NCBI RefSeq assembly: GCF_014076495.1
Contig: NZ_CP043575.1
Location: 4,836,001 to 4,900,000, forward strand
DNA length: 64,000 nucleotides
Direction of reading: 5' to 3'
Origin: Comamonas koreensis
GTDB lineage: Bacteria > Pseudomonadota > Gammaproteobacteria > Burkholderiales > Burkholderiaceae_C
Positions 1-64,000 of this stretch are shown here, in pieces. The notes beneath the pieces are model-generated. The model made no database searches. It was given only the letters and a program-made list of their open reading frames with translations, and was not told where the DNA came from. Positions within the stretch are counted from its first letter, which is position 1, and each line of letters begins with the position of its first letter. Position numbers and translations under genes: made by a program.

Positions 1-143
1 GCGCGGATATCCGCCAGCGCGCGCGCCAGATGGCTGTCATCCAGACCAAAAGGCGTCAGCAGCAGGCTGCGCGCTATATCCAGTCGTTGTTCGGTAGAAG
101 CCGCCAGCGGCTTGGCCACAGCAAGGTCAAAAGGTGCATTCAT
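1..143 (-). CDS. tldD: TldD metalloprotease homologue, N-terminal fragment (runs off window)
   Basis: Only the first 47 codons lie in the window; the gene continues beyond base 1. The reading starts ATG at 143 and gives MNAPFDLAVAKPL followed by an LLLTPFGLDDSHLARAL segment. From memory this closely matches the N-terminus of betaproteobacterial TldD, where LLxPFGLDE precedes the conserved region. TldD works with TldE/PmbA as a zinc protease that trims modified peptides and degrades unfolded chains. The zinc site is not visible here. The gene lies 146 bp downstream of rodA on the same strand. The assignment rests on a short stretch and on position, so it is moderate. Confidence 0.62.
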   Translation of the reverse strand, partial: MNAPFDLAVAKPLAASTEQRLDIARSLLLTPFGLDDSHLARALADIR

Positions 144-289
144 ACAGGCGATTTTAGGGCTTGCGCAATGGCCGTGGGCCCATGCGTTGATTTGCGGCGG
201 CCAGCAAGCCAGCAGCCACCTATCCCGTATCTGCGGCTGGCGGGGGTGTTTTCAATGGCAGAGCCCATTAAAGCCCGCCGCAACGGGGC

Positions 290-1462
290 TCATAGGCGCG
301 GCGCCTGCTCCCGCGCCAGCTGGCGCTGCGATCGGGCGACCGACATCAAGATCCCCAGCGCCAGCCCCAGGGTGACCATGGCCGTGCCCCCATAGCTGAC
401 AAAGGGCAGGGGCACACCCACCACCGGCAGGATGCCGCTGACCATGCCCATGTTGACGAAGGCGTAGGTGAAAAAGATCATCGCCACCGCTCCGGCCATC
501 AGGCGGCCAAACAAGGTGGGCGCGCGCATCGCAATGGCCAGGCCGCGCCAGACCAGCAGCAGGAAGAAAAAGATCAGCAGCAGGTTGCCGGCCAGGCCGA
601 ACTCTTCGGAAAACGCGGCAAAGATAAAGTCCGTGGTGCGCTCGGGGATGAACTCCAGATGGGTCTGCGTGCCGGCCATGAAGCCCTTGCCCATGAAGCC
701 GCCCGAACCGATGGCAATCATTCCCTGGATGATGTGAAAGCCTTTGCCCAGCGGGTCCCGGGTCGGGTCGAGCAAGGTGCAGACGCGTTGGCGCTGGTAC
801 TCATGCAACACCACCAGATCCATGCCGTCTTCGCAAAGGTGGTGGCCATAGATGGCAATCAGCAGCAGGCCGATGACGCCAATCAGCACCGGCGGGATGA
901 TCAGTTTCCAGGACAGGCCGGCAAAATAGATTACCGCCAGGCCCGCAGCCATCACCAGCAGCGATGTTCCCAGGTCGGGCTGCTTCATGATCAGGCCGAC
1001 CGGGATGACGAGAATCGCAAACGCGACGACAAAATCGGCCGGGCGCAAGGCGCCTTCGCGGCGCTGGAACCACCAGGCCAGCATCAGCGGCATCGCAATC
1101 TTCAGCAGCTCACTGGGCTGGATGACTATGCCCAGATTCACCCAGCGCTGCGCACCCTTCTTCGTGATGCCAAACAGCGCCACGGCGATCAACAACGCAA
1201 CGCCCAAGCCATACAGCGGCAGCGCAAAGCTGGCCAACCGGTGCGGCGGGATCTGCGACACCACCAGCAAGATGCCCAGCGCCAGCAGCATATTGCGGCC
1301 ATGGTCGGAGAAGCGGGTGCCATGGTCGAAACCGGCGGAATACATGGCCGTCAGTCCGATGGCTGCCAGGGCGCCGATGATGAAGATCAGCGGCCAGTCA
1401 TAACCGCGCAGCATCGGCATGAGACGCTGGAACAGATTCGGTTTATCAAGAACTTCGGACAT
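290..1462 (-). CDS. rodA: RodA peptidoglycan glycosyltransferase (SEDS family)
   Basis: RodA is the SEDS-family lipid II polymerase of the elongation machinery and works with PBP2 in the inner membrane. The protein is about 390 residues with about ten hydrophobic segments. It shows the SEDS hallmarks: GYDWPL near the N-terminus, KGAQRW near residue 105, QPSEL, KQPDLGTS, and a C-terminal PFVSYGGTAM stretch. I place the start at the second ATG (1462, MSEVLDKP), which is common in relatives; an in-frame ATG at 1471 is also possible and neither has a strong ribosome site. No mreBCD or mrdA partners are visible nearby. tldD follows on the same strand and a yqiA-like gene diverges upstream. A second SEDS gene, ftsW, lies at 17028-18296; this one is called RodA because of its context and its QPSEL/KGAQRW variants. 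Confidence 0.93.
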   Translation of the reverse strand: MSEVLDKPNLFQRLMPMLRGYDWPLIFIIGALAAIGLTAMYSAGFDHGTRFSDHGRNMLLALGILLVVSQIPPHRLASFALPLYGLGVALLIAVALFGITKKGAQRWVNLGIVIQPSELLKIAMPLMLAWWFQRREGALRPADFVVAFAILVIPVGLIMKQPDLGTSLLVMAAGLAVIYFAGLSWKLIIPPVLIGVIGLLLIAIYGHHLCEDGMDLVVLHEYQRQRVCTLLDPTRDPLGKGFHIIQGMIAIGSGGFMGKGFMAGTQTHLEFIPERTTDFIFAAFSEEFGLAGNLLLIFFFLLLVWRGLAIAMRAPTLFGRLMAGAVAMIFFTYAFVNMGMVSGILPVVGVPLPFVSYGGTAMVTLGLALGILMSVARSQRQLAREQAPRL

Positions 1463-1613
1463 GGCCGCCATTATCTCTGCTTGGCACAGAATGGCCGCCA
1501 GCGCTAGCGGTAAAGACCGGTTTTACCTGTGTCACCCGAACCAAATCAATTCAACAAAACAACTAAGGTTGTCAACGCCTTAGCAGTGGTGGCCTCGGCG
1601 CTATCATTTGCGC

Positions 1614-2204
1614 ATGACGACCACCCACTTGCTCTACCTGCACGGCTTTCGCTCCTCCCCCCAATCGGCCAAGGCCCAGCGCCTGCAGCGCCATATCGAA
1701 GACAACCACCCGCACGTGGTGTGGTCAGCCCCCCAGTTGCCCGCCTCGCCCCGGCAAGCGGCCGATCTGCTGCTGCAAACCACCCGCAGCTGGGCCGGCC
1801 TGCCACCCGAGAGCCTGGCGGTTGTCGGCTCCTCGCTGGGCGGCTTTTATGCCAGCTGGGTGGCCCAGCAGCTGCGCTGCAAGAGCGTGATGATCAACCC
1901 CTCGACAACGCCCTGGGTCACCTTGGCGCAGCACCTGGGCGAGCAAACGGCCTGGCACAACCCGGAAGAATCCTTTTACTTCCGCCCGGAATACCTGGAC
2001 GAGCTGCAGGCGCTGAACGTCAACGGCCAGCCCCCTGCCGCCGCACAGCTGCTGATTGCCGCCATGGGCGACGAGGTACTGCACTGGCAGGACATGGTCG
2101 CGCGCTACCCCGCCGCTCAGCTGCTGCTGGACGAGGGCAGCGACCATGCGCTGTCCAACTTCGAGAGCTATCTGCCGCAGATCGACAAGTTTCTGGGCTG
2201 GTAA
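1614..2204 (+). CDS. YqiA/YcfP-type alpha/beta-hydrolase (small esterase)
   Basis: This 196-residue protein has the compact YqiA/UPF0227 esterase fold. It starts with a beta strand and HGFRSSP (residues 9-15, oxyanion side). A nucleophile elbow GSSLGGFYA follows near residue 68. An Asp (GDEV) and a catalytic His (GSDHAL, near residue 180) come late in the chain, as the family requires. The length fits YqiA (about 190 residues). The start is the ATG at 1614; a TTG lies two codons upstream. In Comamonadaceae this gene often sits before the RNB-family nuclease, as here (gap about 105 bp). The natural substrate is unknown; E. coli YqiA hydrolyses short-chain esters. Confidence 0.85.
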   Translation: MTTTHLLYLHGFRSSPQSAKAQRLQRHIEDNHPHVVWSAPQLPASPRQAADLLLQTTRSWAGLPPESLAVVGSSLGGFYASWVAQQLRCKSVMINPSTTPWVTLAQHLGEQTAWHNPEESFYFRPEYLDELQALNVNGQPPAAAQLLIAAMGDEVLHWQDMVARYPAAQLLLDEGSDHALSNFESYLPQIDKFLGW

Positions 2205-2309
2205 AAACCAGCGCCGGCTGGCCCGCCCGCGATGGGCCAGCCAGAACCCCCACGCAAAAAACCCTGTAGCCGCGCCCCGGCACCACCCAGCATGGGAAAA
2301 TGCGCGGCT

Positions 2310-4376
2310 ATGTATGCACTGTTTGACGACGCTGGCAAATTTCTGGCCGGCCGTATCCTCTCCGAAGCTGAGAGCTCCGCCCAAATTGAATTGGACTCCG
2401 GCAAACGGGTCAAGGTCAAAGCAGCGAACCTGCTTCTTAAATTTGACAAGCCCACACCTGCCGAGCTGATCGCGCAGGCGCAAACCCTGTCGGCGGACAT
2501 CGACCCCCAGCTGGCCTGGGAGTTTGCGCCCGAGCAGGAGTTTGGCTTTGCCGACCTGGCGCGCGACTACTTCTCGGAGAACGCCTCGATCGCCGAACAG
2601 GTGGCAGCGCTCTTCACCTTGTTCGAAGCCCCGCACTACTTCCGCCGCGCCGGCAAGGGCCGCTTCAAGAAGGCACCGGCCGAGATCGTGCAGCAAGCGC
2701 TGGCCGCCATCGAGAAAAAAGCCCAGATCCAGGCGCAGATCGACGGCTGGGCAGCCGAGCTCGTCAACGGCGAGTGCCCCGCGCCTGTGCAGCAGCAGCT
2801 CTACAAGATCTTGTTTCGCCCTGACAAGAACGCGCCCGAGTACAAGGCCGTGGTCGAAGCCAGCCGCAAGGCGCAGCTCGCGCCGCTGGCGCTGCTGCAA
2901 CAGGCCGGCGCTATCGACTCGTCCTACCAGTTCCACTGGCAGCGCTTTTTGTTCGACAACTTCCCCAAGGGCACGGGCTTTCCGGCCGTCACGGCGCCAC
3001 TGCCGCCAGCCGATCTGCCGCTGGCCACGGTGGAGGCCTACTCCATCGACGACTCGGCCACGACCGAAATCGACGATGCGCTGTCGGTACAGGGCCTGGG
3101 CACCGGCCAGGTGATTGTTGGCGTGCACATTGCCGCGCCAGGTCTCGCGATTGAGCCGGGCTCGGCGCTCGACCATCTGGGCCGCAGCCGCTACTCCACC
3201 GTCTACATGCCGGGCTACAAGGTCACGATGCTGCCCGACGAAGTGGTGCAGATCTACACCCTGGATGAGGGCCGCGCCAACCCGGCCGTCTCGCTATACG
3301 TCACCTACGACGAAGCCACGCTGGAAGTGCTGAACAAGGAAACCCGCTTGGAGCGCGTGCCGGTGGTTAGCAACTTCCGCTACGACAAGCTCGACCACAT
3401 CGCCACCGAAGCCTGGCTGACCGACCCGGCGCTGCAGGTCGAGGACACGCCCCAGCCGCTGCTGGACAAGCGCGACGAGCTGAGCTTTCTCTACCGCCTC
3501 TCGCGCCACCTCAAGGCCGGCCGCGAAGTGGTGCGCGGCAAGCCCGAGAACTTCAACCGCCCGGACTACAACTTCCGCCTGCAAGGCAATGGCGACCAGG
3601 TGCCCAACGGCAGCGAGACCGTGCAGATCTCCGTGCGCAAGCGCGGCGCACCGCTCGATCTGATCGTGGCCGAGGCGGCCATCGTCGCCAACAGCAGCTG
3701 GGGCCAGTTGCTGGCCGACTATGGCGTGCCCGGCATCTACCGCAGCCAGGCAAGCCTGGCACCCGGCATCAAGGTGCGCATGTCCACCAAGGCCTTGCCA
3801 CATGCCGGCATCGGCGTCAAAAGCTATGTCTGGGCCACGTCGCCGCTGCGCCGCTACACCGACCTGGTCAACCAGTGGCAGATCATCGCCTGCGCGCGCC
3901 ATGGCGCCACCGCCGCCCTGGTAGCCCCGTTCAAGCCCAAGGATGCGGAGCTGTTCTCCATCATCAGCGGCTTTGATGCCGCCTACAGCGCCTACAACGG
4001 CTACCAGGCCGGCATGGAGCGCTACTGGACCTTGAAATACCTGGCGCAGAACAGCATCAGTGACCTCACTGCAACAGTTATGAAGGAAGGCCCGGCAGGC
4101 AGCATGCTCGTGCGTGCAGATGAACTACCATTGGTGTTTCCGGTGCTGGGCGCGCAGAGTTTGCCGCGTGGTGCCCAGGTCCGGGTCAAGCTCGGCGAGA
4201 TCGACGAGATCACGCTGGATGTGACCGGAACCGTGCTGGAGAGACTGGACGACGAACAGGCCAACCAGGCCGAGACAGAGTCGCCAGAAGACGAGGAGGA
4301 GGCTGTGGCTGGGCCCATCGCAATCGCGGTGGACATGGGCGACGGTGAGGACGCGGCGACTACAAAAACCGATTAA
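2310..4376 (+). CDS. RNB-domain exoribonuclease (RNase II/R-like)
   Basis: A 688-residue member of the RNase II superfamily, degrading RNA 3' to 5'. The catalytic RNB core is recognised by SIDDSATTEIDDALS (around residues 244-258), whose aspartates bind the catalytic metals, and by HIAAPG, MLP and the later SPLRRYTDLVNQ motif. The N-terminal 200 residues and the C-terminal acidic tail differ from canonical RNase R, and I see no lysine-rich tail. It is probably the betaproteobacterial RNB subgroup rather than a true RNase R. I chose ATG 2310 (MYALFDD). In-frame ATGs at 2292 and 2232 would add residues of low-complexity composition. The TonB-like gene begins 9 bp downstream, suggesting co-transcription. 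Confidence 0.9.
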   Translation: MYALFDDAGKFLAGRILSEAESSAQIELDSGKRVKVKAANLLLKFDKPTPAELIAQAQTLSADIDPQLAWEFAPEQEFGFADLARDYFSENASIAEQVAALFTLFEAPHYFRRAGKGRFKKAPAEIVQQALAAIEKKAQIQAQIDGWAAELVNGECPAPVQQQLYKILFRPDKNAPEYKAVVEASRKAQLAPLALLQQAGAIDSSYQFHWQRFLFDNFPKGTGFPAVTAPLPPADLPLATVEAYSIDDSATTEIDDALSVQGLGTGQVIVGVHIAAPGLAIEPGSALDHLGRSRYSTVYMPGYKVTMLPDEVVQIYTLDEGRANPAVSLYVTYDEATLEVLNKETRLERVPVVSNFRYDKLDHIATEAWLTDPALQVEDTPQPLLDKRDELSFLYRLSRHLKAGREVVRGKPENFNRPDYNFRLQGNGDQVPNGSETVQISVRKRGAPLDLIVAEAAIVANSSWGQLLADYGVPGIYRSQASLAPGIKVRMSTKALPHAGIGVKSYVWATSPLRRYTDLVNQWQIIACARHGATAALVAPFKPKDAELFSIISGFDAAYSAYNGYQAGMERYWTLKYLAQNSISDLTATVMKEGPAGSMLVRADELPLVFPVLGAQSLPRGAQVRVKLGEIDEITLDVTGTVLERLDDEQANQAETESPEDEEEAVAGPIAIAVDMGDGEDAATTKTD

Positions 4377-4385
4377 CCCGGAACC

Positions 4386-5258
4386 GTGAAGTTTTTCCAA
4401 TTTCTTCGATCGCTGTCCACGCTGCAACTGGCGCTGGCTGTGTCTGTGCTGGTGCACGCTGCCATCTTGAGCATCCGCTTTGTCGACCCCCAGGCCTTTG
4501 ACCGGGTGTTCGAGGACACCCCGCTCGAAGTGATTCTGGTCAACGCCAAGTCCAACGACGCCCCGCCTGACAAGGCCCAGGCCGTCGCCCAGGCCAACCT
4601 GGCCGGTGGTGGTGAATCGGCCAACAGCCAGGAGCGCGCCACAAGCCCCATGCCCTACTCGGCCATCACCAACATGGGGGATGACTTTGAAGAGCGCCAG
4701 CGCCAGCTCGATGCCATGCAGGCCCAGCAGATGCAACTGCTGGCCGACCTGCGCAACCAGCTGGCCCAGTACCAGCCGCCCGATACGCGCAAGGCCAGCG
4801 CCTCGCAGGCAGAGGTCGAGCAGGAAGAAAAGCACCAGCAGCTGCTCAAGATGCTCGCCGAGATCGAAAAGCGCATCCACGAAGAAAACGCCCGCCCCAA
4901 GAAGCGCTACATCAGCCCCGCCACACGCGAGGAAGTGTTCGCCATCTACTACGACCAGCTGCGCCGCAAGGTCGAGGACCGGGGCACCAACAACTTCCCC
5001 GAAGCCGGTGGCCGCAAGCTCTATGGTGAGCTGGTGATGATCATGACCGTCAACCACGACGGCCGGGTGCTGGGCACCGAGGTCTACAAAAGCTCGGGCA
5101 ACCAGCAACTCGACCGCCGGGCCGAGGCCATCGCCGTCAGCAGTGGCCCCTTTGGCCACTTTGGCCCCGCGCTGCGCGCCAAGGCCGACCAGATTGCCGT
5201 CGTCTCCAAATTCCGCTTCACCCGCGAGCAGACATTGGAAACGGCCAATTTGCAGTAA
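4386..5258 (+). CDS. TonB-family periplasmic energy-transducer-like protein
   Basis: A 290-residue protein with one N-terminal membrane anchor (LALAVSVLVHAAILSI, residues 18-33). A long charged, Gln-rich probable coiled coil spans residues 98-165. A C-terminal TonB-like domain begins near residue 185 with LRRKVEDRG and ends with VVSKFRFTRE. Known TonB proteins couple the ExbBD motor to outer-membrane receptors, but the proline-rich linker of classical TonB is largely missing and exbB/exbD are absent here. A related cell-envelope role is therefore equally possible. The start is GTG at 4386, 9 bp after the nuclease gene stops. aroE follows, giving an apparent nuclease-tonB-aroE-mtgA-ruvC transcription unit. 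Confidence 0.78.
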   Translation: MKFFQFLRSLSTLQLALAVSVLVHAAILSIRFVDPQAFDRVFEDTPLEVILVNAKSNDAPPDKAQAVAQANLAGGGESANSQERATSPMPYSAITNMGDDFEERQRQLDAMQAQQMQLLADLRNQLAQYQPPDTRKASASQAEVEQEEKHQQLLKMLAEIEKRIHEENARPKKRYISPATREEVFAIYYDQLRRKVEDRGTNNFPEAGGRKLYGELVMIMTVNHDGRVLGTEVYKSSGNQQLDRRAEAIAVSSGPFGHFGPALRAKADQIAVVSKFRFTREQTLETANLQ

Positions 5259-5393
5259 AGTGGCAGGCGCTTGAGCGCCATGCTGGCGGGCCCCCGTTGC
5301 GCCGCCACCGGGTGCCCAGCGCATGCCCTTTTTTCTGCCATGCGCGGTCAGCGCCTTCAGCGCGCAGCCGCCACGGCCCAGGCCCTTACGACC

Positions 5394-6239
5394 ATGTCCC
5401 TTCCAGACCGCTATTGCGTGATGGGCAACCCGATTGCCCACAGCCGCTCACCCCGCATCCACACGCTGTTTGCGCAGCTGACCGACCAGGCGCTGGTCTA
5501 TGAGGCTGAGCTGGTGGCACTGGATGGTTTTGACGCGGCCCTGCGCCACCTGGTGCAGGCCGGTACCCGGGGCATGAATGTGACCGTGCCCTTCAAGCTC
5601 GACGCCGCGCGCCTGGCCGACAGCCGCAGCGAGCGCGTGCTGCGTGCGGGTGCGGCCAACACCTTGGTGGTAGGCGCCGATGGCGGCATTCACGCCGACA
5701 ACACCGATGGCCTGGGCCTGGTGGCCGATATCGTGCGCAATGCTGGCGTTGCACTGGCCGGCCAGCGCGTGCTGCTGCTGGGCGCCGGCGGCGCTGCTGC
5801 CGGCGCGCTGGCGCCGCTCATGGCCCAGGCACCGGCGCTGCTCGTGGTCTGCAACCGCACCCACGCCAAGGCGCAGGATTTGGTGGACCAGCATGCCGAC
5901 CTGGTCCAGGGCTCGGCCACCCAGTTGCAAGCAGTCGAGGCGGGCGCACTCGATGGCCTCTTCGATGTCGTCATCAACGCCACCGCCAGCAGCCTCCAAG
6001 GCGCGGCCATCCCGGTGCCCGGCGCGCTGCTGCGCGCTGGCGCACTGGCCTACGACATGATGTACGGCCCCGCTGCCCAGCCCTTTTTGCAGTGGGCCGC
6101 GCAGCACGGCGCCCAGGGCCGCGATGGCCTGGGCATGCTGGTCGAGCAAGCGGCCGAGGCCTTTGCGCTGTGGCGCGGCGTGCGCCCCCCCTCCCAGCCG
6201 GTGCTGGCGCAGCTGCGCAGCGAACTGGCCGCCCACTGA
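5394..6239 (+). CDS. aroE: Shikimate dehydrogenase (NADP+)
   Basis: AroE reduces 3-dehydroshikimate to shikimate in the aromatic amino acid pathway. The protein has 281 residues, the family size. It begins YCVMGNPIAHSRSPRIH (shikimate-binding serines). MNVTVPFK carries the catalytic lysine near residue 70, DNTDGLGL follows, and the dinucleotide loop GAGGAAAGAL sits near residue 134. A C-terminal DGLGMLVEQAAEAF motif is present. I start at ATG 5394 because AroE alignments begin within a few residues of YCVMGNP. An in-frame ATG at 5271 would add 41 residues unlike the family. mtgA follows after 56 bp. Confidence 0.95.
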   Translation: MSLPDRYCVMGNPIAHSRSPRIHTLFAQLTDQALVYEAELVALDGFDAALRHLVQAGTRGMNVTVPFKLDAARLADSRSERVLRAGAANTLVVGADGGIHADNTDGLGLVADIVRNAGVALAGQRVLLLGAGGAAAGALAPLMAQAPALLVVCNRTHAKAQDLVDQHADLVQGSATQLQAVEAGALDGLFDVVINATASSLQGAAIPVPGALLRAGALAYDMMYGPAAQPFLQWAAQHGAQGRDGLGMLVEQAAEAFALWRGVRPPSQPVLAQLRSELAAH

Positions 6240-6295
6240 GCGCAAGCGCTGATGGTCTCCAGCCCTCTTCCCGCCTTAGCCCGCAGGACCCGCCG

Positions 6296-7084
6296 ATGAA
6301 AGCGATTGCGCGCTGGATCGGCTGGGCACTGCTGCTGGGCATCGCGCTGCAGCTGTTCTTTGTCGCCCGCATCGCAATGATGGCCAGTGTGGACCCGGCG
6401 TCGACCGCCTTTGAGCGCAGCGAAGCCTGGCGCCAGCTGCGCCAGGACGGGCGCCTGCACTGGCGCCAGCAATGGCAGCCCTTGTCGCAGATATCGGTCA
6501 ACCTGCAGCGCGCGGTGATCGCCTCCGAGGACGACGACTTTGTCAACCACGATGGCGTGCTCTGGGATGCAATTGAAAAGGCCCGCGCGCGCAATGCCAA
6601 GGCCATAGAGCGCGCCGAGCAGCGCCGGGAAAAGGCCCTGGCACGCGCCCAGGCCCAGGCCGAGCGGCGTGGCGAGGCCTTTGACCCCAGCGCAGTGCAA
6701 GCCGGCCCGCCCGCCAAGATCATGGGCGGCTCCACCATCACCCAGCAGCTGGCCAAGAACCTGTTGCTGTCGTCGGAGCGCAGCCTGCTGCGCAAAGGCC
6801 AGGAGCTGCTGCTGACCTACACCCTGGAGTTCCTGCTGAGCAAGCAGCGCATTCTGGAGCTGTACCTGAACCATGCCGAATGGGGCGATGGCGTGTTTGG
6901 CGCCGAGGCCGCCGCCCAGCGCTACTTTGGCAAACCGGCCGCCCAGCTGAGCGCCTATGAAGCGGCGCGCCTGGCCGTCATGCTGCCCAACCCCAAGGGC
7001 GCCGACAAGAACCCCAACTCTGCCTACCTCAACCGCCGCACAACCACCATCGCGGCACGCATGCGCTATGCTGAGCTCCCCTGA
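6296..7084 (+). CDS. mtgA: Monofunctional biosynthetic peptidoglycan glycosyltransferase MtgA
   Basis: This GT51-family enzyme polymerises lipid II into glycan strands in the inner membrane. A membrane anchor (GWALLLGIALQLFFVA) occupies residues 8-23. The catalytic motif ASEDDDFVNHDG (residues 76-87) carries the general-base Glu. GGSTITQQLAKNL, RKGQELL, RILELYLN, WGDGVFGAEAAAQRYF and AARLAVMLPNP follow in family order. An insertion of about 45 charged residues (Arg/Ala/Glu/Gln-rich) separates the first motif from GGSTITQQ; E. coli MtgA has only a short linker there. The start is ATG 6296. ruvC begins 33 bp downstream on the same strand. Confidence 0.93.
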   Translation: MKAIARWIGWALLLGIALQLFFVARIAMMASVDPASTAFERSEAWRQLRQDGRLHWRQQWQPLSQISVNLQRAVIASEDDDFVNHDGVLWDAIEKARARNAKAIERAEQRREKALARAQAQAERRGEAFDPSAVQAGPPAKIMGGSTITQQLAKNLLLSSERSLLRKGQELLLTYTLEFLLSKQRILELYLNHAEWGDGVFGAEAAAQRYFGKPAAQLSAYEAARLAVMLPNPKGADKNPNSAYLNRRTTTIAARMRYAELP

Positions 7085-7117
7085 CCGGCAACCCCTCCGC
7101 CACCCGTTTTAAACCGC

Positions 7118-7666
7118 ATGAGAATCCTTGGCATCGACCCTGGCCTGCAGACCACCGGCTTTGGCGTCATCGACGTCGATGGCCAGCGTCTGTCCTATGT
7201 GGCCAGCGGCACCATCCGCACCACCACGCTGAACCTGGGTGACCTGCCCGGCCGCCTGAAGATGATCTTTGACGGTATCTGCGAAGTCAGCCAGCGCTAC
7301 CAGCCCGACATGGCCTCGGTGGAAATCGTGTTCGTCAACGTCAACCCCCAGTCCACCTTGCTGCTGGGCCAGGCCCGGGGCTGCGCGCTGACGGCGCTGG
7401 TGTCGCAGAACCTGCCAGTTGCCGAGTACACCGCACTGCAGATGAAAAAAGCCGTGGTCGGCCATGGGCGCGCTGCCAAGAACCAGATCCAGGAGATGGT
7501 GCGCCGCCTGCTGCAGCTGCCTGGCCTGCCCGGCACCGATGCGGCCGATGCGCTGGGCCTGGCGATCACCCACGCCCATGCGGGCCTGGCGATGGCGCGC
7601 ATGGCCGAGGCCAGCCCCTTGCAACGCCGCCAGCACGCGATGTACAAGGCCGGGCGCAGCTACTAG
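7118..7666 (+). CDS. ruvC: Holliday junction endodeoxyribonuclease RuvC
   Basis: RuvC resolves Holliday junctions made during recombination, cutting both strands symmetrically in partnership with RuvAB. The protein is 182 residues. It opens with [17 protein letters not shown] (first catalytic Asp, residue 7). The catalytic Glu is in SVEIVFVN near residue 68, and the last acidic pair is in [14 protein letters not shown] near residues 139-142. All four acidic ligands expected for the RNase H-like fold are present. ruvA and ruvB are not in the window. The gene ends a plus-strand run and faces the convergent rcnB-like gene. Confidence 0.96.
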
Positions 7667-7724
7667 GCAAGAACCCACCGGTGCCTCTGCGGCCTGGTGA
7701 GCCACCCCGCCTGCAGCGCGCAGG

Positions 7725-7760
7725 CAAAAAAAAACCTGTGCATCGCTAGCGCGCACAGGT
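7725..7760 (-). terminator. Rho-independent terminator of the rcnB-like gene
   Basis: Read on the minus strand, ACCTGTGC pairs with GCACAGGT (8 bp, 7753-7760 with 7734-7741) around an 11-nt loop. It is followed by a run of nine T residues. The element lies downstream of the minus-strand gene ending at 7920 and after the convergent ruvC. The remaining bases up to 7919 contain a further imperfect inverted repeat around GGCGCC but no gene that I can support. Confidence 0.8.
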
Positions 7761-7919
7761 CTGGCCGGCTACAGGCTCCTTATGCGTGGATCCGTGCGCT
7801 CCGTGAAGCAGCGCTCGGCACAAGGTGCAACCACCAAAGTAAGCTTTGGAGCGAGGCGCCACACAAAGGTTCGTTGTGGGCGCCATGCAAACCCTCAATT
7901 ATCGCGACTTCGCAGCGGC

Positions 7920-8405
7920 TCAATAACCATTGATGACAATATTGGCGATCAGGCCTGTGCCAATGGCGATCAGCAGGTAGTCACCGCCATACTGGATCCA
8001 TTGGTAGCCCCGGGGTGGCGCGCTGAGCCGGTGGCCGCGCCAATCGCCGACCACATAGCTGTAGCCACGGTACGGTGCTGGCACATAGCCGCCCCGGTAC
8101 CAGTCATTGCGCGGGCCGATGCCACGGCCCCGGTCCGGCACAACCACGACACGGGGAGGTGGATGGTGGTCATGGCGGTACTCACGGCGCTGCTGCTCGC
8201 GGTAGCGGCGGTCCCGCTCGCGTTCGCGCTCCCAGCGGCGGTGGTCGGCATGGTCGCGCCGGTCATCGCGCTGGTAATGGCGGTCACCATGGCGTCCATC
8301 GGGCTGGGCCTGTGCAGGCGCGCTAAAAGCCAGGGCGCCGGCCAATGCCAGGGCCAGGCTGCCCATGCTGGCCAGGCGGCTAAAACGGCTTCGGTGCTTG
8401 TTCAT
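7920..8405 (-). CDS. RcnB-family secreted protein
   Basis: A 161-residue secreted protein. It has a clear Sec signal peptide (LASMGSLALALAGALAFSAPAQAQ, cleaved near residue 34). A very Arg/His/Asp-rich low-complexity stretch follows (residues 36-85). The C-terminal RcnB domain contains YRGGYVPAPYRG, VGDWRGHRLSAPPRGYQW and a hydrophobic end (YLLIAIGTGLIANIVI). E. coli RcnB modulates nickel/cobalt export in the periplasm; the His/Asp-rich segment here could bind metals, but no rcnA exporter is adjacent. ATG 8405 is chosen because AAGGA lies at good spacing upstream. An ATG at 8492 would put the signal peptide internally. Confidence 0.82.
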   Translation of the reverse strand: MNKHRSRFSRLASMGSLALALAGALAFSAPAQAQPDGRHGDRHYQRDDRRDHADHRRWERERERDRRYREQQRREYRHDHHPPPRVVVVPDRGRGIGPRNDWYRGGYVPAPYRGYSYVVGDWRGHRLSAPPRGYQWIQYGGDYLLIAIGTGLIANIVINGY

Positions 8406-8656
8406 GACGGAATCCTTTCTGATGAACCAGCGGCTGCTGGTGCGAGCGGCAAGCATGCCCCCATGCAGATTTAACGCCTGTCGGCGCGCCACCGTTTACC
8501 CGCAGCTGGATCACCGGGCTGGGATGTGTCATTTGTAAAGTGGGGGAAGAGGCGGCAAAGCCGCATGGACAGTGGGCGGGACCGGTAACGGACCGGCCGG
8601 GCGCAGGCCGGGGTTTACCGCACTTTACCTGCCGCGCAGAATGCCAAAGACCGGTT

Positions 8657-8833
8657 TTAGACCATGCGGCCCACAAAGAGCACCGCAAAGAACGCCAGGC
8701 CTGCGACCACGGTCCATTTGATCAGCAGCAGGGACCACTGGCGGTAGCGGCGCTGGCCGGTGCCCAGGTAAAAGCAAAAGCTGAGGGCCGCCATCAGCAC
8801 CAGCAGCATGAAGATCCAGCGAAACAGCAGCAT
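8657..8833 (-). CDS. Small two-helix membrane protein downstream of lpxC
   Basis: A 58-residue protein with two hydrophobic helices: MLLFRWIFMLLVLMAALSF (residues 1-19) and IKWTVVAGLAFFAVLFV (residues 38-54). They are joined by a basic loop, GTGQRRYRQW. Start ATG 8833 lies 13 nt after the lpxC stop, with an AAGG sequence upstream, so it is very probably the last gene of the lpxC transcript. The helix-basic loop-helix layout and the position behind lpxC recur in Comamonadaceae as far as I recall. The function is unknown. The next 250 bases, up to the rcnB-like start, hold no supported gene. Confidence 0.72.
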   Translation of the reverse strand: MLLFRWIFMLLVLMAALSFCFYLGTGQRRYRQWSLLLIKWTVVAGLAFFAVLFVGRMV

Positions 8834-8846
8834 CCCGGGCGCGGCC

Positions 8847-9770
8847 TTACCAGGCGAGGGCCGACTGTGCAAAGCCCTGCGGGGCTTCACGCACATGGTC
8901 AAAGGTGACGATGTCCCAGGCGTCCTGGCGCTGCATCAGCTCGCGCAGCAGCAGGTTGTTGAGGCCATGGCCCGAGCGGAACGCGCTGTAGGCGGCCAGC
9001 AAGGGATAGCCCACGATGTAGAGGTCACCGATGGCATCGAGGATCTTGTGTTTGACGAACTCGTCGTCATAGCGCAAGCCGTCGCTGTTGAGCACCTTGT
9101 AGTCGTCCATGACGATGGCATTGTCCAGACCGCCGCCCAGCGCCAGGCCGTTGGAGCGCAGCATCTCGACATCCTTGGTAAAGCCAAAGGTGCGGGCGCG
9201 GGCGATATCGCGGCTGTAGTTGCCGATGCCCAGGTCGAACTCATAGGTCTGGCCGGTGGAATCGACAGCCGGGTGCGAGAAGTCGATCTCGAAACGCAGC
9301 TTGTAGCCGTGGTAGGGGTCCAGACGCGCCCACTTTTGCGCAGCGCCTTCGCCCTGGCGGATTTCGACCGGCTTGGTCAGACGCAAAAAGCGCTTGGGTG
9401 CGTTTTGCAGCTCGATACCGGCGCTTTGCAGCAAAAACACAAAGGACGCGGATGAGCCGTCGAGAATCGGGATTTCCTCGGCTGTCACGTCGATATAGAG
9501 GTTGTCGATGCCCAGGCCCGCGCAGGCCGACATCACATGCTCCACCGTATGGATGCGCACATCGCCCTTGCCCAGGGTCGAGGCCATGCGGGTGTCCACC
9601 ACCGCTTCGGCGTTGACGGGGATATCGACCGGCTCGGGCAGGTCCACCCGGCGAAACACAATGCCCGTATTGGGTTGTGCAGGACGCAAGGTGAGCTCGA
9701 CCCGCTGGCCGCTGTGCAGGCCCACGCCCACGGCACGGGTTAAAGACTTGATGGTTCGTTGCTGGAGCAT
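8847..9770 (-). CDS. lpxC: UDP-3-O-acyl-N-acetylglucosamine deacetylase LpxC
   Basis: LpxC is the zinc deacetylase that commits UDP-GlcNAc derivatives to lipid A synthesis. The protein has 307 residues, the family length. Zinc ligands and catalytic residues are visible: HTVEHVMSA (residues 75-83), [19 protein letters not shown] (His and Asp ligands, around residues 235-253), and [14 protein letters not shown] with the catalytic His. The N-terminal [18 protein letters not shown] is typical. It is the penultimate gene of the dcw run and lies 277 bp behind ftsZ, separated by two hairpins. An independent promoter is therefore likely. Confidence 0.97.
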
Positions 9771-9949
9771 AACTCGTTGATTTTACGCCGTACGCCCGCT
9801 TGGGACGCGCAAAAATGCCAATCACCCAGATAGTGCAAGCCTTGTAGGACAAACACTTGCCTTGCCGGCCAATCTGTGCACAAAGCCGCTGCCCAACTAC
9901 TGCGTTGGCAGGCGGAGCGGACAGCGAACAACGACGCAGCCCTCTAATA

Positions 9950-10022
9950 ACAACGCGCTGAGTCCCCGAAAGGTTTCAGCGCGTTGTATTCAAAGCCCAG
10001 TCCACCCCAAAGGCTGGACTGG
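9950..10022 (-). terminator. Two tandem hairpins between ftsZ and lpxC
   Basis: A 12-bp perfect stem (9950-9961 with 9976-9987, ACAACGCGCTGA and its complement) encloses a 14-nt loop. An 8-bp stem (9997-10004 with 10015-10022) lies 9 nt nearer to ftsZ. Neither has a good U tract on the minus strand, so termination would be partial or Rho-assisted. They may set the relative expression of lpxC behind ftsZ. The rest of the 277-bp gap (to 9770) shows no gene. Confidence 0.5.
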
Positions 10023-10047
10023 CTTCAACGAAAGCCCCGCAAGGCAA

Positions 10048-11295
10048 TCAGTCTGCCTGCTTGCGCAGGAAGGCGGGGATCTCCAGGTCTTCCATGCCGC
10101 TCGACGACATCGCATCGACGCGGGCCGAAGCCGCGTTGCGGCCGGTGCGCCAGACCGAGGGGGTCTTCTTGTCGGCAAAGTCGTTAGCAAAGGCATTGCC
10201 CATGGGCACCGCGTTTTGCACACCCAGACCCGAGACGGGGCTGTTGACCGACTGGGGCGTGTAGGCGATGTCGTCGGTACCGGTACGCAGACCTGCGCTG
10301 CCCTGGATGACCGAGATGGGCTGGCGCTTGGCCACGGGACGGGACAGGCCGGTGGCCAGCACGGTCACGCGGATCTCGTCGCCCAGCGTCTCGTCATAGG
10401 CCGCGCCAAAGATGACATGCGACTCTGGCGAGGCGTAGGCATTGATGGTGCTCATGGCCTGGCGCGATTCGGCCAGCTTCAGGCTGCCCTTGGTCGCGGT
10501 CACCAGCACCAGGATGCCCTTGGCGCCCGACAGGTCGATGCCTTCCAGCAGCGGGCAAGCAACCGCTTGTTCCGCAGCGATGCGTGCACGGTCCGGGCCG
10601 CTGGCCGTGGCCGTACCCATCATCGCCTTGCCCGGCTCGCTCATCACGGTCTTCACGTCAGCAAAGTCGACGTTGATGTAGCCGTGGTCGTTGATGATCT
10701 CGGAGATGCCGCCCACGGCGTTCTTCAGCACATCGTTGGCATGGGCAAAGGCCTGGTCCTGGGTGATGTCGTCGCCCAGCACATCGAGCAGCTTCTCGTT
10801 GAGCACCACGATCAGCGAGTCGACATTCGCTTCGAGCTCGCTCAGGCCGCCATCGGCATTGGACATGCGGCGCTTGCCCTCCCATTCGAAAGGCTTGGTC
10901 ACTACGCCCACGGTCAGGATGCCCATTTCCTTGGCGACGCGAGCGATCACGGGGGCAGCACCGGTGCCGGTACCACCGCCCATACCGGCGGTGATGAACA
11001 GCATGTGCGAACCCACGATCGCAGCGCGGATGTCTTCGATCGCGGATTCGGCAGCCTCGCGGCCGTTCTCAGGCTTGCTGCCCGCGCCCAGGCCGGTCTC
11101 TCCCAGCTGGATCACGCGGTGGGCATGGCAACGCTCCAGCGCTTGCGCATCGGTGTTGGCCGAAATGAATTCGACACCTTGCACGCTGTTGGCGATCATG
11201 TGCTCGACCGCATTGCCACCACCGCCCCCGACGCCGATCACCTTGATCTGGGTGCCTTGGTTGAATGTGTTGCCTTCATACATTTCGATGGTCAT
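10048..11295 (-). CDS. ftsZ: Cell division GTPase FtsZ
   Basis: FtsZ polymerises into the Z ring that organises septal synthesis. The protein is 415 residues. The GTPase domain carries KVIGVGGGGGNAV (residues 18-30), the tubulin signature GMGGGTGTGAAPV near residue 105 and FANDV-type catalytic-loop residues. A variable linker leads to the conserved C-terminal peptide DLEIPAFLRKQAD that binds FtsA and ZipA. The start is ATG 11295 (MTIEMYEG), preceded by GAGGAG at 7-8 nt. Upstream ATG 11325 is not supported by a ribosome site. The 165-bp gap to ftsA probably holds an extra ftsZ promoter. Confidence 0.98.
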   Translation of the reverse strand: MTIEMYEGNTFNQGTQIKVIGVGGGGGNAVEHMIANSVQGVEFISANTDAQALERCHAHRVIQLGETGLGAGSKPENGREAAESAIEDIRAAIVGSHMLFITAGMGGGTGTGAAPVIARVAKEMGILTVGVVTKPFEWEGKRRMSNADGGLSELEANVDSLIVVLNEKLLDVLGDDITQDQAFAHANDVLKNAVGGISEIINDHGYINVDFADVKTVMSEPGKAMMGTATASGPDRARIAAEQAVACPLLEGIDLSGAKGILVLVTATKGSLKLAESRQAMSTINAYASPESHVIFGAAYDETLGDEIRVTVLATGLSRPVAKRQPISVIQGSAGLRTGTDDIAYTPQSVNSPVSGLGVQNAVPMGNAFANDFADKKTPSVWRTGRNAASARVDAMSSSGMEDLEIPAFLRKQAD

Positions 11296-11460
11296 TGCCT
11301 GCTCCTCTCGCTCTCGCGTCAACATGAGAAAAATGGGTTACGAATAATTCACTCTTTAATGAACAATGGATTGCTGGTGGCCCTTTAGGTCTCCAAGGGT
11401 CATACCCTTTGAGCCTTGAAGGGCTGCTTTGCGCCAGCCAACAAGTGGTGTCATGCATGG

Positions 11461-12690
11461 TTAAAAGTTCCCCACAATAAAGTCCTTCAAACGCCCAAAT
11501 GCCGATTTCACCGAACCGGACTTCTGGGCCACCTTGTAGCCACGCATGCGGGCCATGCGGGCCTCTTCCAGCAGGCCCATGACGGTGGCAGCACGGGGCT
11601 GCGCAACCATCTCGGCCAGGGTGCCGGAATACTTGGGAATGCCGCGTCGCACGGGCTTGAGGAAGATGTCTTCCCCCAGCTCCACCATGCCTGGCATCAC
11701 CGCGCTGCCGCCCGTCAGCACAATGCCCGACGACAGCACCTCCTCATAACCAGACTCGCGGATGACTTGCTGCACCAGCGAGAAAATTTCTTCGACGCGT
11801 GGCTCGATCACGCCGGCCAGCGCTTGCTTGCTCAACAGGCGCGGGCCCCGGTCACCCAGACCGGGCACATCGACCTGCGTGTCGGGATCGGCCAGCAGCT
11901 GCTTGGCGCAGCCGCTCTCGACCTTGATGTCCTCGGCGTCCTTGGTCGGCGTGCGCAGCGCCATCGCGATGTCGCTGGTGATCAAATCACCGGCAATCGG
12001 GATCACTGCCGTGTGGCGGATCGCGCCGCCGGTGAAGATCGACACATCGGTGGTGCCCGCGCCGATATCGACCACGCACACGCCCAGCTCGCGCTCGTCA
12101 TCGGTCAGCACGGCCTGGCTGGAGGCGAGCGGGTTGAGCAGCAGCTGCTCGACTTCCAGCCCGCAGCGGCGCACGCATTTGATGATGTTCTCGGCCGCGC
12201 TTTGCGCCCCGGTCACGATATGGATCTTGGACTCCAGGCGCAGGCCGCTCATGCCGATGGGCTCGCGCACATCCTGGCCGTCGATCGCAAACTCCTGGGG
12301 CTCGACCAGCAGCAGGCGCTGGTCCGACGGAATATTGATCGCCTTGGCAGTATCGAGCACGCGCGCCACATCGGCGGCCGAGACTTCCTTGTCCTTGACC
12401 GCCACCATGCCGCTGGAGTTGATGCCGCGGATATGGCTGCCGGTGATGCCAGTGTAGACGCGCTGGATGTTCAGGTCGGCCATCAGCTCGGCCTCCTTAA
12501 GCGCCTGCTGGATGCTCTGCACCGTCGCATCGATGTTCACCACCACACCGCGCTTGAGCCCGTTGCTGGGCGCCACGCCCAGCCCTGCCAGCTTGAGCTC
12601 GCCATTGCCCAGCACCTCGGCGACGACCACCATGATCTTGGCGGTGCCGATGTCCAGGCCGACGACCACGTCTTTGCTATCTCGCGCCAT
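11461..12690 (-). CDS. ftsA: Cell division actin homologue FtsA
   Basis: FtsA tethers FtsZ to the membrane and recruits late division proteins. The 409-residue protein has the actin-like fold. Phosphate-1 motif VGLDIGTAKIMV is at residues 9-20. The SHI/1C subdomain follows. The phosphate-2 motif VVDIGAGTTDVSIF lies near residue 205, and the adenosine motif is GIVLTGGSAVMPG. The C-terminus (FGRLKDFIVGNF) fits the membrane-targeting amphipathic helix. It lies between ftsQ (59 bp upstream) and ftsZ, the canonical dcw order. Confidence 0.97.
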   Translation of the reverse strand: MARDSKDVVVGLDIGTAKIMVVVAEVLGNGELKLAGLGVAPSNGLKRGVVVNIDATVQSIQQALKEAELMADLNIQRVYTGITGSHIRGINSSGMVAVKDKEVSAADVARVLDTAKAINIPSDQRLLLVEPQEFAIDGQDVREPIGMSGLRLESKIHIVTGAQSAAENIIKCVRRCGLEVEQLLLNPLASSQAVLTDDERELGVCVVDIGAGTTDVSIFTGGAIRHTAVIPIAGDLITSDIAMALRTPTKDAEDIKVESGCAKQLLADPDTQVDVPGLGDRGPRLLSKQALAGVIEPRVEEIFSLVQQVIRESGYEEVLSSGIVLTGGSAVMPGMVELGEDIFLKPVRRGIPKYSGTLAEMVAQPRAATVMGLLEEARMARMRGYKVAQKSGSVKSAFGRLKDFIVGNF

Positions 12691-12749
12691 AGTCAGTAGC
12701 CCTCGCTGATCAAGTGATTGGTATGGTTCATGTTTCGCATCTCTGTGTT

Positions 12750-13547
12750 TTATTTTTTGACTGGCGCCCGGCCCGCTGCCGAGGTGCCCGTGGTCACCCC
12801 TTGCATGCGCACCGCATAGCCCCCGGCATGGCGCAGATCCGCCGACGTCAGCGATGCCACGCTGCGTCTGTAGGTACCGGTGACTTCAGGCAAAGATTCA
12901 ACAAATTTACGTACCCGCTCGCTCAGGACATCCTCCCGGCCCTGGCCCATCTCGATGACCGCGCCAGACTGCAAGGTGGCCTTCCAGCTGCCGCTGTTCG
13001 ACTCGGCCAGCGCCACCAGCGCGTTGTCGAGCTTGGCGTAGATGGGCGCGAGCGCGCGGAACATGGCCAGTACCTCTTGGGAACGCCCAGCCGGGCCCGA
13101 CAGGTGCGGCAGGTGCAGCAGATCGGGGTCGGCCGAGTCACCTTCAAACATCTGGCCTTCGCTGTTGAGCAGGCGGGACTCGCCCTCCGCGCCCCAGATC
13201 GCCGTCGCATCCTGCTCGGTGATCGTCACCGCCAAGGTGCTGGGGAACTCGCGCTTGATGCGCGCCTGGCGCACCCAGGGCGCCTGCTCGAAGATCCGCC
13301 GCGTCTCATCGAGGTCCATCGTGAAGAAGTTGCCTTTCAAGGACGGCATCACATTGGCCTGCAGCGACACGGCGCTGTTGTGTTCGAGCTCGCCCTGCAC
13401 CACGATGCGCGCAATGCTCAGCGCCGGATGGTGGATGGCCCAGCGCACCCCAGCCAGCACCAGCAACGCGCCGCAGCCGAGGAACAATGCCGTGGCCAGC
13501 ATGTTCATCAGCTTGACGTCGAAGGGGACTGGCATGGTCTGCTCCAT
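12750..13547 (-). CDS. ftsQ: Cell division protein FtsQ
   Basis: FtsQ is a bitopic scaffold that joins FtsB/FtsL and other divisome parts. The 265-residue protein has a single membrane helix (MLATALFLGCGALLVLAGV, residues 16-34). A POTRA domain follows (IARIVVQGELEHNSAVSL to FFTMDLDETRRIFEQAPWV). The FtsQ beta domain contains LAVTITEQDATAIW. The start is ATG 13547 because AAGGAG lies 9 nt before it. The upstream ATG at 13556 abuts this sequence directly and would have no spacing. It begins 18 bp after ddlB. Confidence 0.95.
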   Translation of the reverse strand: MEQTMPVPFDVKLMNMLATALFLGCGALLVLAGVRWAIHHPALSIARIVVQGELEHNSAVSLQANVMPSLKGNFFTMDLDETRRIFEQAPWVRQARIKREFPSTLAVTITEQDATAIWGAEGESRLLNSEGQMFEGDSADPDLLHLPHLSGPAGRSQEVLAMFRALAPIYAKLDNALVALAESNSGSWKATLQSGAVIEMGQGREDVLSERVRKFVESLPEVTGTYRRSVASLTSADLRHAGGYAVRMQGVTTGTSAAGRAPVKK

Positions 13548-13565
13548 GGATCTCATCTCCTTGTC

Positions 13566-14540
13566 TTACAGCTCCGCACCCTGGGCCGCATCGCTCGATG
13601 CATTGGCCAGCAGGTGCAAACACAGGTCTTCATAGCTCATGCCGGTGGCACGGGCCGCCATCGGCACCAGCGAATGGCTGGTCATGCCCGGCGAGGTATT
13701 GATCTCCAGCAGGAACAGCTGCTGGTCCGAGGCACGCACCATCACATCGGCACGCGACCAGCCCCGGCAGCCCAGGGTGCGGAAGGCCTTTTCCGCCAGG
13801 TCGCGGATCGCCGCTTCCATCTCGTCTGGCAGCTCGCTGGGGCAGAAATACTGGGTGGTGTCGGTGAAGTACTTGTTCTGGTAGTCGTAGTTGCCTTCGG
13901 GCGCGACGATCTTGATCACCGGCAGCGCCTGGGCGCTGCGGCCCTGGCCCAGCACCGCGCAGGTGGTCTCCATGCCCTCGATGAACTGCTCGCACAGCAC
14001 TTCGGGGTCATAGCGGGAGGCCAGCGCATAGGCCTGGGCGCATTCTTCGGGGCTGCTGATCTTGGACAGGCCAATGGTCGAGCCCTCGCGTGCGGGCTTG
14101 ACGATCATCGGCGCGCCCAGTGCGGCCAGCGCATCGCGCGTGTCCTGTTCGCTGGCGGCCATGCGCCACTCGGGGGTAGACAGGCCCTCAAAGCGCCAGA
14201 TGCGCTTGGTCATGATCTTGTCCATCGCGATGCTCGAGGCCATCACGCCCGGGCCGGTGTAGGGAATGCCCAGCAGCTCCAGCGCGCCTTGCACCGTGCC
14301 GTCTTCGCCATGGCGGCCATGCAGCGCGATGAAGCAGCGCGCAAAGCCTTGCTTGCGCAGCTCGCCCAGGTCCTGCTGCGAGGGATCAAACGCATGCGCG
14401 TCCACACCCTTGGACTGCAGCGCAGCGAGCACGCCCTTGCCGGACATCAGCGACACCTCGCGCTCTGCCGAGCTCCCGCCCATCAGCACCGCGACCTTGC
14501 CCAAGGCCTTCACATCAATATTGTTCATGGTTTCACTCAT
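13566..14540 (-). CDS. ddlB: D-alanine--D-alanine ligase
   Basis: This ATP-grasp enzyme makes the D-Ala-D-Ala dipeptide used by MurF. The protein is 324 residues. [19 protein letters not shown] lies near the N-terminus, [24 protein letters not shown] near residue 70, [10 protein letters not shown] follows, and [15 protein letters not shown] comes near the C-terminus. These contribute the catalytic Glu/Ser/Arg and metal ligands. The start is ATG 14540, overlapping the murC stop by 4 nt. It is named ddlB because of its position in the dcw cluster. Confidence 0.96.
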
Positions 14541-15970
14541 ACCGCGCTCCCCTGCGGCGCTACACGCTCTTGCCCACCCGCCAATGCCATCACCTTGGCG
14601 GCCACCGCACCAATCGATCCCGCGCCCATGCACAGCAGCACGTCGCCGTCCTGCGCCTGGTCCAGAATCTGCTGGGGCAGGCTGCTGATCTGCTCGACAA
14701 ACACCGGCTCGACCTTGCCAGCCACCCGCACCGCGCGGGCCAGTGCACGGCTGTCGGCCGCCACGATGGGCGCCTCACCGGCTGCATAGACCTCGGCCAG
14801 CAGCACCGCATCGGCGCCGCCCAGCACCTGGACAAAGTCCTCAAAGCAATCCCGCGTGCGGGTGTAGCGGTGCGGCTGGAAGGCCAGCACCAGCCGGCGG
14901 CCTGGAAACGCGCCGCGCGCGGCCGCAATGGTGGCAGCCATTTCGACAGGGTGATGTCCGTAATCGTCAATAACCGTCAACTCGCCGCCGTTGGGCAGCT
15001 GGGCCTGGCCATAACGCTGAAAACGGCGCCCCACACCCTTGAAGCCTTGCAGCGCCCGCTGCAGCGCTGCGTCATCGATACCGATGGCAGCCGCCACACC
15101 GACCACGGCCAGTGCATTGAGCACGTTGTGCTCGCCGGGCAGGTTCAGCACCACCTCCAGATCGGGCAAGGCCTGGGCCAGGCGGCGCTGCACGGTAAAG
15201 CGCATCTGGCCGTTGTCGGCCTGCAGGTTCACCGCGCGGATCTGGGCGTTTTCGCCCAGGCCGTAGGTCGTGACCTTGCAGGCCACGCGCTCGATGATGT
15301 CGCCAACGGCCGGGCTGTCGATGCAGACCACAGCATTGCCATAAAACGGCATGCGGTTCAAAAAATCGACAAAGGCCGTCTTGAGCCGGCCAAAGTCATG
15401 GCCATAGGTGTCCATGTGGTCGGCATCGATGTTCGTGACCACCGCCATTACCGGCAGCAGGTTCAGGAACGAGGCATCGGACTCGTCCGCCTCGACCACG
15501 ATGTACTCACCACTGCCCAGGCGTGCATTGGCGCCGGCGCTGTTGAGCTTGCCGCCAATGACAAAGGTGGGGTCCAGCCCCGCCTCGGCCAGCACGCTGG
15601 TCACCAGGCTGGTGGTCGTCGTCTTGCCATGGGTGCCGGCAATGGCGATGCCCTTGCGCAGGCGCATCAGCTCAGCGAGCATCAGCGCGCGCGGCACCAC
15701 CGGAATGCCCATGGCCCGGGCGGCCACGACTTCGGGGTTGTCGGCCTGCACCGCCGTCGATGTCACCACCGCCTGGGCCTGGGCGATATGCGCCGCATCA
15801 TGGCCCACAAAGGTGGTGATACCGGCATCGCGCAGATGCACCATGGTGCTGCTGTCCGACAGGTCCGAGCCCGAGACCATATAGCCCAGGTTGTGCAGCA
15901 CTTCGGCAATGCCGCTCATGCCGGCACCGCCGATACCTACAAAATGAATGCGTTGGATGGCGTGTTTCAT
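14537..15970 (-). CDS. murC: UDP-N-acetylmuramate--L-alanine ligase MurC
   Basis: MurC adds L-alanine to UDP-MurNAc, the first amino acid step of the stem peptide. The 477-residue protein begins [18 protein letters not shown] (UDP-substrate domain). The ATP P-loop [13 protein letters not shown] is near residue 115, and [18 protein letters not shown] and DDYGHHPVE follow. The Mur-ligase C-terminal domain is complete. It overlaps murG upstream and ddlB downstream by 4 nt each, consistent with coupled translation. Confidence 0.98.
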
Positions 15971-17031
15971 CGTGCCACCTCCACGCAGGCATCCGCCACT
16001 GCTTGGGCGGCTTCCAATTTCTGCATTTTCTTTGCCTTTTGGGCCATGTCCACCAGGCCCGCTCGCTGCATATTCTCTAGCATCTGAGCCAGGTTTTCCG
16101 GGGTCAACACGCTTTGTTGCACCAACCAGCCGGCGCCGGCATCCACCAGGAAGCGCGCATTGGCCGTCTGGTGGTCATCCACCGCCGCCGGGAACGGCAC
16201 AAACACCGCTGCCGCGCCCACGGCGGCCAGCTCGGTCACCGTGCTGGCACCGGCGCGGCAGACGATGACATCGGCATCCGCATAGGCCTTGGCCGCATCG
16301 TCGATAAAGGGGGTGAGGCTGGCTTGCACGCCAGCGGCTGCGTAGTTGGCCTGCAGCGCGTCGATCTGCTTGGCGCCGCTTTGGTGCGTGACCACCGGGC
16401 GCGCCTCGGGCGCCATCAGCGCCAGCGCCCTAGGGACCACCTCGTTCAAGGCCTTGGCACCCAGGCTGCCACCCACCACCAGCAGCTGCAGCGGGCCACT
16501 GCGGCCGGCAAAGCGCTCAGCAGGTTCTGGCTGCTGCAGGAACTCGGCGCGCAGCGGGTTGCCCACCCACTGGCCGCCTGCAATCGCATGGGGGAAGGCG
16601 CTAAACACGCGCTGGGCCATGCGGGCCAGCAGCTTGTTGGCCATGCCCGGCACCGAGTTCTGCTCATGCAGCACGATGGGCACGCCGGCCAGCTTGGCCG
16701 CCAGACCGCCGGGCACGGTGATATAGCCACCCATGCCAACGACCACATCGGGGCGGACCTTGCGCAGCACGGCGCGTGCCTGCTGCAAGGCCTTCAACAG
16801 GCGCAGCGGCATGCCGACCAGCGACATGAGCCCCTTGCCACGCACGCCCGAGAACGCCACCCGCTCCAGCGCAAAGCCCTGGGGCGGCACCAGGCGCTCT
16901 TCCATGCTGTCGGGTGCGCCCAGCCAGTGCACGGTCCAGCCACGGCTGCGCAGCTCCTGGGCCACGGCCAGGCCGGGGAAGATATGGCCGCCGGTGCCGC
17001 CCGCCATGATCAGTGCCGTCTTGCCGCTCAT
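15967..17031 (-). CDS. murG: Lipid II synthase MurG (GlcNAc transferase)
   Basis: MurG transfers GlcNAc from UDP-GlcNAc to lipid I on the cytoplasmic face of the membrane. The 354-residue protein has the G-loop [16 protein letters not shown] (residues 9-24). [14 protein letters not shown] and HEQNSVPG follow, and then the second G-loop [12 protein letters not shown] near residue 185. The donor-site motif [11 protein letters not shown] lies near residue 270. The start is ATG 17031, where ATGA overlaps the ftsW stop. The open frame extends upstream through ftsW but that part is not family-like. Confidence 0.98.
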
Positions 17032-18296
17032 GATCGCGCCCCCCCGGCACCCATGGCCTTGTTTTCGCAATCGATGCGCAGCACGATGGCAATCGCCACC
17101 AGGTTCATCAAGATCGCCGAGCCCCCGAAACTCATCAGCGGCAAGGTCAGGCCCTTGGTGGGCAAGGCGCCCAGGTTCACACCGGCATTGATGAAGGTCT
17201 GAAAGCCCAGCCAGATCGCAATACCCTGCGCCACCAGGCCGGAGAAGATACGGTCCATGCGGATCGCCTGGCGGCCGATCTCGACAATGCGGCGGATCAT
17301 GAAGAAGAACAGACCCAAGAGCGCAATGATGCCGACCAGGCCCAGTTCCTCGCCGATCACCGCCAGCAAGAAGTCGGTATGCGCCTCGGGCAGCCAGTGC
17401 AGCTTCTCGACGCTGCCACCCAGGCCCACGCCAAAGATCTCGCCCCGGCCAATCGCAATCAGCGAATGCGACAGCTGGTAGCCCTTGCCCAGCGCATGCT
17501 TTTCGCTCCAGGGGTCGAGGTAGGCAAAAATCCGCTCGCGCCGCCATTCGGAGGTCATCACGATCAGCGCAAAGGCAGCCACCAGCACCAGCGCGATCAG
17601 GAAGAACATGCGGGCATTGACGCCACCCAGGAACAGGATGCCCATCGCGATCACGGCGATCACCATGAAGGCACCCATGTCGGGCTCGGCCAGCAGCAGC
17701 GCGCCGACGATGCCCACGGCCAGCCCCATCGGCAGCACCGCGCGGAAGAAGCGCTCCTTGACCTCCATCTTGCGCACCATGTAATCGGCGGCATACATGA
17801 TGACCGCGATCTTGGCCAGCTCGGAGGGCTGGAAGTTCATGATGCCCAGCGACAGCCAGCGGCGCGCGCCGTTGACCACCGTGCCCACATGCGGGATCAG
17901 CACCGCAATGAGCAGCAGGATCGAGGCAATGAACAGCCAGGGCGCCCAGTGCTCCCAGACCTTCATCGGAATCTGGAAAGTGAGCACCGCTGCCACAAAG
18001 CCCAACCCCACGCTCATCAGGTGGCGCTGGAAGAAGTAGTAATGCGCGATCTTGCCAAAGCGCGGGTTGTCCGGCATCGCGATCGAGGCCGAGAACACCA
18101 TGACGATGCCCCAGGACAGGATGGCCACCACCAGCCAGATCAGCACCTGGTCGGCACCAAAGATAGTGGTGGCACTCGATGGCGTCTGGCGGTATTCATT
18201 GCCGCCTACGCGCACCGGCAGGATATCGACAGGCTTTTCCCCGGCCGGCTTGAACCAGCCCGAGAACCTGCTGCGCAGTCCGGTCTCGGTGCTCAT
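17028..18296 (-). CDS. ftsW: Septal peptidoglycan polymerase FtsW (SEDS family)
   Basis: FtsW polymerises septal glycan strands with FtsI. The 422-residue protein has about ten membrane helices after a basic cytoplasmic N-terminus of about 45 residues. Recognisable parts are the [10 protein letters not shown] start of the core, ARRWLSLG and [19 protein letters not shown], and [18 protein letters not shown] with the conserved catalytic region. [10 protein letters not shown] lies near the C-terminus. Its place between murD and murG and its pairing with ftsI upstream support FtsW rather than RodA. Confidence 0.97.
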
Positions 18297-20293
18297 GGCT
18301 GCACCTCCAGACTAGTGCCGCGTTCCTCGGCCAGCGCCGCAACGGCTTGGCAGAAGACCTCGGCGCGGTGGCCGTAGTTCTTGAACATGTCAAAGCTGGC
18401 GCAGGCCGGTGACATCAGCACCGCGTCGCCCGCGACCGCCTTCTGGCTGGCCAGCAGCACGGCCTCATCCATGCTGGGCGCGTGCAGCAGCGGCACACCG
18501 GTGTCTGCCAGTGCGGCCTCGATCAGCGGCGCATCGCGGCCAATCAGCACCACGGCGCGCGCATAGCGCAGCACGGGCGCTGCCAGTGGCGAGAAGTCCT
18601 GGCCCTTGCCCTCGCCGCCCAGGATCAGCACGATACGGCGCTCGGCACCCAGGCCCATCAGCGCGGCCACCGTGGCGCCCACATTGGTGCCCTTGCTGTC
18701 GTCAAAATATTCCACATCGCTGACGATGCCGATGGGCTCGACCCGGTGGCGCTCACCGCGGTACTCGCGCAGGCCAAACAGCATCTGCGCAAAACCAGCG
18801 CCCGCCGCATGGCCCAGCGCCAGCGCTGCCAGCGCATTCATCGCGTTGTGGCGGCCCCGGATACGCAGCGCATCGGCAGGCATCAGCCGCTGCAGGAACA
18901 CATCGTCAGCAGCTGTCTGGTTGCGCTTGTTGCTGGCGCTGTTGCCATCGTCCTGCGCACGCACCAGCCAGGCCATGCCGTTGACCACGTCCAGGCCATA
19001 GTCGCCCACCTGGGTCGGCAGATCCAGGCCAAAGCTGATGTGCGGGCGCAGCTGGGGGCGCTGCAGCTTGACCCGCACCGGTGGCGGCAGCATGGCCATC
19101 ACGGCCGGGTCGTCGCGGTTGAGCACCATCAGCGCATCGCTGCCAAAAATCTTGGCCTTGGCGCCCGCATAGGCCTCCATGCTGCCATGCCAGTCCAGGT
19201 GGTCCTGGCTGATATTGAGCACGGTCGCTGCCGTCGGGTTGAAGGCATGCGCATCTTCGAGCTGGAAGCTCGACAGCTCCAGCACCCAGGCCTGGGGCAG
19301 GCTCTCGGAGTCAATGTGCTGCGACAGCGTATCGAGCAGGCTGGGGCCGATATTGCCGGCCACCGCCGTGGTCATGCCGGCATGCGCGAGCAATTGCCCC
19401 GTGAGCGACGTGACCGTGGTCTTGCCATTCGTGCCCGTGATCGCCAGCACCTTGGGTGCATAGCCATGGGCCTGGGCCAGCGACTGCAGCGCCAGGCTGA
19501 AAAGATCCAGCTCGCCGCTGACAGGCAAACCAATGGCGCGCGCCGCATCAACGACCGGGGCCACGGTCTCGGGGCTCAGGCCGGGCGAGCGGTAGACCAC
19601 ACGCACCGGCTGGCCATCGACCAGCGCAGCGGACAACACACCGGCGACAAAACGCACCTCCGGCAGCTCGCTGCGCAGCTGCGCCAAATGGGGCGGCTCC
19701 TCACGCGTATCCGCAACCGTCACCTGGGCGCCGCAACGCGCGCACCAGCGCGCCATCGCCAGGCCCGAGATACCCAAACCCAGCACCAGCACCTGCTGGC
19801 CCTTCAGCGGGTGCTCCTGCCCTTGGGGCCACTGTGCGGGCACCGGCGCATAGACCACCTCGGCCTCCTGGGGCTGCACATCCACCGCGGTCACCTCGCT
19901 GCTGGCCGCGTCCGACACACCGGGGTCGGCAAAGATCTGCGCGACAAAGGCCGCCGCATCCTTGGCGGCCGTCAGGGTCGACACATCGGGCACCGGGGCC
20001 ATGTCCACCGCCGAGGCGTCGGCGGGTTGATTTACTGCAGCGTCCGCAGCATCGGTGGCCGCAGCGGCTGCACCATCCGCTGCGGCCTCCAGCGCGGCCT
20101 CATCGGTGGGCAAGGCCGCATCCGTGGTCGCAAGCGCTTGTGCCTGGACATCATCGCCAGCTGCTGCCACCTCAGGCTGCAACTCGGCAGGCTGCGCCAG
20201 CTCATTCGCAGCCACCGGCGCTACCGCTGGCGCCATGGGCGCAGCAGCGGCCTCTGCCGAGGGATCAAGGGGGTGGAGGTGCTCGGTTGACAT
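18293..20293 (-). CDS. murD: UDP-N-acetylmuramoylalanine--D-glutamate ligase MurD with long N-terminal extension
   Basis: MurD adds D-glutamate to UDP-MurNAc-L-Ala. The protein is 666 residues; typical MurD is about 440-500. Residues 1-160 are an Ala/Pro/Asp/Glu/Val-rich low-complexity, probably disordered tail. The canonical enzyme starts at [17 protein letters not shown] (about residue 167). The P-loop [13 protein letters not shown] is near residue 286, [13 protein letters not shown] near 365, and [11 protein letters not shown] and [13 protein letters not shown] follow. Start ATG 20293 is 5 nt past the mraY stop. Starts inside the extension near the core cannot be ruled out, but there is no stop codon and the extension keeps coding composition. 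Confidence 0.95.
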
Positions 20294-20298
20294 GGTGC

Positions 20299-21477
20299 TC
20301 ACCGCAGCTTCAAGGTAGACAGACCGATCAGACACAGCAGCATCGTGATGATCCAGAAACGCACAACGACCTGGGTTTCGCGCCAGCCGCTCTTTTCAAA
20401 ATGGTGGTGCAAGGGGGCCATCTTCAACAAACGCCGGCCTTCGCCATAGCGCTTCTTGGTGTACTTGAACCAGACCACCTGCATCATCACCGACACCGCT
20501 TCGGCCACAAAGATGCCGCCCATGATGGCCAGCACGATCTCCTGCCGAACGATCACCGCGATCGTGCCCAGCGCACCGCCCAGTGCCAGCGCGCCCACAT
20601 CGCCCATGAAGACCTGGGCCGGGTGGGTGTTGAACCACAGGAAGGCCAGGCCCGCGCCCGTCATTGCGCAGCAGAACACCAGCAGCTCGCCGGTGCCGCC
20701 AATGTGCGGGAACAGCAGGTAGCGCGAGAAATTGACGCTGCCGGTCACATAGGCGAACACGCCCAGCGCCGAGCCCACCATCACCACCGGCATGATGGCC
20801 AGGCCATCGAGCCCGTCGGTCAGGTTGACGGCATTGCTCGCGCCCACGATGACCAGGTAGGTCATGATCACAAAGCCCAGCACGCCCAGCGGGTAGTTCA
20901 CCTGCTTGAAGAAGGGCACCATCAGGCCGGCGTTGGGCGGCAGATCCAGCGAAAAGCCCGACTGCACCCAGTTGACGAACAGGCTCCAGACCTCGGCATT
21001 GGTGTTTTCCGAGATACAGAAAACCAGGGCCAGCGCGGCGGCCAGTCCGACCATCGACTGCCAGAAATACTTCTCGCGCGAGCGCATGCCTTCGGGGTCC
21101 TTGTTGACCACCTTGCGCCAGTCGTCGACCCAGCCAATGGCACCAAAGCCCCAGGTGACGATCAGCACGATCCAGACAAAGCGGTTGGACAGGTCAAACC
21201 ACAGCACGGTCGAGATGGTGATCGCCAGCAAGATCAGCACGCCGCCCATCGTCGGGGTGCCGCTCTTGCTCAAATGGCTTTGCATCGCATAGCCCCGGAT
21301 GGGCTGGCCGATCTTCAGCGCCGACAAGGTACGGATGACCTTGGGGCCGGCCACCAGGCCGATCACCAGCGCCGTCATCGCCGCCATCACCGCGCGGAAG
21401 GTCAGGTACTGGAAGATGCGCAAAAAGCCGAACTCGGGCGAGAGGCTTTGCAACCAGCTGGCGAGCACAATCAGCAT
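20299..21477 (-). CDS. mraY: Phospho-MurNAc-pentapeptide transferase MraY
   Basis: MraY makes lipid I by moving phospho-MurNAc-pentapeptide onto undecaprenyl phosphate in the inner membrane. The 392-residue protein has about ten helices. It shows the polyprenyl-phosphate transferase motifs KSGTPTMGG (about residue 70), VGWVDDW-like [10 protein letters not shown] (Asp-Asp pair), [13 protein letters not shown] (about residue 212) and the cytoplasmic [13 protein letters not shown] near residue 360. Its start overlaps murF by 7 nt, the usual dcw arrangement. Confidence 0.98.
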
Positions 21478-22892
21478 GCGGCCTCCTCATGGGCGTTCAG
21501 GCCCTTGTCTGCGCACGACTGCATCGCCTGCACCACTTGCTCCATCTTCATGAACCGCGAACCTTTGACCAACACACTGCCCAACTGAGGCATCAACTTG
21601 CACACCGCATCCTGCAAGGCAGGCATGCTCTCGAAATGCTGAGCACCAGCACCAAAGGCCTGGGCGGCCGACTGGCTTTGGGCACCCAAAGTAAACAACT
21701 GGGCGATGCCATGCTGCTTGGCCAGCGCACCGGCCTCGGCATGGAACCGGGGCCCTTGGTCACCCACCTCGCCCATATCACCCAGCACCAAGAGCTGGGC
21801 CGCGGGCAGCTCGGCCAGCACCTCGATCGCGGCCTGCACCGAATCCGGGTTGGCGTTGTAGCTGTCATCGACCACCGTCAGGCTGCGGCCGGCGATGGGC
21901 AGGGCCAGCGCACGCGAGCGGCCCTTGACCGGCTCGAACACCGACAGGCCCTGGGCAATGGCGGCCAGCGGCACACCGGCGGCATGGGCCGATGCGGCCG
22001 CAGCCAGCGCATTGCGCACGTTGTGGCGGCCGGCAATCTGCAGCACCACGGGCGCAGCGCCACCGGGCAGGTGCAGTTGCAAATGCCAGGCGCCCTCTTG
22101 CCACTGCACATCGCTGGCAAAAGCCTGGGCGCCATCGGCCTGCTCACCAAAGAGGCAGGTGGCCCGGCCGGCAGCCAGCGCTTGCCACAAGGGGGTATAG
22201 GTATCGCCAGCAGGGAACACCGCCACGCCATCGGCTGGCAGCGCGGCCAGCACGCTGCCGTTTTCGCGGGCCACGGCTTCGACCGTGTGCATGAACTCCT
22301 GGTGTTCGCGCTGCGCGTTGTTGACCAGGGCCACCTGGGGTTGCGCCATTGCGGCGAGCACGGCGATTTCGCCGGGGTGGTTCATGCCCAGCTCGACCAC
22401 AGCAGCGCGGTGCGCAGCCGTCAGGCCCAGCAGCGTCAGCGGCACGCCGATCTCGTTGTTCAGGTTGCCACGCGTGGCCCATGCGGCATCGCCGGCATGC
22501 GCGCGCAGGATCGAGGCCAGCATCTGGGTTACCGTGGTCTTGCCATTGCTGCCCGTCACTGCAATCAGCGGCAGCGGAAACTGCGCACGCCAGCCGGTGG
22601 CCAGCGCGCCCAGCGCCGCCAGGGTATCGGGCACCACAATGCCGGGCAGGCCAGCCTCGGCCGGGTCGGCATGGCACAGCGCGGCCGCTGCACCTGCGGC
22701 CTGGGCCTGGGCCAGAAACTGGTTGGCATCAAAGCGTTCACCCTTGAGCGCCACAAACAAATCGCCCGCCTGCAGGCTGCGCGAGTCCGAGTGGACGCGC
22801 AGCAGCGGCACAGCACCATCCCCCACCAGCCGGGCCTGGGGGACAAGGGGCTCAATGAAGCCCAGCGCCTGCTGCAGGGTCATCATGCTCAT
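21471..22892 (-). CDS. murF: UDP-MurNAc-tripeptide--D-Ala-D-Ala ligase MurF
   Basis: MurF attaches D-Ala-D-Ala (the DdlB product) to UDP-MurNAc-tripeptide. The 473-residue protein has the N-terminal substrate domain with [20 protein letters not shown] (residues 33-52). The P-loop [15 protein letters not shown] is near residue 115, [14 protein letters not shown] [13 protein letters not shown] near 165, [12 protein letters not shown] near 315, and [10 protein letters not shown] follows. It starts at ATG 22892 overlapping the murE stop by 4 nt; ATGs 2 and 3 codons later are possible. Confidence 0.97.
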
Positions 22893-24424
22893 AGGGATTC
22901 TTTCCGCTTGGCCAGCGCAGCATGGGCCTGCGCGGCATCGAGAAAGGGCAGCTTCACGCCGGCCACTTCCTGGTAATCTTCATGGCCTTTGCCGGCCAGC
23001 AGCACCACATCCTGGCTGGCGGCACGCAGCAGCACCTCGTCGATGGCGGCTGCGCGGTCGGCCTGTACATACCAATGCGCGCTGGGCGTCATGCCGCGCA
23101 GAATGTCGTCGATGATGGCCTGGGGCTGCTCGCCGCGCGGGTTGTCGCTGGTCACCACCACCTCGTCGGCACCGGCCTGGGCAATGCGGCCCATCAGCGG
23201 GCGCTTGCCGGCATCGCGGTTGCCACCACAGCCAAACACGCACCACAGCTGGCCGCCGCGCTGCACAGCCAGCGGGCGCAGCGCCTGCAAGGCCTTGTCC
23301 AGCGCATCGGGGGTGTGGGCGTAATCAATGGCCACCAGGGGCGCACCGGCCTGGCTGACCTGTTCCATGCGGCCCGGCACTGCAGCCAGCCCCGCGCAGG
23401 CCTGTGCAGCCTGCTGCAAGCTCGCCCCCAGCACGCGCAGGCTGGCCATCACCTGCAAGAGGTTGAGCACGTTGTACTGGCCAATCACCTGGCTGTGCAG
23501 GGTCACGGCAGCGCCTTCGGCGCCGGCCTCTACGACCTCGAACACCAAACCGCGCTCGCCCGCGCGGATGGCCTGGGCAGACAGACGGGCCTGGCTGGGG
23601 TTATCCACGGAGACGGTCCACAGATCGAGTGCGCCGCCGGCCAAGGAGGCCGCCAGCGCCGCGCCCCGCGCGTCGTCCAGGTTGACCACGGCCGACTGCA
23701 GGCCGGACCAGTGGAACAGAGCCTCTTTAGCGGCCCAGTAGGCATCCATGCTGCCGTGGTAGTCCAGGTGGTCCTGGGTGAAATTCGTGAAGATGGCCAG
23801 CCGGATACGGGTGCCGGCCAGGCGGTGCTCGGCAATGCCGATGGACGAGGCCTCGATCGCGCATGCGCCGTAGCCGGCATCGGCAAAGCTGCGGAAGGCG
23901 CGCTGCAGCAGCACCGGATCGGGGGTGGTCATGCCGGTCACATCGAGCTGGTGCGGCGGAATGCCCACGCCCAAGGTGCCGACCATCGCGCAGCCCCGGT
24001 GCGGCAGCACACCGGATTCGCACAGATGGCTCACCGCCTGGGCCAGCCACCAGCTGATGCTGGTCTTGCCATTGGTGCCGGTGACGGCCAGCACATCGAG
24101 CTGCTCGCTGGGCTGGCCAAACCAGGCGCTGGCCATCGGGCCGGTGGCGGCCTTCAAATCGGCCATCGCAGCGACGGGCATGCCTTGCAGATCAAACTGC
24201 TCCAGGCCGGCCTGCTCCACCAGGCAGGCGGCCGCGCCGCGCTGCACGGCCTGCGCCACATAGGCCCGGCCGTCATTGACGCCACCGGGCCAGGCGATAA
24301 AGGCGTCGCCCGCGTGCACCTGGCGGCTGTCGGTGTGCAAGGTGCCGCCGCGCACGCGCTCGCGCAGCCATTCAACGGCGGCGGCGGTGCTTGTGACAGT
24401 GGTCACGGTGGTGGTGGCGCTCAT
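22889..24424 (-). CDS. murE: UDP-MurNAc-L-Ala-D-Glu--meso-diaminopimelate ligase MurE
   Basis: MurE adds meso-diaminopimelate to UDP-MurNAc-dipeptide. The 511-residue protein has LHTDSRQVHAGDAFIAWPG at residues 29-47. The P-loop AVTGTNGKTSISW lies near residue 115, and NFTQDHLDYHGSM and DYAHTPDALDKAL follow. SDNPRGEQP carries the DNPR motif that selects meso-DAP over lysine. This matches the dapF gene in this window (51716-52588), which supplies meso-DAP. The start is ATG 24424, overlapping the ftsI stop by 4 nt; longer open frame upstream is non-homologous. Confidence 0.97.
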   Translation of the reverse strand: MSATTTVTTVTSTAAAVEWLRERVRGGTLHTDSRQVHAGDAFIAWPGGVNDGRAYVAQAVQRGAAACLVEQAGLEQFDLQGMPVAAMADLKAATGPMASAWFGQPSEQLDVLAVTGTNGKTSISWWLAQAVSHLCESGVLPHRGCAMVGTLGVGIPPHQLDVTGMTTPDPVLLQRAFRSFADAGYGACAIEASSIGIAEHRLAGTRIRLAIFTNFTQDHLDYHGSMDAYWAAKEALFHWSGLQSAVVNLDDARGAALAASLAGGALDLWTVSVDNPSQARLSAQAIRAGERGLVFEVVEAGAEGAAVTLHSQVIGQYNVLNLLQVMASLRVLGASLQQAAQACAGLAAVPGRMEQVSQAGAPLVAIDYAHTPDALDKALQALRPLAVQRGGQLWCVFGCGGNRDAGKRPLMGRIAQAGADEVVVTSDNPRGEQPQAIIDDILRGMTPSAHWYVQADRAAAIDEVLLRAASQDVVLLAGKGHEDYQEVAGVKLPFLDAAQAHAALAKRKESL

Positions 24425-26166
24425 AGCGGCTCCTCCACATCGTTGGCCACAATCTGCGGCTTGACCGACATATCGGGCTGCACGCCCATCAGGCGCAAGG
24501 TCTGCTGCACCACTTCGCTGAACACCGGGCCAGCGACGGTACCGCCGTAAAAGCTGCCCTGGCTGGGCTCGTCGACCATCACGGCCACGATGATGCGCGG
24601 GTTCTCGATCGGTGCAATGCCGGTGAACCAGGCGCGGTACTTGCCTGCGGCATAGCCCCGGCCCTGCTGCTTGCGGGCCGTACCCGACTTGCCGCCGATG
24701 GAGTAGCCCACGGTCTGCGCCTTCTGGCCGGTACCACCCGGGCCGGCGGCCATCCACAGCATGTGGCGCACCAGCTCGGCGGTCTTCTTCGAGAACACCG
24801 GCGTGCCCGCAGGGCGGCCACTGCGCTTGAGCATGGTCGCCGGGATCACATTGCCGTCGTTCGAGAACACGGTGTAGGAGCGCGCCATCTGGAACAGCGA
24901 AGCCGACAGGCCGTAGCCGTAAGAGATGGTGGCCTGCTCGACCGGCTTCCAGCTCTTCCAGGGACGCAGGCGGCCACTGGCCGCGCCCGGGAAGGCAATC
25001 TGGGGCTTTTGCCCATAGCCCAGCGCCGAGTGCACATTCCACATCTCTTGCGGCGACATCTTCTGCGCCACCTTGAGCGCGCCCACGTTGGAGGACTTCT
25101 GGATCACGCCATCCACCGTCAGCGCACCATAGTTGTGGGTGTCGCTGATCGTGAAGCCGCCAATCGCATAGCGCCCGGGGGTGGTGTCGATGATCGTGGT
25201 GTTCTTGACCCGGCCCAGCTCCAGCGCCGTGCCCACGGTGATGGGCTTCATCGTCGAGCCGGGCTCGAAGGTATCGGTAATCGCGCGGTTGCGCAGCTGC
25301 TCACCGGTCAGGCGCGAGCGGTTGTTCGGGTCGTAGCTGGGGTAGTTGGCCAGCGCCAGCACTTCGCCGGTGTGGGCATCCATCACCACGACACTGCCGG
25401 CCTTGGCCTTGAAGGCGGCCACCTGGTCGCGCAGCTTCTGGTAGGCGAAGAACTGCACCTTGCTGTCGATGGACAGCTGGATGTCCTGGCCCTCTTGCGG
25501 CGGCGTCTCCACGCCCACGCCTTCGACGATGCGGCCCAGGCGGTCCTTGATCACGCGGCGCGAGCCGGCCTTGCCGCCCAGCTCGGTGTTGAAGGCCAGC
25601 TCCATGCCTTCCTGGCCCTGGTCTTCCACATTGGTAAAGCCCACGACGTGGGCTGCAGATTCACCTTCGGGGTACTGGCGCTTGTATTCCTTGCGCAGGT
25701 AGATGCCCTTGACATCCAGCGCCTTGATCTTCTGCCCGATATCCCAATCGAGCTGCCGCTTGATCCAGACAAAGGACTTGTCCTCATCTGCCAGCTTGGC
25801 ATCGAGTTGCGCCAGCGGCATGCCCATCAGCTTGGCGATCTCGCCAATCTTGGCCTTGATCGCCGGATCGGCCTGGTCCACATCTTCGGGAATCGCCCAG
25901 ATGCTGGCAGCGGGCACGCTGGACGCCAGAATCAGGCCATTGCGGTCGAGGATGCGGCCCCGGTTGGCCGGCAGCTCGATCGTGCGGGCAAAGCGCACTT
26001 CACCCTGGCGCAGGAAGAAATCATTGCCAATGACCTGCACATAGGCGGCGCGGCCAATCAGGCCGGTAAAGGCCAGTGCCAGACCAATCATGATGAAGCG
26101 GCTGCGCCACATCGGCGTGCGCTCGGCCAGCAAGGGGCTAGTGGAGTAGCGCATGTCCTTGCTCAT
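24421..26166 (-). CDS. ftsI: Septal transpeptidase FtsI (PBP3)
   Basis: FtsI cross-links peptidoglycan at the septum and is the partner of FtsW. The 581-residue class B penicillin-binding protein has a short cytoplasmic tail and one membrane helix (FIMIGLALAFTGLIGRAAYVQVIG). A dimerisation domain begins RGRILDRNGLILASS. The transpeptidase motifs are GSTMKP (active-site Ser and Lys, near residue 302), SSN (QKSSNVG) and KSGTA (GGKSGTARK). A C-terminal ~20-residue tail follows. The start is ATG 26166, overlapping the ftsL stop; a second ATG is four codons downstream. Confidence 0.97.
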   Translation of the reverse strand: MSKDMRYSTSPLLAERTPMWRSRFIMIGLALAFTGLIGRAAYVQVIGNDFFLRQGEVRFARTIELPANRGRILDRNGLILASSVPAASIWAIPEDVDQADPAIKAKIGEIAKLMGMPLAQLDAKLADEDKSFVWIKRQLDWDIGQKIKALDVKGIYLRKEYKRQYPEGESAAHVVGFTNVEDQGQEGMELAFNTELGGKAGSRRVIKDRLGRIVEGVGVETPPQEGQDIQLSIDSKVQFFAYQKLRDQVAAFKAKAGSVVVMDAHTGEVLALANYPSYDPNNRSRLTGEQLRNRAITDTFEPGSTMKPITVGTALELGRVKNTTIIDTTPGRYAIGGFTISDTHNYGALTVDGVIQKSSNVGALKVAQKMSPQEMWNVHSALGYGQKPQIAFPGAASGRLRPWKSWKPVEQATISYGYGLSASLFQMARSYTVFSNDGNVIPATMLKRSGRPAGTPVFSKKTAELVRHMLWMAAGPGGTGQKAQTVGYSIGGKSGTARKQQGRGYAAGKYRAWFTGIAPIENPRIIVAVMVDEPSQGSFYGGTVAGPVFSEVVQQTLRLMGVQPDMSVKPQIVANDVEEPL

Positions 26167-26468
26167 GGGGCCACCGATCCGTTGCCTGGCTCAGGCACAT
26201 ACACCGTGACGGCTGGCGTGGCTGTCTGCATGCCCCACTTTTCGCGGGCGAGCTGCTCCAGCCGCAGCGGCGTGGCCTGGGCGCGCTTTTCCACCTGCAG
26301 GCGCTGGTGGTCCGTCTCCAGCTGGCGCGACTCGGCCAGTGCGCGGTCGAGTTCGGTGAACAGCTTGCGCGATTCATACTGCGACTGCACCAGCGCCATC
26401 GCGCTGATGATCGTCACCATGAGCAGCAGAATGTTCAGGCGCAGCAGCACAGCCACCCCCTGTTGCAT
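26163..26468 (-). CDS. ftsL: Cell division protein FtsL
   Basis: FtsL is a small bitopic protein that forms the FtsQLB complex and activates FtsWI. The 101-residue protein has one membrane helix (LRLNILLLMVTIISAMALV, residues 9-27). A periplasmic coiled coil follows (SQYESRKLFTELDRALAESRQ onwards) that ends with REKWGMQTATPA. The size and the position between rsmH and ftsI support the call, since FtsL sequences diverge strongly. Confidence 0.93.
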   Translation of the reverse strand: MQQGVAVLLRLNILLLMVTIISAMALVQSQYESRKLFTELDRALAESRQLETDHQRLQVEKRAQATPLRLEQLAREKWGMQTATPAVTVYVPEPGNGSVAP

Positions 26469-26490
26469 GGTCCGGGCAGGCCGCGGCGCA

Positions 26491-27420
26491 TCATGCCGCC
26501 ACCTCGGTGCGTTCGGCCACCCGCATCACCGCACTGCGGGCGCGTGGGTTGGCCGAGACTTCTGCCTCACTGGGTTTGATGCGCTCGAGCGCCTTGAGCA
26601 GCATCGGCTTGGGCGCGGCAAAGGGTGCGCGACGGTCGAACACCTCTTTGGAATGCTTGGCAATGAACTGCTTGACGATGCGGTCTTCCAGCGAGTGGAA
26701 GCTGATCACCACCAGACGGCCGCCGGGAGCGAGCACCCGCAGACTGGCCTCTAGCGCCTGTTCGAGCTCTTCAAGCTCGGCATTAATGAAAATCCGAAGA
26801 GCCTGGAATGTCCGCGTAGCTGGATTTTGCCCAGCCTCGCGGGTCTTGACTGCGCCAGCCACGAGCTCGGCCAGATCGGCAGTGGTGGCGACTGGCGAGC
26901 CAGCCTCCCGCCGCGCAACAATCGCCTTTGCAATGGGCCCAGCAAACCGTTCTTCACCGAAGTCACGAATCACCTCCGCTATTTGCTGTGTTTCCGCCTC
27001 TTGCAACCACTCGGCCACACTCTGGCCTCGGGTGGTGTCCATGCGCATGTCGAGCGGGCCATCGAAGCGGAAACTGAAGCCGCGCTCGGGACTGTCGATC
27101 TGCGGGGAGCTGACCCCCAGATCCAGCAGCACGCCGGCCACCGAAGCGGCAGGCAGCTGCGCCATGTGGCTGAAGCCCTCATGGCGAATGGCAAACCGGG
27201 CGTCGGCAATCTTGCCAGCCTCGGCAATCGCCTCCACGTCCTTGTCAAAAGCAATGAGCCGGCCCTGGGCCGGCAGCTTGGACAGCACCAGGCGGGAATG
27301 CCCGCCTCTGCCAAAAGTCCCATCGACAAAGACCGGGTCCATCTCGACCCTGGCCTCCAACAAGGCGTCCACGGCCTCGTTGAGCAAGACGGTGGTGTGC
27401 AGGTAGTTCTTGGTTTCCAC
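26491..27420 (-). CDS. rsmH: 16S rRNA (cytosine(1402)-N(4))-methyltransferase RsmH (MraW)
   Basis: RsmH methylates N4 of C1402 in the ribosomal P site, with RsmI adding the 2'-O-methyl. The 309-residue protein begins [19 protein letters not shown]. The SAM-binding [11 protein letters not shown] lies at residues 35-45, and [23 protein letters not shown] and the C-terminal [16 protein letters not shown] follow. No ATG is available. I choose GTG 27420, five bases after a GAGG sequence and 7 nt past the mraZ stop; GTG 27426 is the alternative. It is the second gene of the dcw cluster. Confidence 0.95.
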
Positions 27421-27427
27421 ATGCACC

Positions 27428-27853
27428 TCAGAATGCAAAGTTATCCAGGGCGTCGGGCGGCAGATTCTGCAGGGCTTCGGCCTCCTGCTTCTCGTACGTC
27501 GCCTTGTCCCACAATTCAAAATGGCTGCCCATCCCCATCAGGATCGCGTCCTTGGTGATGTTGGCCGCAACACGCAGCTCGGGGGACACCAGCACACGGC
27601 CGGTGCCATCCATCTCCACATCCATCGCGCTACCCAGAAAAATCCGCTTGAGCACCTGCTCGCCCATCTTGACCTGCGCCATGCGCGCGCTGAAAACCGC
27701 CCAGGCATCCTGCGGGAAGATCATCAGGCAACCATGGGGATGGCGGGTAATGGTGAGCGTGGGTCCGGGCTTCGTCAGCGCGTCGCGATGCCGGGTCGGT
27801 ATCGATAACCGACCTTTCGCATCAAGACTGAGTGAGGAAGCTCCTTGAAACAC
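27428..27853 (-). CDS. mraZ: Transcriptional regulator MraZ
   Basis: MraZ is a DNA-binding repressor of the dcw cluster, and in E. coli it binds repeats in front of its own gene. The 141-residue protein has two SpoVT/AbrB-like halves: [22 protein letters not shown] (residues 2-23) and [16 protein letters not shown] (about residues 80-95). I use GTG 27853 because MraZ proteins begin M-FQGA. A GTG at 27904 would give 17 extra residues, but it lies inside the operator repeats. rsmH follows after 7 nt. Confidence 0.93.
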
Positions 27854-27884
27854 GGTGTGGACTCTGGTTGGGGTTTCGGAGGGA

Positions 27885-27924
27885 GTAAGTGCACTTTTTC
27901 CCACAAAACTGCACTTTTCCCCAC
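27885..27924 (-). promoter_or_regulatory. MraZ-type operator: four 10-bp-spaced repeats
   Basis: Read on the minus strand this is GTGGGGAAAA, GTGCAGTTTT, GTGGGAAAAA, GTGCACTTAC, four units each starting GTG and spaced exactly 10 bp. Two contain TGGGN, the core that E. coli MraZ recognises in direct repeats with 5-nt spacers (10-bp period). The array ends 31 bp before the GTG start of mraZ. Autoregulation of the whole dcw operon is inferred. Confidence 0.8.
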
Positions 27925-28140
27925 TGTATCAGGAATTCCAGATCGCGCCACACTTCAACACAATGATTTGCAATGAAAATACAAGTAAATCAATAACTTA
28001 TAACGCACTTCAAGCAAAAACCGCTATGAAATTCTTCTTATTTGATAGGCACTTACAATCGCCTCTATATCCAGACTCTTAGCAAAATTGACGCCATCAG
28101 GGATTACCATCTGATCGTCTTTTGTTACAAAACTAGATGT
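27925..28140 (-). promoter_or_regulatory. AT-rich leader upstream of mraZ (promoter region)
   Basis: About 215 bp of clearly AT-rich DNA (roughly one-third G+C by eye) in an otherwise GC-rich window lie between the hslU terminator and the MraZ operator. It has no supported gene. Several TATA-like hexamers occur on the minus strand (for example TTATAAG near 28000), but I could not fix one promoter with proper -35/-10 spacing. The dcw promoter most likely lies here. Confidence 0.5.
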
Positions 28141-28180
28141 TCTCCTACAAGCCCACATGCGGCGGCTGGCCGAAAAGCAA

Positions 28181-28204
28181 GTGCCCGCCAACATGGGCGG
28201 GCAC
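28181..28204 (-). terminator. Hairpin terminator after hslU
   Basis: A perfect 9-bp stem (GTGCCCGCC at 28181-28189 with 28196-28204) has a 6-nt loop. On the minus strand it is followed by TTGCTTTTC, a weak U tract. It sits 36 bp beyond the hslU stop and probably separates hslVU transcription from the dcw promoter. Confidence 0.7.
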
Positions 28205-28239
28205 GCGGTTCAGAATGCGCGCTGCCGCGCACCTTATGG

Positions 28240-29556
<1,317 letters not shown>

Positions 29557-29650
29557 AGTGCAAAATCCGGTTGGCACCCGCCGGGCAACGGGTACAGCAG
29601 TCGATCAATGGGAGATGGGGCGGCAGGTGGCGCGCCGGCCTGCCAGACGC

Positions 29651-30196
29651 TCACAAGGTCTCAATCGTGTGGTGCATATTGGTGTAGATGCACAGCTCGC
29701 CGGCGATGCCCAGCGATTTGCGCACCACCTCTTCAGCCGACAGATCGGTGTTGTTCAACAGCGCCTTGGCCGCCGAATGCGCATAGGCGCCGCCCGATCC
29801 AATGGCCACAATGCCCTGCTCGGGCTCCAGCACATCGCCATTGCCAGTGATGATCAGCGATGCCGAATGGTCAGCCACCGCCAGCATGGCTTCGAGGCGG
29901 CGCAACACGCGGTCGGTGCGCCAGTCCTTGGTCAGCTCGATCGCTGCGCGGGTCAGCTGGCCCTGGTGCTTGTCCAGTTTGGCCTCGAAGCGCTCAAACA
30001 AGGTGAAGGCATCGGCCGTCGCGCCGGCAAAGCCGGCCAGCACCTTGCCGCCATAGAGCTTGCGCACCTTGCGTGCGGTGCCCTTGACGACGATGTTGCC
30101 CAGGGTGACCTGGCCGTCGCCGCCAATAGCGACCTGGATGCCTTGCGGCGTTTCGCGCCGAACGCTGAGAATGGTTGTGCCGTGATACTGTTCCAT
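29651..30196 (-). CDS. hslV: HslV (ClpQ) peptidase of the HslUV protease
   Basis: HslV is the N-terminal-nucleophile peptidase that forms a double hexamer. The 181-residue protein starts [14 protein letters not shown]; removal of the MEQYHG propeptide exposes the catalytic Thr. The proteasome-beta-like [27 protein letters not shown] and the late GSGGAYA motif are present. The start is ATG 30196. The open frame upstream to 30268 is not homologous to the family. It is followed by hslU. Confidence 0.97.
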
Positions 30197-30256
30197 AGTC
30201 TTGCCTATATGGAGCCTGGCCCGGGTTTTCCAAGGCGGAGGCGGCGCAGCAGGCAG

Positions 30257-30282
30257 AAAAAAACGCACCCGCAGGTGCGTTT
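30257..30282 (-). terminator. Rho-independent terminator after the STAS-domain gene
   Basis: On the minus strand a 9-bp stem (30274-30282 with 30261-30269, AAACGCACC and complement) with a 4-nt loop is followed by an unbroken T run (to 30257). It lies 22 bp after the STAS-domain gene stop and before hslV, so hslVU should have its own promoter in the short gap or be read through. Confidence 0.82.
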
Positions 30283-30304
30283 GTTGCCCACTCGCGCTGC
30301 CCCA

Positions 30305-31972
30305 TCAGTTTTCCCGCTGGTTGACGATGGAGTGCTCGTTGATGCCGATCAGGTTGAAGAACACGGCATTCAAGCGGTGCAGGTTGCCAAAACGCACCAG
30401 CACGTTTTTCTGTTGGCATTCGGCCACCCAGTTGAGCACCGAGCCGGCCGCGACAAAGTCGATGCGCATCAGGCGGTCGCAGCGTACCGTGAACGGCATG
30501 CCCGGCTCCACCATCGGCGTGAAGGTGTCGAGCTGCCGAGAGACATCCCCTTCGACAATCCCTTCGAGCACGGCCTGCGGGCTGTCGGCGACCACCGGCT
30601 TTCTCTCGGGCAGATCAAAGCCCAGCGACATATCCGGCGCAGCGGGAGCACCAGAGCGTGTGCTGTCGCTGCTGGTTTCGGCCCGGGGCGCGACCCAGGA
30701 TGGCGGCGATACCTCGTAGGTGATGCAGTAATCGAGCGCGGCCGCTTCAAAATCCTGCTCCAGCTGCAGCAAACGCAAAAAGGCCATGCGCAGCGACCAG
30801 CGCTCCTGGGCCACCGCGTTGTCGCCCACCGGCGTTTGCGCCTCCAGCACCGAGAGCAGATGGTCTGCCCCGACAAAGACCAGGCGCGCATCGGGCTGGT
30901 CCGCCCATGCACGGAACTGGGCCAGCAGCGCGGCGACCACCTCATCACGCACCTCGGTCACGCGGGACCAGTTCAGCGTCCAAGGGGGCGCATAGCGCTT
31001 GAGATTGCCTTGCAGGCCGCTGAGTGCCGCGCTGCTGAGCACCGGAGGCGCCTGCCAGTTGAGCAGCCGCACCTCTTGCGCGGAGGTGTCGCCCGCCTGC
31101 AGCGCCTTGGCACCCAGCTCTTGCGGCATCGAGAACCACACGGGTGCTGAGCGCCCATATTTGCTGGCAAATTCAATCGCGTGGAAATCAAACCTGGTCT
31201 GGTCACCGGTAGCGCGGTACAGGTCAAACAAGGTCAGCCAGATCGTCAGCTGCCCCATCAGATCGCCACGGCGCTGCTGTACCAGGGCCAGCAGCGAGGC
31301 CTCGGCCCCGGCTGCATCGCCGTTGGCAAACAACACGGCTGCTTCTTCCAGATCGGTATCGTGGATGAACCGGCCCGACTCGACCTGGGCATCAAAGGCG
31401 GCCGCGGGCAAGGCCGCAGGGGCGGCTGGCGGCAGCGCCACCGGTGCAGCGGCGGGTACCACAGGCACGGCTTCGGCCAATAAGGGCGCCGCAGCAGATG
31501 CAGCGGGCACCGGCGCACTGACCGGCGTGGCCTCGGCAGGGGCAGGATCGGCCGCAGCCGCAGCGGCGTTGTCGCCGGACCACCACTGCTTGGACATCTG
31601 CCGCTCGATCTGGTTGATTTTCTCGATGGTGTGCGAGGGATGGGCATGCTTGCCCGCCGCAGCGGCTGCGGCGTCGGGCGCCACCCCGCCTTCGAGCATG
31701 GCCGCCGAGCTGGCGGCCCCATCGGCGCCAGCGCTGCTGGACTTGTTGGCTTCGCGCCGGATCTTGCGCAGCTGGTCGAACTCCAGCTTGCGCACAAAAT
31801 CATTGCGGCGCTTGCGCTCCATGATCTCCTTGAGCGCCTGCTTGGAAAACTGCGCTTCAGGGTTCTCCGGCTCCGGCGTCTTGTCCAGCTCCGACCACTG
31901 CGTGGTGGGTTTGGTTACAAAGCGCACCACCTTGGACAACAAACCCTTGGTTGGCTTTTGAGCCTCACTCAT
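30305..31972 (-). CDS. STAS-domain-like protein with Ala/Pro-rich linker, unknown function
   Basis: A 555-residue cytoplasmic protein with no signal peptide. Residues 1-80 are basic and probably helical (QALKEIMERKRRNDFVRKLEFDQLRKIRRE). Residues 80-200 are Ala/Pro low complexity. Residues 205-330 look helical and repeat-like (FANGDAAGAEASLLALVQQRRGD). The end (about residues 480-553) resembles a STAS domain (RCDRLMRIDFVAAGSVLNW, NVLVRFGNLHRLNAVFFNLIGI), the MlaB/anti-anti-sigma type. From memory this gene sits between dksA and hslV in many Comamonadaceae. A signalling or scaffold role is inference only. It starts 42 bp after dksA and may share its promoter. Confidence 0.75.
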   Translation of the reverse strand: MSEAQKPTKGLLSKVVRFVTKPTTQWSELDKTPEPENPEAQFSKQALKEIMERKRRNDFVRKLEFDQLRKIRREANKSSSAGADGAASSAAMLEGGVAPDAAAAAAGKHAHPSHTIEKINQIERQMSKQWWSGDNAAAAAADPAPAEATPVSAPVPAASAAAPLLAEAVPVVPAAAPVALPPAAPAALPAAAFDAQVESGRFIHDTDLEEAAVLFANGDAAGAEASLLALVQQRRGDLMGQLTIWLTLFDLYRATGDQTRFDFHAIEFASKYGRSAPVWFSMPQELGAKALQAGDTSAQEVRLLNWQAPPVLSSAALSGLQGNLKRYAPPWTLNWSRVTEVRDEVVAALLAQFRAWADQPDARLVFVGADHLLSVLEAQTPVGDNAVAQERWSLRMAFLRLLQLEQDFEAAALDYCITYEVSPPSWVAPRAETSSDSTRSGAPAAPDMSLGFDLPERKPVVADSPQAVLEGIVEGDVSRQLDTFTPMVEPGMPFTVRCDRLMRIDFVAAGSVLNWVAECQQKNVLVRFGNLHRLNAVFFNLIGINEHSIVNQREN

Positions 31973-32014
31973 GGTTACTCCCTCCCCTTGTGTGTCCGGT
32001 GCGCTGCCCCAGCC

Positions 32015-32497
32015 TCAATCACCAAACATTTTTTGTTTCAATTCACGGCGCTGCTGCGCTTCCAGCGACAAAGTGGCCGTAGGACGCGCCAGCAGACGGC
32101 CCACCCCGATGGGCTCGCCCGTCTCGTCGCAGTAGCCATAGTCGCCCGCATCGATGCGGCTGATCGACTGGTCGATCTTCTTCAAGAGCTTACGCTCACG
32201 GTCGCGCGTGCGCAAGACAAGCGCATGCTCTTCCTCAATGGTAGCGCGGTCTGCTGGATCGGGCACGACCACGGTGTCTTCACGCAGGTTTTCCGTCGTG
32301 GCATCGGCATTGAGGTGGATGCCGGTCTTCAGCTCCACCAGCTTCTTGCGAAAGAACGCCAGTTGGATGTCGTTCATGTATTCGCTCTCCGGCATCGACA
32401 GCACCTCATCGTCAGTGAGGGTGTCTACCGTCTTGGACTTCCAAGCATTGGCCAGCTTGGCGTCGCGTTTAGGGATGGTTTGCGTAGTGGTAGGCAT
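32015..32497 (-). CDS. dksA: RNA polymerase-binding regulator DksA, form without zinc finger
   Basis: DksA binds in the RNA polymerase secondary channel and, with ppGpp, controls rRNA and amino acid promoters. The 160-residue protein has the N-terminal region ESEYMNDIQLAFFRKKLVELK and a coiled coil with tip DPADRATIEEEHAL. The globular end reads YGYCDETGEPIGVGRLLARPTA. Classical DksA has four zinc-binding cysteines there (CxxC...CxxC); here only the first survives (C, T, S, A). It therefore resembles zinc-independent DksA forms such as Pseudomonas DksA2. Its fold and tip acidic residues appear intact. Confidence 0.94.
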   Translation of the reverse strand: MPTTTQTIPKRDAKLANAWKSKTVDTLTDDEVLSMPESEYMNDIQLAFFRKKLVELKTGIHLNADATTENLREDTVVVPDPADRATIEEEHALVLRTRDRERKLLKKIDQSISRIDAGDYGYCDETGEPIGVGRLLARPTATLSLEAQQRRELKQKMFGD

Positions 32498-32943
32498 AGT
32501 TCTCTCGACTGGCTAGCGCAGTTCTTACATGCGACGGATGTCCGTCTCGTTACAAAAGGTGCAAAGCCCGGCAGGCTCCGCCCCCTGATCAACTTGCCCG
32601 CGTCCCACAGGGACCCAGGCACATCTATGAAGTCGGGCCGGTGCCCGCAACTCCGTCATCTTGCAGGCCACCCCGGCCAGCACCTGGCAGGGTAAAGCTC
32701 GCTTGCACAAGCCTCCTTCTCCTTCAGCGCCGTGTCCAACAGGCCAAAGCCCCTCAAACACTGCGCTCTCTCATCGAAATCTTCAGGACGAACCACGGAA
32801 ACCGTATCTCGCCGCATGCCTGCTTTGCTGCATTTCGGGCCGCGATTGTATATGGCATCGCTGCACAGCAACAAGTGGATGCAGCCCGGATGCAACGGGG
32901 GGTTTCCCCGGGGTCTCATCCCCGGGCCGCCCCTCGCGGGCGA
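32498..32943 (-). promoter_or_regulatory. 446-bp leader between GTPase gene and dksA
   Basis: No convincing gene lies here; the open frames on both strands lack homology and ribosome sites. Two structures are visible. One is a 6-bp palindrome GACGGA-TG-TCCGTC at 32533-32546 in the dksA leader. The other is a 7-bp stem with a 6-nt loop (32907-32913 with 32920-32926) soon after the GTPase stop, which may be a U-poor terminator. On the minus strand TTGTAA and TGTAAG near 32530-32560 could be promoter elements, at low confidence. Confidence 0.4.
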
Positions 32944-34053
32944 TCAGGCCTCCACCACGCACTGGTCCAGGCCCTGGCGCAGGATGTCCTGCGGCAGATC
33001 AATTCCGATGAAGACCATCTTGCTCTGGCGGCGCTCGTCGGCAGCCCACTCGGGGCCCAGATCGCTGCCCATCAGCTGGTGCACGCCCTGGAAAATCACC
33101 TTGCGGTCGGTGCCCTTCATCGCCAGGACCCCCTTGTAACGCAGCATGCGCGGGCCATAAATGTTCACAATGGCGCCCAGGAAGTCTTCCAGCTTGGCGG
33201 GATCAAAGGCCTTGTCCACACGGTAGACAAAGCTTTTCACATCATCGTCATGGTGGTGGTGGTGCGGGTGGTTGCAGTGCTCGCCATGCGCGTGGTCGTG
33301 CCCGCAGTTCTCGTCGTGCACATGGCCGTGGCTATCGCCGTGGTCATGGTCGTGGCCGCAATGCTCGTCATGCACATGGCCGTGGTCGTGGCCCTCTTCC
33401 TTGAGGAAGTCCGGGTCGATGTTGAGCGTGGCATTGAGGTTGAAGCCGCGCAGATCGAACACGTCCTTGAGCGGCACATCGCCAAAATGCACGGCACGGA
33501 TCGGTGCGCGCGGGTTCATGTGCTTGAGGCGGTGGACCAGCGCGTCCTTGTCGGCCTCGGTCACCAGGTCGGTCTTGGACAGGAAGATCTGGTCGGCAAA
33601 GCCCACCTGGCGGCGCGCCTCCTGGCGGGTGTCGAGCTGCTGGCCGGCGTGCTTGGCATCCACCAGCGTGATGATGGAGTCGATCAGATAGGTTTCGGCG
33701 ATTTCTTCGTCCATGAAGAAGGTTTGCGCCACCGGGCCGGGGTCGGCCAGGCCCGTGGTTTCGATCACGATGCGCTCGAAATCCACCAGCCCCTTGCGGC
33801 GCTTGGCTGCCAGCAGCTGCAGCGCTTCGCGCAAGTCCTCACGGATGGTGCAGCAGATGCAGCCATTGCTCATCTGCAGAATCTGTTCCTTCGATTCGGT
33901 CTTGAGGATGTCGGTATCGATGTTCTCTTCGCCGAACTCGTTCTCGATCACGGCGATCTTCATGCCGTGCGACTCATGCAGCACGCGCTTGAGCAGCGTG
34001 GTTTTGCCCGAGCCCAAGAAGCCCGTGAGGATGGTGACTGGAATGAGTGACAT
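32944..34053 (-). CDS. COG0523 (CobW/ZigA-type) G3E GTPase with His-rich metal-binding loop
   Basis: A 369-residue G3E-family GTPase, the class of metal chaperones that deliver zinc or cobalt to client proteins. Walker A is GFLGSGKTTLLKRV (residues 10-23). The metal-binding CxCC motif is in NGCICC (near residue 68), ETTGLADPGP is switch-like, and SKTD takes the place of the usual NKxD. A strongly His/Asp-rich segment (about residues 222-272) contains two near copies of HVHDENCGHDH and a run of five His. The CobW C-terminal domain follows. The start is ATG 34053; an ATG at 34155 adds non-homologous residues. It lies directly upstream of the zinc-finger-less dksA, suggesting a metal link. Confidence 0.93.
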   Translation of the reverse strand: MSLIPVTILTGFLGSGKTTLLKRVLHESHGMKIAVIENEFGEENIDTDILKTESKEQILQMSNGCICCTIREDLREALQLLAAKRRKGLVDFERIVIETTGLADPGPVAQTFFMDEEIAETYLIDSIITLVDAKHAGQQLDTRQEARRQVGFADQIFLSKTDLVTEADKDALVHRLKHMNPRAPIRAVHFGDVPLKDVFDLRGFNLNATLNIDPDFLKEEGHDHGHVHDEHCGHDHDHGDSHGHVHDENCGHDHAHGEHCNHPHHHHHDDDVKSFVYRVDKAFDPAKLEDFLGAIVNIYGPRMLRYKGVLAMKGTDRKVIFQGVHQLMGSDLGPEWAADERRQSKMVFIGIDLPQDILRQGLDQCVVEA

Positions 34054-34373
34054 AGGACCCCTGATAGTTACACAAAAGGCAGCGATTACAAGCCGCGCCC
34101 CGCGCCAGGCTTGCCCGCCCACGGCCCAGCGCACAAGCTCAGGCCTTTGTATCAAACACCGTTATATGGGGCCATGGCAGGCAATATCAAGACAGCCACA
34201 GGTAATTTCTGTGGCGATGCCGACAGCGGGCTATTGTGGCATGTTTTGCAAGCCGATCACATTCAGGCATGCGCCGGTTCAATCCCAAGCCGCAAAACAG
34301 AAATCTGCTATCAAATCTATAACAGATCGCTGCCAGGCTGCTGCCTGTGGCCACCGTCCCGCCCCCGAGCGCG
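34054..34373. other. 320-bp intergenic region upstream of the GTPase gene
   Basis: No gene is supported. An imperfect inverted repeat, ATCTGCTAT and ATAACAGAT, lies near 34310-34330. A single GTTATAT half-site at 34161-34167 is reminiscent of Zur boxes but has no matching second half. The GTPase promoter should lie in the part nearest 34053. Confidence 0.35.
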
Positions 34374-35129
34374 TCAGAACCGCTCGTAGCCTTGCAGGTA
34401 GCGCCACTGCCCCTGGGGCAGCTTGCTCAGCGAAATCCGGCCGATGCGCAAACGCTTCATGGACAGCAGCTCCAGGCCCAGCGCTGAACAAATGGTCGGC
34501 AGCCATTCGGGCGCGACCCGCTTGAGCGCGAACCGCAGATGGGTTTCGTTCTGCCAGCTGGCCTTGAGGGGCGGCAGGCGCTCGACATCCACATACAGCC
34601 CCTGGGCCAGCAAGGCCAGGCCATCGTCGATGATTTGCCCCTGCACCTCGACCAGGCATTCCTGCTCGAGCAAATCCGCTTCTTCGCTCAGATGGCGGAT
34701 GATGCGCGGGTCCTGGCTGTAGACCACCAGGCCGCTGGCAGCGCGCGGGATGGGCAGCAAAAACTGCTGGTGGCGAAAATGGCGCGCCACGGGCCGGGCA
34801 GGCTGGGGGGTATCGACATCGGCCAGGTTATCGGGCGTCAGCAGGTCCAGCGCACTGAGGCCCTGGCGCCCGGGCTCGAGCGCGCGCAGGCTGTAGCCCG
34901 CAGGCTTGTGCAGCAGCAAGGTGACCGGCTGGATCGGGCGCAGATCGGCGCCGCGCTGCAGCAGCACGGTCTGGCTGGGCAGCACACGGGCGCCCGGAGT
35001 GTCCTGGATCTGGCCATCCACCGTCACAAAGCCAGCATCGATATAGTGCTCGGCTTCGGCGCGCGAGCAACCGATGTCGCTGGCCAGGCGTTTGGACAGG
35101 CGGATGGCTTGGGGGTCTTGGGCTTGCAT
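34374..35129 (-). CDS. RsuA/RluF-type pseudouridine synthase homologue lacking the catalytic aspartate
   Basis: A 251-residue protein with an N-terminal S4 RNA-binding domain (IRLSKRLASDIGCSRAEAEHYIDAGFVTVDGQ, residues 9-40). The core starts with PVTLLLHKPAGYSLRAL, as in RsuA/RluB/RluE/RluF. Those enzymes carry GRLDxxTSGLLL with the catalytic Asp. Here the aligned segment reads LPIPRAASGLVV, so Asp becomes Pro. The C-terminal KRVAPEWLPTICSALGLELLSMKRLRIGRISL is otherwise family-like. It may bind RNA without isomerising uridine. I start at ATG 35129; ATG 35213 would add 28 unrelated residues. The sequence shows no frameshift, so it is not an obvious pseudogene. Confidence 0.82.
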   Translation of the reverse strand: MQAQDPQAIRLSKRLASDIGCSRAEAEHYIDAGFVTVDGQIQDTPGARVLPSQTVLLQRGADLRPIQPVTLLLHKPAGYSLRALEPGRQGLSALDLLTPDNLADVDTPQPARPVARHFRHQQFLLPIPRAASGLVVYSQDPRIIRHLSEEADLLEQECLVEVQGQIIDDGLALLAQGLYVDVERLPPLKASWQNETHLRFALKRVAPEWLPTICSALGLELLSMKRLRIGRISLSKLPQGQWRYLQGYERF

Positions 35130-35288
35130 GGGGCAGCAACTGTGCGGCGTGGCGCGGCAACGCGCGATCCGCTCCTTAAAAAATAGCAAAAGCTCTGCAA
35201 TCACAGAGCGCAAACGCCATTTTAATCGCCGCCCATCGCCAGCGCCCGATCGGCGCTTTGCGGCCTTGCCTTTGACCCGGTGGGGACT

Positions 35289-36458
35289 TCAGGCCGGCGC
35301 AAAACGCAGGCGAAACCGCGCGCCGCCCCGCGACGAGCTCTCGGCCAGCGCCACCCCGCCTTGCAGCTCGGTCAGCGCCTGCACGATGGACAGCCCCAGG
35401 CCCGAGCCCTCCCGCTTGCGCCGGCCCGGGGCCATCGCAAAGCGCCGGAAGGGATGCGTGCGCAGCTCCTGCGGCAGCCCCGGCCCGGCATCGCTGACCA
35501 GCAGCTCGATCCAGATATGCCCCTGTGCATCGCGCAGGTTGCGCACCTCCACCTCCAACCAGTGCCCGCTGGCCGCGTGGCGCACGGCATTGCCCACCAG
35601 GTTGGCAATGATCTGGCGCATGCGCAACGGGTCGGCACGGATGGTGCTGACCGCATCGTCCTCGGGCAGCACTTGCGACAGCACCATCTGAGCGTGCTGC
35701 AGTTGGGGCTGCAATTCCTGAAGACTTTCGCGCACCAGTGCCCCCAGGCTCAGGCGCTCCTTGCGCAGCGACATCTCACCGGCCTCGGCCATCGCCAGCG
35801 TATGCAGGTCGTCAATCAAGCGGCCCAGGTGCTCGGTCTGCGCCAGCAGCAGCCGAAACTCCTGATCGCTGGGCGCAATGACGCCATCGCACATGGCATG
35901 CAAATGGGTCTTGAGCACCGACAGCGGCGTGCGCAGCTCATGCGAGATGGAGGCGGCCGACGCCTGGCGCTCGGCATTGAGCTTTTGCAGCGCGTCGATC
36001 ATCGCGTTGAAGGTGTGCACCACTTCCTTCAACTCACCGTGCGCGCCCTCTTCCACCACGCGTGTCGAGCTGAAGTCACCGTGCGCCACGCGCTGCGCCA
36101 CCTCCACCATCGACGCCAGCGGCCGGGTGATATAGCGCGAGACGAAAAAACCCATGGCCAGGCCAAACGGCAGGCAGACCAGCAGACCGATGAACAGCGA
36201 CACCTGCTCGCCAAAGAACACCTCGCCACGCCAGTATTCGCCATAGATCTGCATGGCACGCGGGCTGTTGTCCAGGTCGCGCTCGATCAGGTCGTCCAGC
36301 TCCACCCGCACCGCGCTGGGCAGGCTTTGGTAGAACTGGTTGTACTGCACCGCATTGAAGGCCCAGGCACAGGCGCTGAGCAGCGCAATGGTGCTGAGCA
36401 GCGTGCCGGCAATCCAGAAGCCAAAGCGGACCCAGATGCGGTTCAGTCCCCGGGCCAT
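35289..36458 (-). CDS. Sensor histidine kinase (BaeS/CpxA-like)
   Basis: A 389-residue membrane kinase. Helix 1 is at about residues 12-34 (FWIAGTLLSTIALLSACAWAF). A short periplasmic domain of about 60 residues follows, then helix 2 (VSLFIGLLVCLPFGLAMGFFV) and HAMP (SRYITRPLASMVEVAQRVAHGDF). HisKA has SISHELRTPLSVLKTH (phospho-His). The ATPase domain has N box NLVGNAVRHA, G1 DAGPGLP and G2 GSGLGLSIV. The start ATG 36458 overlaps the response regulator by 16 nt, so the pair is coupled. The two divergent genes downstream of the shared promoter region encode an exporter, the likely target. Confidence 0.92.
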   Translation of the reverse strand: MARGLNRIWVRFGFWIAGTLLSTIALLSACAWAFNAVQYNQFYQSLPSAVRVELDDLIERDLDNSPRAMQIYGEYWRGEVFFGEQVSLFIGLLVCLPFGLAMGFFVSRYITRPLASMVEVAQRVAHGDFSSTRVVEEGAHGELKEVVHTFNAMIDALQKLNAERQASAASISHELRTPLSVLKTHLHAMCDGVIAPSDQEFRLLLAQTEHLGRLIDDLHTLAMAEAGEMSLRKERLSLGALVRESLQELQPQLQHAQMVLSQVLPEDDAVSTIRADPLRMRQIIANLVGNAVRHAASGHWLEVEVRNLRDAQGHIWIELLVSDAGPGLPQELRTHPFRRFAMAPGRRKREGSGLGLSIVQALTELQGGVALAESSSRGGARFRLRFAPA

Positions 36459-37168
36459 AGGCGGTACCCAATGCTGCGCACGGTCTCGATCAGCTCCTCC
36501 TGGCCGGCCAGCTGCAATTTGCGGCGCAGCTTGGACAGGTGCGAGTCGATCACCCGCTCCAGTGCGTCGCTCTCGGGCAGGCACTGCTCGATCAGCTGCG
36601 CGCGTGAAAAACAGCGCCGCGGCTGGGAGGCCAGCAGGGCCAGCAGCCGGAACTCGGTCAGGGTCAGCGGCAACGGTGTTGCCTGGCCCTGCGCGTCGTA
36701 GACCCGGGCACTGTGCTCGGCGGGGTTGATCTCCAGCGCGCCCACCCGAATGGGCGCCATCGGTGCAGCGGGGGCCTTGGGCTGGCTGCGGCGCAACACG
36801 GCGCGCACGCGCGCCACCACTTCGGCGGGGTTGAAGGGCTTGACCACATAGTCATCGGCCCCCAGGCGCAACGCCACGAGCTTGTCCACGTCATCGGCCA
36901 GCGCCGTCACCATGATCACCGGGGTCTGGCCCTGGTCGCGGATGAAGCGCAGCACATCGACCCCGTCGATGCCGGGCAGGTGGATGTCGAGCAGCACCAG
37001 GTCGGGCTGGTTTTGGCGAAAAAGCTGCAAGGCCTGCTCACCATCGCGTGCAAACAGCGTACGCAGACCGTCGCGCTCCAGGTAGGCGACCAAAATCGTG
37101 GCAATGCCTGGCTCATCCTCCACGACGAGCACCAGCGGAGCGGCCACAGGTGGCGTAGGTAGTTTCAT
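36443..37168 (-). CDS. OmpR/BaeR-family response regulator
   Basis: A 241-residue regulator. The receiver domain has VLVVEDEPGI (acidic pair), LVLLDIHLPGIDG (phospho-Asp near residue 58), a Thr in MVTALAD and the Lys in VVKPFNPAEV. The winged-helix output domain has LTLTEFRLLALLASQP and VIDSHLSKLRRKL, ending SIGYRLWPGD. I choose ATG 37168 (MKLPTPPV); ATG 37180 is also possible. It is divergent from the exporter operon, and a direct repeat suited to this family lies between them. Confidence 0.93.
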   Translation of the reverse strand: MKLPTPPVAAPLVLVVEDEPGIATILVAYLERDGLRTLFARDGEQALQLFRQNQPDLVLLDIHLPGIDGVDVLRFIRDQGQTPVIMVTALADDVDKLVALRLGADDYVVKPFNPAEVVARVRAVLRRSQPKAPAAPMAPIRVGALEINPAEHSARVYDAQGQATPLPLTLTEFRLLALLASQPRRCFSRAQLIEQCLPESDALERVIDSHLSKLRRKLQLAGQEELIETVRSIGYRLWPGD

Positions 37169-37300
37169 GGCAGACACCATCGCAAGTAGGTTCCAGCGGC
37201 GCCTCACAGGGCGCCCAAAAGCGGTTGAAGCAAGCCATTATGACCGTGCCGCTCGCCCGCTGCACGCCTTGGCGGCCTCCATGTTTTCTCCATCATTTGT

Positions 37301-37318
37301 GCAAGCTTACGCAAGCTT
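37301..37318 (+). promoter_or_regulatory. Candidate response-regulator operator (direct repeat)
   Basis: GCAAGCTT occurs twice, at 37301-37308 and 37311-37318, exactly 10 bp apart. OmpR-family dimers commonly bind tandem half-sites with about one helical turn between them. A CATATT hexamer, a possible -10 element for the exporter operon, follows at 37338-37343. Binding by the adjacent regulator is inferred. Confidence 0.5.
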
Positions 37319-37405
37319 GGCAGGGTTGAATGGCCCGCATATTTGTCCTGCCTCTGCGGTCAGGCCGCCCCGGTCTGCACCGGCCAAGAACCGACTCCAT
37401 TGCAC

Positions 37406-38830
37406 GTGAAACCCTTGTTCTGCAAAACACTGCTGGCGCTGGCACCTGCCGCTTTGCTGGCCGGTTGCATGACGCCTGCGCAACCCCCGCTCAACCCCGA
37501 CACCCCGGCACAGTGGCGCCAGGCGGGCGGCAGCGCACCCCATGCGCATGCCGTCAAGGCCGCCGACCTGAGCGCCTGGTGGACGCTCCTGGGCGACCCG
37601 GCACTGGACAAGCTGGTGGAGCAAGCACTGGCCCAGAACCTCGATTTTGCCCAGGCGCAAGGCCGGCTTGAGGCCCAGCGAATTTTGCTGGGCACGGCCA
37701 CCGCCGCCTACAAGCCAGCGTTCAGCGCCGGCGTGCGCACCTTGCAGGATGTGGCCGCCCTCGACTCCTACTTCCACGCCAGCCTGGACATGGGCTGGAA
37801 CCTCGGCTTGTTTGGGGCCTATGAATCCAGTGCGCTCGATGGCCAGGCGCAACTGCTCGATGCCCAGGCACAGCTGCAGGCCGCCAGGGTCCAGCTGGTC
37901 TCCCATGTGGTGCAGCGCTATCTGGACATCTGCGTGGCGCAGCAGCAACGCTTTGTGCTGGACCAGCAGCTGCAGCTCGATGCGCGCCGGCTGCAGCTGC
38001 AGCAGGTGCGTGTGCAGCAGCGCATGGGCAGCGCCGAGCAGGTGCAGCAAGCCCATCTGGAGCTCAACCGCAGCCGCGCGCAGGAGGCCGATCTGCTGCA
38101 GCACCAGGCACGCGCAGCGCATGCGCTGGCTGCACTGCTGGGCCGCAGCGAGCCCGAAGCCGCCTGGCTGGCCACTTCCAGCACCCCCCACATCCCCAGC
38201 GCCACTGCGCTGCGCCTGCAAGTACTGCCCGCCGAGCTGCTGCGCAGCCGCCCGGCCATCCTGGCGGCCGAAGCCGCGGTGCAGCGCGCCGCCGCCGCAG
38301 CGGGCCTGTCGAACTCGGCGCTCTACCCCCGCTTTGCGCTGGGGGGCTCATTGCTGTACTCCTACAACCTGACGCAGAACCGCCGCTCCAGCTCCAACCA
38401 GGTGCCCTCGCTGGGCCCGGTGATCGACATTCCGCTGTTCGACTGGGGTCGACGGCGCGCGCAGGCCGATGCCGACGAGCTGGAGATGAACAACGCCGTC
38501 AAGGCCTACCGGCAAAGCGTGCTCGACGGCGTTGCCGATGTGGAAACCGCGCTGGCCGGCCTCACTGCCCAGCAGCAACGCCAGCAATCGCTCGATACCC
38601 AAACACCGCTGCTGCGCAGCCGCGCCCAACAGCTGCAGCGCCGCCAGCAGCTGGGCCTGGCCAGCGAGCTCGATACGCTGGAGCCCCGCCGCCAGCTGCT
38701 GCTGCACGCAAGCCAGCAGAGCGTGGCGCAAGCTGCTCAGGCGCTGGCCTGGGTGGCGCTGTTCCAGGCGCTGGGCGGCGCCCCACTGCCGCCGCAAACC
38801 CCACCCGGCACCGCAGGGGCCACGCCATGA
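37406..38830 (+). CDS. NodT-family outer-membrane efflux lipoprotein
   Basis: A TolC-like outer-membrane channel of about 474 residues. It has a lipoprotein signal peptide (KPLFCKTLLALAPAALLAGC, lipobox LLAGC near residue 20). WWTLLGDPALDKLVEQAL, two OEP repeats rich in Gln/Ala coiled coil, and VPSLGPVIDIPLFDWGRRRA are typical NodT signatures. I take GTG 37406 as the start since the signal peptide begins there; no ATG is available and the ribosome site is weak. Its stop overlaps the permease start (ATGA). It should form the outer-membrane exit of the ABC exporter encoded next. Confidence 0.9.
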   Translation: MKPLFCKTLLALAPAALLAGCMTPAQPPLNPDTPAQWRQAGGSAPHAHAVKAADLSAWWTLLGDPALDKLVEQALAQNLDFAQAQGRLEAQRILLGTATAAYKPAFSAGVRTLQDVAALDSYFHASLDMGWNLGLFGAYESSALDGQAQLLDAQAQLQAARVQLVSHVVQRYLDICVAQQQRFVLDQQLQLDARRLQLQQVRVQQRMGSAEQVQQAHLELNRSRAQEADLLQHQARAAHALAALLGRSEPEAAWLATSSTPHIPSATALRLQVLPAELLRSRPAILAAEAAVQRAAAAAGLSNSALYPRFALGGSLLYSYNLTQNRRSSSNQVPSLGPVIDIPLFDWGRRRAQADADELEMNNAVKAYRQSVLDGVADVETALAGLTAQQQRQQSLDTQTPLLRSRAQQLQRRQQLGLASELDTLEPRRQLLLHASQQSVAQAAQALAWVALFQALGGAPLPPQTPPGTAGATP

Positions 38831-39972
38831 TTGCGCTGGCCCGCAAAACCCTGGTCTACGAATGGCGCCGCTTTGTCCCCTCGGTCTTCGCGGTGGGCTT
38901 TGCCGGTGTGCTGCTGGTGATGCAGGCCGCCCTGGTGCTGGGCATTTTCAGCTCGGCTGCCATCTACATCACCGCCAGCTCGGCCGACCTCTGGGTGGGC
39001 TACCCCGGCACGCAGAGCGTGAACTTTGGCCGCAACATCGGCCCCGATGTGGAAATGCGCCTGCGCATGGACCCGGACATCCGAGCCGTCGAGCCCTTTG
39101 TCTGGGTCGATGGCGACTGGCGTTCCAACCAAGAGGCAGGCCAGGGCGCCGGCGCGGTGTCGGTCTACCTCTCGGGCATTTCCACCGCCGGCACGGCCAT
39201 GGTGTTCGATCGGGTCATTGCGCCCTGGCAGCGCAAGCTACTGCGCGAGCCCGGCGCCGTCATCGTCGACCGCGCCGATCTGGGCAGCCTGGCCACCCAG
39301 GAAGGCGGTACCGCCTGGATCAACAACCACCGTGTGCGCGTGGTCGCCGCCGTCGATGGCTTGCGCGGCCTGGGCGGTGTCAACGTGCTGGCATCGCTGG
39401 AGAGCGCGCACCAGATCGCTGGCAGCTCGCCCAGCCAGGGCAGCACCTACCTGCTGGCCCGGGTGCGCAAAGGTGTGGACAACCAGGCTGTGCAGCGGCG
39501 CCTGGGCAGCGAAGCGCGCAGCTTTGGCCCGCACGAGGTCTGGACTGCCGACAGCTTTGCGCACCGCTCCCAGCGCTACTGGATGCTCGATACCGGCGCG
39601 GGTGCTGGCGTGCTGTTCATGGCCATCGTCGTCTGCCTGGTCGGCGCGGTCGTCACCAGCCAGTCGCTCAAGAGCGTGGTCGCGGGCTCGGTGCGCGAAT
39701 ACGCGGTACTCAATGCGCTGGGCGTCAGCCGCGCGGCGCTGGGCCGGGTGGTGGTGGAGCAGGCCTGCTGGATCGGCGCTGCCGGCCTGCTGCTCACCAC
39801 CATCGCCAGCGTGGCCCTTGTCTCGCTCGCCCAGGTCTACCGGGTGCCCGTTGCGCTCAACCTGCAAGCCGTGCTGGCCTGCGCTGCCCTGGTGGCCACG
39901 TTGGCGCTGCTGTCCGGCCTGGGCGCGATGCGCGTGCTGCTGCGCACCGACCCGGCCACCTTGCTGCGCTGA
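38827..39972 (+). CDS. FtsX-like ABC exporter permease (DevC-like)
   Basis: A 381-residue permease. Helix 1 is at residues 15-45 (PSVFAVGFAGVLLVMQAALVLG). A large periplasmic domain (about residues 46-255) begins SSADLWVGYPGTQSVNFGRN. Three C-terminal helices form the FtsX core (GVLFMAIVVCLVGAVVTSQSL; ACWIGAAGLLLTTIASVAL; VLACAALVATLALLSGLGAM). The permease, ATPase and adaptor subunits with an OM channel resemble DevBCA-TolC, which exports glycolipids in heterocystous cyanobacteria. The gene overlaps the NodT gene by 4 nt, and the ATPase follows after 11 nt. Confidence 0.88.
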   Translation: MIALARKTLVYEWRRFVPSVFAVGFAGVLLVMQAALVLGIFSSAAIYITASSADLWVGYPGTQSVNFGRNIGPDVEMRLRMDPDIRAVEPFVWVDGDWRSNQEAGQGAGAVSVYLSGISTAGTAMVFDRVIAPWQRKLLREPGAVIVDRADLGSLATQEGGTAWINNHRVRVVAAVDGLRGLGGVNVLASLESAHQIAGSSPSQGSTYLLARVRKGVDNQAVQRRLGSEARSFGPHEVWTADSFAHRSQRYWMLDTGAGAGVLFMAIVVCLVGAVVTSQSLKSVVAGSVREYAVLNALGVSRAALGRVVVEQACWIGAAGLLLTTIASVALVSLAQVYRVPVALNLQAVLACAALVATLALLSGLGAMRVLLRTDPATLLR

Positions 39973-39983
39973 AGGACATCGCC

Positions 39984-40718
39984 ATGCCCTCCCCTATCCC
40001 CTCCCCTCCAACACCCAGCCTGCAGGCCGTCGGATTGCGCAAGACCTATGTCTCGGGCGCGATCCGCATCCAGGTCCTGCAGGATCTGTCGGTAGATTTG
40101 TACGCCGGCGAGCTGACCCTGATATCCGGCCCCTCGGGCTGCGGCAAAAGCACCTTGCTGTCGCTGATGTCGGGCCTGCTCACCCCCGATGACGGCCAGA
40201 CCTTTGCGCTGGGCCAGAACCTGACGACCATGCCCGTGCGCGAGATGGAGCGCTTTCGGCTGCTGCACACCGGCTTTGTGTTCCAGGGCTTCAACCTGTT
40301 CCCGGCGCTGACGGCGCTCGAGCAGGTGCAGCTGCCGCTGGGCTACCTGGGCATGCGGCGCGCCGAGACCTTGAAGCGGGCCCAGGATGCGCTCGATGAA
40401 GTCGGCCTGTCCCACCGCGCCCACATGCGGCCAGCCGAGCTTTCGGGTGGCGAAAAGCAGCGTGTGGCCATTGCCCGGGCGCTGGCCAAGGCGCCCCAGC
40501 TCTTGTTCGCCGATGAGCCCACCAGTGCGCTGGATGCCGAGAGCGGACAACGGGTGATCGACATCCTTCACCGCGTCGCGCGCAGCCATGGCACCACGGT
40601 GCTGTGCGTCAGCCACGACCCGCGCCTGGTCGGGCACGCCGACCGCGTACTGAATATGGAAGACGGTGCCGTCTACAGCGACCGGCGCCAAAACACCCTG
40701 ATGGAGAACCCCGCGTGA
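39984..40718 (+). CDS. ABC exporter ATP-binding protein (DevA/MacB/LolD-like)
   Basis: A 244-residue ATPase with Walker [17 protein letters not shown] (near residue 49). A Q-loop [18 protein letters not shown] follows, then signature [15 protein letters not shown], Walker [13 protein letters not shown] and H-loop SHDPRL. It belongs to the FtsX-partner class of ABC ATPases. The start is ATG 39984 (MPSPIPSPP), 11 nt behind the permease with a GAAGGA ribosome site. Its stop overlaps the adaptor start (GTGA). It should power the exporter with the flanking permease. Confidence 0.94.
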
Positions 40719-41644
40719 CCAAGATTCCCGCAACCCCCTGGCCCTTGCCGCAGGCCTGGCAGGTGCTGGGCCTGCTCTGCCTGGCTGCAGGCGGGCTCGC
40801 CGGCTGCTCACCGGCATCGGACAGCCCCCCCGCGCCCAGCACCAGCCAGCAGCACCAAAGCCCAGTCGCCGTAGCCCGGGGCAAGATTGAGGTCGACGGT
40901 GGCCTGCTGGAGCTGGCCACCGCCATCGATGGCACCGTCCAGCAGATCGCCGTGCGCGAGGGCCAGCAGGTGCAGGCCGGCCAGCTGCTGCTCAAGGTCC
41001 AAGACGAAGACCTGCGCGCCGAGCTGGCCGTCGCCCAGTCCTCGTACCGCCTGGCCCAGGCCAAGCACAAGGCCCTGGCCGCCAAGCTGCCGCTGCTGCA
41101 GACCCAGCTCCAGCGCCTGCAGGCCGCCGCCCGCGATGGCGCAGCCGATCTGCAGGACGTGGACAACGCCCAGGCCGCGCTGCGCAATGCGCAGTCCGAG
41201 ACCGAGGTGGCACAGGCCGAGGTGCAGCTGATGCAGACCAAGACCCAGCAGCTGCGCGAGCGCCAGCGCCTCTATGCGCTGCATGCGCCGGAAGCGGCCA
41301 CCGTGGTGCATCTGCGCGCCCAGGTCGGCAGCCAGGTACATACCAGCCAGGCGGCAATGCGCCTGCTGCCGCTGCGCCCGCTGCGCATCCGCGCCGAGCT
41401 CAACGAGAGCTTTGCCGGCACGGTGCAAAAGGGCATGCGCGCCAGCGTGGTGCTGGACAACGACAGCGCCACCGCGCTGCCCGAGGCCCGGGTGCTGCGC
41501 ATCAACCCCATGTACGGGCCGTCGACCTTGCAGGACGACGCCCAGCGCGGCCCGCTGCGCGTGGTCGAGTGCGTGCTCGAGTTCGAGACCGCCCCCATCC
41601 ATGTGCGTGTAGGCCAGAACGTGAGAGTGAGCTTCCATGAATAA
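40715..41644 (+). CDS. HlyD-family periplasmic adaptor lipoprotein (DevB-like)
   Basis: A 309-residue membrane-fusion protein that links the ABC permease to the NodT channel. It has an N-terminal lipoprotein signal (LLCLAAGGLAGC). A first biotinyl-lipoyl half contains ATAIDGTVQQIAVREGQQVQAGQLLLKV. A coiled-coil hairpin spans about residues 110-195, and the second lipoyl half carries APEAATVVHLRAQVGSQV. A beta-barrel end (VRVGQNVRVSFHE) closes the protein. The start is GTG 40715, overlapping the ATPase stop by 4 nt. The 3' end overlaps the HAD phosphatase gene by 8 nt, so exporter and enzyme genes form one transcript. Confidence 0.88.
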   Translation: MTKIPATPWPLPQAWQVLGLLCLAAGGLAGCSPASDSPPAPSTSQQHQSPVAVARGKIEVDGGLLELATAIDGTVQQIAVREGQQVQAGQLLLKVQDEDLRAELAVAQSSYRLAQAKHKALAAKLPLLQTQLQRLQAAARDGAADLQDVDNAQAALRNAQSETEVAQAEVQLMQTKTQQLRERQRLYALHAPEAATVVHLRAQVGSQVHTSQAAMRLLPLRPLRIRAELNESFAGTVQKGMRASVVLDNDSATALPEARVLRINPMYGPSTLQDDAQRGPLRVVECVLEFETAPIHVRVGQNVRVSFHE

Positions 41645-42347
41645 ATACATGCTTGCGCAGGCGCCCGCTTGCCACAACACCACGGGCTGGATGGTCCAGT
41701 CCGACTTTGACGGCACGATCAGCCTGGTCGATGTCACTGACAGCCTGCTGCAGCGCTTTGGCCGGCCCGGCTGGACTGACCTGGAAGACGCCTGGGAGCG
41801 CGGCGAGATCGGCTCGCGCGCCTGCATGCAAGGCCAGGTCGCGCTGCTGGACATGAGCCAGCAGCAGCTGGACGCGCACCTGGACAGCATTGCGATCGAC
41901 CCCGGCTTCCCCGGCTTTGTACAGGCAGCGCAGGCGCTGGGCCTGCGCATGCAAGTGGTCAGCGACGGCATCGACTACGCCATCGAACATGTGCTGGCAC
42001 GCCACGGCCTGGGCCATCTGGAGGTGATCGCCAACCGCCTGCTGCAGCAGGACACCCGCCGCTGGTCGCTGGAATCCCCCTGGGCCAGCCCGCACTGCAA
42101 GCGTGCCAGTGGCAACTGCAAATGCGAGCGCCTGGCCACGCAGAAAGCGCTGGCCGGCCGGGTGCTGTATGTGGGCGACAGCAGCTCGGACTTCTGCGTC
42201 TCGCACGAGGCCGACTATGTGCTGGCCAAGTACCGGCTGATCGGTCACTGCGAGCGCCATGGCATCGCCCATGCACCGTTCCAGGGTTTCAGCGATGCCA
42301 CGCCCTGGCTCCTGCAGTTCATGCAGCAGCAGGAGGCCCTCGCATGA
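41637..42347 (+). CDS. HAD-superfamily phosphatase (PSP/MtnX-like)
   Basis: A 236-residue HAD phosphatase. Motif I is SDFDGTISLVDVTDSLL (nucleophile Asp near residue 23). A small helical cap follows, then motif II MQVVSDGIDYAI and motif IV VLYVGDSSSDFC. This resembles phosphoserine phosphatase and MtnX-type enzymes. A Cys-rich patch (SPHCKRASGNCKCER, about residues 151-165) is unusual for the family and might bind a metal. The substrate is unknown. The start overlaps the adaptor gene by 8 nt and the stop overlaps the hydrolase gene (ATGA). In context it may remove phosphate from an amino-alcohol or lipid precursor (inference). Confidence 0.82.
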   Translation: MNKYMLAQAPACHNTTGWMVQSDFDGTISLVDVTDSLLQRFGRPGWTDLEDAWERGEIGSRACMQGQVALLDMSQQQLDAHLDSIAIDPGFPGFVQAAQALGLRMQVVSDGIDYAIEHVLARHGLGHLEVIANRLLQQDTRRWSLESPWASPHCKRASGNCKCERLATQKALAGRVLYVGDSSSDFCVSHEADYVLAKYRLIGHCERHGIAHAPFQGFSDATPWLLQFMQQQEALA

Positions 42348-43279
42348 AGGCCAATGACGCACTCGCCCGCCATCTGGCCAGCCAACCCCAGGAAAGAGCG
42401 GCAGAAGCGGCCTTGCAGACGCTGTGCCTGACGCCCCATGAATTCGTCATGCCCGGCTCCGGCGCTGCCGCGCGCACCGGCGTGCTGTTGGTGCACGGCC
42501 TGACCGGCACCCCCGCCGAGATGCGCCTGCTGGCCAAGGGCCTTCACCGCGAAGGCTTTACCGTCTATGCGGTGCAACTGGCCGGCCACTGCGGCAGCAT
42601 GCAGGACCTGGTGCAGACGCGCTGGACCGACTGGCTCGCCAGCGTGCAGTCGGCGCTGCTGCGCTTTGGGCCCCATGTCGACCGGGTCGTCGTCGGCGGC
42701 CTGTCGATGGGCGCCTTGCTGTCGCTGGCGGTAGCCACCTCCCACCCGCGCCAGGTGGCGGGGGTGGCTGCGCTGTCCACCACGTTCCGCTATGACGGCT
42801 GGAGCATTCCCAGCTACACCAAGCTGGCCTTTTTGCTGCCGCTGTTCCGCCTGCTGGGCATTGGCCGCCACCGCGTGTTCATGGAAGCACCGCCCTACGG
42901 CATCAAGGACGAGGCCTTGCGCGCCAGGGTTGTCGCGCAAATGCACGGTGGCGACAGCGCTGCCGCGGGCCTGCCCGGCAATCCCTGGTGGTCCATCATC
43001 GAGCTGCGCAGGCTCTCGGCCCATGTCCGCAGCCACCTGCGGGATTTGCGCGCGCCATGCCTGGCCATCCACGCCAAGGAAGACGACATCTCCCACCGCT
43101 CCAATGCCGAGGACATCGCCGCTGGCGCCGTCCATGCGCAGGTCGAGGTCGTGCTGCTCGACAACTGCTACCACATGATCACCATCGACCGCGAGCGCCG
43201 CACGGTGATCGCCAAGGTGCATGACTTTGTAGCCCGCCTTGGTGGCATACCAACACAGGCCGCCACCCATGGGCACTGA
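42344..43279 (+). CDS. Alpha/beta-hydrolase (carboxylesterase/monoglyceride lipase-like)
   Basis: A 311-residue serine hydrolase. The oxyanion strand GVLLVHGLTGTPAEMRLL lies near residues 46-63. The nucleophile elbow GGLSMGALLSLAVA lies near 124. The late acid and His are in HAKEDDISHRSNAED and DNCYHMITID. It is similar to Est30-type carboxylesterases and bacterial monoglyceride lipases. There is no signal peptide, so it should act in the cytoplasm. ATG 42344 overlaps the HAD stop. The gene overlaps the next one by 11 nt. A role in acyl transfer or lipid trimming within this cluster is inference. Confidence 0.85.
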   Translation: MKANDALARHLASQPQERAAEAALQTLCLTPHEFVMPGSGAAARTGVLLVHGLTGTPAEMRLLAKGLHREGFTVYAVQLAGHCGSMQDLVQTRWTDWLASVQSALLRFGPHVDRVVVGGLSMGALLSLAVATSHPRQVAGVAALSTTFRYDGWSIPSYTKLAFLLPLFRLLGIGRHRVFMEAPPYGIKDEALRARVVAQMHGGDSAAAGLPGNPWWSIIELRRLSAHVRSHLRDLRAPCLAIHAKEDDISHRSNAEDIAAGAVHAQVEVVLLDNCYHMITIDRERRTVIAKVHDFVARLGGIPTQAATHGH

Positions 43280-43643
43280 GATCACCCCCCTGGTCATCAG
43301 CCTGTGGCTGGTCAATGTGCTGGTCGACAGCGGCGGGCAGCTGGCTTTCAAGGCCGCCGCCAGCCAGACCCCGGGCACGGCCACCGGCATGGCGCACTGG
43401 CGTTTCATGCTCGTGCGCCCCTGGATCTGGATCGGCGGCGCCTGCTATGTGATCGAGTTTGTCGCCTGGCTGGCCTTTTTGTCGCTGGTGCCCCTGTCCG
43501 ATGGCGTGCTGCTGGGCAGCATCAACATCGTGGCCATCATGGTGGCCGGGCGCATTCTGTTCAAGGAAAAGCTCGCACCGATGCGGGTCGCGGGCATTGT
43601 GCTCGTCTCCATTGGCGTGGCTGTCGTGGGCCTCAAGGGGTGA
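43269..43643 (+). CDS. Small EamA/SMR-type membrane protein, subunit 1
   Basis: A 124-residue protein with four predicted helices (PLVISLWLVNVLVDSGGQLAF; PWIWIGGACYVIEFVAWLAFLSLV; GVLLGSINIVAIMVAGRILF; VAGIVLVSIGVAVVGL). It is half an EamA/DMT transporter, the size of SMR proteins and of ArnE/ArnF. ATG 43269 lies inside the hydrolase gene end, and the second small subunit follows after 4 nt. Such pairs usually form a heterodimer that flips lipid-linked or hydrophobic substrates across the inner membrane. Confidence 0.8.
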   Translation: MGTEITPLVISLWLVNVLVDSGGQLAFKAAASQTPGTATGMAHWRFMLVRPWIWIGGACYVIEFVAWLAFLSLVPLSDGVLLGSINIVAIMVAGRILFKEKLAPMRVAGIVLVSIGVAVVGLKG

Positions 43644-43647
43644 TGGC

Positions 43648-44097
43648 ATGAAACGCTTTTACCTGGTCGGCTTTCTGGTGCTGATGGCCTTTGACACGCT
43701 GGCCCAGCTGAGCTTCAAGAAGGCAGGCGATGCCGCGCTGCCGCTGGAGTTCAGCCCCTCCTGGCTCTGGCGCGTGTTTGCCCAGCCCTGGATCTATGGC
43801 GCGCTGGTCGGCTATATCGGCGCCTTCTTCACCTGGATGCATCTGCTGCGGCGCGCGCCGGTCGGCCCGGCTTTTGCCGCCTCGCACCTGGAGATCATCT
43901 CGGTGCTGCTGCTGTCGCACTATCTGTTCCAGGAGACCATCGGCCTGCCCCAGATTCTGGGCTGCGCGTTCATCATCGCCGGCATTGCCTGCCTGGCGGT
44001 GAGCGAAGCCCAGTACCATGGCGCCGCCGAGCCGGCAGAGAAGTTGGCACAGGGCCCGGCGGACAGCGCGGCAGGCGCCCGCGCGGCCGCCCGCTGA
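43648..44097 (+). CDS. Small EamA/SMR-type membrane protein, subunit 2
   Basis: A 149-residue protein with four helices (FYLVGFLVLMAFDTLAQLSF; WIYGALVGYIGAFFTWMHLL; FAASHLEIISVLLLSHYLF; ILGCAFIIAGIACLAV). A 30-residue Ala-rich cytoplasmic tail follows. It pairs with the preceding 124-residue protein, as ArnE and ArnF do for undecaprenyl-linked aminoarabinose. No ArnT-like or glycosyltransferase gene is in the window, so the substrate is not that sugar on present evidence. The gap to the aminotransferase is 28 nt. Confidence 0.8.
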   Translation: MKRFYLVGFLVLMAFDTLAQLSFKKAGDAALPLEFSPSWLWRVFAQPWIYGALVGYIGAFFTWMHLLRRAPVGPAFAASHLEIISVLLLSHYLFQETIGLPQILGCAFIIAGIACLAVSEAQYHGAAEPAEKLAQGPADSAAGARAAAR

Positions 44098-44125
44098 TGG
44101 CAGGCAACCGCCAGGGCCCCCAGCG

Positions 44126-45370
44126 ATGACTGCGCGCCGCATCACGGTACCGCCCACCGCCGGCCTGCCACTGCAGCTGGGCGATCTGCGCCCCTGGGGG
44201 GACCCGCGGCTAGACCGGGCGCTGGCCACCTGGCTGGGCGTGGACGAGGTGCTGCTGGAGTGCTCGGGCACCTCCGCGCTGATGCTGGCATTGCGAACCC
44301 TGCAGCAGCGGGCCCCCGAGCGCTGCGAAGTCGTGGTGCCCGCCTACACCTGCCCGCTGGTGGCCATGGCTGTGGCGCAGTGCGGCCTGCAGCTGCGGCT
44401 GTGTGATCTGTCGCCCGACCGCCTGGACCTGGATGGCAACGCGCTCGACGCGCTGCTCAGCCACCGCACCCTGGCCGTGGTACCCACCCACCTGGGCGGC
44501 CGGGTGGCCGATGTCGCGAGCCTGCTGCCCCGCGCCCAGGCCTGCGGCGCCTATGTGATCGAAGACGCCGCCCAGGCCCTGGGCGCCCGCGTGCACGGCC
44601 GCAGCGTGGGCTTGCAGGGCGATATCGCGCTGTTCAGCCTGGCGGTGGGCAAAGGCCTGAGCACCTATGAAGGCGGCGTGCTGCTGGCACGCGAGCCGGC
44701 GCTGATGGCAGCGCTGCGCGCGCAGCACCAGCAATCCATACGGCCCCACCTCGCCTGGGAACTGCGCCGCAGCCTGGCGCTGCTCGGATACGCCGCAGCC
44801 TATCGGCCGGCGCTGCTGGACGCCGTCTACGGCGCCCCCTTGCGGCGCAGCCTGGCGCGGGGCGACTGGGTGGAGGCGGCCGGCGATGGTTTTGACAGCC
44901 AGATCCCGCAGCACAGCCTGGGCGCCGGGCGCCAGCGCGTAGCCCTGCGCGCACTGGTGCGGCTGCGTGGGCACTGGGAGCAGGCGCAGCAACAGGCGCA
45001 GCGGCGCGGAGCCCAGCTGCGCGCCCTGCCGGGTGTGGAGGTGGTGGACGATGCCGCGCCCCAGGCGCAGGGCATCTGGCCGGTGATTCTGCTGCGCCTG
45101 CCCAGCGCCGCCCAGCGCGATGCGCTGATGCAGGCGCATTGGGCGAGCAGCTGGGGCCTGTCGCTGCCCTTCAGCCAGGTGCTGCCCGACTACGCGCGCT
45201 ACGCGCCCCTGCTGGGCGAGGCCCTGCACGACCCGGTGCCGCAGGCCCGCGACTGGGCGCAGCGCCTGCTGGCCATCAGCAACAGCGCCTGGCTCAGCGA
45301 TGCGCTGTTTGCCCAGCTGCTGGCGGCGCTGACGCGGACGCTGACAAGGCCGCCAGCAGCCGCTGGTTGA
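44126..45370 (+). CDS. DegT/DnrJ/EryC1/StrS-family aminotransferase
   Basis: A 414-residue PLP enzyme of the sugar-aminotransferase class. The cofactor region reads CSGTSALMLAL (phosphate-binding, near residue 34). VVPAYTCPLVAMAV follows, VIEDAAQALGAR has the Asp that contacts the pyridine, and SLAVGKGLSTYEGG carries the PLP lysine (near residue 176). Members usually aminate nucleotide keto-sugars, but others act on amino-polyols or related aldehydes. No sugar-nucleotide genes are adjacent. The start is ATG 44126. Its 3' end overlaps the convergent ureohydrolase-like gene by 77 bp. Confidence 0.85.
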   Translation: MTARRITVPPTAGLPLQLGDLRPWGDPRLDRALATWLGVDEVLLECSGTSALMLALRTLQQRAPERCEVVVPAYTCPLVAMAVAQCGLQLRLCDLSPDRLDLDGNALDALLSHRTLAVVPTHLGGRVADVASLLPRAQACGAYVIEDAAQALGARVHGRSVGLQGDIALFSLAVGKGLSTYEGGVLLAREPALMAALRAQHQQSIRPHLAWELRRSLALLGYAAAYRPALLDAVYGAPLRRSLARGDWVEAAGDGFDSQIPQHSLGAGRQRVALRALVRLRGHWEQAQQQAQRRGAQLRALPGVEVVDDAAPQAQGIWPVILLRLPSAAQRDALMQAHWASSWGLSLPFSQVLPDYARYAPLLGEALHDPVPQARDWAQRLLAISNSAWLSDALFAQLLAALTRTLTRPPAAAG

Positions 45371-46214
45371 GCGCATGCTGCCCTGCCTGGGCCTGCGCCA
45401 GCGCCTGTGCATCCATGGCCGTGTCCTGCCCATCACCGGCACTCAGCCAGCGCTTCCACCAGGTGGCATAGCGCCACGAAGACACATCGCCGGTGATATC
45501 GCTGCCCACGAGCTGGCCCTCCAGCGCTGCAATGATGCCCAGCGCCTGCGCCTCGCGCATCTGGCCCTGGTCCCAGTTGGTGGTGACCACGTCGGTGGCA
45601 AACACATCCTTGTCGATGCTCAGGTAGGTGCTTTGGCGCTCGCGCGCCAGGGTTGCCGCCAAGGCATCGGTCAACGCATCGAGGCTGGGGAAGGCGCGAA
45701 AGGCAGCGGACAGGCCCAGGCGCCGCGCCCAGCCGGTATCCACGCCGCAGCTCCAGTAGCTGAGCTTGCCGCCACGCAGCGGGCCCAGGTAGTTCTCCCA
45801 GGCGTGGCCGGCGCCAATGTCAGCGGAGGTGATGCCCGCCACATGCACATGCGCTACCGCCGGGTGCATGGCAATGCGCCGCACCCAGGAGCCGCAGTGC
45901 ACACCCCAGGGAAAGCGCATGTTGTCGGGGTGGTTGTCCAGCACCACCACGCGCAGCGGGCGCGCCGCTGTGTAGCCCTGGCGCGCGATGCAGTGCTCGA
46001 TCAGCAGCCAGGACAGGTGGTGGAAATCGCCACTGCCCATCCAGGTCGTGCCATGCTGCGCGGGCAGCTGCGCCTGCACATGGCGGCGGAACTGCTGGTA
46101 GCGGCCCAGCGATGACCCAAAACGGATCGCCTCCTGCCAGTCGCCCAGCGGCAGCCGCAGCTCGCCGGCCAAGGGGCCGACAGAGCCATCGACATTGAGC
46201 ACCAAGGGGGTCAT
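45294..46214 (-). CDS. Arginase/ureohydrolase-fold protein
   Basis: A 306-residue protein with the manganese-ligand motifs of the arginase/agmatinase/deacetylase fold: GSGDFHHLSW (His, near residue 60), LDNHPDN (Asp-x-His-x-Asp), and YLSIDKDVFATD (Asp-x-Asp). Overall similarity is weak, so the substrate is open: a guanidino compound or an acylated amine. ATG 46214 has AGGAG at 6 nt and overlaps the upstream acyltransferase stop (ATGA). Its 3' end overlaps the convergent aminotransferase gene. It may release an amine during biosynthesis (inference). Confidence 0.78.
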   Translation of the reverse strand: MTPLVLNVDGSVGPLAGELRLPLGDWQEAIRFGSSLGRYQQFRRHVQAQLPAQHGTTWMGSGDFHHLSWLLIEHCIARQGYTAARPLRVVVLDNHPDNMRFPWGVHCGSWVRRIAMHPAVAHVHVAGITSADIGAGHAWENYLGPLRGGKLSYWSCGVDTGWARRLGLSAAFRAFPSLDALTDALAATLARERQSTYLSIDKDVFATDVVTTNWDQGQMREAQALGIIAALEGQLVGSDITGDVSSWRYATWWKRWLSAGDGQDTAMDAQALAQAQAGQHALNQRLLAALSASASAPPAAGQTAHR

Positions 46215-47278
46215 CGCTGCTCCTGCCATGCGCGGTCACTTTCAAAATGCCGGGAAAACCGCCGCCCCAAGGCCCGAAGCAGCGGGTTGCGGATGTAGAC
46301 CGCATGCTGGGTAAACGTGAAGCTGGCGCCCAATTGCGCCTTGACCTCGGGATCGGTCCAGCCGGCCACATAGTGTGACAGGCCGCATTCGAGCGCATAT
46401 TCCAGGTTCACCATCCAGCTGACGAAGTACAGGTTGGTCTGGCGCGCACGCGGGTAGGACAGGCCGATGTATTTGTCGACCAGGCGCCCATCATGGGCAA
46501 AGCACAGGTTCCAGCCCAGCAGGGCACCATCCTGCGCATCGCGGTACTCGAACACCAGGCCCTGGTTGCTGGCGTCGCGCAGCACCGCGGCAAAAAAGCT
46601 GCGTGTGAGCTTGTCGAAATGCAGCGTGCTTTGTGCATACACGGCCTCGAATAGCGCGTAGTAGGCATCGACCAGCTGCTCGTCGTCAAAGGCCGGGCCG
46701 GTGGGAATGCGGCGGATCTGCAGCTGGCTGCGGCTCTTGAGCTTGCGGCGCAGGTCGGAGCGCCGGTTCTTCGACAGCCGCGCCAGGTAGGCATCGATGC
46801 GCTCGAAATCGATAGGGACATAGGCCAGCGCCTGGCCTTCGACCAGGATGAAGCCCTGGTGCTGGAGCGCCTGGGCCAGCCGGCGGGCATCGGCATTGTC
46901 GGCCGGAGGCAGCAGCGGCGAGTCCTGCGGCAGGTCCTTGACGACGGTCAGCATGCAGCGCCCCGCGTGGCGGCGCAGCTCACCAGCGAGCTTGTCCATC
47001 GCCACCTCCGGGGGCAGCACCAGGTACTCGCTCAGTGTCGAGCCGACAAAATCGGTGCGCAGCCGCAAGCGCTGCGCCAGCCAGGCACCGCCGGGCAGCC
47101 GTAGCACCCAGCGCTTGACGGCCGCGTCGGCCGTGGTCAGCAGATCGAAGGGCGCGCGAAAGGCCGGAAACGGCCGGTCCGAGCGCACCACAAAGCCCTC
47201 GGGCGGATGCGCGGCAAACTGCCCGATCAGTGCCGAGGGCTCCAACTGGTTGCGCGCAGGGCGCAGTGGCTCGCTCAA
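46211..47278 (-). CDS. GNAT/FemAB-like acyltransferase (BioF2-type)
   Basis: A 355-residue protein. From about residue 155 it resembles the acetyltransferase-fold FemAB/BioF2-like family: RIDAYLARLSKNRRSDLRRKLKSRS, then LFEAVYAQSTLHFDKLTRSFF, LLGWNLCFAHDGRLVDKYIGLSYPRAR and FVSWMVNLEYALECGLSHYVAGWTDPE. Family members transfer acyl or aminoacyl groups to amines. The start is TTG 47278, coupled to the class III aminotransferase stop by overlap; no upstream ATG is available. It is followed by the ureohydrolase-like gene, so the three minus-strand genes form an operon. Confidence 0.75.
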   Translation of the reverse strand: MSEPLRPARNQLEPSALIGQFAAHPPEGFVVRSDRPFPAFRAPFDLLTTADAAVKRWVLRLPGGAWLAQRLRLRTDFVGSTLSEYLVLPPEVAMDKLAGELRRHAGRCMLTVVKDLPQDSPLLPPADNADARRLAQALQHQGFILVEGQALAYVPIDFERIDAYLARLSKNRRSDLRRKLKSRSQLQIRRIPTGPAFDDEQLVDAYYALFEAVYAQSTLHFDKLTRSFFAAVLRDASNQGLVFEYRDAQDGALLGWNLCFAHDGRLVDKYIGLSYPRARQTNLYFVSWMVNLEYALECGLSHYVAGWTDPEVKAQLGASFTFTQHAVYIRNPLLRALGRRFSRHFESDRAWQEQR

Positions 47279-48657
47279 GCGCAGGACCGCTTGGCCAGGC
47301 TGATCAGCTGGTCGAGCATCACCAGCGCTTCATCGATCTCGCTGCGGCTGATCATCAGCGATGGCGCGAAGGTGATCACGTTCTTGTAGTAGCCGCCCAC
47401 GTCCAGCACCAGGCCGCGTCGTTGGCCCTGGTATTCGAGCTTGCCTTCGAGGCCCAGGTCCACCATCTTGTCGAGCAGCGCCTTGTTGGGGGTAAAGCCG
47501 TCTGCCGTGCAGATCTCGGCGCGCAGCGCCAGGCCCATGCCGTCGACATCGCCGATTTCCGGGTGGCGCTTTTGAAGCTGGCGCAGACCATCGAGGAAAT
47601 AGGCCCCCGACTCGCGCACCTGGCGGCCAAAGTCCATCTCGTGCGTCATCTTCATCACTTCCAGGCCCAGCGCCGTGCCCAGCGGATTGGAGGCAAAGGT
47701 CGAATGGGTCGAGCCTGGCGGGAACACCGTGGGGTTGATCAGCTCTTCACGGGCCCACAGGCCCGACAGCGCGTTCAAGCCATTGGTCAGCGCCTTGGCA
47801 AACACCAGCACATCGGGCTTGACGCCAAAGTTCTCCACCGACCACAGCGTGCCGGTGCGCCAGAAGCCCATCTGGATTTCGTCGACTACCATCAGCACGC
47901 CATGGTCGTCGAGCACCTTCTTGAGGCCCTTGAAGAAATTGGGCGGTGGCACGACGTAGCCGCCGGTGCCCTGGATCGGCTCCACATAGAAGGCCGCGTA
48001 CTCGCACTGCTGGGTCTTGGGGTCCCAGACGGCGTGGTATTCGTTCTCGAACTTGCGCGCAAACTCCTGCACGATGGACTCCGCATATTCTTCGGAGGTC
48101 ATGCCCTTGGGGCGGCGGAAGGGGTAGGGGAAGGGAATGAACTGCGCGCGGTCGCTGAAGTGGCCAAAGCGGCGGCGGTAGCGGTAGCTGGAGGTGATGC
48201 TCGACGCCCCCAGGGTGCGGCCATGGTAGCCACCTTCAAACGCGAACATCAGGCTTTTGCCATGGGTGGCATTGCGCACGACCTTGAGCGAATCCTCAAT
48301 CGCCTGGGCACCGCCCACATTGAAGTGCACGCGGCCTGGCATGCCCCATTTTTTCTCGGCATCTTGCGCAATGAACTTGGCCAGCTCGATCTTGGTCGGG
48401 TGCAGGTACTGGCTGGCCACCTGGGGCAGCTCGCGCAACTGCTCGATCATCTTGTCTTCCAGGCGCTTGTTCTTGTAGCCGAAGTTGACGGCCGAGTACC
48501 ACATCTGCAAATCCAGGTAAGGCGTGCCGGCCTGGTCAAACATGTAGCTGCCCTCGCAGCCGCTGAAGATCTTGGGGGGGTTGACGTAGTGAACGGTGTC
48601 GCCAAAAGAGCAGTATTGCGCTTCGTCAGCCAGCAGTTGTTCGGTATTGAAAGTCAC
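47275..48657 (-). CDS. Class III PLP-dependent aminotransferase
   Basis: A 460-residue fold-type I aminotransferase (annotated in relatives as an aspartate or omega-aminotransferase family). NVGGAQAIEDSLKVVRNATHGKSL and FEGGYHGRTLGASSIT are the cofactor-phosphate and Tyr/His regions. VVDEIQMGFWRTG carries the Asp, and FAKALTNGLNALSG the PLP lysine near residue 290. The substrate is probably a terminal amine or aldehyde, not certain. GTG 48657 is preferred because GGAG lies 9 nt upstream; the open frame continues upstream without homology. It leads the minus-strand operon and diverges from the phosphatidyltransferase gene. Confidence 0.85.
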   Translation of the reverse strand: MTFNTEQLLADEAQYCSFGDTVHYVNPPKIFSGCEGSYMFDQAGTPYLDLQMWYSAVNFGYKNKRLEDKMIEQLRELPQVASQYLHPTKIELAKFIAQDAEKKWGMPGRVHFNVGGAQAIEDSLKVVRNATHGKSLMFAFEGGYHGRTLGASSITSSYRYRRRFGHFSDRAQFIPFPYPFRRPKGMTSEEYAESIVQEFARKFENEYHAVWDPKTQQCEYAAFYVEPIQGTGGYVVPPPNFFKGLKKVLDDHGVLMVVDEIQMGFWRTGTLWSVENFGVKPDVLVFAKALTNGLNALSGLWAREELINPTVFPPGSTHSTFASNPLGTALGLEVMKMTHEMDFGRQVRESGAYFLDGLRQLQKRHPEIGDVDGMGLALRAEICTADGFTPNKALLDKMVDLGLEGKLEYQGQRRGLVLDVGGYYKNVITFAPSLMISRSEIDEALVMLDQLISLAKRSCA

Positions 48658-48867
48658 GGCACAGGGCTCCAGTTTTGAGTGCCGCCAGTCTGGCCCTGCA
48701 ATGTTGTGGCTCCGCCTACATTGTTTGTAGGATTGATGGAGATCTTGCCCGCTTGATGGAGCACGGCCTGCGCCCGGTTTGGCGCTGGCCGATACTGGGT
48801 GTACCATGGTCGCAACCAGGGCGCCCCCAGAGGCGGCCCGTGCATTTGAGCCGCAGACATCCTATCC

Positions 48868-49491
48868 ATGAATAGTCCACACAAACGTTTTTCGATGATT
48901 CGCGAGTTCCACCTCGCTGACTGGTTCACCTTGGGCAATGCCGTCTGCGGCGTGGGCGCGCTGTTCTCGGCGATGACCTTTCTGGAGACCTCGGACCGCC
49001 GGCACATCTACTTTGCCGCCGCCCTGGTGCTGGCCGCGCTGGTCTTCGACATCTTTGATGGCCGCATTGCGCGCTGGCGGCAAAAGTCATCGGCGATGGG
49101 GCGCGAGCTCGATTCGCTCGCCGATGTGATCTCGTTCGGTGTGGCGCCAGCCATCATTGCCTATGCCTGCGGCATGCAAGGCCTGTGGGACCGCATTGTG
49201 CTGGGCTACTTTGTGGCCTGCGGCGTCTCGCGCCTGGCGCGCTACAACGTGACCGCAGAATCACTGTCAGAGGGGCCATCGGGCAAGGTGAAGTATTTCG
49301 AAGGCACCCCCATCCCCACCTCGATCGTGCTGGTGGCCCTGCTCGCGCTGGCCGCCGTGATGAACGCGGTGCGCGCCGATCTGTGGTTTGGCAAAGTGCT
49401 GATCGGCGGCTTTACCCTGCACCCGCTGGTGCTGCTGTTTGCAGTCTCGGGCTCGCTGATGATCAGCCGTATCAAGATCCCCAAGCTGTAA
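48868..49491 (+). CDS. CDP-alcohol phosphatidyltransferase (PssA-like)
   Basis: A 207-residue integral membrane enzyme. Its CDP-alcohol phosphotransferase motif, D-x2-DG-x2-AR-x8-G-x3-D-x3-D, is visible in FDIFDGRIARW and SSAMGRELDSLADVISFG (residues 55-85). Five to six helices follow. PssA makes phosphatidylserine from CDP-diacylglycerol and serine, and this is the likeliest activity. However, the protein is shorter than and differs from what I recall of the main Burkholderiales PssA, so it may use another alcohol. It is divergent from the class III aminotransferase (210-bp shared region) and immediately precedes the repeat element. Confidence 0.85.
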   Translation: MNSPHKRFSMIREFHLADWFTLGNAVCGVGALFSAMTFLETSDRRHIYFAAALVLAALVFDIFDGRIARWRQKSSAMGRELDSLADVISFGVAPAIIAYACGMQGLWDRIVLGYFVACGVSRLARYNVTAESLSEGPSGKVKYFEGTPIPTSIVLVALLALAAVMNAVRADLWFGKVLIGGFTLHPLVLLFAVSGSLMISRIKIPKL

Positions 49492-49492
49492 G

Positions 49493-49811
49493 AACCTGTT
49501 CAAAGTCCCTACGCAGCCGCGTTGGAGTGCAATCGGGATGAGTTCGAAGGGGTGGAACGCAGCTTGCACCGGGGTGCAAGCAAGAGCCAGCGCGCAGAAA
49601 TCGCCCGATTTCACTCCAACCCGTAGGGACAGTGGCTTTGTGGGCGCCCGGCAAGGGGTGCCCGACTAGGGCCGCCCGGGCAGGGGCGGTCTGCATTGTT
49701 GCAAATCCTCGCAATAGCTGGGCTATTGCTGCGGTGTTGCGCGGCTGGGCCCCCCCTAGCATCCCCTCCCACAAAGACACTGTCGCGGCGCGAGGAGACA
49801 TTGAACAGGTT
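49493..49811. repeat. Structured inverted-repeat element (MITE-like), 319 bp
   Basis: The element has outer inverted repeats AACCTGTTCAA (49493-49503) and TTGAACAGGTT (49801-49811). A first nested structure has GTCCCTACG/CGTAGGGAC (49505-49513, 49622-49630), GTTGGAGTG/CACTCCAAC (49521-49529, 49612-49620), AATCGGG/CCCGATT and the central hairpin CTTGCACC-GG-GGTGCAAG (49563-49580). A second has 49630-49644 pairing with 49768-49782 and a GCAATAG/CTATTGC hairpin. There is no ORF with homology. I recall similar units dispersed in Comamonas/Delftia genomes; a structured RNA or nonautonomous mobile element are both possible. Confidence 0.65.
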
Positions 49812-49843
49812 CTATGCACTTGGGCGCAAGGCCCAAGCCTGCC

Positions 49844-51541
49844 TCACATCCCGCGAATATGCTCCACATGCGCCAGCAGTGAGCGCTTGGCCACCGGCCA
49901 AAGCCGCTCGGGCGTGTCGGCATAGGCGATGGCCACCCAGTCTTCCGGCGTGCCATCGGGCGCCTGGGCCATGGCATCGCGCACCTTCTCTTCGCGCGCC
50001 ATGCGGTGCGCATGCAGCTTGGCAATCACCTGCAGCGGCTGGGCCAGCACATAGCCATGGGCCGGCAGGATAAAGCCGATCTGCCCTTGCTCGCAGGCGC
50101 TGGCCAGCTTGGCGAGCGATGCCAGGTAGAGGCGCATATTGCCGTCGGGCGGGTCCACCACCGTCGTGCTGCCGTTCAGGATATGGTCGCCGCTGAACAG
50201 CAGGCCGTCTTCTTCCAGCACCAGGCAGACATGGTTGGCCGCATGGCCTGGCGTGTGCAGCACGCGCAGGCTGTGGCTGCGCGCCGGGTCGCTAGGGTGT
50301 GCCAGCTGCAGCACCTGGCCGTCCTGCAGCGCCTGGTCCGGCGTGAACTGGCTGCCGGCCCTTGCAGTGCAGGCAGAAGCCAGCCCCCAGATCACCGGTT
50401 TGCTGCGCCCTGCCTGGGCCACCAGCGCCTGCAGCGGCGCCGCGCCCGGTGAGTGGTCGGGATGCGAATGGGTGCAGACGATGGCGCGGATATCGCCCCC
50501 GGTGGCGGCCAGGATGCGCGCCAGGTGCGGGTCGTCCTGCGGCTGCGGCTTGGGGCCGGGGTCGACCACGATGTAGCCGGTCTCGGCATCACCGACCAGA
50601 TAGGTGTTGGTGCCCGGGCCGGTCATCGTGCCGCCGTTGTCGGCCGTCAGGCGCTGCACGTTCTTCAACAGCGGCACCGGCTGAGCGCTCTGCCAGCCCA
50701 GCGCATGGTGCAGCTGGCCATCGGGGCAGACCAGGGCCAGCTCGCCATAGGCAGTCTCATGCTCCATAAAACGCCGCACCTCGCCATCGACCATCGCGCC
50801 ACGCGGCATCGACTGCCACAGCCATTGGCCCGGCTGCACCTGCTGCAGCGCCTGCAGCACATCAAGCAGCGCCTGCACCGTGGGGTAGGCGGCCAGGCGC
50901 TCCAGGGTGACCCGGGTGGGGAACATCACCGTCATCTGCCCATCGGCTGCGCGCTGCAAGGCCTGCGCGGGGTGCACCCACAGCGCCTCGAACTGTTCGG
51001 TGTCGTCGGTGACCGGTTCCTGGCCCTCGGGCATGCGTGCCACGAAGAAGGGCACATCAAAGCGGATCGGTATTTCCTGCGCGGCCGTCCATCGTGCCAG
51101 CGGCCACAGCATATCGGCCGCCAAGGTCAGCCCCAGCGCCGCGCACTGGGGCAGCAGCGGCTGGCTGCGGTCCATGCCCGCCACCTCGGCCTGGCTGGCC
51201 CAGCGGCCATCGGCGTGGCGGGCCAGCAGCACGCCCATCTCCTCCAGGCTCTCGCGGATCGCGGCCTGGGCATAGGTCAGCTCCTCGGTGGTCTGCGCCG
51301 TGCGGCGCGCCAGCAGGTCGTGGTGCAGGGCATCGCTGGCATCGACGGCGCCACCGGGGAACACATAGTGCCCCGCCGCAAAGCGGGCCTGGTCGGAGCG
51401 GCGCGACATCAGCACCTCCAGCCGCGTCGCACCCGGCCCGCCTTGGGGGTCTGGCGCATCGCGCAGGAACAAGGCCGTGGCGGCTGCGCGGGCCGGTGCG
51501 GGCTCGCGTTGCGCATGGAGAAGCTGGCTGGAACGGGTCAT
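49844..51541 (-). CDS. NUDIX hydrolase fused to metallo-beta-lactamase-fold hydrolase
   Basis: A 565-residue two-domain protein. Residues 20-230 form a NUDIX-like domain with FAAGHYVFPGGAVDASDA and the box-like AAIRESLEEMGVLLAR. Residues 290-560 are an MBL-fold domain with the zinc motif THSHPDHSPGA, VLHTPGHAANHVCL, LLFSGDHILNG and a C-terminal LPAHGYV. It recalls LACTB2-type MBL proteins. It probably hydrolyses a nucleotide- or CoA-linked ester, but the substrate is unknown. The start is ATG 51541; longer frame upstream covers the dapF antisense and is not homologous. It faces away from dapF. Confidence 0.82.
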   Translation of the reverse strand: MTRSSQLLHAQREPAPARAAATALFLRDAPDPQGGPGATRLEVLMSRRSDQARFAAGHYVFPGGAVDASDALHHDLLARRTAQTTEELTYAQAAIRESLEEMGVLLARHADGRWASQAEVAGMDRSQPLLPQCAALGLTLAADMLWPLARWTAAQEIPIRFDVPFFVARMPEGQEPVTDDTEQFEALWVHPAQALQRAADGQMTVMFPTRVTLERLAAYPTVQALLDVLQALQQVQPGQWLWQSMPRGAMVDGEVRRFMEHETAYGELALVCPDGQLHHALGWQSAQPVPLLKNVQRLTADNGGTMTGPGTNTYLVGDAETGYIVVDPGPKPQPQDDPHLARILAATGGDIRAIVCTHSHPDHSPGAAPLQALVAQAGRSKPVIWGLASACTARAGSQFTPDQALQDGQVLQLAHPSDPARSHSLRVLHTPGHAANHVCLVLEEDGLLFSGDHILNGSTTVVDPPDGNMRLYLASLAKLASACEQGQIGFILPAHGYVLAQPLQVIAKLHAHRMAREEKVRDAMAQAPDGTPEDWVAIAYADTPERLWPVAKRSLLAHVEHIRGM

Positions 51542-51715
51542 GGGGCCATTATCAACACTTGCATGGCCGGGCTGTGTCACCGGCAGGGCGGGCGGGGCTG
51601 GCGCAGGCCCCAGACTGTCCGCATCTGCAACCTCGGCGCACGCCACGGTTGACAGCTTCTTGCGCCCTCTGCCCCGTTGCGCATCGGACCGGGCCCAAAA
51701 AGCGATAATAGCCAG

Positions 51716-52588
51716 ATGGACATCCGTTTTACCAAGATGCAAGGCGCCGGCAATGATTTTGTCGTGCTCGACGAGACCGCCGGCCCGCTGGGTCTGCGTG
51801 CCGACCAGTACCGCTTTCTGGCCGACCGCCATTTTGGCGTGGGCGCCGACCAGATCCTGACGGTGCGGCCCTCGCCCGCCCCTGGGATCGATTTCGAATA
51901 CCTGATCCACAACGCCGATGGCGGCGAGGTGGAGCAATGCGGCAATGGCGCGCGCTGTTTTGCCCGTTTTGTGTATGACAAGGGCCTGACCGACAAGCAG
52001 GCGATCCGGGTCCAGACCCAAAAAGGCGTGATCGCCCCCGAGTTGATGGCCGATGGCCGCGTCACCGTGAACATGGGCCAGCCACGCCTGGTGCCAGAAG
52101 ACGTCCCCTTCAACACCAGCGGCCTCACGCCGGTGGCCCAGCACCACACGCAGAAATGGCCGTTGGCGCTGCAGGTGCCGGTCGATCCAACTACCGTGTT
52201 CATCGTGCCCGTGTCCATGGGCAACCCGCATGCGGTGATGCTGGTCGACGATGTGGATACCGCGCCGGTCGAATCCCAAGGCCCGGTACTGGAATCCCAC
52301 CCGCGCTTTCCCGAGCGCGTGAATGTCGGCTTTTTGCAGGTGCAAACGGCGCATCAGGTGCGGCTGCGGGTGTTCGAGCGCGGCACCGGCGAGACCCTGG
52401 CCTGCGGCACCGGCGCCTGCGCGGCGGTGGTGGCCGGCATTGAGCTGGGCCTGCTGCAAAGCCCGGTGGATGTGCAGACCCGGGGCGGCCTGCTGACCAT
52501 TGCCTGGAGCGGCCAGGCCGCCGACCCGGTGATGATGACCGGCCCGGCCACGACGGTGTTCGAAGGTGAGATCAGCATTCCGGACTAG
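51716..52588 (+). CDS. dapF: Diaminopimelate epimerase DapF
   Basis: DapF converts LL- to meso-diaminopimelate for lysine and peptidoglycan (MurE) synthesis. The 290-residue protein starts [34 protein letters not shown] supplies the first catalytic Cys (near residue 79) and [16 protein letters not shown] the second (near residue 225). [10 protein letters not shown] and the symmetrical two-lobe layout fit the family. The start is ATG 51716; the open frame starts earlier at 51677 but MDIRF matches family N-termini. DUF484 and xerC follow, a common proteobacterial order (dapF-DUF484-xerC). Confidence 0.97.
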
Positions 52589-52653
52589 TCTTAGCGCGGC
52601 ATACTGCGGTGACCGAACGAGGAGACGGCGAACAGCCGATACGAGAGAGACCG

Positions 52654-53343
52654 ATGAGCGCAAACAACCAGGTTCCCCCCATTACCGAAGAAGACATCGC
52701 CGAGTTCCTGGTGCAGACACCGGATTTCTTCGAGCGCCAGGCCCAGGTACTGACCGGCGTGCACATGGTCAGCCCCTACGGCAACCGCACCGTCAGCCTG
52801 CAGGAGCGCCAGGCCGAGATGCTGCGCGACAAGATCAAGGGCCTGGAGCACCGCATCATGGACATGATGCGCAACGGCAGCCAGAACCACCACACCATCG
52901 ACCGCATCCACCACTGGACCTGCGATGTGGTCAAGACCCGCAACCCGCTGCAGCTGCCCGAGGTGATTGCCGAGAGCTTGATGCAGCACTTCGAGGTGCC
53001 CCAGGTCGCGCTGCGGCTGTGGGATGTGGCCGAGACCTACCTGAACGAGCCCTTTGCCCAGGGCGTGAGCGCCGATGCCCGCAGCTTTGCCAGCTCGCTG
53101 TCCACCCCCTACTGCGGCCCCAATGTTGGCGTCGAGCCGGCCGGCTGGCTGCCCGACAGCGCCCAGGTGCAGTCGGTGGTGCTGCTGCCGCTGCGCGATG
53201 GCGCCATCCTGGGCGACACGCCTGCCTGGGGCCTGCTGGTACTGGGCTCGCCCGATCCGGCCCGCTTCCAGGCCGACATGGACACCGACCTGCTCGAGCG
53301 CATTGGCGAGATCGCCGCCAGCGTGCTCTGCCGCCTGCGCTAG
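52654..53343 (+). CDS. DUF484 family protein
   Basis: A 229-residue cytoplasmic protein of the DUF484 family, whose exact role is unknown. DUF484 genes generally sit between dapF and xerC, and the name gives no function. The N-terminal ITEEDIAEFLVQTPDFFERQAQVL and VSLQERQAEMLRDKIKGLEHRI are hallmarks. The C-terminal half resembles a GAF domain. ATG 52654 follows a GAGAGA ribosome-site-like stretch; the GTG at 52609 is less likely. xerC starts 5 bp downstream. Confidence 0.9.
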   Translation: MSANNQVPPITEEDIAEFLVQTPDFFERQAQVLTGVHMVSPYGNRTVSLQERQAEMLRDKIKGLEHRIMDMMRNGSQNHHTIDRIHHWTCDVVKTRNPLQLPEVIAESLMQHFEVPQVALRLWDVAETYLNEPFAQGVSADARSFASSLSTPYCGPNVGVEPAGWLPDSAQVQSVVLLPLRDGAILGDTPAWGLLVLGSPDPARFQADMDTDLLERIGEIAASVLCRLR

Positions 53344-53348
53344 TTCCC

Positions 53349-54278
53349 ATGGACACCGCCGCGCTCAGCGCCCCCATGCTCCAGTACCTGGAGCATGTGC
53401 GCGTGCAAAAGCGGCTGGCGCCACGCACCCACACGCTCTACACGCTGGATTTGCAGCGCCTGTCGGCCATGGCGGCCGAAGCCCATACCGAGGTGCTGCA
53501 GCTCGGCCCCCAGCACATCCGCCGCTTTGTCGCGCAGATGCATGCGGCTGGCCGCAGCGGCCGGGGCATTGCGCTGATCTTGAGCGGCTGGCGCGGCTTT
53601 TTTACCTGGGCCGGCCGCGAAGGCCTGGTCGAGCGCAACCCGGTGCAGGATGTGCGCGCCCCCAAATCCCCCAAGCCGCTGCCCAAGGCCTTGTCGGTCG
53701 ACGATGCCGTGCGCTTTGCCGAATCCAGCCAGGCCCAGGGCGACCCCTGGGTGCAGGCGCGCGACAGCGCGATGGTTGAGCTGCTCTACGGCAGTGGCCT
53801 GCGTGTGGGCGAGCTGGTGGGCCTGGATACCGCCGCCAGCGTGCAGGCGCTGGGCTGGATCGATAGGGACGCAGCCGAGGCCCATGTGCTGGGCAAGGGC
53901 AGCAAGCGCCGCGTGGTGCCGGTGGGCAAGGCCGCGCTGGCCGCGCTGCAGGCTTGGCTGGCCGTGCGCGACCAGGTGGCGCCCTGCGATGCGGCGCTGT
54001 TCATCGGCGTGCGCGGCGCCCGCCTGTCGGCCGCCAGCGTCTGGCAGCGCCTGCGCGAGCGCAGCCTGGTTGCCGGCATGACCACCCCCGTGCACCCGCA
54101 CATGCTGCGCCACTCCTTTGCCAGCCATGTGCTGCAGTCCAGCCAGGATTTGCGCGCCGTGCAGGAGCTGCTGGGCCACGCCAGCATCACCACCACCCAG
54201 GTCTATACCCGGCTGGATTTTCAGCACTTGGCCCAGGTCTACGACCAGGCCCATCCGCGCGCCCGTAAAAAGGACTGA
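53349..54278 (+). CDS. xerC: Tyrosine recombinase XerC
   Basis: XerC, with XerD, resolves chromosome dimers at dif. The 309-residue protein has an N-terminal SAM-like core-binding domain (MLQYLEHVRVQKRLAPRTHTLYTLDL). The catalytic domain carries LLYGSGLRVGELVGL (Arg 1), the Lys in GKGSKRRVVPVG, HMLRHSFASHVL (His-x-x-Arg), and LGHASITTTQVYTRL (His/Tyr nucleophile). Context after DUF484 supports XerC rather than XerD. No dif site was found in the window. A bidirectional terminator follows immediately. Confidence 0.95.
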   Translation: MDTAALSAPMLQYLEHVRVQKRLAPRTHTLYTLDLQRLSAMAAEAHTEVLQLGPQHIRRFVAQMHAAGRSGRGIALILSGWRGFFTWAGREGLVERNPVQDVRAPKSPKPLPKALSVDDAVRFAESSQAQGDPWVQARDSAMVELLYGSGLRVGELVGLDTAASVQALGWIDRDAAEAHVLGKGSKRRVVPVGKAALAALQAWLAVRDQVAPCDAALFIGVRGARLSAASVWQRLRERSLVAGMTTPVHPHMLRHSFASHVLQSSQDLRAVQELLGHASITTTQVYTRLDFQHLAQVYDQAHPRARKKD

Positions 54279-54299
54279 GTCCGCCGAGCTCAAAAAGAC

Positions 54300-54333
54300 A
54301 AAACGGCCACCGATCTACATCGGAGGCCGTTTT
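54300..54333. terminator. Bidirectional terminator between xerC and rnpB
   Basis: A 9-bp outer stem (AAAACGGCC at 54300-54308 with 54325-54333) and a 5-bp inner stem (54310-54314 with 54319-54323) flank an A-A mismatch around a 4-nt loop. T runs occur on both strands. It should end both xerC (plus) and rnpB (minus), which converge here. Confidence 0.85.
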
Positions 54334-54347
54334 ATTCAAGATCAAAG

Positions 54348-54689
54348 TGTGAAGTCTGCCGATAAGCCGGATTCTGTGCACCTGGGTTGCCCCAGGCGTG
54401 ACCGCCATTACTCTGGGCCGGGTGTCGCCACCACGGCTCGACGCTACCTACCCGCCAACTCTGCGGAACCACATCAACGCTGGCCTACTTGGTATTGCTG
54501 CGCGTAGAGATTGCCCGTTTCACCCCGAGTGGTTTACCTTGCGGTACGCCCCCCGGACTCGTCTCTGTTGCTCTGATCCTCACCTCACGGTGGGCAGCCG
54601 TTAGCTGCTACGCTGTCCTGTGCAGTCCGGACGTTCCTCCAGTGCGGCCTTTCGGCACTAGCACCAGCGGCGGTCTGGCAGGCTTCACA
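54348..54689 (-). ncRNA. rnpB: RNase P RNA (M1 RNA)
   Basis: This is the RNA subunit of ribonuclease P, which cuts tRNA 5' leaders. Read on the minus strand the RNA begins near TGAAGCCTGCCAGACCGCCG and contains the conserved GAGGAACGTCCGGACT (CR-I). It has CAACAGAGA-type P-loop sequences, the GGTAAACC segment and the 3' end ACCCGGCTTATCGGC that pairs with the 5' part. The ends (54689 and 54348) are approximate to about 5 nt. Length is about 342 nt, typical of type A RNase P RNA. The bidirectional terminator lies beyond its 3' end. Confidence 0.93.
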
Positions 54690-54777
54690 GGCGTGATTAT
54701 TCCACCGAATGGCGCCTGCCCGCGCGAGCCGCACAAAAACTGCAGGCCGCCGCCGGGGTAAATGCAGTGTTGCCGCC

Positions 54778-55575
54778 CTACTCCGCCACCGCGCTGCTGA
54801 ACTCACGCCGGAACTGCTCGGGCGGCATGCCCGCTGCGCGCTGGAACATCGCGATAAAGGCCGAGGCCGTGCTGTAGCCCAGGTCAAAGGCAATCTCCTG
54901 CACCGTCCGGCCCTGGCCCAGCGCATCCACCGCGCAAAGGTGGCGCAGGCGCTGGCGCCATTCGGCCAGGCCCATGCCCAGCTCCTGGTGGCAGTGGCGC
55001 GCCAAGGTGCGCTCGGTCATATGCACCGAGGCCGCCCACTCGGCCATCGTGCGGCGGCTGCCGGGCTCGGCCTTGAGGGCATCGAGCACGCTGACGAGCG
55101 CCCGGGTCTGGGCGGCGGGCAAAAAACTGTGCTCCGAGGGCGCCAGCCGCAGCTGGTCCACCATCACTTCGGCCAGGCGCAGGTCCTCGGGCGCCGCGGG
55201 CCGGCGTATGTCGCGCTGGGCCAGATCGGCCAGGATGCTGCGCACGATGGCGCTGATGCGCAGGATGCAGGCCTGCTGGGGCAGGCCCGTGCACAGCGCT
55301 GGCTGCACATAAAACGAGCGGTAGACGGCAGCCTGCGGCACATAGCAGTTGTGCTCGACGGCCGGCGGTATCCAGATGCCGTACTGCGGCGGCGCCACCA
55401 GCTGCCGGCCCTGGGTGACGATGGTCATCGTGCCATGCGAGGTGTAGTTCAGATGGCCCAGCCGGTGGCGGTGCGCATCGGCAAAACTGCCGGCGGCAAA
55501 CTCGTCGTAGCGCACCAGATAGGGTGCGGTCTCCTGGTCCACGTCGTAGATCTTCAGTGCCTGGCCTGTCGCCAT
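54778..55575 (-). CDS. AraC-family transcriptional regulator
   Basis: A 265-residue regulator. The N-terminal cupin-like sensing domain contains AHRHRLGHLNYTSHGTM and PPQYGIWIPPAVEHNCY. The C-terminal domain has two helix-turn-helix units, MAEWAASVHMTERTLARHCHQELG and VQEIAFDLGYSTASAFIAMFQRAAGMPPEQFRRE. ATG 55575 has AGGAG 5-6 nt upstream; the ATG at 55593 lacks this. It is divergent from an EamA-family transporter 128 bp away. AraC regulators commonly control divergently placed transporters, so that gene is the likely target. The effector is unknown. Confidence 0.92.
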   Translation of the reverse strand: MATGQALKIYDVDQETAPYLVRYDEFAAGSFADAHRHRLGHLNYTSHGTMTIVTQGRQLVAPPQYGIWIPPAVEHNCYVPQAAVYRSFYVQPALCTGLPQQACILRISAIVRSILADLAQRDIRRPAAPEDLRLAEVMVDQLRLAPSEHSFLPAAQTRALVSVLDALKAEPGSRRTMAEWAASVHMTERTLARHCHQELGMGLAEWRQRLRHLCAVDALGQGRTVQEIAFDLGYSTASAFIAMFQRAAGMPPEQFRREFSSAVAE

Positions 55576-55607
55576 CGTGGCTCCTTGCAGCATCCGGCCA
55601 GCGCAAC

Positions 55608-55635
55608 ATGTCTGGCTTGGTGCATCAAATGTCTG
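55608..55635. promoter_or_regulatory. Candidate AraC-regulator operator (direct repeat)
   Basis: ATGTCTG occurs at 55608-55614 and again at 55629-55635, 21 bp apart (two helical turns). It is preceded by CAAC or CAAA in each copy. AraC-type proteins typically bind direct repeats at this spacing. The pair sits between the divergent regulator and transporter genes. Confidence 0.5.
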
Positions 55636-55703
55636 ATTACAGCTATAGGCTTTAAACCTGCCACAGCGATGATAGCAGCCAGACGTTTTTAAGTTCTACT
55701 CCC

Positions 55704-56606
55704 ATGCAATACCTGTATCCGCTGCTCGCGGTCCTGATCTGGTCGGGCAACACCGTCGTCAGCAAACAAGCCGCTGGCGCCATCGCCCCCATTGAAATCG
55801 GCTTTTTGCGCTGGGTGCTGGCGGTGCTGCTGGTCACCCCCGTGCTGCTGCCGGCGGTCTGGCGCAACCGCGAGGCCATCCGGTGCCATGCCGGCCAGAT
55901 CCTGGTGCTGGGCATTTTGGGCATGGTGGTCTACCAAAGCTGCGCCTACTTTGCCGCCGCGTACACCACGGCCACACACATGGGCATCATCCTGACCCTG
56001 TCGCCGCTGGTGGTGCTGGGCATCTGCGTAGGCCTGCTCGGCCAGGTGCTGACGGCCGGCGGCGCCATCGGCTCGGTGCTGGCCTTTGCCGGGGTGGTGC
56101 TGGTGATCAGCGAAGGGCATCCCGCATCGCTGCTGGACCACGGCATCAACCGCGGCGATCTGCTGATGCTGCTGGCCTGCCTGGCCTATGCGGCCTACAA
56201 CATCCTGCTCAAGCGCTGGGCCATGCCGCGCGTGCCCAGCTGGCAGCTGCTGTACCTGCAGATGGTGGTGGCCATGTTCGCCCAACTGCCGTTCTACCTG
56301 GCCTCGCCCAAGGTCGGACTCAATGCGGACAACTGGTACCTGGTCGCGTATGCCGGCACCATGGCCTCGATTGTGGCCACCTGGATGTGGATGACCGCTG
56401 TCGCCAAGCTCGGGCCCAGCCGCTCGATCATGTTCTTCAACCTGACCCCGCTGCTGACGGCGCTGATCGCCTCGGCCTGGGCCAAGGAGCAGTTGCACAG
56501 CTACCTGTGGATCGGCGGGGCGATGACCATTTTGGGCGTGCTGCTGGCCGAGTTGTGGAAAACGCCACTGCGCCGCGCCAGGGACGCGGCCAGCAGCGTG
56601 GTCTGA
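55704..56606 (+). CDS. EamA/DMT-family transporter
   Basis: A 300-residue drug/metabolite transporter with ten predicted helices made of two EamA repeats. The first begins YPLLAVLIWSGNTVVSKQAAG and the second DLLMLLACLAYAAYNILLKRW. The AYFAAAYTTATHMGIILTLSP helix is typical. The substrate is unknown; the divergent AraC regulator may sense it. The gene ends 5 bp before the stop of a small convergent membrane ORF. Confidence 0.92.
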   Translation: MQYLYPLLAVLIWSGNTVVSKQAAGAIAPIEIGFLRWVLAVLLVTPVLLPAVWRNREAIRCHAGQILVLGILGMVVYQSCAYFAAAYTTATHMGIILTLSPLVVLGICVGLLGQVLTAGGAIGSVLAFAGVVLVISEGHPASLLDHGINRGDLLMLLACLAYAAYNILLKRWAMPRVPSWQLLYLQMVVAMFAQLPFYLASPKVGLNADNWYLVAYAGTMASIVATWMWMTAVAKLGPSRSIMFFNLTPLLTALIASAWAKEQLHSYLWIGGAMTILGVLLAELWKTPLRRARDAASSVV

Positions 56607-56610
56607 CCTT

Positions 56611-56781
56611 TCAGCCCATCGACAAAAGGTCGTAGATGATCCTGGCCATCAGCGCCAGCAGGCCACAGACCGATACCAGCATCAGCCAGGGCGCCCAGAC
56701 CTTGTCGCGCCAGGAAAAGCCCAGCAGCAGGCTGACGCAGCAGACGCCCAGCAGAACCAGGGTGGTGTTGAAACTCAGCAA
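56611..56781 (-). CDS. Small membrane protein, possible
   Basis: A 56-residue reading frame with two hydrophobic helices (TTLVLLGVCCVSLLLGFSW and WLMLVSVCGLLALMARIIYDLL). I propose TTG 56781 as the start because AAGGAGG lies 4 nt before it; the longer frame from 56892 begins with poorly hydrophobic sequence. It is a DUF-like tiny membrane protein that I do not recognise. The function is unknown and homologues were not searched. It lies between the convergent transporter and the divergent cysK. Confidence 0.55.
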   Translation of the reverse strand: MLSFNTTLVLLGVCCVSLLLGFSWRDKVWAPWLMLVSVCGLLALMARIIYDLLSMG

Positions 56782-56917
56782 ACGGCCTCCTTGCACGGCG
56801 ATGATGTTCAGTGCCCATCTTCGGTCGATGGGCTGCTGGCGGTATTGACAGCCATCAAGGAAAGACCGGTGGGCGGGTGTCTGTAGTCCCATGTCGTTAA
56901 GAACATCTTGGACATAT

Positions 56918-56940
56918 TGATATTCCAGCCGGAATGATCA
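56918..56940. promoter_or_regulatory. Imperfect palindrome upstream of cysK
   Basis: TGATATTCC-AGCC-GGAATGATCA, an inverted repeat with one extra G in the right arm, lies 63 bp before the cysK start. It could be an operator in the cysK promoter. The factor is unknown, since a CysB site is not recognisable by consensus. The remaining sequence between the small ORF and cysK shows no gene. Confidence 0.35.
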
Positions 56941-57002
56941 ACTGCGTCACAATGGTTCAGCTATTTCCACCCCCTTGTTCATCCTGATCCGCTGGAGGCA
57001 CC

Positions 57003-57920
57003 ATGAAAGTTGAGAATATTCTGCACACCATTGGCAATACGCCGGTGGTCCATATCAACCGCTTGTTCGGCGCTGGCGCCCAGGTCTGGATCAAGTCCGA
57101 GCGCAGCAATCCCGGCGGCTCCATCAAGGACCGCATCGCGCTGGCGATGATCGAAGATGCCGAAAAGACCGGCGCGCTCAAGCCCGGCGGCACCATCATC
57201 GAGCCCACCAGCGGCAACACCGGCGTGGGCCTGGCGCTCGTCGCCGCCGTCAAGGGCTACAAGCTCATCCTGGTGATGCCCGAGAGCATGTCCATCGAGC
57301 GCCGCCGCCTGATGCTGGCCTATGGCGCCAGCTTTGACCTGACCCCCAAGGAAAAAGGCATGAAGGGCGCGATCGCCCGCGCCGAAGAGCTGGCCGCCCA
57401 AACCCCAGGCTCGTGGATTCCGCAGCAGTTCGAAAACCCGGCCAACACGGCGGTGCATGAGCGCACCACCGCCCAAGAGCTGCTGGCCGATTTCCCCGAT
57501 GGCATCGATGTGCTGATCACCGGTGTCGGCACTGGTGGCCATTTGTCGGGCGTGGCCCATGTGCTCAAGGCCAAGTTCCCGCAGCTCAAGGTCTATGCCG
57601 TCGAGCCCACCGCATCGCCCGTCATTTCGGGCGGCCAACCAGCCCCCCACCCGATCCAGGGCATTGGCGCCGGCTTTATCCCGCGCAACCTCGATACCAG
57701 CGTGCTCGACGGCGTGATCCAGGTCGATGCCGAGCCCGCCCGTGAATACGCGCGCCGCGCGGCCCGCGAAGAAGGCCTGCTGGTCGGCATCTCGTCGGGT
57801 GCCACGCTGGCCGCCATTGCACAAAAGCTGCCCGATCTGCCCCCCAACGCCAAAGTGCTGGGCTTTGCCTATGACACCGGCGAGCGCTACCTGTCGGTGG
57901 AAGGCTTTCTGCCGGCCTGA
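57003..57920 (+). CDS. cysK: Cysteine synthase A (O-acetylserine sulfhydrylase)
   Basis: This enzyme makes cysteine from O-acetylserine and sulfide with PLP. The 305-residue protein begins [21 protein letters not shown]. The PLP lysine is in [12 protein letters not shown] (near residue 43), the substrate loop is PTSGNTGVG, the phosphate-binding loop is GTGGHLSG near residue 178, and the C-terminal [10 protein letters not shown] is present. This is closer to CysK than CysM, though the two cannot be separated with certainty by eye. A good terminator follows, so the gene seems monocistronic. Confidence 0.94.
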
Positions 57921-57949
57921 TCACCGCCCACGGCGCTCCGCCCACTGCT

Positions 57950-57979
57950 GCCCCTGGCCTCCTGGCCAGGGGCTTTTTT
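57950..57979 (+). terminator. Rho-independent terminator of cysK
   Basis: A 10-bp GC-rich stem (57950-57959 with 57964-57973, GCCCCTGGCC) and a 4-nt loop are followed by six T residues. It lies 30 bp behind the cysK stop. Confidence 0.92.
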
Positions 57980-58184
57980 ATTACCTATCGTCACATCAAA
58001 ATAGATAAGGCTGGTTAATTTCGGGGAGCAGCCGTGCCATATTGCAGGCCGGGCGCGTTTTTCACCCCGGGTCTTTGCCGGCTCTCTTCTGCCGCCATTC
58101 CGATGGGTTCATACCCGGCCCCTGGCCAAGGCTACGCACCCGCTCTTCCACCCCGAAATACCACAACACCAAGGAGGCTCAGTG

Positions 58185-59684
58185 ATGCAATTTTCCTGGA
58201 ACGATCCCACGGCGATCATGTTCGCCATCTACCTGGTGGCCATGCTCGCCATCGGCTGGCTCGGCTACCTAGGCACGAAGAACCTGTCCGACTACATCCT
58301 GGGCGGCCGCAGCCTGGGCAGTTTTGTGACTGCACTCTCGGCCGGGGCCTCGGACATGAGCGGCTGGCTGCTGATGGGCCTGCCCGGGGCCATCTACGCC
58401 ACCGGTCTGTCCGAATCCTGGATTGCGATCGGGCTGGTCTTCGGCGCCTACCTCAACTGGTTCTTTGTAGCTGGCCGCCTGCGCCTCTACACCGAGCGTG
58501 CCGGCAATGCGCTGACCTTGCCCGACTACCTGGCCAACCGCTTTGAGGACCGCAGCAACGTGCTGCGCATCGTTACCGCGCTGGTCATCCTGGTGTTCTT
58601 CACGCTGTACTGCGCATCGGGCGTCGTTGCAGGCGCGCGCCTGTTCGAGAACATGTTCGGCATGCCCTACACCACCGCGCTGTGGGTGGGCGCAGCTTGC
58701 ACCATCGCCTATGTGCTGATTGGCGGCTTTCTGGCCGTGAGCTGGACCGACACCATCCAGGCCTCGCTGATGATCACCGCGCTGCTGCTGGCACCGGTGA
58801 TTGCCTGGCTGGCCGTGCAGGGCCAGCTGCAGCCCGGCCAGGACCTGCATGCCATCGTCGCGGCAGAAAAGTTCGATCTGCTGCGCGGCGCCAGCGTTGC
58901 GGGCATCGCCTCGCTGCTGGCCTGGGGCCTGGGCTACTTTGGCCAGCCGCATATCCTGGTGCGCTTCATGGCCGCCTCATCGGTGCAGACCATTCCGGCC
59001 GCACGCCGCATCAGCATGGCCTGGATGGTGCTGTGCCTGGGCGGTGCCGTGGCGGTGGGCTTTATCGGCATTCCGTATTTCGCCGCCCACCCGGAAGGCG
59101 CTGCCGCGGTGAACGCCAATGCCGAGACCGTGTTCATGGAGATCACCAAGCAGCTGTTCAACCCCTGGATTGCCGGCGCCTTGCTGGCCGCCATCCTGGC
59201 TGCGGTGATGAGCACCTTGTCCTGCCAGCTGCTGGTGTGCTCCAGCGCGCTGACCGAAGACATCTACCGCGTCTTTGTGCGCAAGCAGGCGAGCCAGACC
59301 GAGCTGGTCTGGGTGGGCCGCGCGATGGTGCTGCTGGTAGCGCTGATTGCCATTGCCATTGCGAGCAACCCCGAGGCCAAGGTGCTGGGCATGGTGAGCT
59401 ACGCCTGGGCGGGTTTTGGTGCAGCCTTTGGCCCGGTCATCATCCTGTCCTTGTTCTGGAGCCGCATGACGCGTGGCGGCGCACTGGCCGGCATCATCGT
59501 CGGGGCCGTCACCGTGCTGGTCTGGAAGCAGCTTGGCTGGCTGGGCCTGTACGAGATCATCCCCGGTTTTGCCTTCGCCTGGATCGCCGCTGTGGTCGTG
59601 AGCCGCATGGGCCCGCCGCCTTCGACCACCATGCAGCAGGCCCATGCCGATGTAGAGCGCGAGTTCTCCCAACTGCAGCGCTGA
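58185..59684 (+). CDS. putP: Sodium/proline symporter PutP
   Basis: PutP imports proline with Na+. The 499-residue SSSF protein has about 13 helices. SDYILGGRSLGSFVTALSAGASDMSGWLLMGLPG (residues 33-66) carries the sodium-site Ser and Asp residues. GFLAVSWTDTIQASLMI and the GYFGQPHILVRFMA motif are characteristic of proline symporters. ATG 58185 is preferred because AGGAGG lies 7 nt before it; the GTG just upstream is 4 nt from it. No putA is in the window. The 200-bp leader after the cysK terminator has no clear gene. Confidence 0.94.
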   Translation: MQFSWNDPTAIMFAIYLVAMLAIGWLGYLGTKNLSDYILGGRSLGSFVTALSAGASDMSGWLLMGLPGAIYATGLSESWIAIGLVFGAYLNWFFVAGRLRLYTERAGNALTLPDYLANRFEDRSNVLRIVTALVILVFFTLYCASGVVAGARLFENMFGMPYTTALWVGAACTIAYVLIGGFLAVSWTDTIQASLMITALLLAPVIAWLAVQGQLQPGQDLHAIVAAEKFDLLRGASVAGIASLLAWGLGYFGQPHILVRFMAASSVQTIPAARRISMAWMVLCLGGAVAVGFIGIPYFAAHPEGAAAVNANAETVFMEITKQLFNPWIAGALLAAILAAVMSTLSCQLLVCSSALTEDIYRVFVRKQASQTELVWVGRAMVLLVALIAIAIASNPEAKVLGMVSYAWAGFGAAFGPVIILSLFWSRMTRGGALAGIIVGAVTVLVWKQLGWLGLYEIIPGFAFAWIAAVVVSRMGPPPSTTMQQAHADVEREFSQLQR

Positions 59685-59701
59685 TCGCCTCTTAGTACCC
59701 C

Positions 59702-59737
59702 AAAGCAAAGGCCGCTCCGAGGAGCGGCTTTTGCTTG
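59702..59737. terminator. Bidirectional terminator between putP and tctA
   Basis: The stem GCCGCTCC with GGAGCGGC (about 59712-59728) and AAGCAAA/TTTGCTT flanks gives A-rich and T-rich sides. It serves convergent putP (plus) and tctA (minus), which end at 59684 and 59750. Confidence 0.85.
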
Positions 59738-59749
59738 GGGCAGCGAGCC

Positions 59750-61303
59750 TTACTTGGCCACCACCACGCCAGCGTCCGAGGTCTCCTGCGCGATGGCCTG
59801 GGCCACCTTACTCACGCCCGAGCGCTTGCGCCAGGCCGACCAGGTCACGGCAGCGAGCAGGAACAGGCTGATGCAGACAAAGGTCGCGCTGATGGGGCGC
59901 TGCATGAAGACCATCATGTCGCCACGGGACAGCAGAAGCGCACGGCGGAAGTTCTCCTCCATCATCGGCCCCAGCACAAAGCCCAGCATGATGGGGGCGA
60001 CAGAGAAGTCCAGCACCATCAAGACGGCGCCGATGATGCCGAAGGCCAGCACCTCCCAGATATGGAACAGGCTGTTTTGCGTGGTGAACACACCCACTGC
60101 AATGAAGAACATCGCCGAAGGGAACAGGTACTTGTACGGCACGGCCAGCATCTTGACCCAGACGCCGATCAGCGGCACGTTCAGAATCATCAAGATCACA
60201 TTACCGATCCAGAAGCTGGCGATCAGGCCCCAGAAAATGTCCGGATGCTCGGTGATCAGCTGAGGACCGGGCTGAATGCCCTGGATCAGCAGCGCGCCCA
60301 GCAGCAGCGCCATCACCGCATCACCGGGAATGCCCAGGCTCATGGTCGGGATGAAGTCCACCTGGGTCTTCGAGTGCGCGGAGGCCTCGGGGGCTGCCAC
60401 GCCAGCGATCATGCCGGTACCAAAACGGCTTGGGTCCTTGGCCACCTTTTGCTCCAGCGCATAGGCGATGAAGGTGGTGATGGTCGGGCCCGTGCCGGGC
60501 ATCGCACCAAACAAGGTGCCCACGGCCGTGCCGCGCACCATCGGCCAGAAGGCTTCCTTGAGCTCGGCCATCGAAGGGCGCATGTCACGGATGCGCATCT
60601 TGGTGTTGCTGGTGATCGCCTTCATCTTGTTGACGTTGAGCAGGAAGTCGGCAATACCGAACAAGCCCATCGCCACCGCCACCATCTCCAGGCCATCGCT
60701 CAGGTCCGGGATGTCGAACGCAAAGCGGAAGGTGCCGCTGTTCACGTCGGTGCCAACGATGCCGCAGAGCAGGCCGAACAAGGTCATCGCCACGCCCTTG
60801 AGCGGCGAGCCGCGCGACATGGTCGAGCCCGCCAGCAGGCCCAGCAGCATGATGGAGAACAGCTCGGCCGGGCCAAACTTGAACGCGATCGTGGTCAGCA
60901 GTGGCGAGGCGAAGATCATCACGATGATGCCGACCGAGGCCGCAAAGAACGAGCAGATCATCGTGATCCCCAGCGCCGTTCCGCCCTTGCCCTTCTTGGT
61001 CATTGGGTAGCCGTCCAGGCAGGTCACTGCATGGGGCGGGTGCGATGGCAGGTTCAGCAAGATTGCGCCGATGGCGCCGCCGTACTGGGAGCCGTAGAAG
61101 ATACCGGCCAGCATCAGGATGGCAGGCACCGGATGCATGGTGTAGGTCAGTGGCAGCAGAATGGAGATCGCCGACAGCGCGCCCATGCCCGGCAATACGC
61201 CGATCAGGTTGCCCACCAGCACGCCGAAAAACGACCACATCAGGTTATGGCCCTGGAAGGCGATGCCAAAGCCGTACCAGAGGTCTTGCAATGCTTGTCC
61301 CAT
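59750..61303 (-). CDS. tctA: Tripartite tricarboxylate transporter large permease TctA
   Basis: TctA is the 12-helix permease of the TctCBA system that imports citrate and related carboxylates. The 517-residue protein has FFGVLVGNLIGVLPGMGALSAI, FYGSQYGGAIGAILLNLPSHP and the second repeat GTAVGTLFGAMPGTGPTI. Later comes the FIPTMSLGIPGDAVMALLLGA repeat. It starts 3 nt after the tctB stop, so the two subunits are coupled. No TctC periplasmic binding protein gene is in the window. Confidence 0.94.
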   Translation of the reverse strand: MGQALQDLWYGFGIAFQGHNLMWSFFGVLVGNLIGVLPGMGALSAISILLPLTYTMHPVPAILMLAGIFYGSQYGGAIGAILLNLPSHPPHAVTCLDGYPMTKKGKGGTALGITMICSFFAASVGIIVMIFASPLLTTIAFKFGPAELFSIMLLGLLAGSTMSRGSPLKGVAMTLFGLLCGIVGTDVNSGTFRFAFDIPDLSDGLEMVAVAMGLFGIADFLLNVNKMKAITSNTKMRIRDMRPSMAELKEAFWPMVRGTAVGTLFGAMPGTGPTITTFIAYALEQKVAKDPSRFGTGMIAGVAAPEASAHSKTQVDFIPTMSLGIPGDAVMALLLGALLIQGIQPGPQLITEHPDIFWGLIASFWIGNVILMILNVPLIGVWVKMLAVPYKYLFPSAMFFIAVGVFTTQNSLFHIWEVLAFGIIGAVLMVLDFSVAPIMLGFVLGPMMEENFRRALLLSRGDMMVFMQRPISATFVCISLFLLAAVTWSAWRKRSGVSKVAQAIAQETSDAGVVVAK

Positions 61304-61306
61304 GGC

Positions 61307-61789
61307 TTACATCCCCCACCTGACCAGCGGCATCTGCACCTGCAGCGCCCACCAGAAAATCACCACGGCGACGATCATCATCGACATGGCCAGCACGAAG
61401 CAGGCCATCACGCTGTTGCTGCGGTCACCCAAAGCACAGATAAACACGATGGCAAAGGTCGCGGGCAGCAGGCCCAGGTATTCGCCACAGAAGTAAAAGG
61501 CAATGGTGCCCAGGATGATGCAAGCAGCGCCCCGGAAATCGGGAATCTCATGCTTGTGTCCCACCAGCGCCGCCTCGTCGCCGGTGCCTGTTTTCTTGGC
61601 GTTCAGCGCGATCAGCACGCCCGTGAGCGCCAGCAAAATGCCGACCGCAAACGGGAAGTAGCCCGGACCCATGTGGGCCAGCGAGCCAATGTTGTAGCTT
61701 TGCGCCGCATAGGCCGCGCTGCCACCGAGCAGGATCATCAGCGCGCCGCCGTAGTAATCCTTGTTGTAGTTCTTGCCGCCGGCGCTCAT
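61307..61789 (-). CDS. tctB: Tripartite tricarboxylate transporter small permease TctB
   Basis: TctB is the four-helix membrane subunit of the TctCBA transporter. The 160-residue protein begins NYNKDYYGGALMILLGGSAAYAA. SLAHMGPGYFPFAVGILLALTGVLIALNA is the TctB hallmark, and two C-terminal helices follow. ATG 61789 is chosen because AAGGAG lies about 6 nt upstream; the open frame continues to 61939 but that portion is unlike TctB. Its start overlaps the stop of a 22-codon leader ORF. Confidence 0.9.
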   Translation of the reverse strand: MSAGGKNYNKDYYGGALMILLGGSAAYAAQSYNIGSLAHMGPGYFPFAVGILLALTGVLIALNAKKTGTGDEAALVGHKHEIPDFRGAACIILGTIAFYFCGEYLGLLPATFAIVFICALGDRSNSVMACFVLAMSMMIVAVVIFWWALQVQMPLVRWGM

Positions 61790-61854
61790 GGCCGCTCCTT
61801 GGCGGGCGCCCGGCGCCCCTGCACACCCGCAAGGGTGGACCTGTGTTGACCCAT
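61786..61854 (-). CDS. 22-residue leader peptide upstream of tctB
   Basis: A short ORF (MGQHRSTLAGVQGRRAPAKE then RP) with a good AAGGAG ribosome site 6 nt before its ATG. Its TGA overlaps the tctB ATG (ATGA). It is very basic. This architecture fits a translationally coupled leader. Whether it is made or is an attenuation device is unknown. It is too short for homology. Confidence 0.5.
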   Translation of the reverse strand: MGQHRSTLAGVQGRRAPAKERP

Positions 61855-61987
61855 GTTCGTCTCCTTTTCTTACAACTTGCGCGGAAAGTCTAGAAAACGA
61901 AGCTGCCAAACACCTGCCAAATGTCAGAGGGGGCCGCAAAATACGTAAATCTACTTAGCGAAAACAGTCCCGCAAAGGACAGCGCGC

Positions 61988-63523
61988 TCAGGCGGGATCG
62001 CGGGCCACAGGCAGGCGCACCAGGGCGGTCAGCCCCCGGCCGGCAACGCCATCACGGGCCTCGCCATCGTCCAGCAGCAGCTCACCGTGGAAGCGCTGCA
62101 CATAGGCCCGGGCAATGGCCAGGCCCAGGCCCGATCCGCCCGGCGCCTGCGCAGCATCAGGCTGCAAGCGGCTAAAGCGCGCAAAGGCGCGCTCACGGTC
62201 CTCGGGCGCAATGCCGGGGCCGTTGTCCTGCACGCGGATCTGCACCCAGGCCCCGTCACGCTGCACCGAGACATTGATGCGGCCCCGGGCTGGCGTGTAG
62301 GCAATCGCGTTGTGCACCAGGTTGGCCAGCAGCTCATAGACGGCGGTGGCGGGGGCCTGCACTGCTGCGGCCATCGCGGCGCCCGGGTCGGCCTCGCCCT
62401 CGGCATCGCCCTCAAAATCCTGGCCACGCACATCGATCCAGCCCAGGTCCTGCTGCTTGTCCAGCGCCAGCGGCAGGTAGGCCAGCACCACCTCACGCGC
62501 CACCGTATTGGCGTCGCAGACCTCGCCCTCCCGGGCCTGCTGCACGGCAGGCTGGCTGGCATGGGCCAGCGCCAGCAGCTGCTCGGACACGCGGCGGCCG
62601 CGCTGCAGTTGCTGGAGCATGCTGCGCAAGCTCGCCTGCACGGCCTCGGGATCGGTCTCGCGCAGCGCATAGGCGGCCTGCGTGCTCAGAATGGCCAGCG
62701 GCGTGCGCAGCTGGTGCGAGGCATCGGCCAGAAACTGGCGCTGCTGGGCCAGCGCATCGCGCTGCTGCGCCAGGTGCAGGTTCATCGCATCAACCAGCGG
62801 CCGCACCTCACCGGGCACGGCCTCGGTGGCCAGCGGCTGCAGGTCATCGCTGCGGCGCTGCTGCACGGCGCGGCGCAAGGCCTGGAGCGGGCGCAGGCCC
62901 CAGGCCACGCCCAGCCACACCACCAGAACCAGCACCAGCAAGGTGCGCCCATCGCGCAGCAGGCTGTCCCACATCAGGCTGCGCACCGTGCGCTCAATGC
63001 CGGCGCTGGTCTGCGCCGTCTGGATCAGCACGCGCCACTCCTGGCCCGACTGGTCATGCAGCACCCGCAGCAGCGCCAGCACCCGCACCGGCTGGTGGTC
63101 CACTTCAGCGGCGTACGACACCCGCGTGTCATCGTCTGCCGCGCGGAATGGGCGGCTGGGGTCGGCCGGGTCATGCGCGGGTTCTGGGAACTGGGCGGCG
63201 CCCAGCAACAGGCGCTGCTGGGCCCCGTCGGGGGTTTGCATCTGCACCCGCAAAAACTTGCGCCGGCTGCTGAGCACCTCGAACATCGAGATGATGTGCA
63301 GGGGCTCGTCCAGGCTCAGCTGTCCGTCACTGTCCCAACGCAGGTTGTCCGACAGCGCCTGGGCCGGCTCCAACAGACTCTGGTCATAGGCGCGCTCGAG
63401 CTCGCGTGCCAGGCTGACGCTGTCGCGCCAGCTGTCGAGCACCAGCAGGGCCATCAGCACGGGCACCAGCACCCAGAGGAGGCGCAAACGCAGGCCCGGG
63501 GAAGAACGCAGGCGCCAGCCCAT
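61988..63523 (-). CDS. Sensor histidine kinase TctE/QseC-like
   Basis: A 511-residue kinase. Helix 1 is at about residues 12-29 (LRLLWVLVPVLMALLVL). A periplasmic domain of about 150 residues follows, then helix 2 (LLVLVLVVWLGVAWGLRPL, HAMP-like). HisKA has LADASHQLRTPLAILSTQ (phospho-His), and the ATPase part has LLANLVHNAIAYTP, DNGPGIAPEDRERAF and GSGLGLAIA. TctE proteins sense tricarboxylates, and tctB/tctA lie directly downstream on the same strand, which supports that input. The start is ATG 63523, 5 bp behind the response regulator. Confidence 0.88.
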   Translation of the reverse strand: MGWRLRSSPGLRLRLLWVLVPVLMALLVLDSWRDSVSLARELERAYDQSLLEPAQALSDNLRWDSDGQLSLDEPLHIISMFEVLSSRRKFLRVQMQTPDGAQQRLLLGAAQFPEPAHDPADPSRPFRAADDDTRVSYAAEVDHQPVRVLALLRVLHDQSGQEWRVLIQTAQTSAGIERTVRSLMWDSLLRDGRTLLVLVLVVWLGVAWGLRPLQALRRAVQQRRSDDLQPLATEAVPGEVRPLVDAMNLHLAQQRDALAQQRQFLADASHQLRTPLAILSTQAAYALRETDPEAVQASLRSMLQQLQRGRRVSEQLLALAHASQPAVQQAREGEVCDANTVAREVVLAYLPLALDKQQDLGWIDVRGQDFEGDAEGEADPGAAMAAAVQAPATAVYELLANLVHNAIAYTPARGRINVSVQRDGAWVQIRVQDNGPGIAPEDRERAFARFSRLQPDAAQAPGGSGLGLAIARAYVQRFHGELLLDDGEARDGVAGRGLTALVRLPVARDPA

Positions 63524-63528
63524 GGTGG

Positions 63529-64000
63529 TCAGGAGGAAAGTGGATTGCCCGGGCTTTTGGGCACCAGGGTTTCGAGCATGTAGCCCAAGCCCCGCACGGT
63601 CACGATATGCACATCGCCGCCCGCGAGCTTGCGCCGCACCCGGTGCAGCACCTGCTCGATGGCATCGGGGCTGACGCTGCTGTCCTGCGGGAAGACCTTG
63701 GCCGTCAGCTTGGACTTGCCCACCGGCGCGCCGGTGCGCGCCATCAGCGCTTCGAGCGCTGCATGCTCACGCGGCGTCAGCGCCAGCATCTGCTCGGCCA
63801 GCCAGAAGGTGCGGTGGTTGCTGTCGTAGCGCAGCGAGCCGCATTGCTGCATGGCCTGCACCCGGCCCTGGCTGCGCCGGTGCAGCGCCGCCAGGCGCGC
63901 CTCCAGCTCGGCCACATCGAAAGGCTTGGTCAGGTAGTCATCGGCTCCCCGGTGCAGGCCTTCGACGCGGTCCTGCACCGCCCCTTGCGCGGTCAGCACC
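63529..64000 (-). CDS. Response regulator TctD-like, partial (N-terminus outside window)
   Basis: The last 157 codons of an OmpR-family regulator. The receiver remnant (VLTAQGAVQDRVEGLHRGADDYLTKPFDVAEL, with the conserved Lys) continues past base 64000. A complete winged-helix domain follows (LTPREHAALEALMART, SPDAIEQVLHRVRRKLAGGDVHIVTVRGLGYML). The phospho-Asp and start lie outside. With the adjacent TctE-like kinase it should control tctBA. A different carboxylate regulator (QseB-like) cannot be excluded. Confidence 0.88.
   Translation of the reverse strand, partial: VLTAQGAVQDRVEGLHRGADDYLTKPFDVAELEARLAALHRRSQGRVQAMQQCGSLRYDSNHRTFWLAEQMLALTPREHAALEALMARTGAPVGKSKLTAKVFPQDSSVSPDAIEQVLHRVRRKLAGGDVHIVTVRGLGYMLETLVPKSPGNPLSS

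Follow-up and report, generated by a model that had tools for sequence, protein, structure and literature searches.

What does a tightly packed locus of Comamonas koreensis make, in which an ABC exporter stands among aminotransferases, hydrolases and membrane transporters, and do its genes form a unit at all? We addressed this in a window of 64,000 nt (contig NZ_CP043575.1, positions 4,836,001 to 4,900,000), and all coordinates below are those of the window. The gene positions and open frames proposed in an earlier note on this DNA were borne out, with 13 of 13 predicted reading frames open in the window sequence. From the NodT-type gene to the DegT gene the plus-strand spacings are -4, 11, -4, -8, -4, -11, 4 and 28 nt, in order. 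The genes of the minus-strand trio, encoding a ureohydrolase-fold protein, a FemAB-like protein and a class III aminotransferase, overlap by 19 and 4 nt, while the convergent DegT and ureohydrolase-fold genes overlap by 77 nt at their 3′ ends. The unit begins earlier than first proposed, with a two-component system at 35289-37207 included, and ends with the class III aminotransferase at 48657. Domain calls were made with Pfam and NCBIfam profiles against the family cut-offs, which backed OEP, FtsX, ABC_tran, HlyD, MtnX-like HAD, Hydrolase_4, DegT, FemAB_like, Aminotran_3 and CDP-OH_P_transf. Short active-site motifs were found in the HAD phosphatase, the hydrolase, the ATPase, both aminotransferases and the ureohydrolase-fold protein. 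Judged by sequence and structural models, the folds and motifs of the cluster proteins are those of working enzymes.

Three genes make up the core of the system. The MtnX-like HAD-IB phosphatase (41637..42347, plus strand) passed the TIGR01489 subfamily cut-off (91.7 against 81.55 bits) and is not the MtnX equivalog (68.7 against 303.2 bits). It is followed on the same strand by an alpha/beta hydrolase of the Pfam family Hydrolase_4 (42344..43279), in which no obvious signal peptide was seen by eye. The class III aminotransferase (Pfam Aminotran_3; 47275..48657, minus strand, with a longer ORF starting at 48807) is the best-conserved protein of the system, and no class III NCBIfam model was reached among 25 of the 69 matched models (best 266.5 against 552 bits). 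Aminotransferase and alpha/beta hydrolase were found in an identical set of 21 of 250 family genomes, and in the other 20 of these 21 carriers phosphatase, hydrolase and aminotransferase always occurred together. The FemAB-like, ureohydrolase-fold, EamA, DegT and exporter genes accompany this core in 16-19 of the 20 relatives, in conserved order, and the same set is found rearranged in genome G075, Oleiagrimonas and Agrobacterium.

A chance or loose grouping of an exporter with metabolic genes unrelated to it could be suspected, given that gene order is compact in high-GC genomes and that DegT and exporter genes are absent near some copies. However, the identical presence pattern across 250 genomes and the conserved order put this gene set far beyond chance; the rearranged copies and a shared direct repeat, described below, argue in the same direction. 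Hence the 250-genome pattern and the locus comparison in 20 relatives refuted a chance arrangement, to which we give next to no probability. Separation of exporter and enzyme genes in most relatives, named beforehand as the outcome that would speak against a unit, was not seen: exporter and enzyme genes lie together in 16 of 20 relatives. The block of about 14 genes is thus a real unit that is inherited together, as the earlier note had held. One gene fell outside it. A PssA-like CDP-alcohol phosphatidyltransferase (48868..49491, plus strand; Pfam CDP-OH_P_transf) had been taken for the headgroup builder, but it lies near the cluster in none of the 20 relatives and its relatives occur elsewhere, in cluster-bearing and cluster-free genomes alike, so that we regard it as a neighbour only.

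We then examined the control of the unit. A sensor histidine kinase with Pfam HAMP, HisKA and HATPase_c domains (35289..36584) and an OmpR-type response regulator (36443..37207; Pfam) are encoded on the minus strand. Relatives of the regulator, 63-80% identical, adjoin the cluster in 12 of 20 genomes, and a regulator 52% identical is found at the plasmid locus of Agrobacterium fabrum; relatives of the kinase, 48-63% identical, adjoin it in 8 of 20 genomes, where several fetched regions ended before the kinase position. Between the regulator and the exporter operon lies a putative operator, the direct repeat ATGGAG-N5-ATGGAG (37274..37294, minus strand), with an 11-bp start-to-start distance of about one helical turn. 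It is the only exact RTGGAG-N5-RTGGAG match in the whole 5.2 Mb genome, and it stands beside the regulator in 13 of 13 genomes examined, which do not count as independent of one another. The 13 regulator regions examined at first represent 12 genomes, as L041 and L104 belong to the same genome, and G188 is the 13th; its site fails the literal pattern and is present with one more changed letter, scoring 26.1, above 120 of 120 random segments. A weaker copy of the repeat (48724..48744, plus strand), the second putative operator, lies 66 nt upstream of the aminotransferase start, and such a copy precedes the aminotransferase operon in 12 of 17 genomes, counted over 17 of the 21 aminotransferase promoters with L044, L045, L049 and L051 omitted because no OmpR-type regulator was found nearby. 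Both operons and the regulator share this putative operator sequence, which supports the view that the adjacent two-component system belongs to the cluster, and the pathway appears to be a candidate regulon under the control of one sensor.

The exporter comprises a NodT/TolC-type outer-membrane factor (37406..38830; Pfam OEP), an FtsX/MacB-type ABC permease (38827..39972; Pfam FtsX), an ABC ATPase nearest to DevA, LolD and MacB by profiles, with Walker A and LSGG present (39984..40718), and a HlyD-type periplasmic adaptor (40715..41644; Pfam HlyD), all on the plus strand. The permease gene lies near the cluster in 16 of 20 relatives. As in DevBCA-TolC and MacAB, FtsX permease, separate ATPase, HlyD adaptor and TolC-type channel are encoded in one operon, so the four-part architecture was found. 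In contrast to those systems, both the adaptor and the outer-membrane factor are lipoproteins with a lipobox (LAGC), and the exporter is joined to an amine-enzyme operon. Strict DevBCA membership did not hold, with devC, DevA and DevB of NCBIfam at 50.3 against 290.35, 225.4 against 295.8 and 42.1 against 129 bits, none reaching its cut-off.

Downstream of the core, two small EamA/SMR proteins are encoded on the plus strand, the first (43269..43643) just short of the Pfam EamA cut-off at 27.0 against 28.2 bits and present in 18 of 20 relatives, the second (43648..44097) above it and present in 17 of 20. They are followed by a DegT/DnrJ-type PLP enzyme (44126..45370, plus strand; Pfam) which has kept the lysine motif. 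Its gene is found in 16 of 20 relatives, and the annotation of the Agrobacterium and Rhizobium loci examined lists no such gene. The Arn operon likewise combines a DegT/ArnB-fold aminotransferase, paired small EamA proteins and two-component control. However, the DegT protein of the cluster is far from ArnB (NCBIfam NF008658; 68.6 bits, not reaching 631) and dispensable across copies, and no ArnA, ArnC or ArnT homologue was found among the cluster genes scanned with Pfam and NCBIfam.

The structure-based searches proposed for the two odd proteins of the trio were run and gave a ureohydrolase fold and a FemX/MprF-type fold. The ureohydrolase-fold metallohydrolase (45294..46229, minus strand) has an AlphaFold model with a pLDDT of 92.3 that clearly adopts this fold by Foldseek and VIA-align. 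The motifs for the ligands of a binuclear metal, invariant in 25 aligned sequences, and the model fold support the assignment, whereas the window protein itself stayed under the Pfam PF00491 gathering cut-off (17.5 against 22 bits); the same profile matched every one of the 25 aligned members at E ≤ 0.01, the strongest at 2.1e-10. A single-sequence search of solved structures gave chance-level matches only, while a profile search reached arginases and agmatinases at whole-sequence E values of 5e-7 to 3e-5, with no single stretch strong. Fold and metal-ligand motifs are shared with arginase, agmatinase, guanidinobutyrase and proclavaminate amidinohydrolase. In the 25-sequence alignment an invariant glycine in DITGD is read at what we take to be the position of the guanidinium-binding glutamate of arginase, the profile alignment stopping one residue before it, and a guanidine substrate is doubtful because of this apparent replacement. 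The FemAB-like protein (46211..47278, minus strand), for which Pfam FemAB_like matched all 20 aligned members, has by structure comparison the tandem-GNAT fold of FemX, MprF and aminoacyl-tRNA-dependent synthases. A profile search of solved structures returned no match for it and a single-sequence search stayed at chance level. It differs from FemX and from MprF, the lysyl-/alanyl-phosphatidylglycerol synthases, in this lack of a sequence-profile match, in having no fused flippase domain and in its own amine-making enzymes alongside. Since the Foldseek lists hold substrate-diverse ureohydrolases and many GNATs, we claim no substrate from them.

Based on these genes, we give even chances to a sensor-controlled pathway whose product would be an acyl lipid, or a lipid-like compound, that bears an amine and is transported outward through the envelope. 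We infer the identity of the product and most enzyme steps. The class III aminotransferase may aminate a small, probably phosphorylated carbonyl compound, from which the HAD phosphatase would strip the phosphate to leave an amino-alcohol or amino-acid-like headgroup. The logic may be that known for serinol phosphate. In rhizobitoxine (RtxA) and Campylobacter capsule (Cj1437/Cj1435) synthesis, dihydroxyacetone phosphate is the substrate of an aminotransferase and dephosphorylation comes later, a HAD phosphatase doing this in Campylobacter once the amide has formed (PMC3222319, PMC11800397). The likeness is one of pathway logic, and a serinol headgroup as such serves here only as an analogy. The FemAB-like protein would join the amine to an acyl or aminoacyl group through an amide or ester, trimming or unmasking of the product may fall to the alpha/beta hydrolase together with the ureohydrolase-fold enzyme, and in the Comamonas-type version DegT may add a second amine. 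Flipping at the inner membrane would be the task of the EamA pair, and onward transport that of the FtsX-type pump, adaptor and outer-membrane factor.

In several other lineages, genes for a fatty-acid desaturase, cyclopropane synthase, hydroxylase, ketosynthase (KS) or ACP lie in or beside the operons, and their products would tailor the acyl chain. Their presence in some copies favours an acyl-lipid product, in line with the amphiphile proposed earlier. ORFs of the relatives were called by a home-made codon-composition heuristic, which found almost none at the low-GC locus L121, where phosphatase, hydrolase, KS and ACP were seen only by tblastn. A dedicated ketosynthase elsewhere in the C. 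koreensis genome was considered and rejected, as the single match at E ≤ 1e-95 is at FabF level (44% identity). Other genomes, with or without the cluster, likewise had one such match, and G075 and G069 had a second. Readings as the hopanoid aminotransferase HpnO or as aminocyclitol, exosortase-associated or iturin-type beta-amino-acid pathways were considered and set aside.

Two other products must be weighed against the amine lipid. The rather doubtful one is a water-soluble, amine-rich metabolite, such as a signal, chelator or antibiotic, with the EamA pair and ABC pump as its exporters and, in some relatives, lipid genes merely adding a fatty tail. The near-universal core of phosphatase, aminotransferase and hydrolase would suit it, small EamA/SMR pairs also export polyamines, and plasmid carriage is common for secondary metabolism. 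Moreover, among the matches listed, no KS or ACP was seen near Comamonas-type relatives or Pseudomonas loci, G075 apart. However, acyl-chain enzymes recur in several lineages, and no peptide-synthetase or polyketide assembly line appeared among the identified neighbour groups, some of which were examined. It is unlikely that instead an existing envelope polymer or lipid, such as lipid A, phosphatidylglycerol or a peptidoglycan precursor, receives an unusual amino group in an Arn- or MprF-like response to cationic peptides or envelope stress. The FemX/MprF catalytic fold, the resemblance of the EamA pair and DegT to ArnE/F and ArnB, and the two-component control favour this decoration. Of 90 distant loci, 29 hold a MipA-family gene group, one representative of which was tested; in Pseudomonas aeruginosa, MipA reportedly binds polymyxin and acts together with ParRS (PMC10936184). 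Against it, no MipA protein was found among the window genes scanned, DegT is far from ArnB and missing from many copies, and a modification of the inner leaflet would need no dedicated outer-membrane exporter.

The whole or partial set was found on plasmids of Agrobacterium, Rhizobium, Bartonella and Xanthomonas, and also in Pseudomonas, Desulfovibrio and Acidobacteria, its carriers including free-living, root-nodule and bat-associated bacteria. Phosphatase and aminotransferase shared a fetched locus in 76 of 80 named distant loci, which are the best 80 of at least 584 relatives; as these were ranked by likeness to a distant query, the list is uninformative on true frequencies. Histidine kinase and response regulator counts over these loci are too high, since every two-component system gives a match. 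Carriage on plasmids of Rhizobium, Agrobacterium and Bartonella points to a function on surfaces or in host association. In agreement with the earlier note, no described pathway with this gene set was found in CC-licensed full text; a description in a subscription journal may exist. Taken together, the locus holds a complete gene set for a probable lipid amine, made and exported, that is hidden under generic annotations (class III aminotransferase, arginase family, GNAT, EamA), and the shared direct repeat offers a direct handle on the system. We tentatively propose, at somewhat less than even chances, that the phosphatase-aminotransferase core may define an undescribed class of amine-bearing envelope lipids. 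The range of this class would cover Proteobacteria, Desulfovibrio, Acidobacteria and other groups, with some copies plasmid-borne, and its control would lie with two-component systems, joined by MipA-type co-sensors in many lineages; the lipids would act in envelope charge or host contact, in parallel to Arn and MprF but without kinship to them.

The alpha/beta hydrolase, class III aminotransferase and FemAB-like protein of the window were used to search 250 genomes of the family. The identical 21 genomes held both the hydrolase and the aminotransferase. The FemAB-like protein was found in 22 genomes, 20 of them among these 21 (one at only 28% identity), and the two matches outside were weak (E about 1e-11). 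Since a congener (genome G128) is without the set, the presence of the cluster is patchy. The surroundings of all 20 other cluster-positive genomes were then fetched and searched with every window protein. The aminotransferase, HAD phosphatase and hydrolase were found in 20 of 20 relatives, the FemAB-like protein in 19, the ureohydrolase-fold protein and EamA 1 in 18 each, EamA 2 in 17, and DegT and the complete four-part exporter in 16 each. Several relatives retained the window gene order, while genome G075 carried the same genes in another order, and between them a ketosynthase gene and one for an acyl carrier protein (ACP). These genes are inherited as a unit. In the 40 kb read from genome G018, only the phosphatase, hydrolase, aminotransferase and regulator were left, and this remnant therefore suggests the core of the cluster. 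The CDP-alcohol phosphatidyltransferase, which the earlier note had counted as a member, had no counterpart close to the cluster in any of the 20 relatives, and its own relatives (E<=1e-20) occurred in 24 of the 37 genomes tested, cluster-positive and cluster-negative alike; it was dropped from the system.

Gene limits in the window were set by reading frames and start codons, and family scans confirmed the gene names proposed earlier, with EamA 1 falling just below the Pfam cut-off and the ureohydrolase-fold protein below it. A Comamonas koreensis protein shares 90% identity with the ureohydrolase-fold protein of the window, which places the host in Comamonas or near it. The DegT and ureohydrolase-fold genes lie on opposite strands, and their 3' ends overlap by 77 nt (window 45294-45370). 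Protein folds and motifs were established as well. Alignment of relatives revealed invariant threonines at two positions of the window aminotransferase (47275-48657), which, by family positions, we take to be those of the glutamate-arginine pair that handles glutamate in ornithine/GABA aminotransferases.

The earlier note had placed the cluster only perhaps under the adjacent two-component system. We found that 12 of 20 relatives have an OmpR-type regulator, 63-80% identical, next to the cluster, indicating that the two belong together. Among the other eight, four fetched regions end at the exporter, and no such regulator was detected at the threshold used in the fetched regions of G075, G135, G222 and G223. 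The regulator promoters of 12 distinct genomes, including the window, carry the direct repeat TGGAG-N6-TGGAG or a one-letter variant, spaced 11 bp start to start; in a thirteenth (G188) the literal pattern fails and the site is present with one further letter changed. Of 4800 random segments taken from these loci, 81 matched the loose pattern. In the window, the repeat marks a putative operator at 37274-37294, which is the 1 exact match of RTGGAG-N5-RTGGAG in the whole 5.2 Mb single-contig genome, against 3 for a control reading. A weight matrix built from the regulator-promoter sites was applied to 17 aminotransferase promoters. In 12 of them (two at exactly 5%), the best site reached the 5% level set by random segments of that locus, and in five it stayed below; with one exception, the 12 sites share their strand and nearly the same distance to the gene. 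For the window aminotransferase, the matrix places a putative second operator at 48724-48744, which is 66 nt ahead of the probable start codon. The regulator and aminotransferase promoters share this direct repeat, a candidate operator.

Other genes were observed around the regulators. In G018 and G219, an acyl-CoA-dehydrogenase-like gene (AidB-type by eye) adjoins the two-component system (L095 10764-12452 and L097 10611-12332 of the fetched loci). In the Pseudomonas protegens copy, Pfam assigned a sigma-54-type response regulator in place of the OmpR type (L197 15024-16517), and Pseudomonas loci (L194 and L190 are noted besides) also carry a second two-component system, with GlpM and MipA genes close by.

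The cluster reaches beyond the family. An order-level search of 399 genomes identified the aminotransferase at E<=1e-120 in 15, ten of them in other families (59-65% identity), where phosphatase and hydrolase relatives were present at 10 of 10 loci and a ketosynthase at 6 of 10. Among the best 80 of 584 relatives from a named-genome scan with a distant version of the aminotransferase, we counted the HAD phosphatase at 76, hydrolase at 66, EamA at 46, FemAB-like protein at 43, ureohydrolase at 40, ketosynthase at 12, FtsX permease at 10 and DegT at 8, numbers lowered by short contigs and single-query searches. Hosts among these 80 include many Pseudomonas species, Rhizobiales, Bartonella, Pigmentiphaga, Oleiagrimonas, Desulfovibrio, Acidobacteria, a Riflebacteria bin and a Planktothrix plasmid. 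The Acidobacteria loci pair the aminotransferase mostly with the phosphatase, at times with ketosynthase and ACP. Planktothrix rubescens plasmid p3 (L176 9219-11365) carries phosphatase and aminotransferase only, flanked, by eye, by mobile elements and sugar metabolism genes. In Pigmentiphaga humi, the ureohydrolase-fold gene converges tail to tail on a gene for a cyanophycin-synthetase-like protein (by eye; L203 13290-15929), whose group covers three loci. In Xanthomonas sacchari, the gene set is of the Comamonas type, with ketosynthase and ACP added.

The aminotransferase was also found in 34 of 72,556 plasmid records (Rhizobium 16, Agrobacterium 10, Bartonella 5, three others). The FemAB-like protein was found in 46, including 11 from Roseomonas and one from Aureimonas; it occurs apart from the aminotransferase too, since both genera are missing from the aminotransferase tally. 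On Agrobacterium fabrum pAt1D132a, a compact locus has response regulator and kinase at one side, followed by phosphatase, aminotransferase, ureohydrolase, EamA, hydrolase, FemAB-like, EamA, TolC, permease, ATPase and adaptor, all detectably related to their window counterparts.

A lipid product is suggested by the lipid-modifying genes that keep company with the cluster. The Rhizobium acidisoli operon contains genes for a fatty-acid desaturase and for a cyclopropane synthase, with a MipA-family outer-membrane gene alongside, and a cyclopropane synthase, named by Pfam, stands amid the cluster genes of three family members. Other copies include fatty-acid hydroxylase, AMP-ligase, thermostable-hemolysin-like and iron-containing redox genes, and further neighbour sets hold fatty-acid desaturase, AMP-ligase and MGDG-synthase-like glycosyltransferase. 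However, two results count against a lipid: none of the genes in the Comamonas set is plainly lipid-building, and no ketosynthase beyond one FabF-level match was found in its own genome. In G222 (L042 11582-14569) and also G135, a Pfam-assigned trio of thermostable-hemolysin-family protein, AMP-ligase and iron-containing redox enzyme lies past the FemAB-like and ureohydrolase genes; relatives of the first two stand together again at cluster locus L119.

In the proposed pathway, a phosphorylated carbonyl would be aminated and then dephosphorylated, by analogy with serinol phosphate, for which passages on RtxA (PMC3222319) and on Cj1437/Cj1435 (PMC11800397) offer precedents. The FemAB-like protein may link the amine product to an acyl or aminoacyl group, the alpha/beta hydrolase and ureohydrolase-fold enzyme may trim it, the EamA pair would flip it and the ABC pump would export it.

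Of 90 loci in other lineages, 29 have a MipA-family gene group, called from its representative only, close to the cluster, and Pfam identified an additional MipA gene at L199. Passages of one report state that Pseudomonas aeruginosa MipA binds polymyxins and acts with ParRS, and that most mipA loci screened have adjacent two-component systems (PMC10936184). This reported role and the cluster-linked MipA genes favour envelope stress as a candidate signal, without counting as evidence for the version found in Comamonas. The gene set proposed earlier gained the regulator and a broader distribution and lost one gene. The cluster is uncharacterised within openly licensed papers, and the core idea of a system for making and exporting an amine lipid, the product itself putative, held in the co-occurrence search that the earlier note had proposed.
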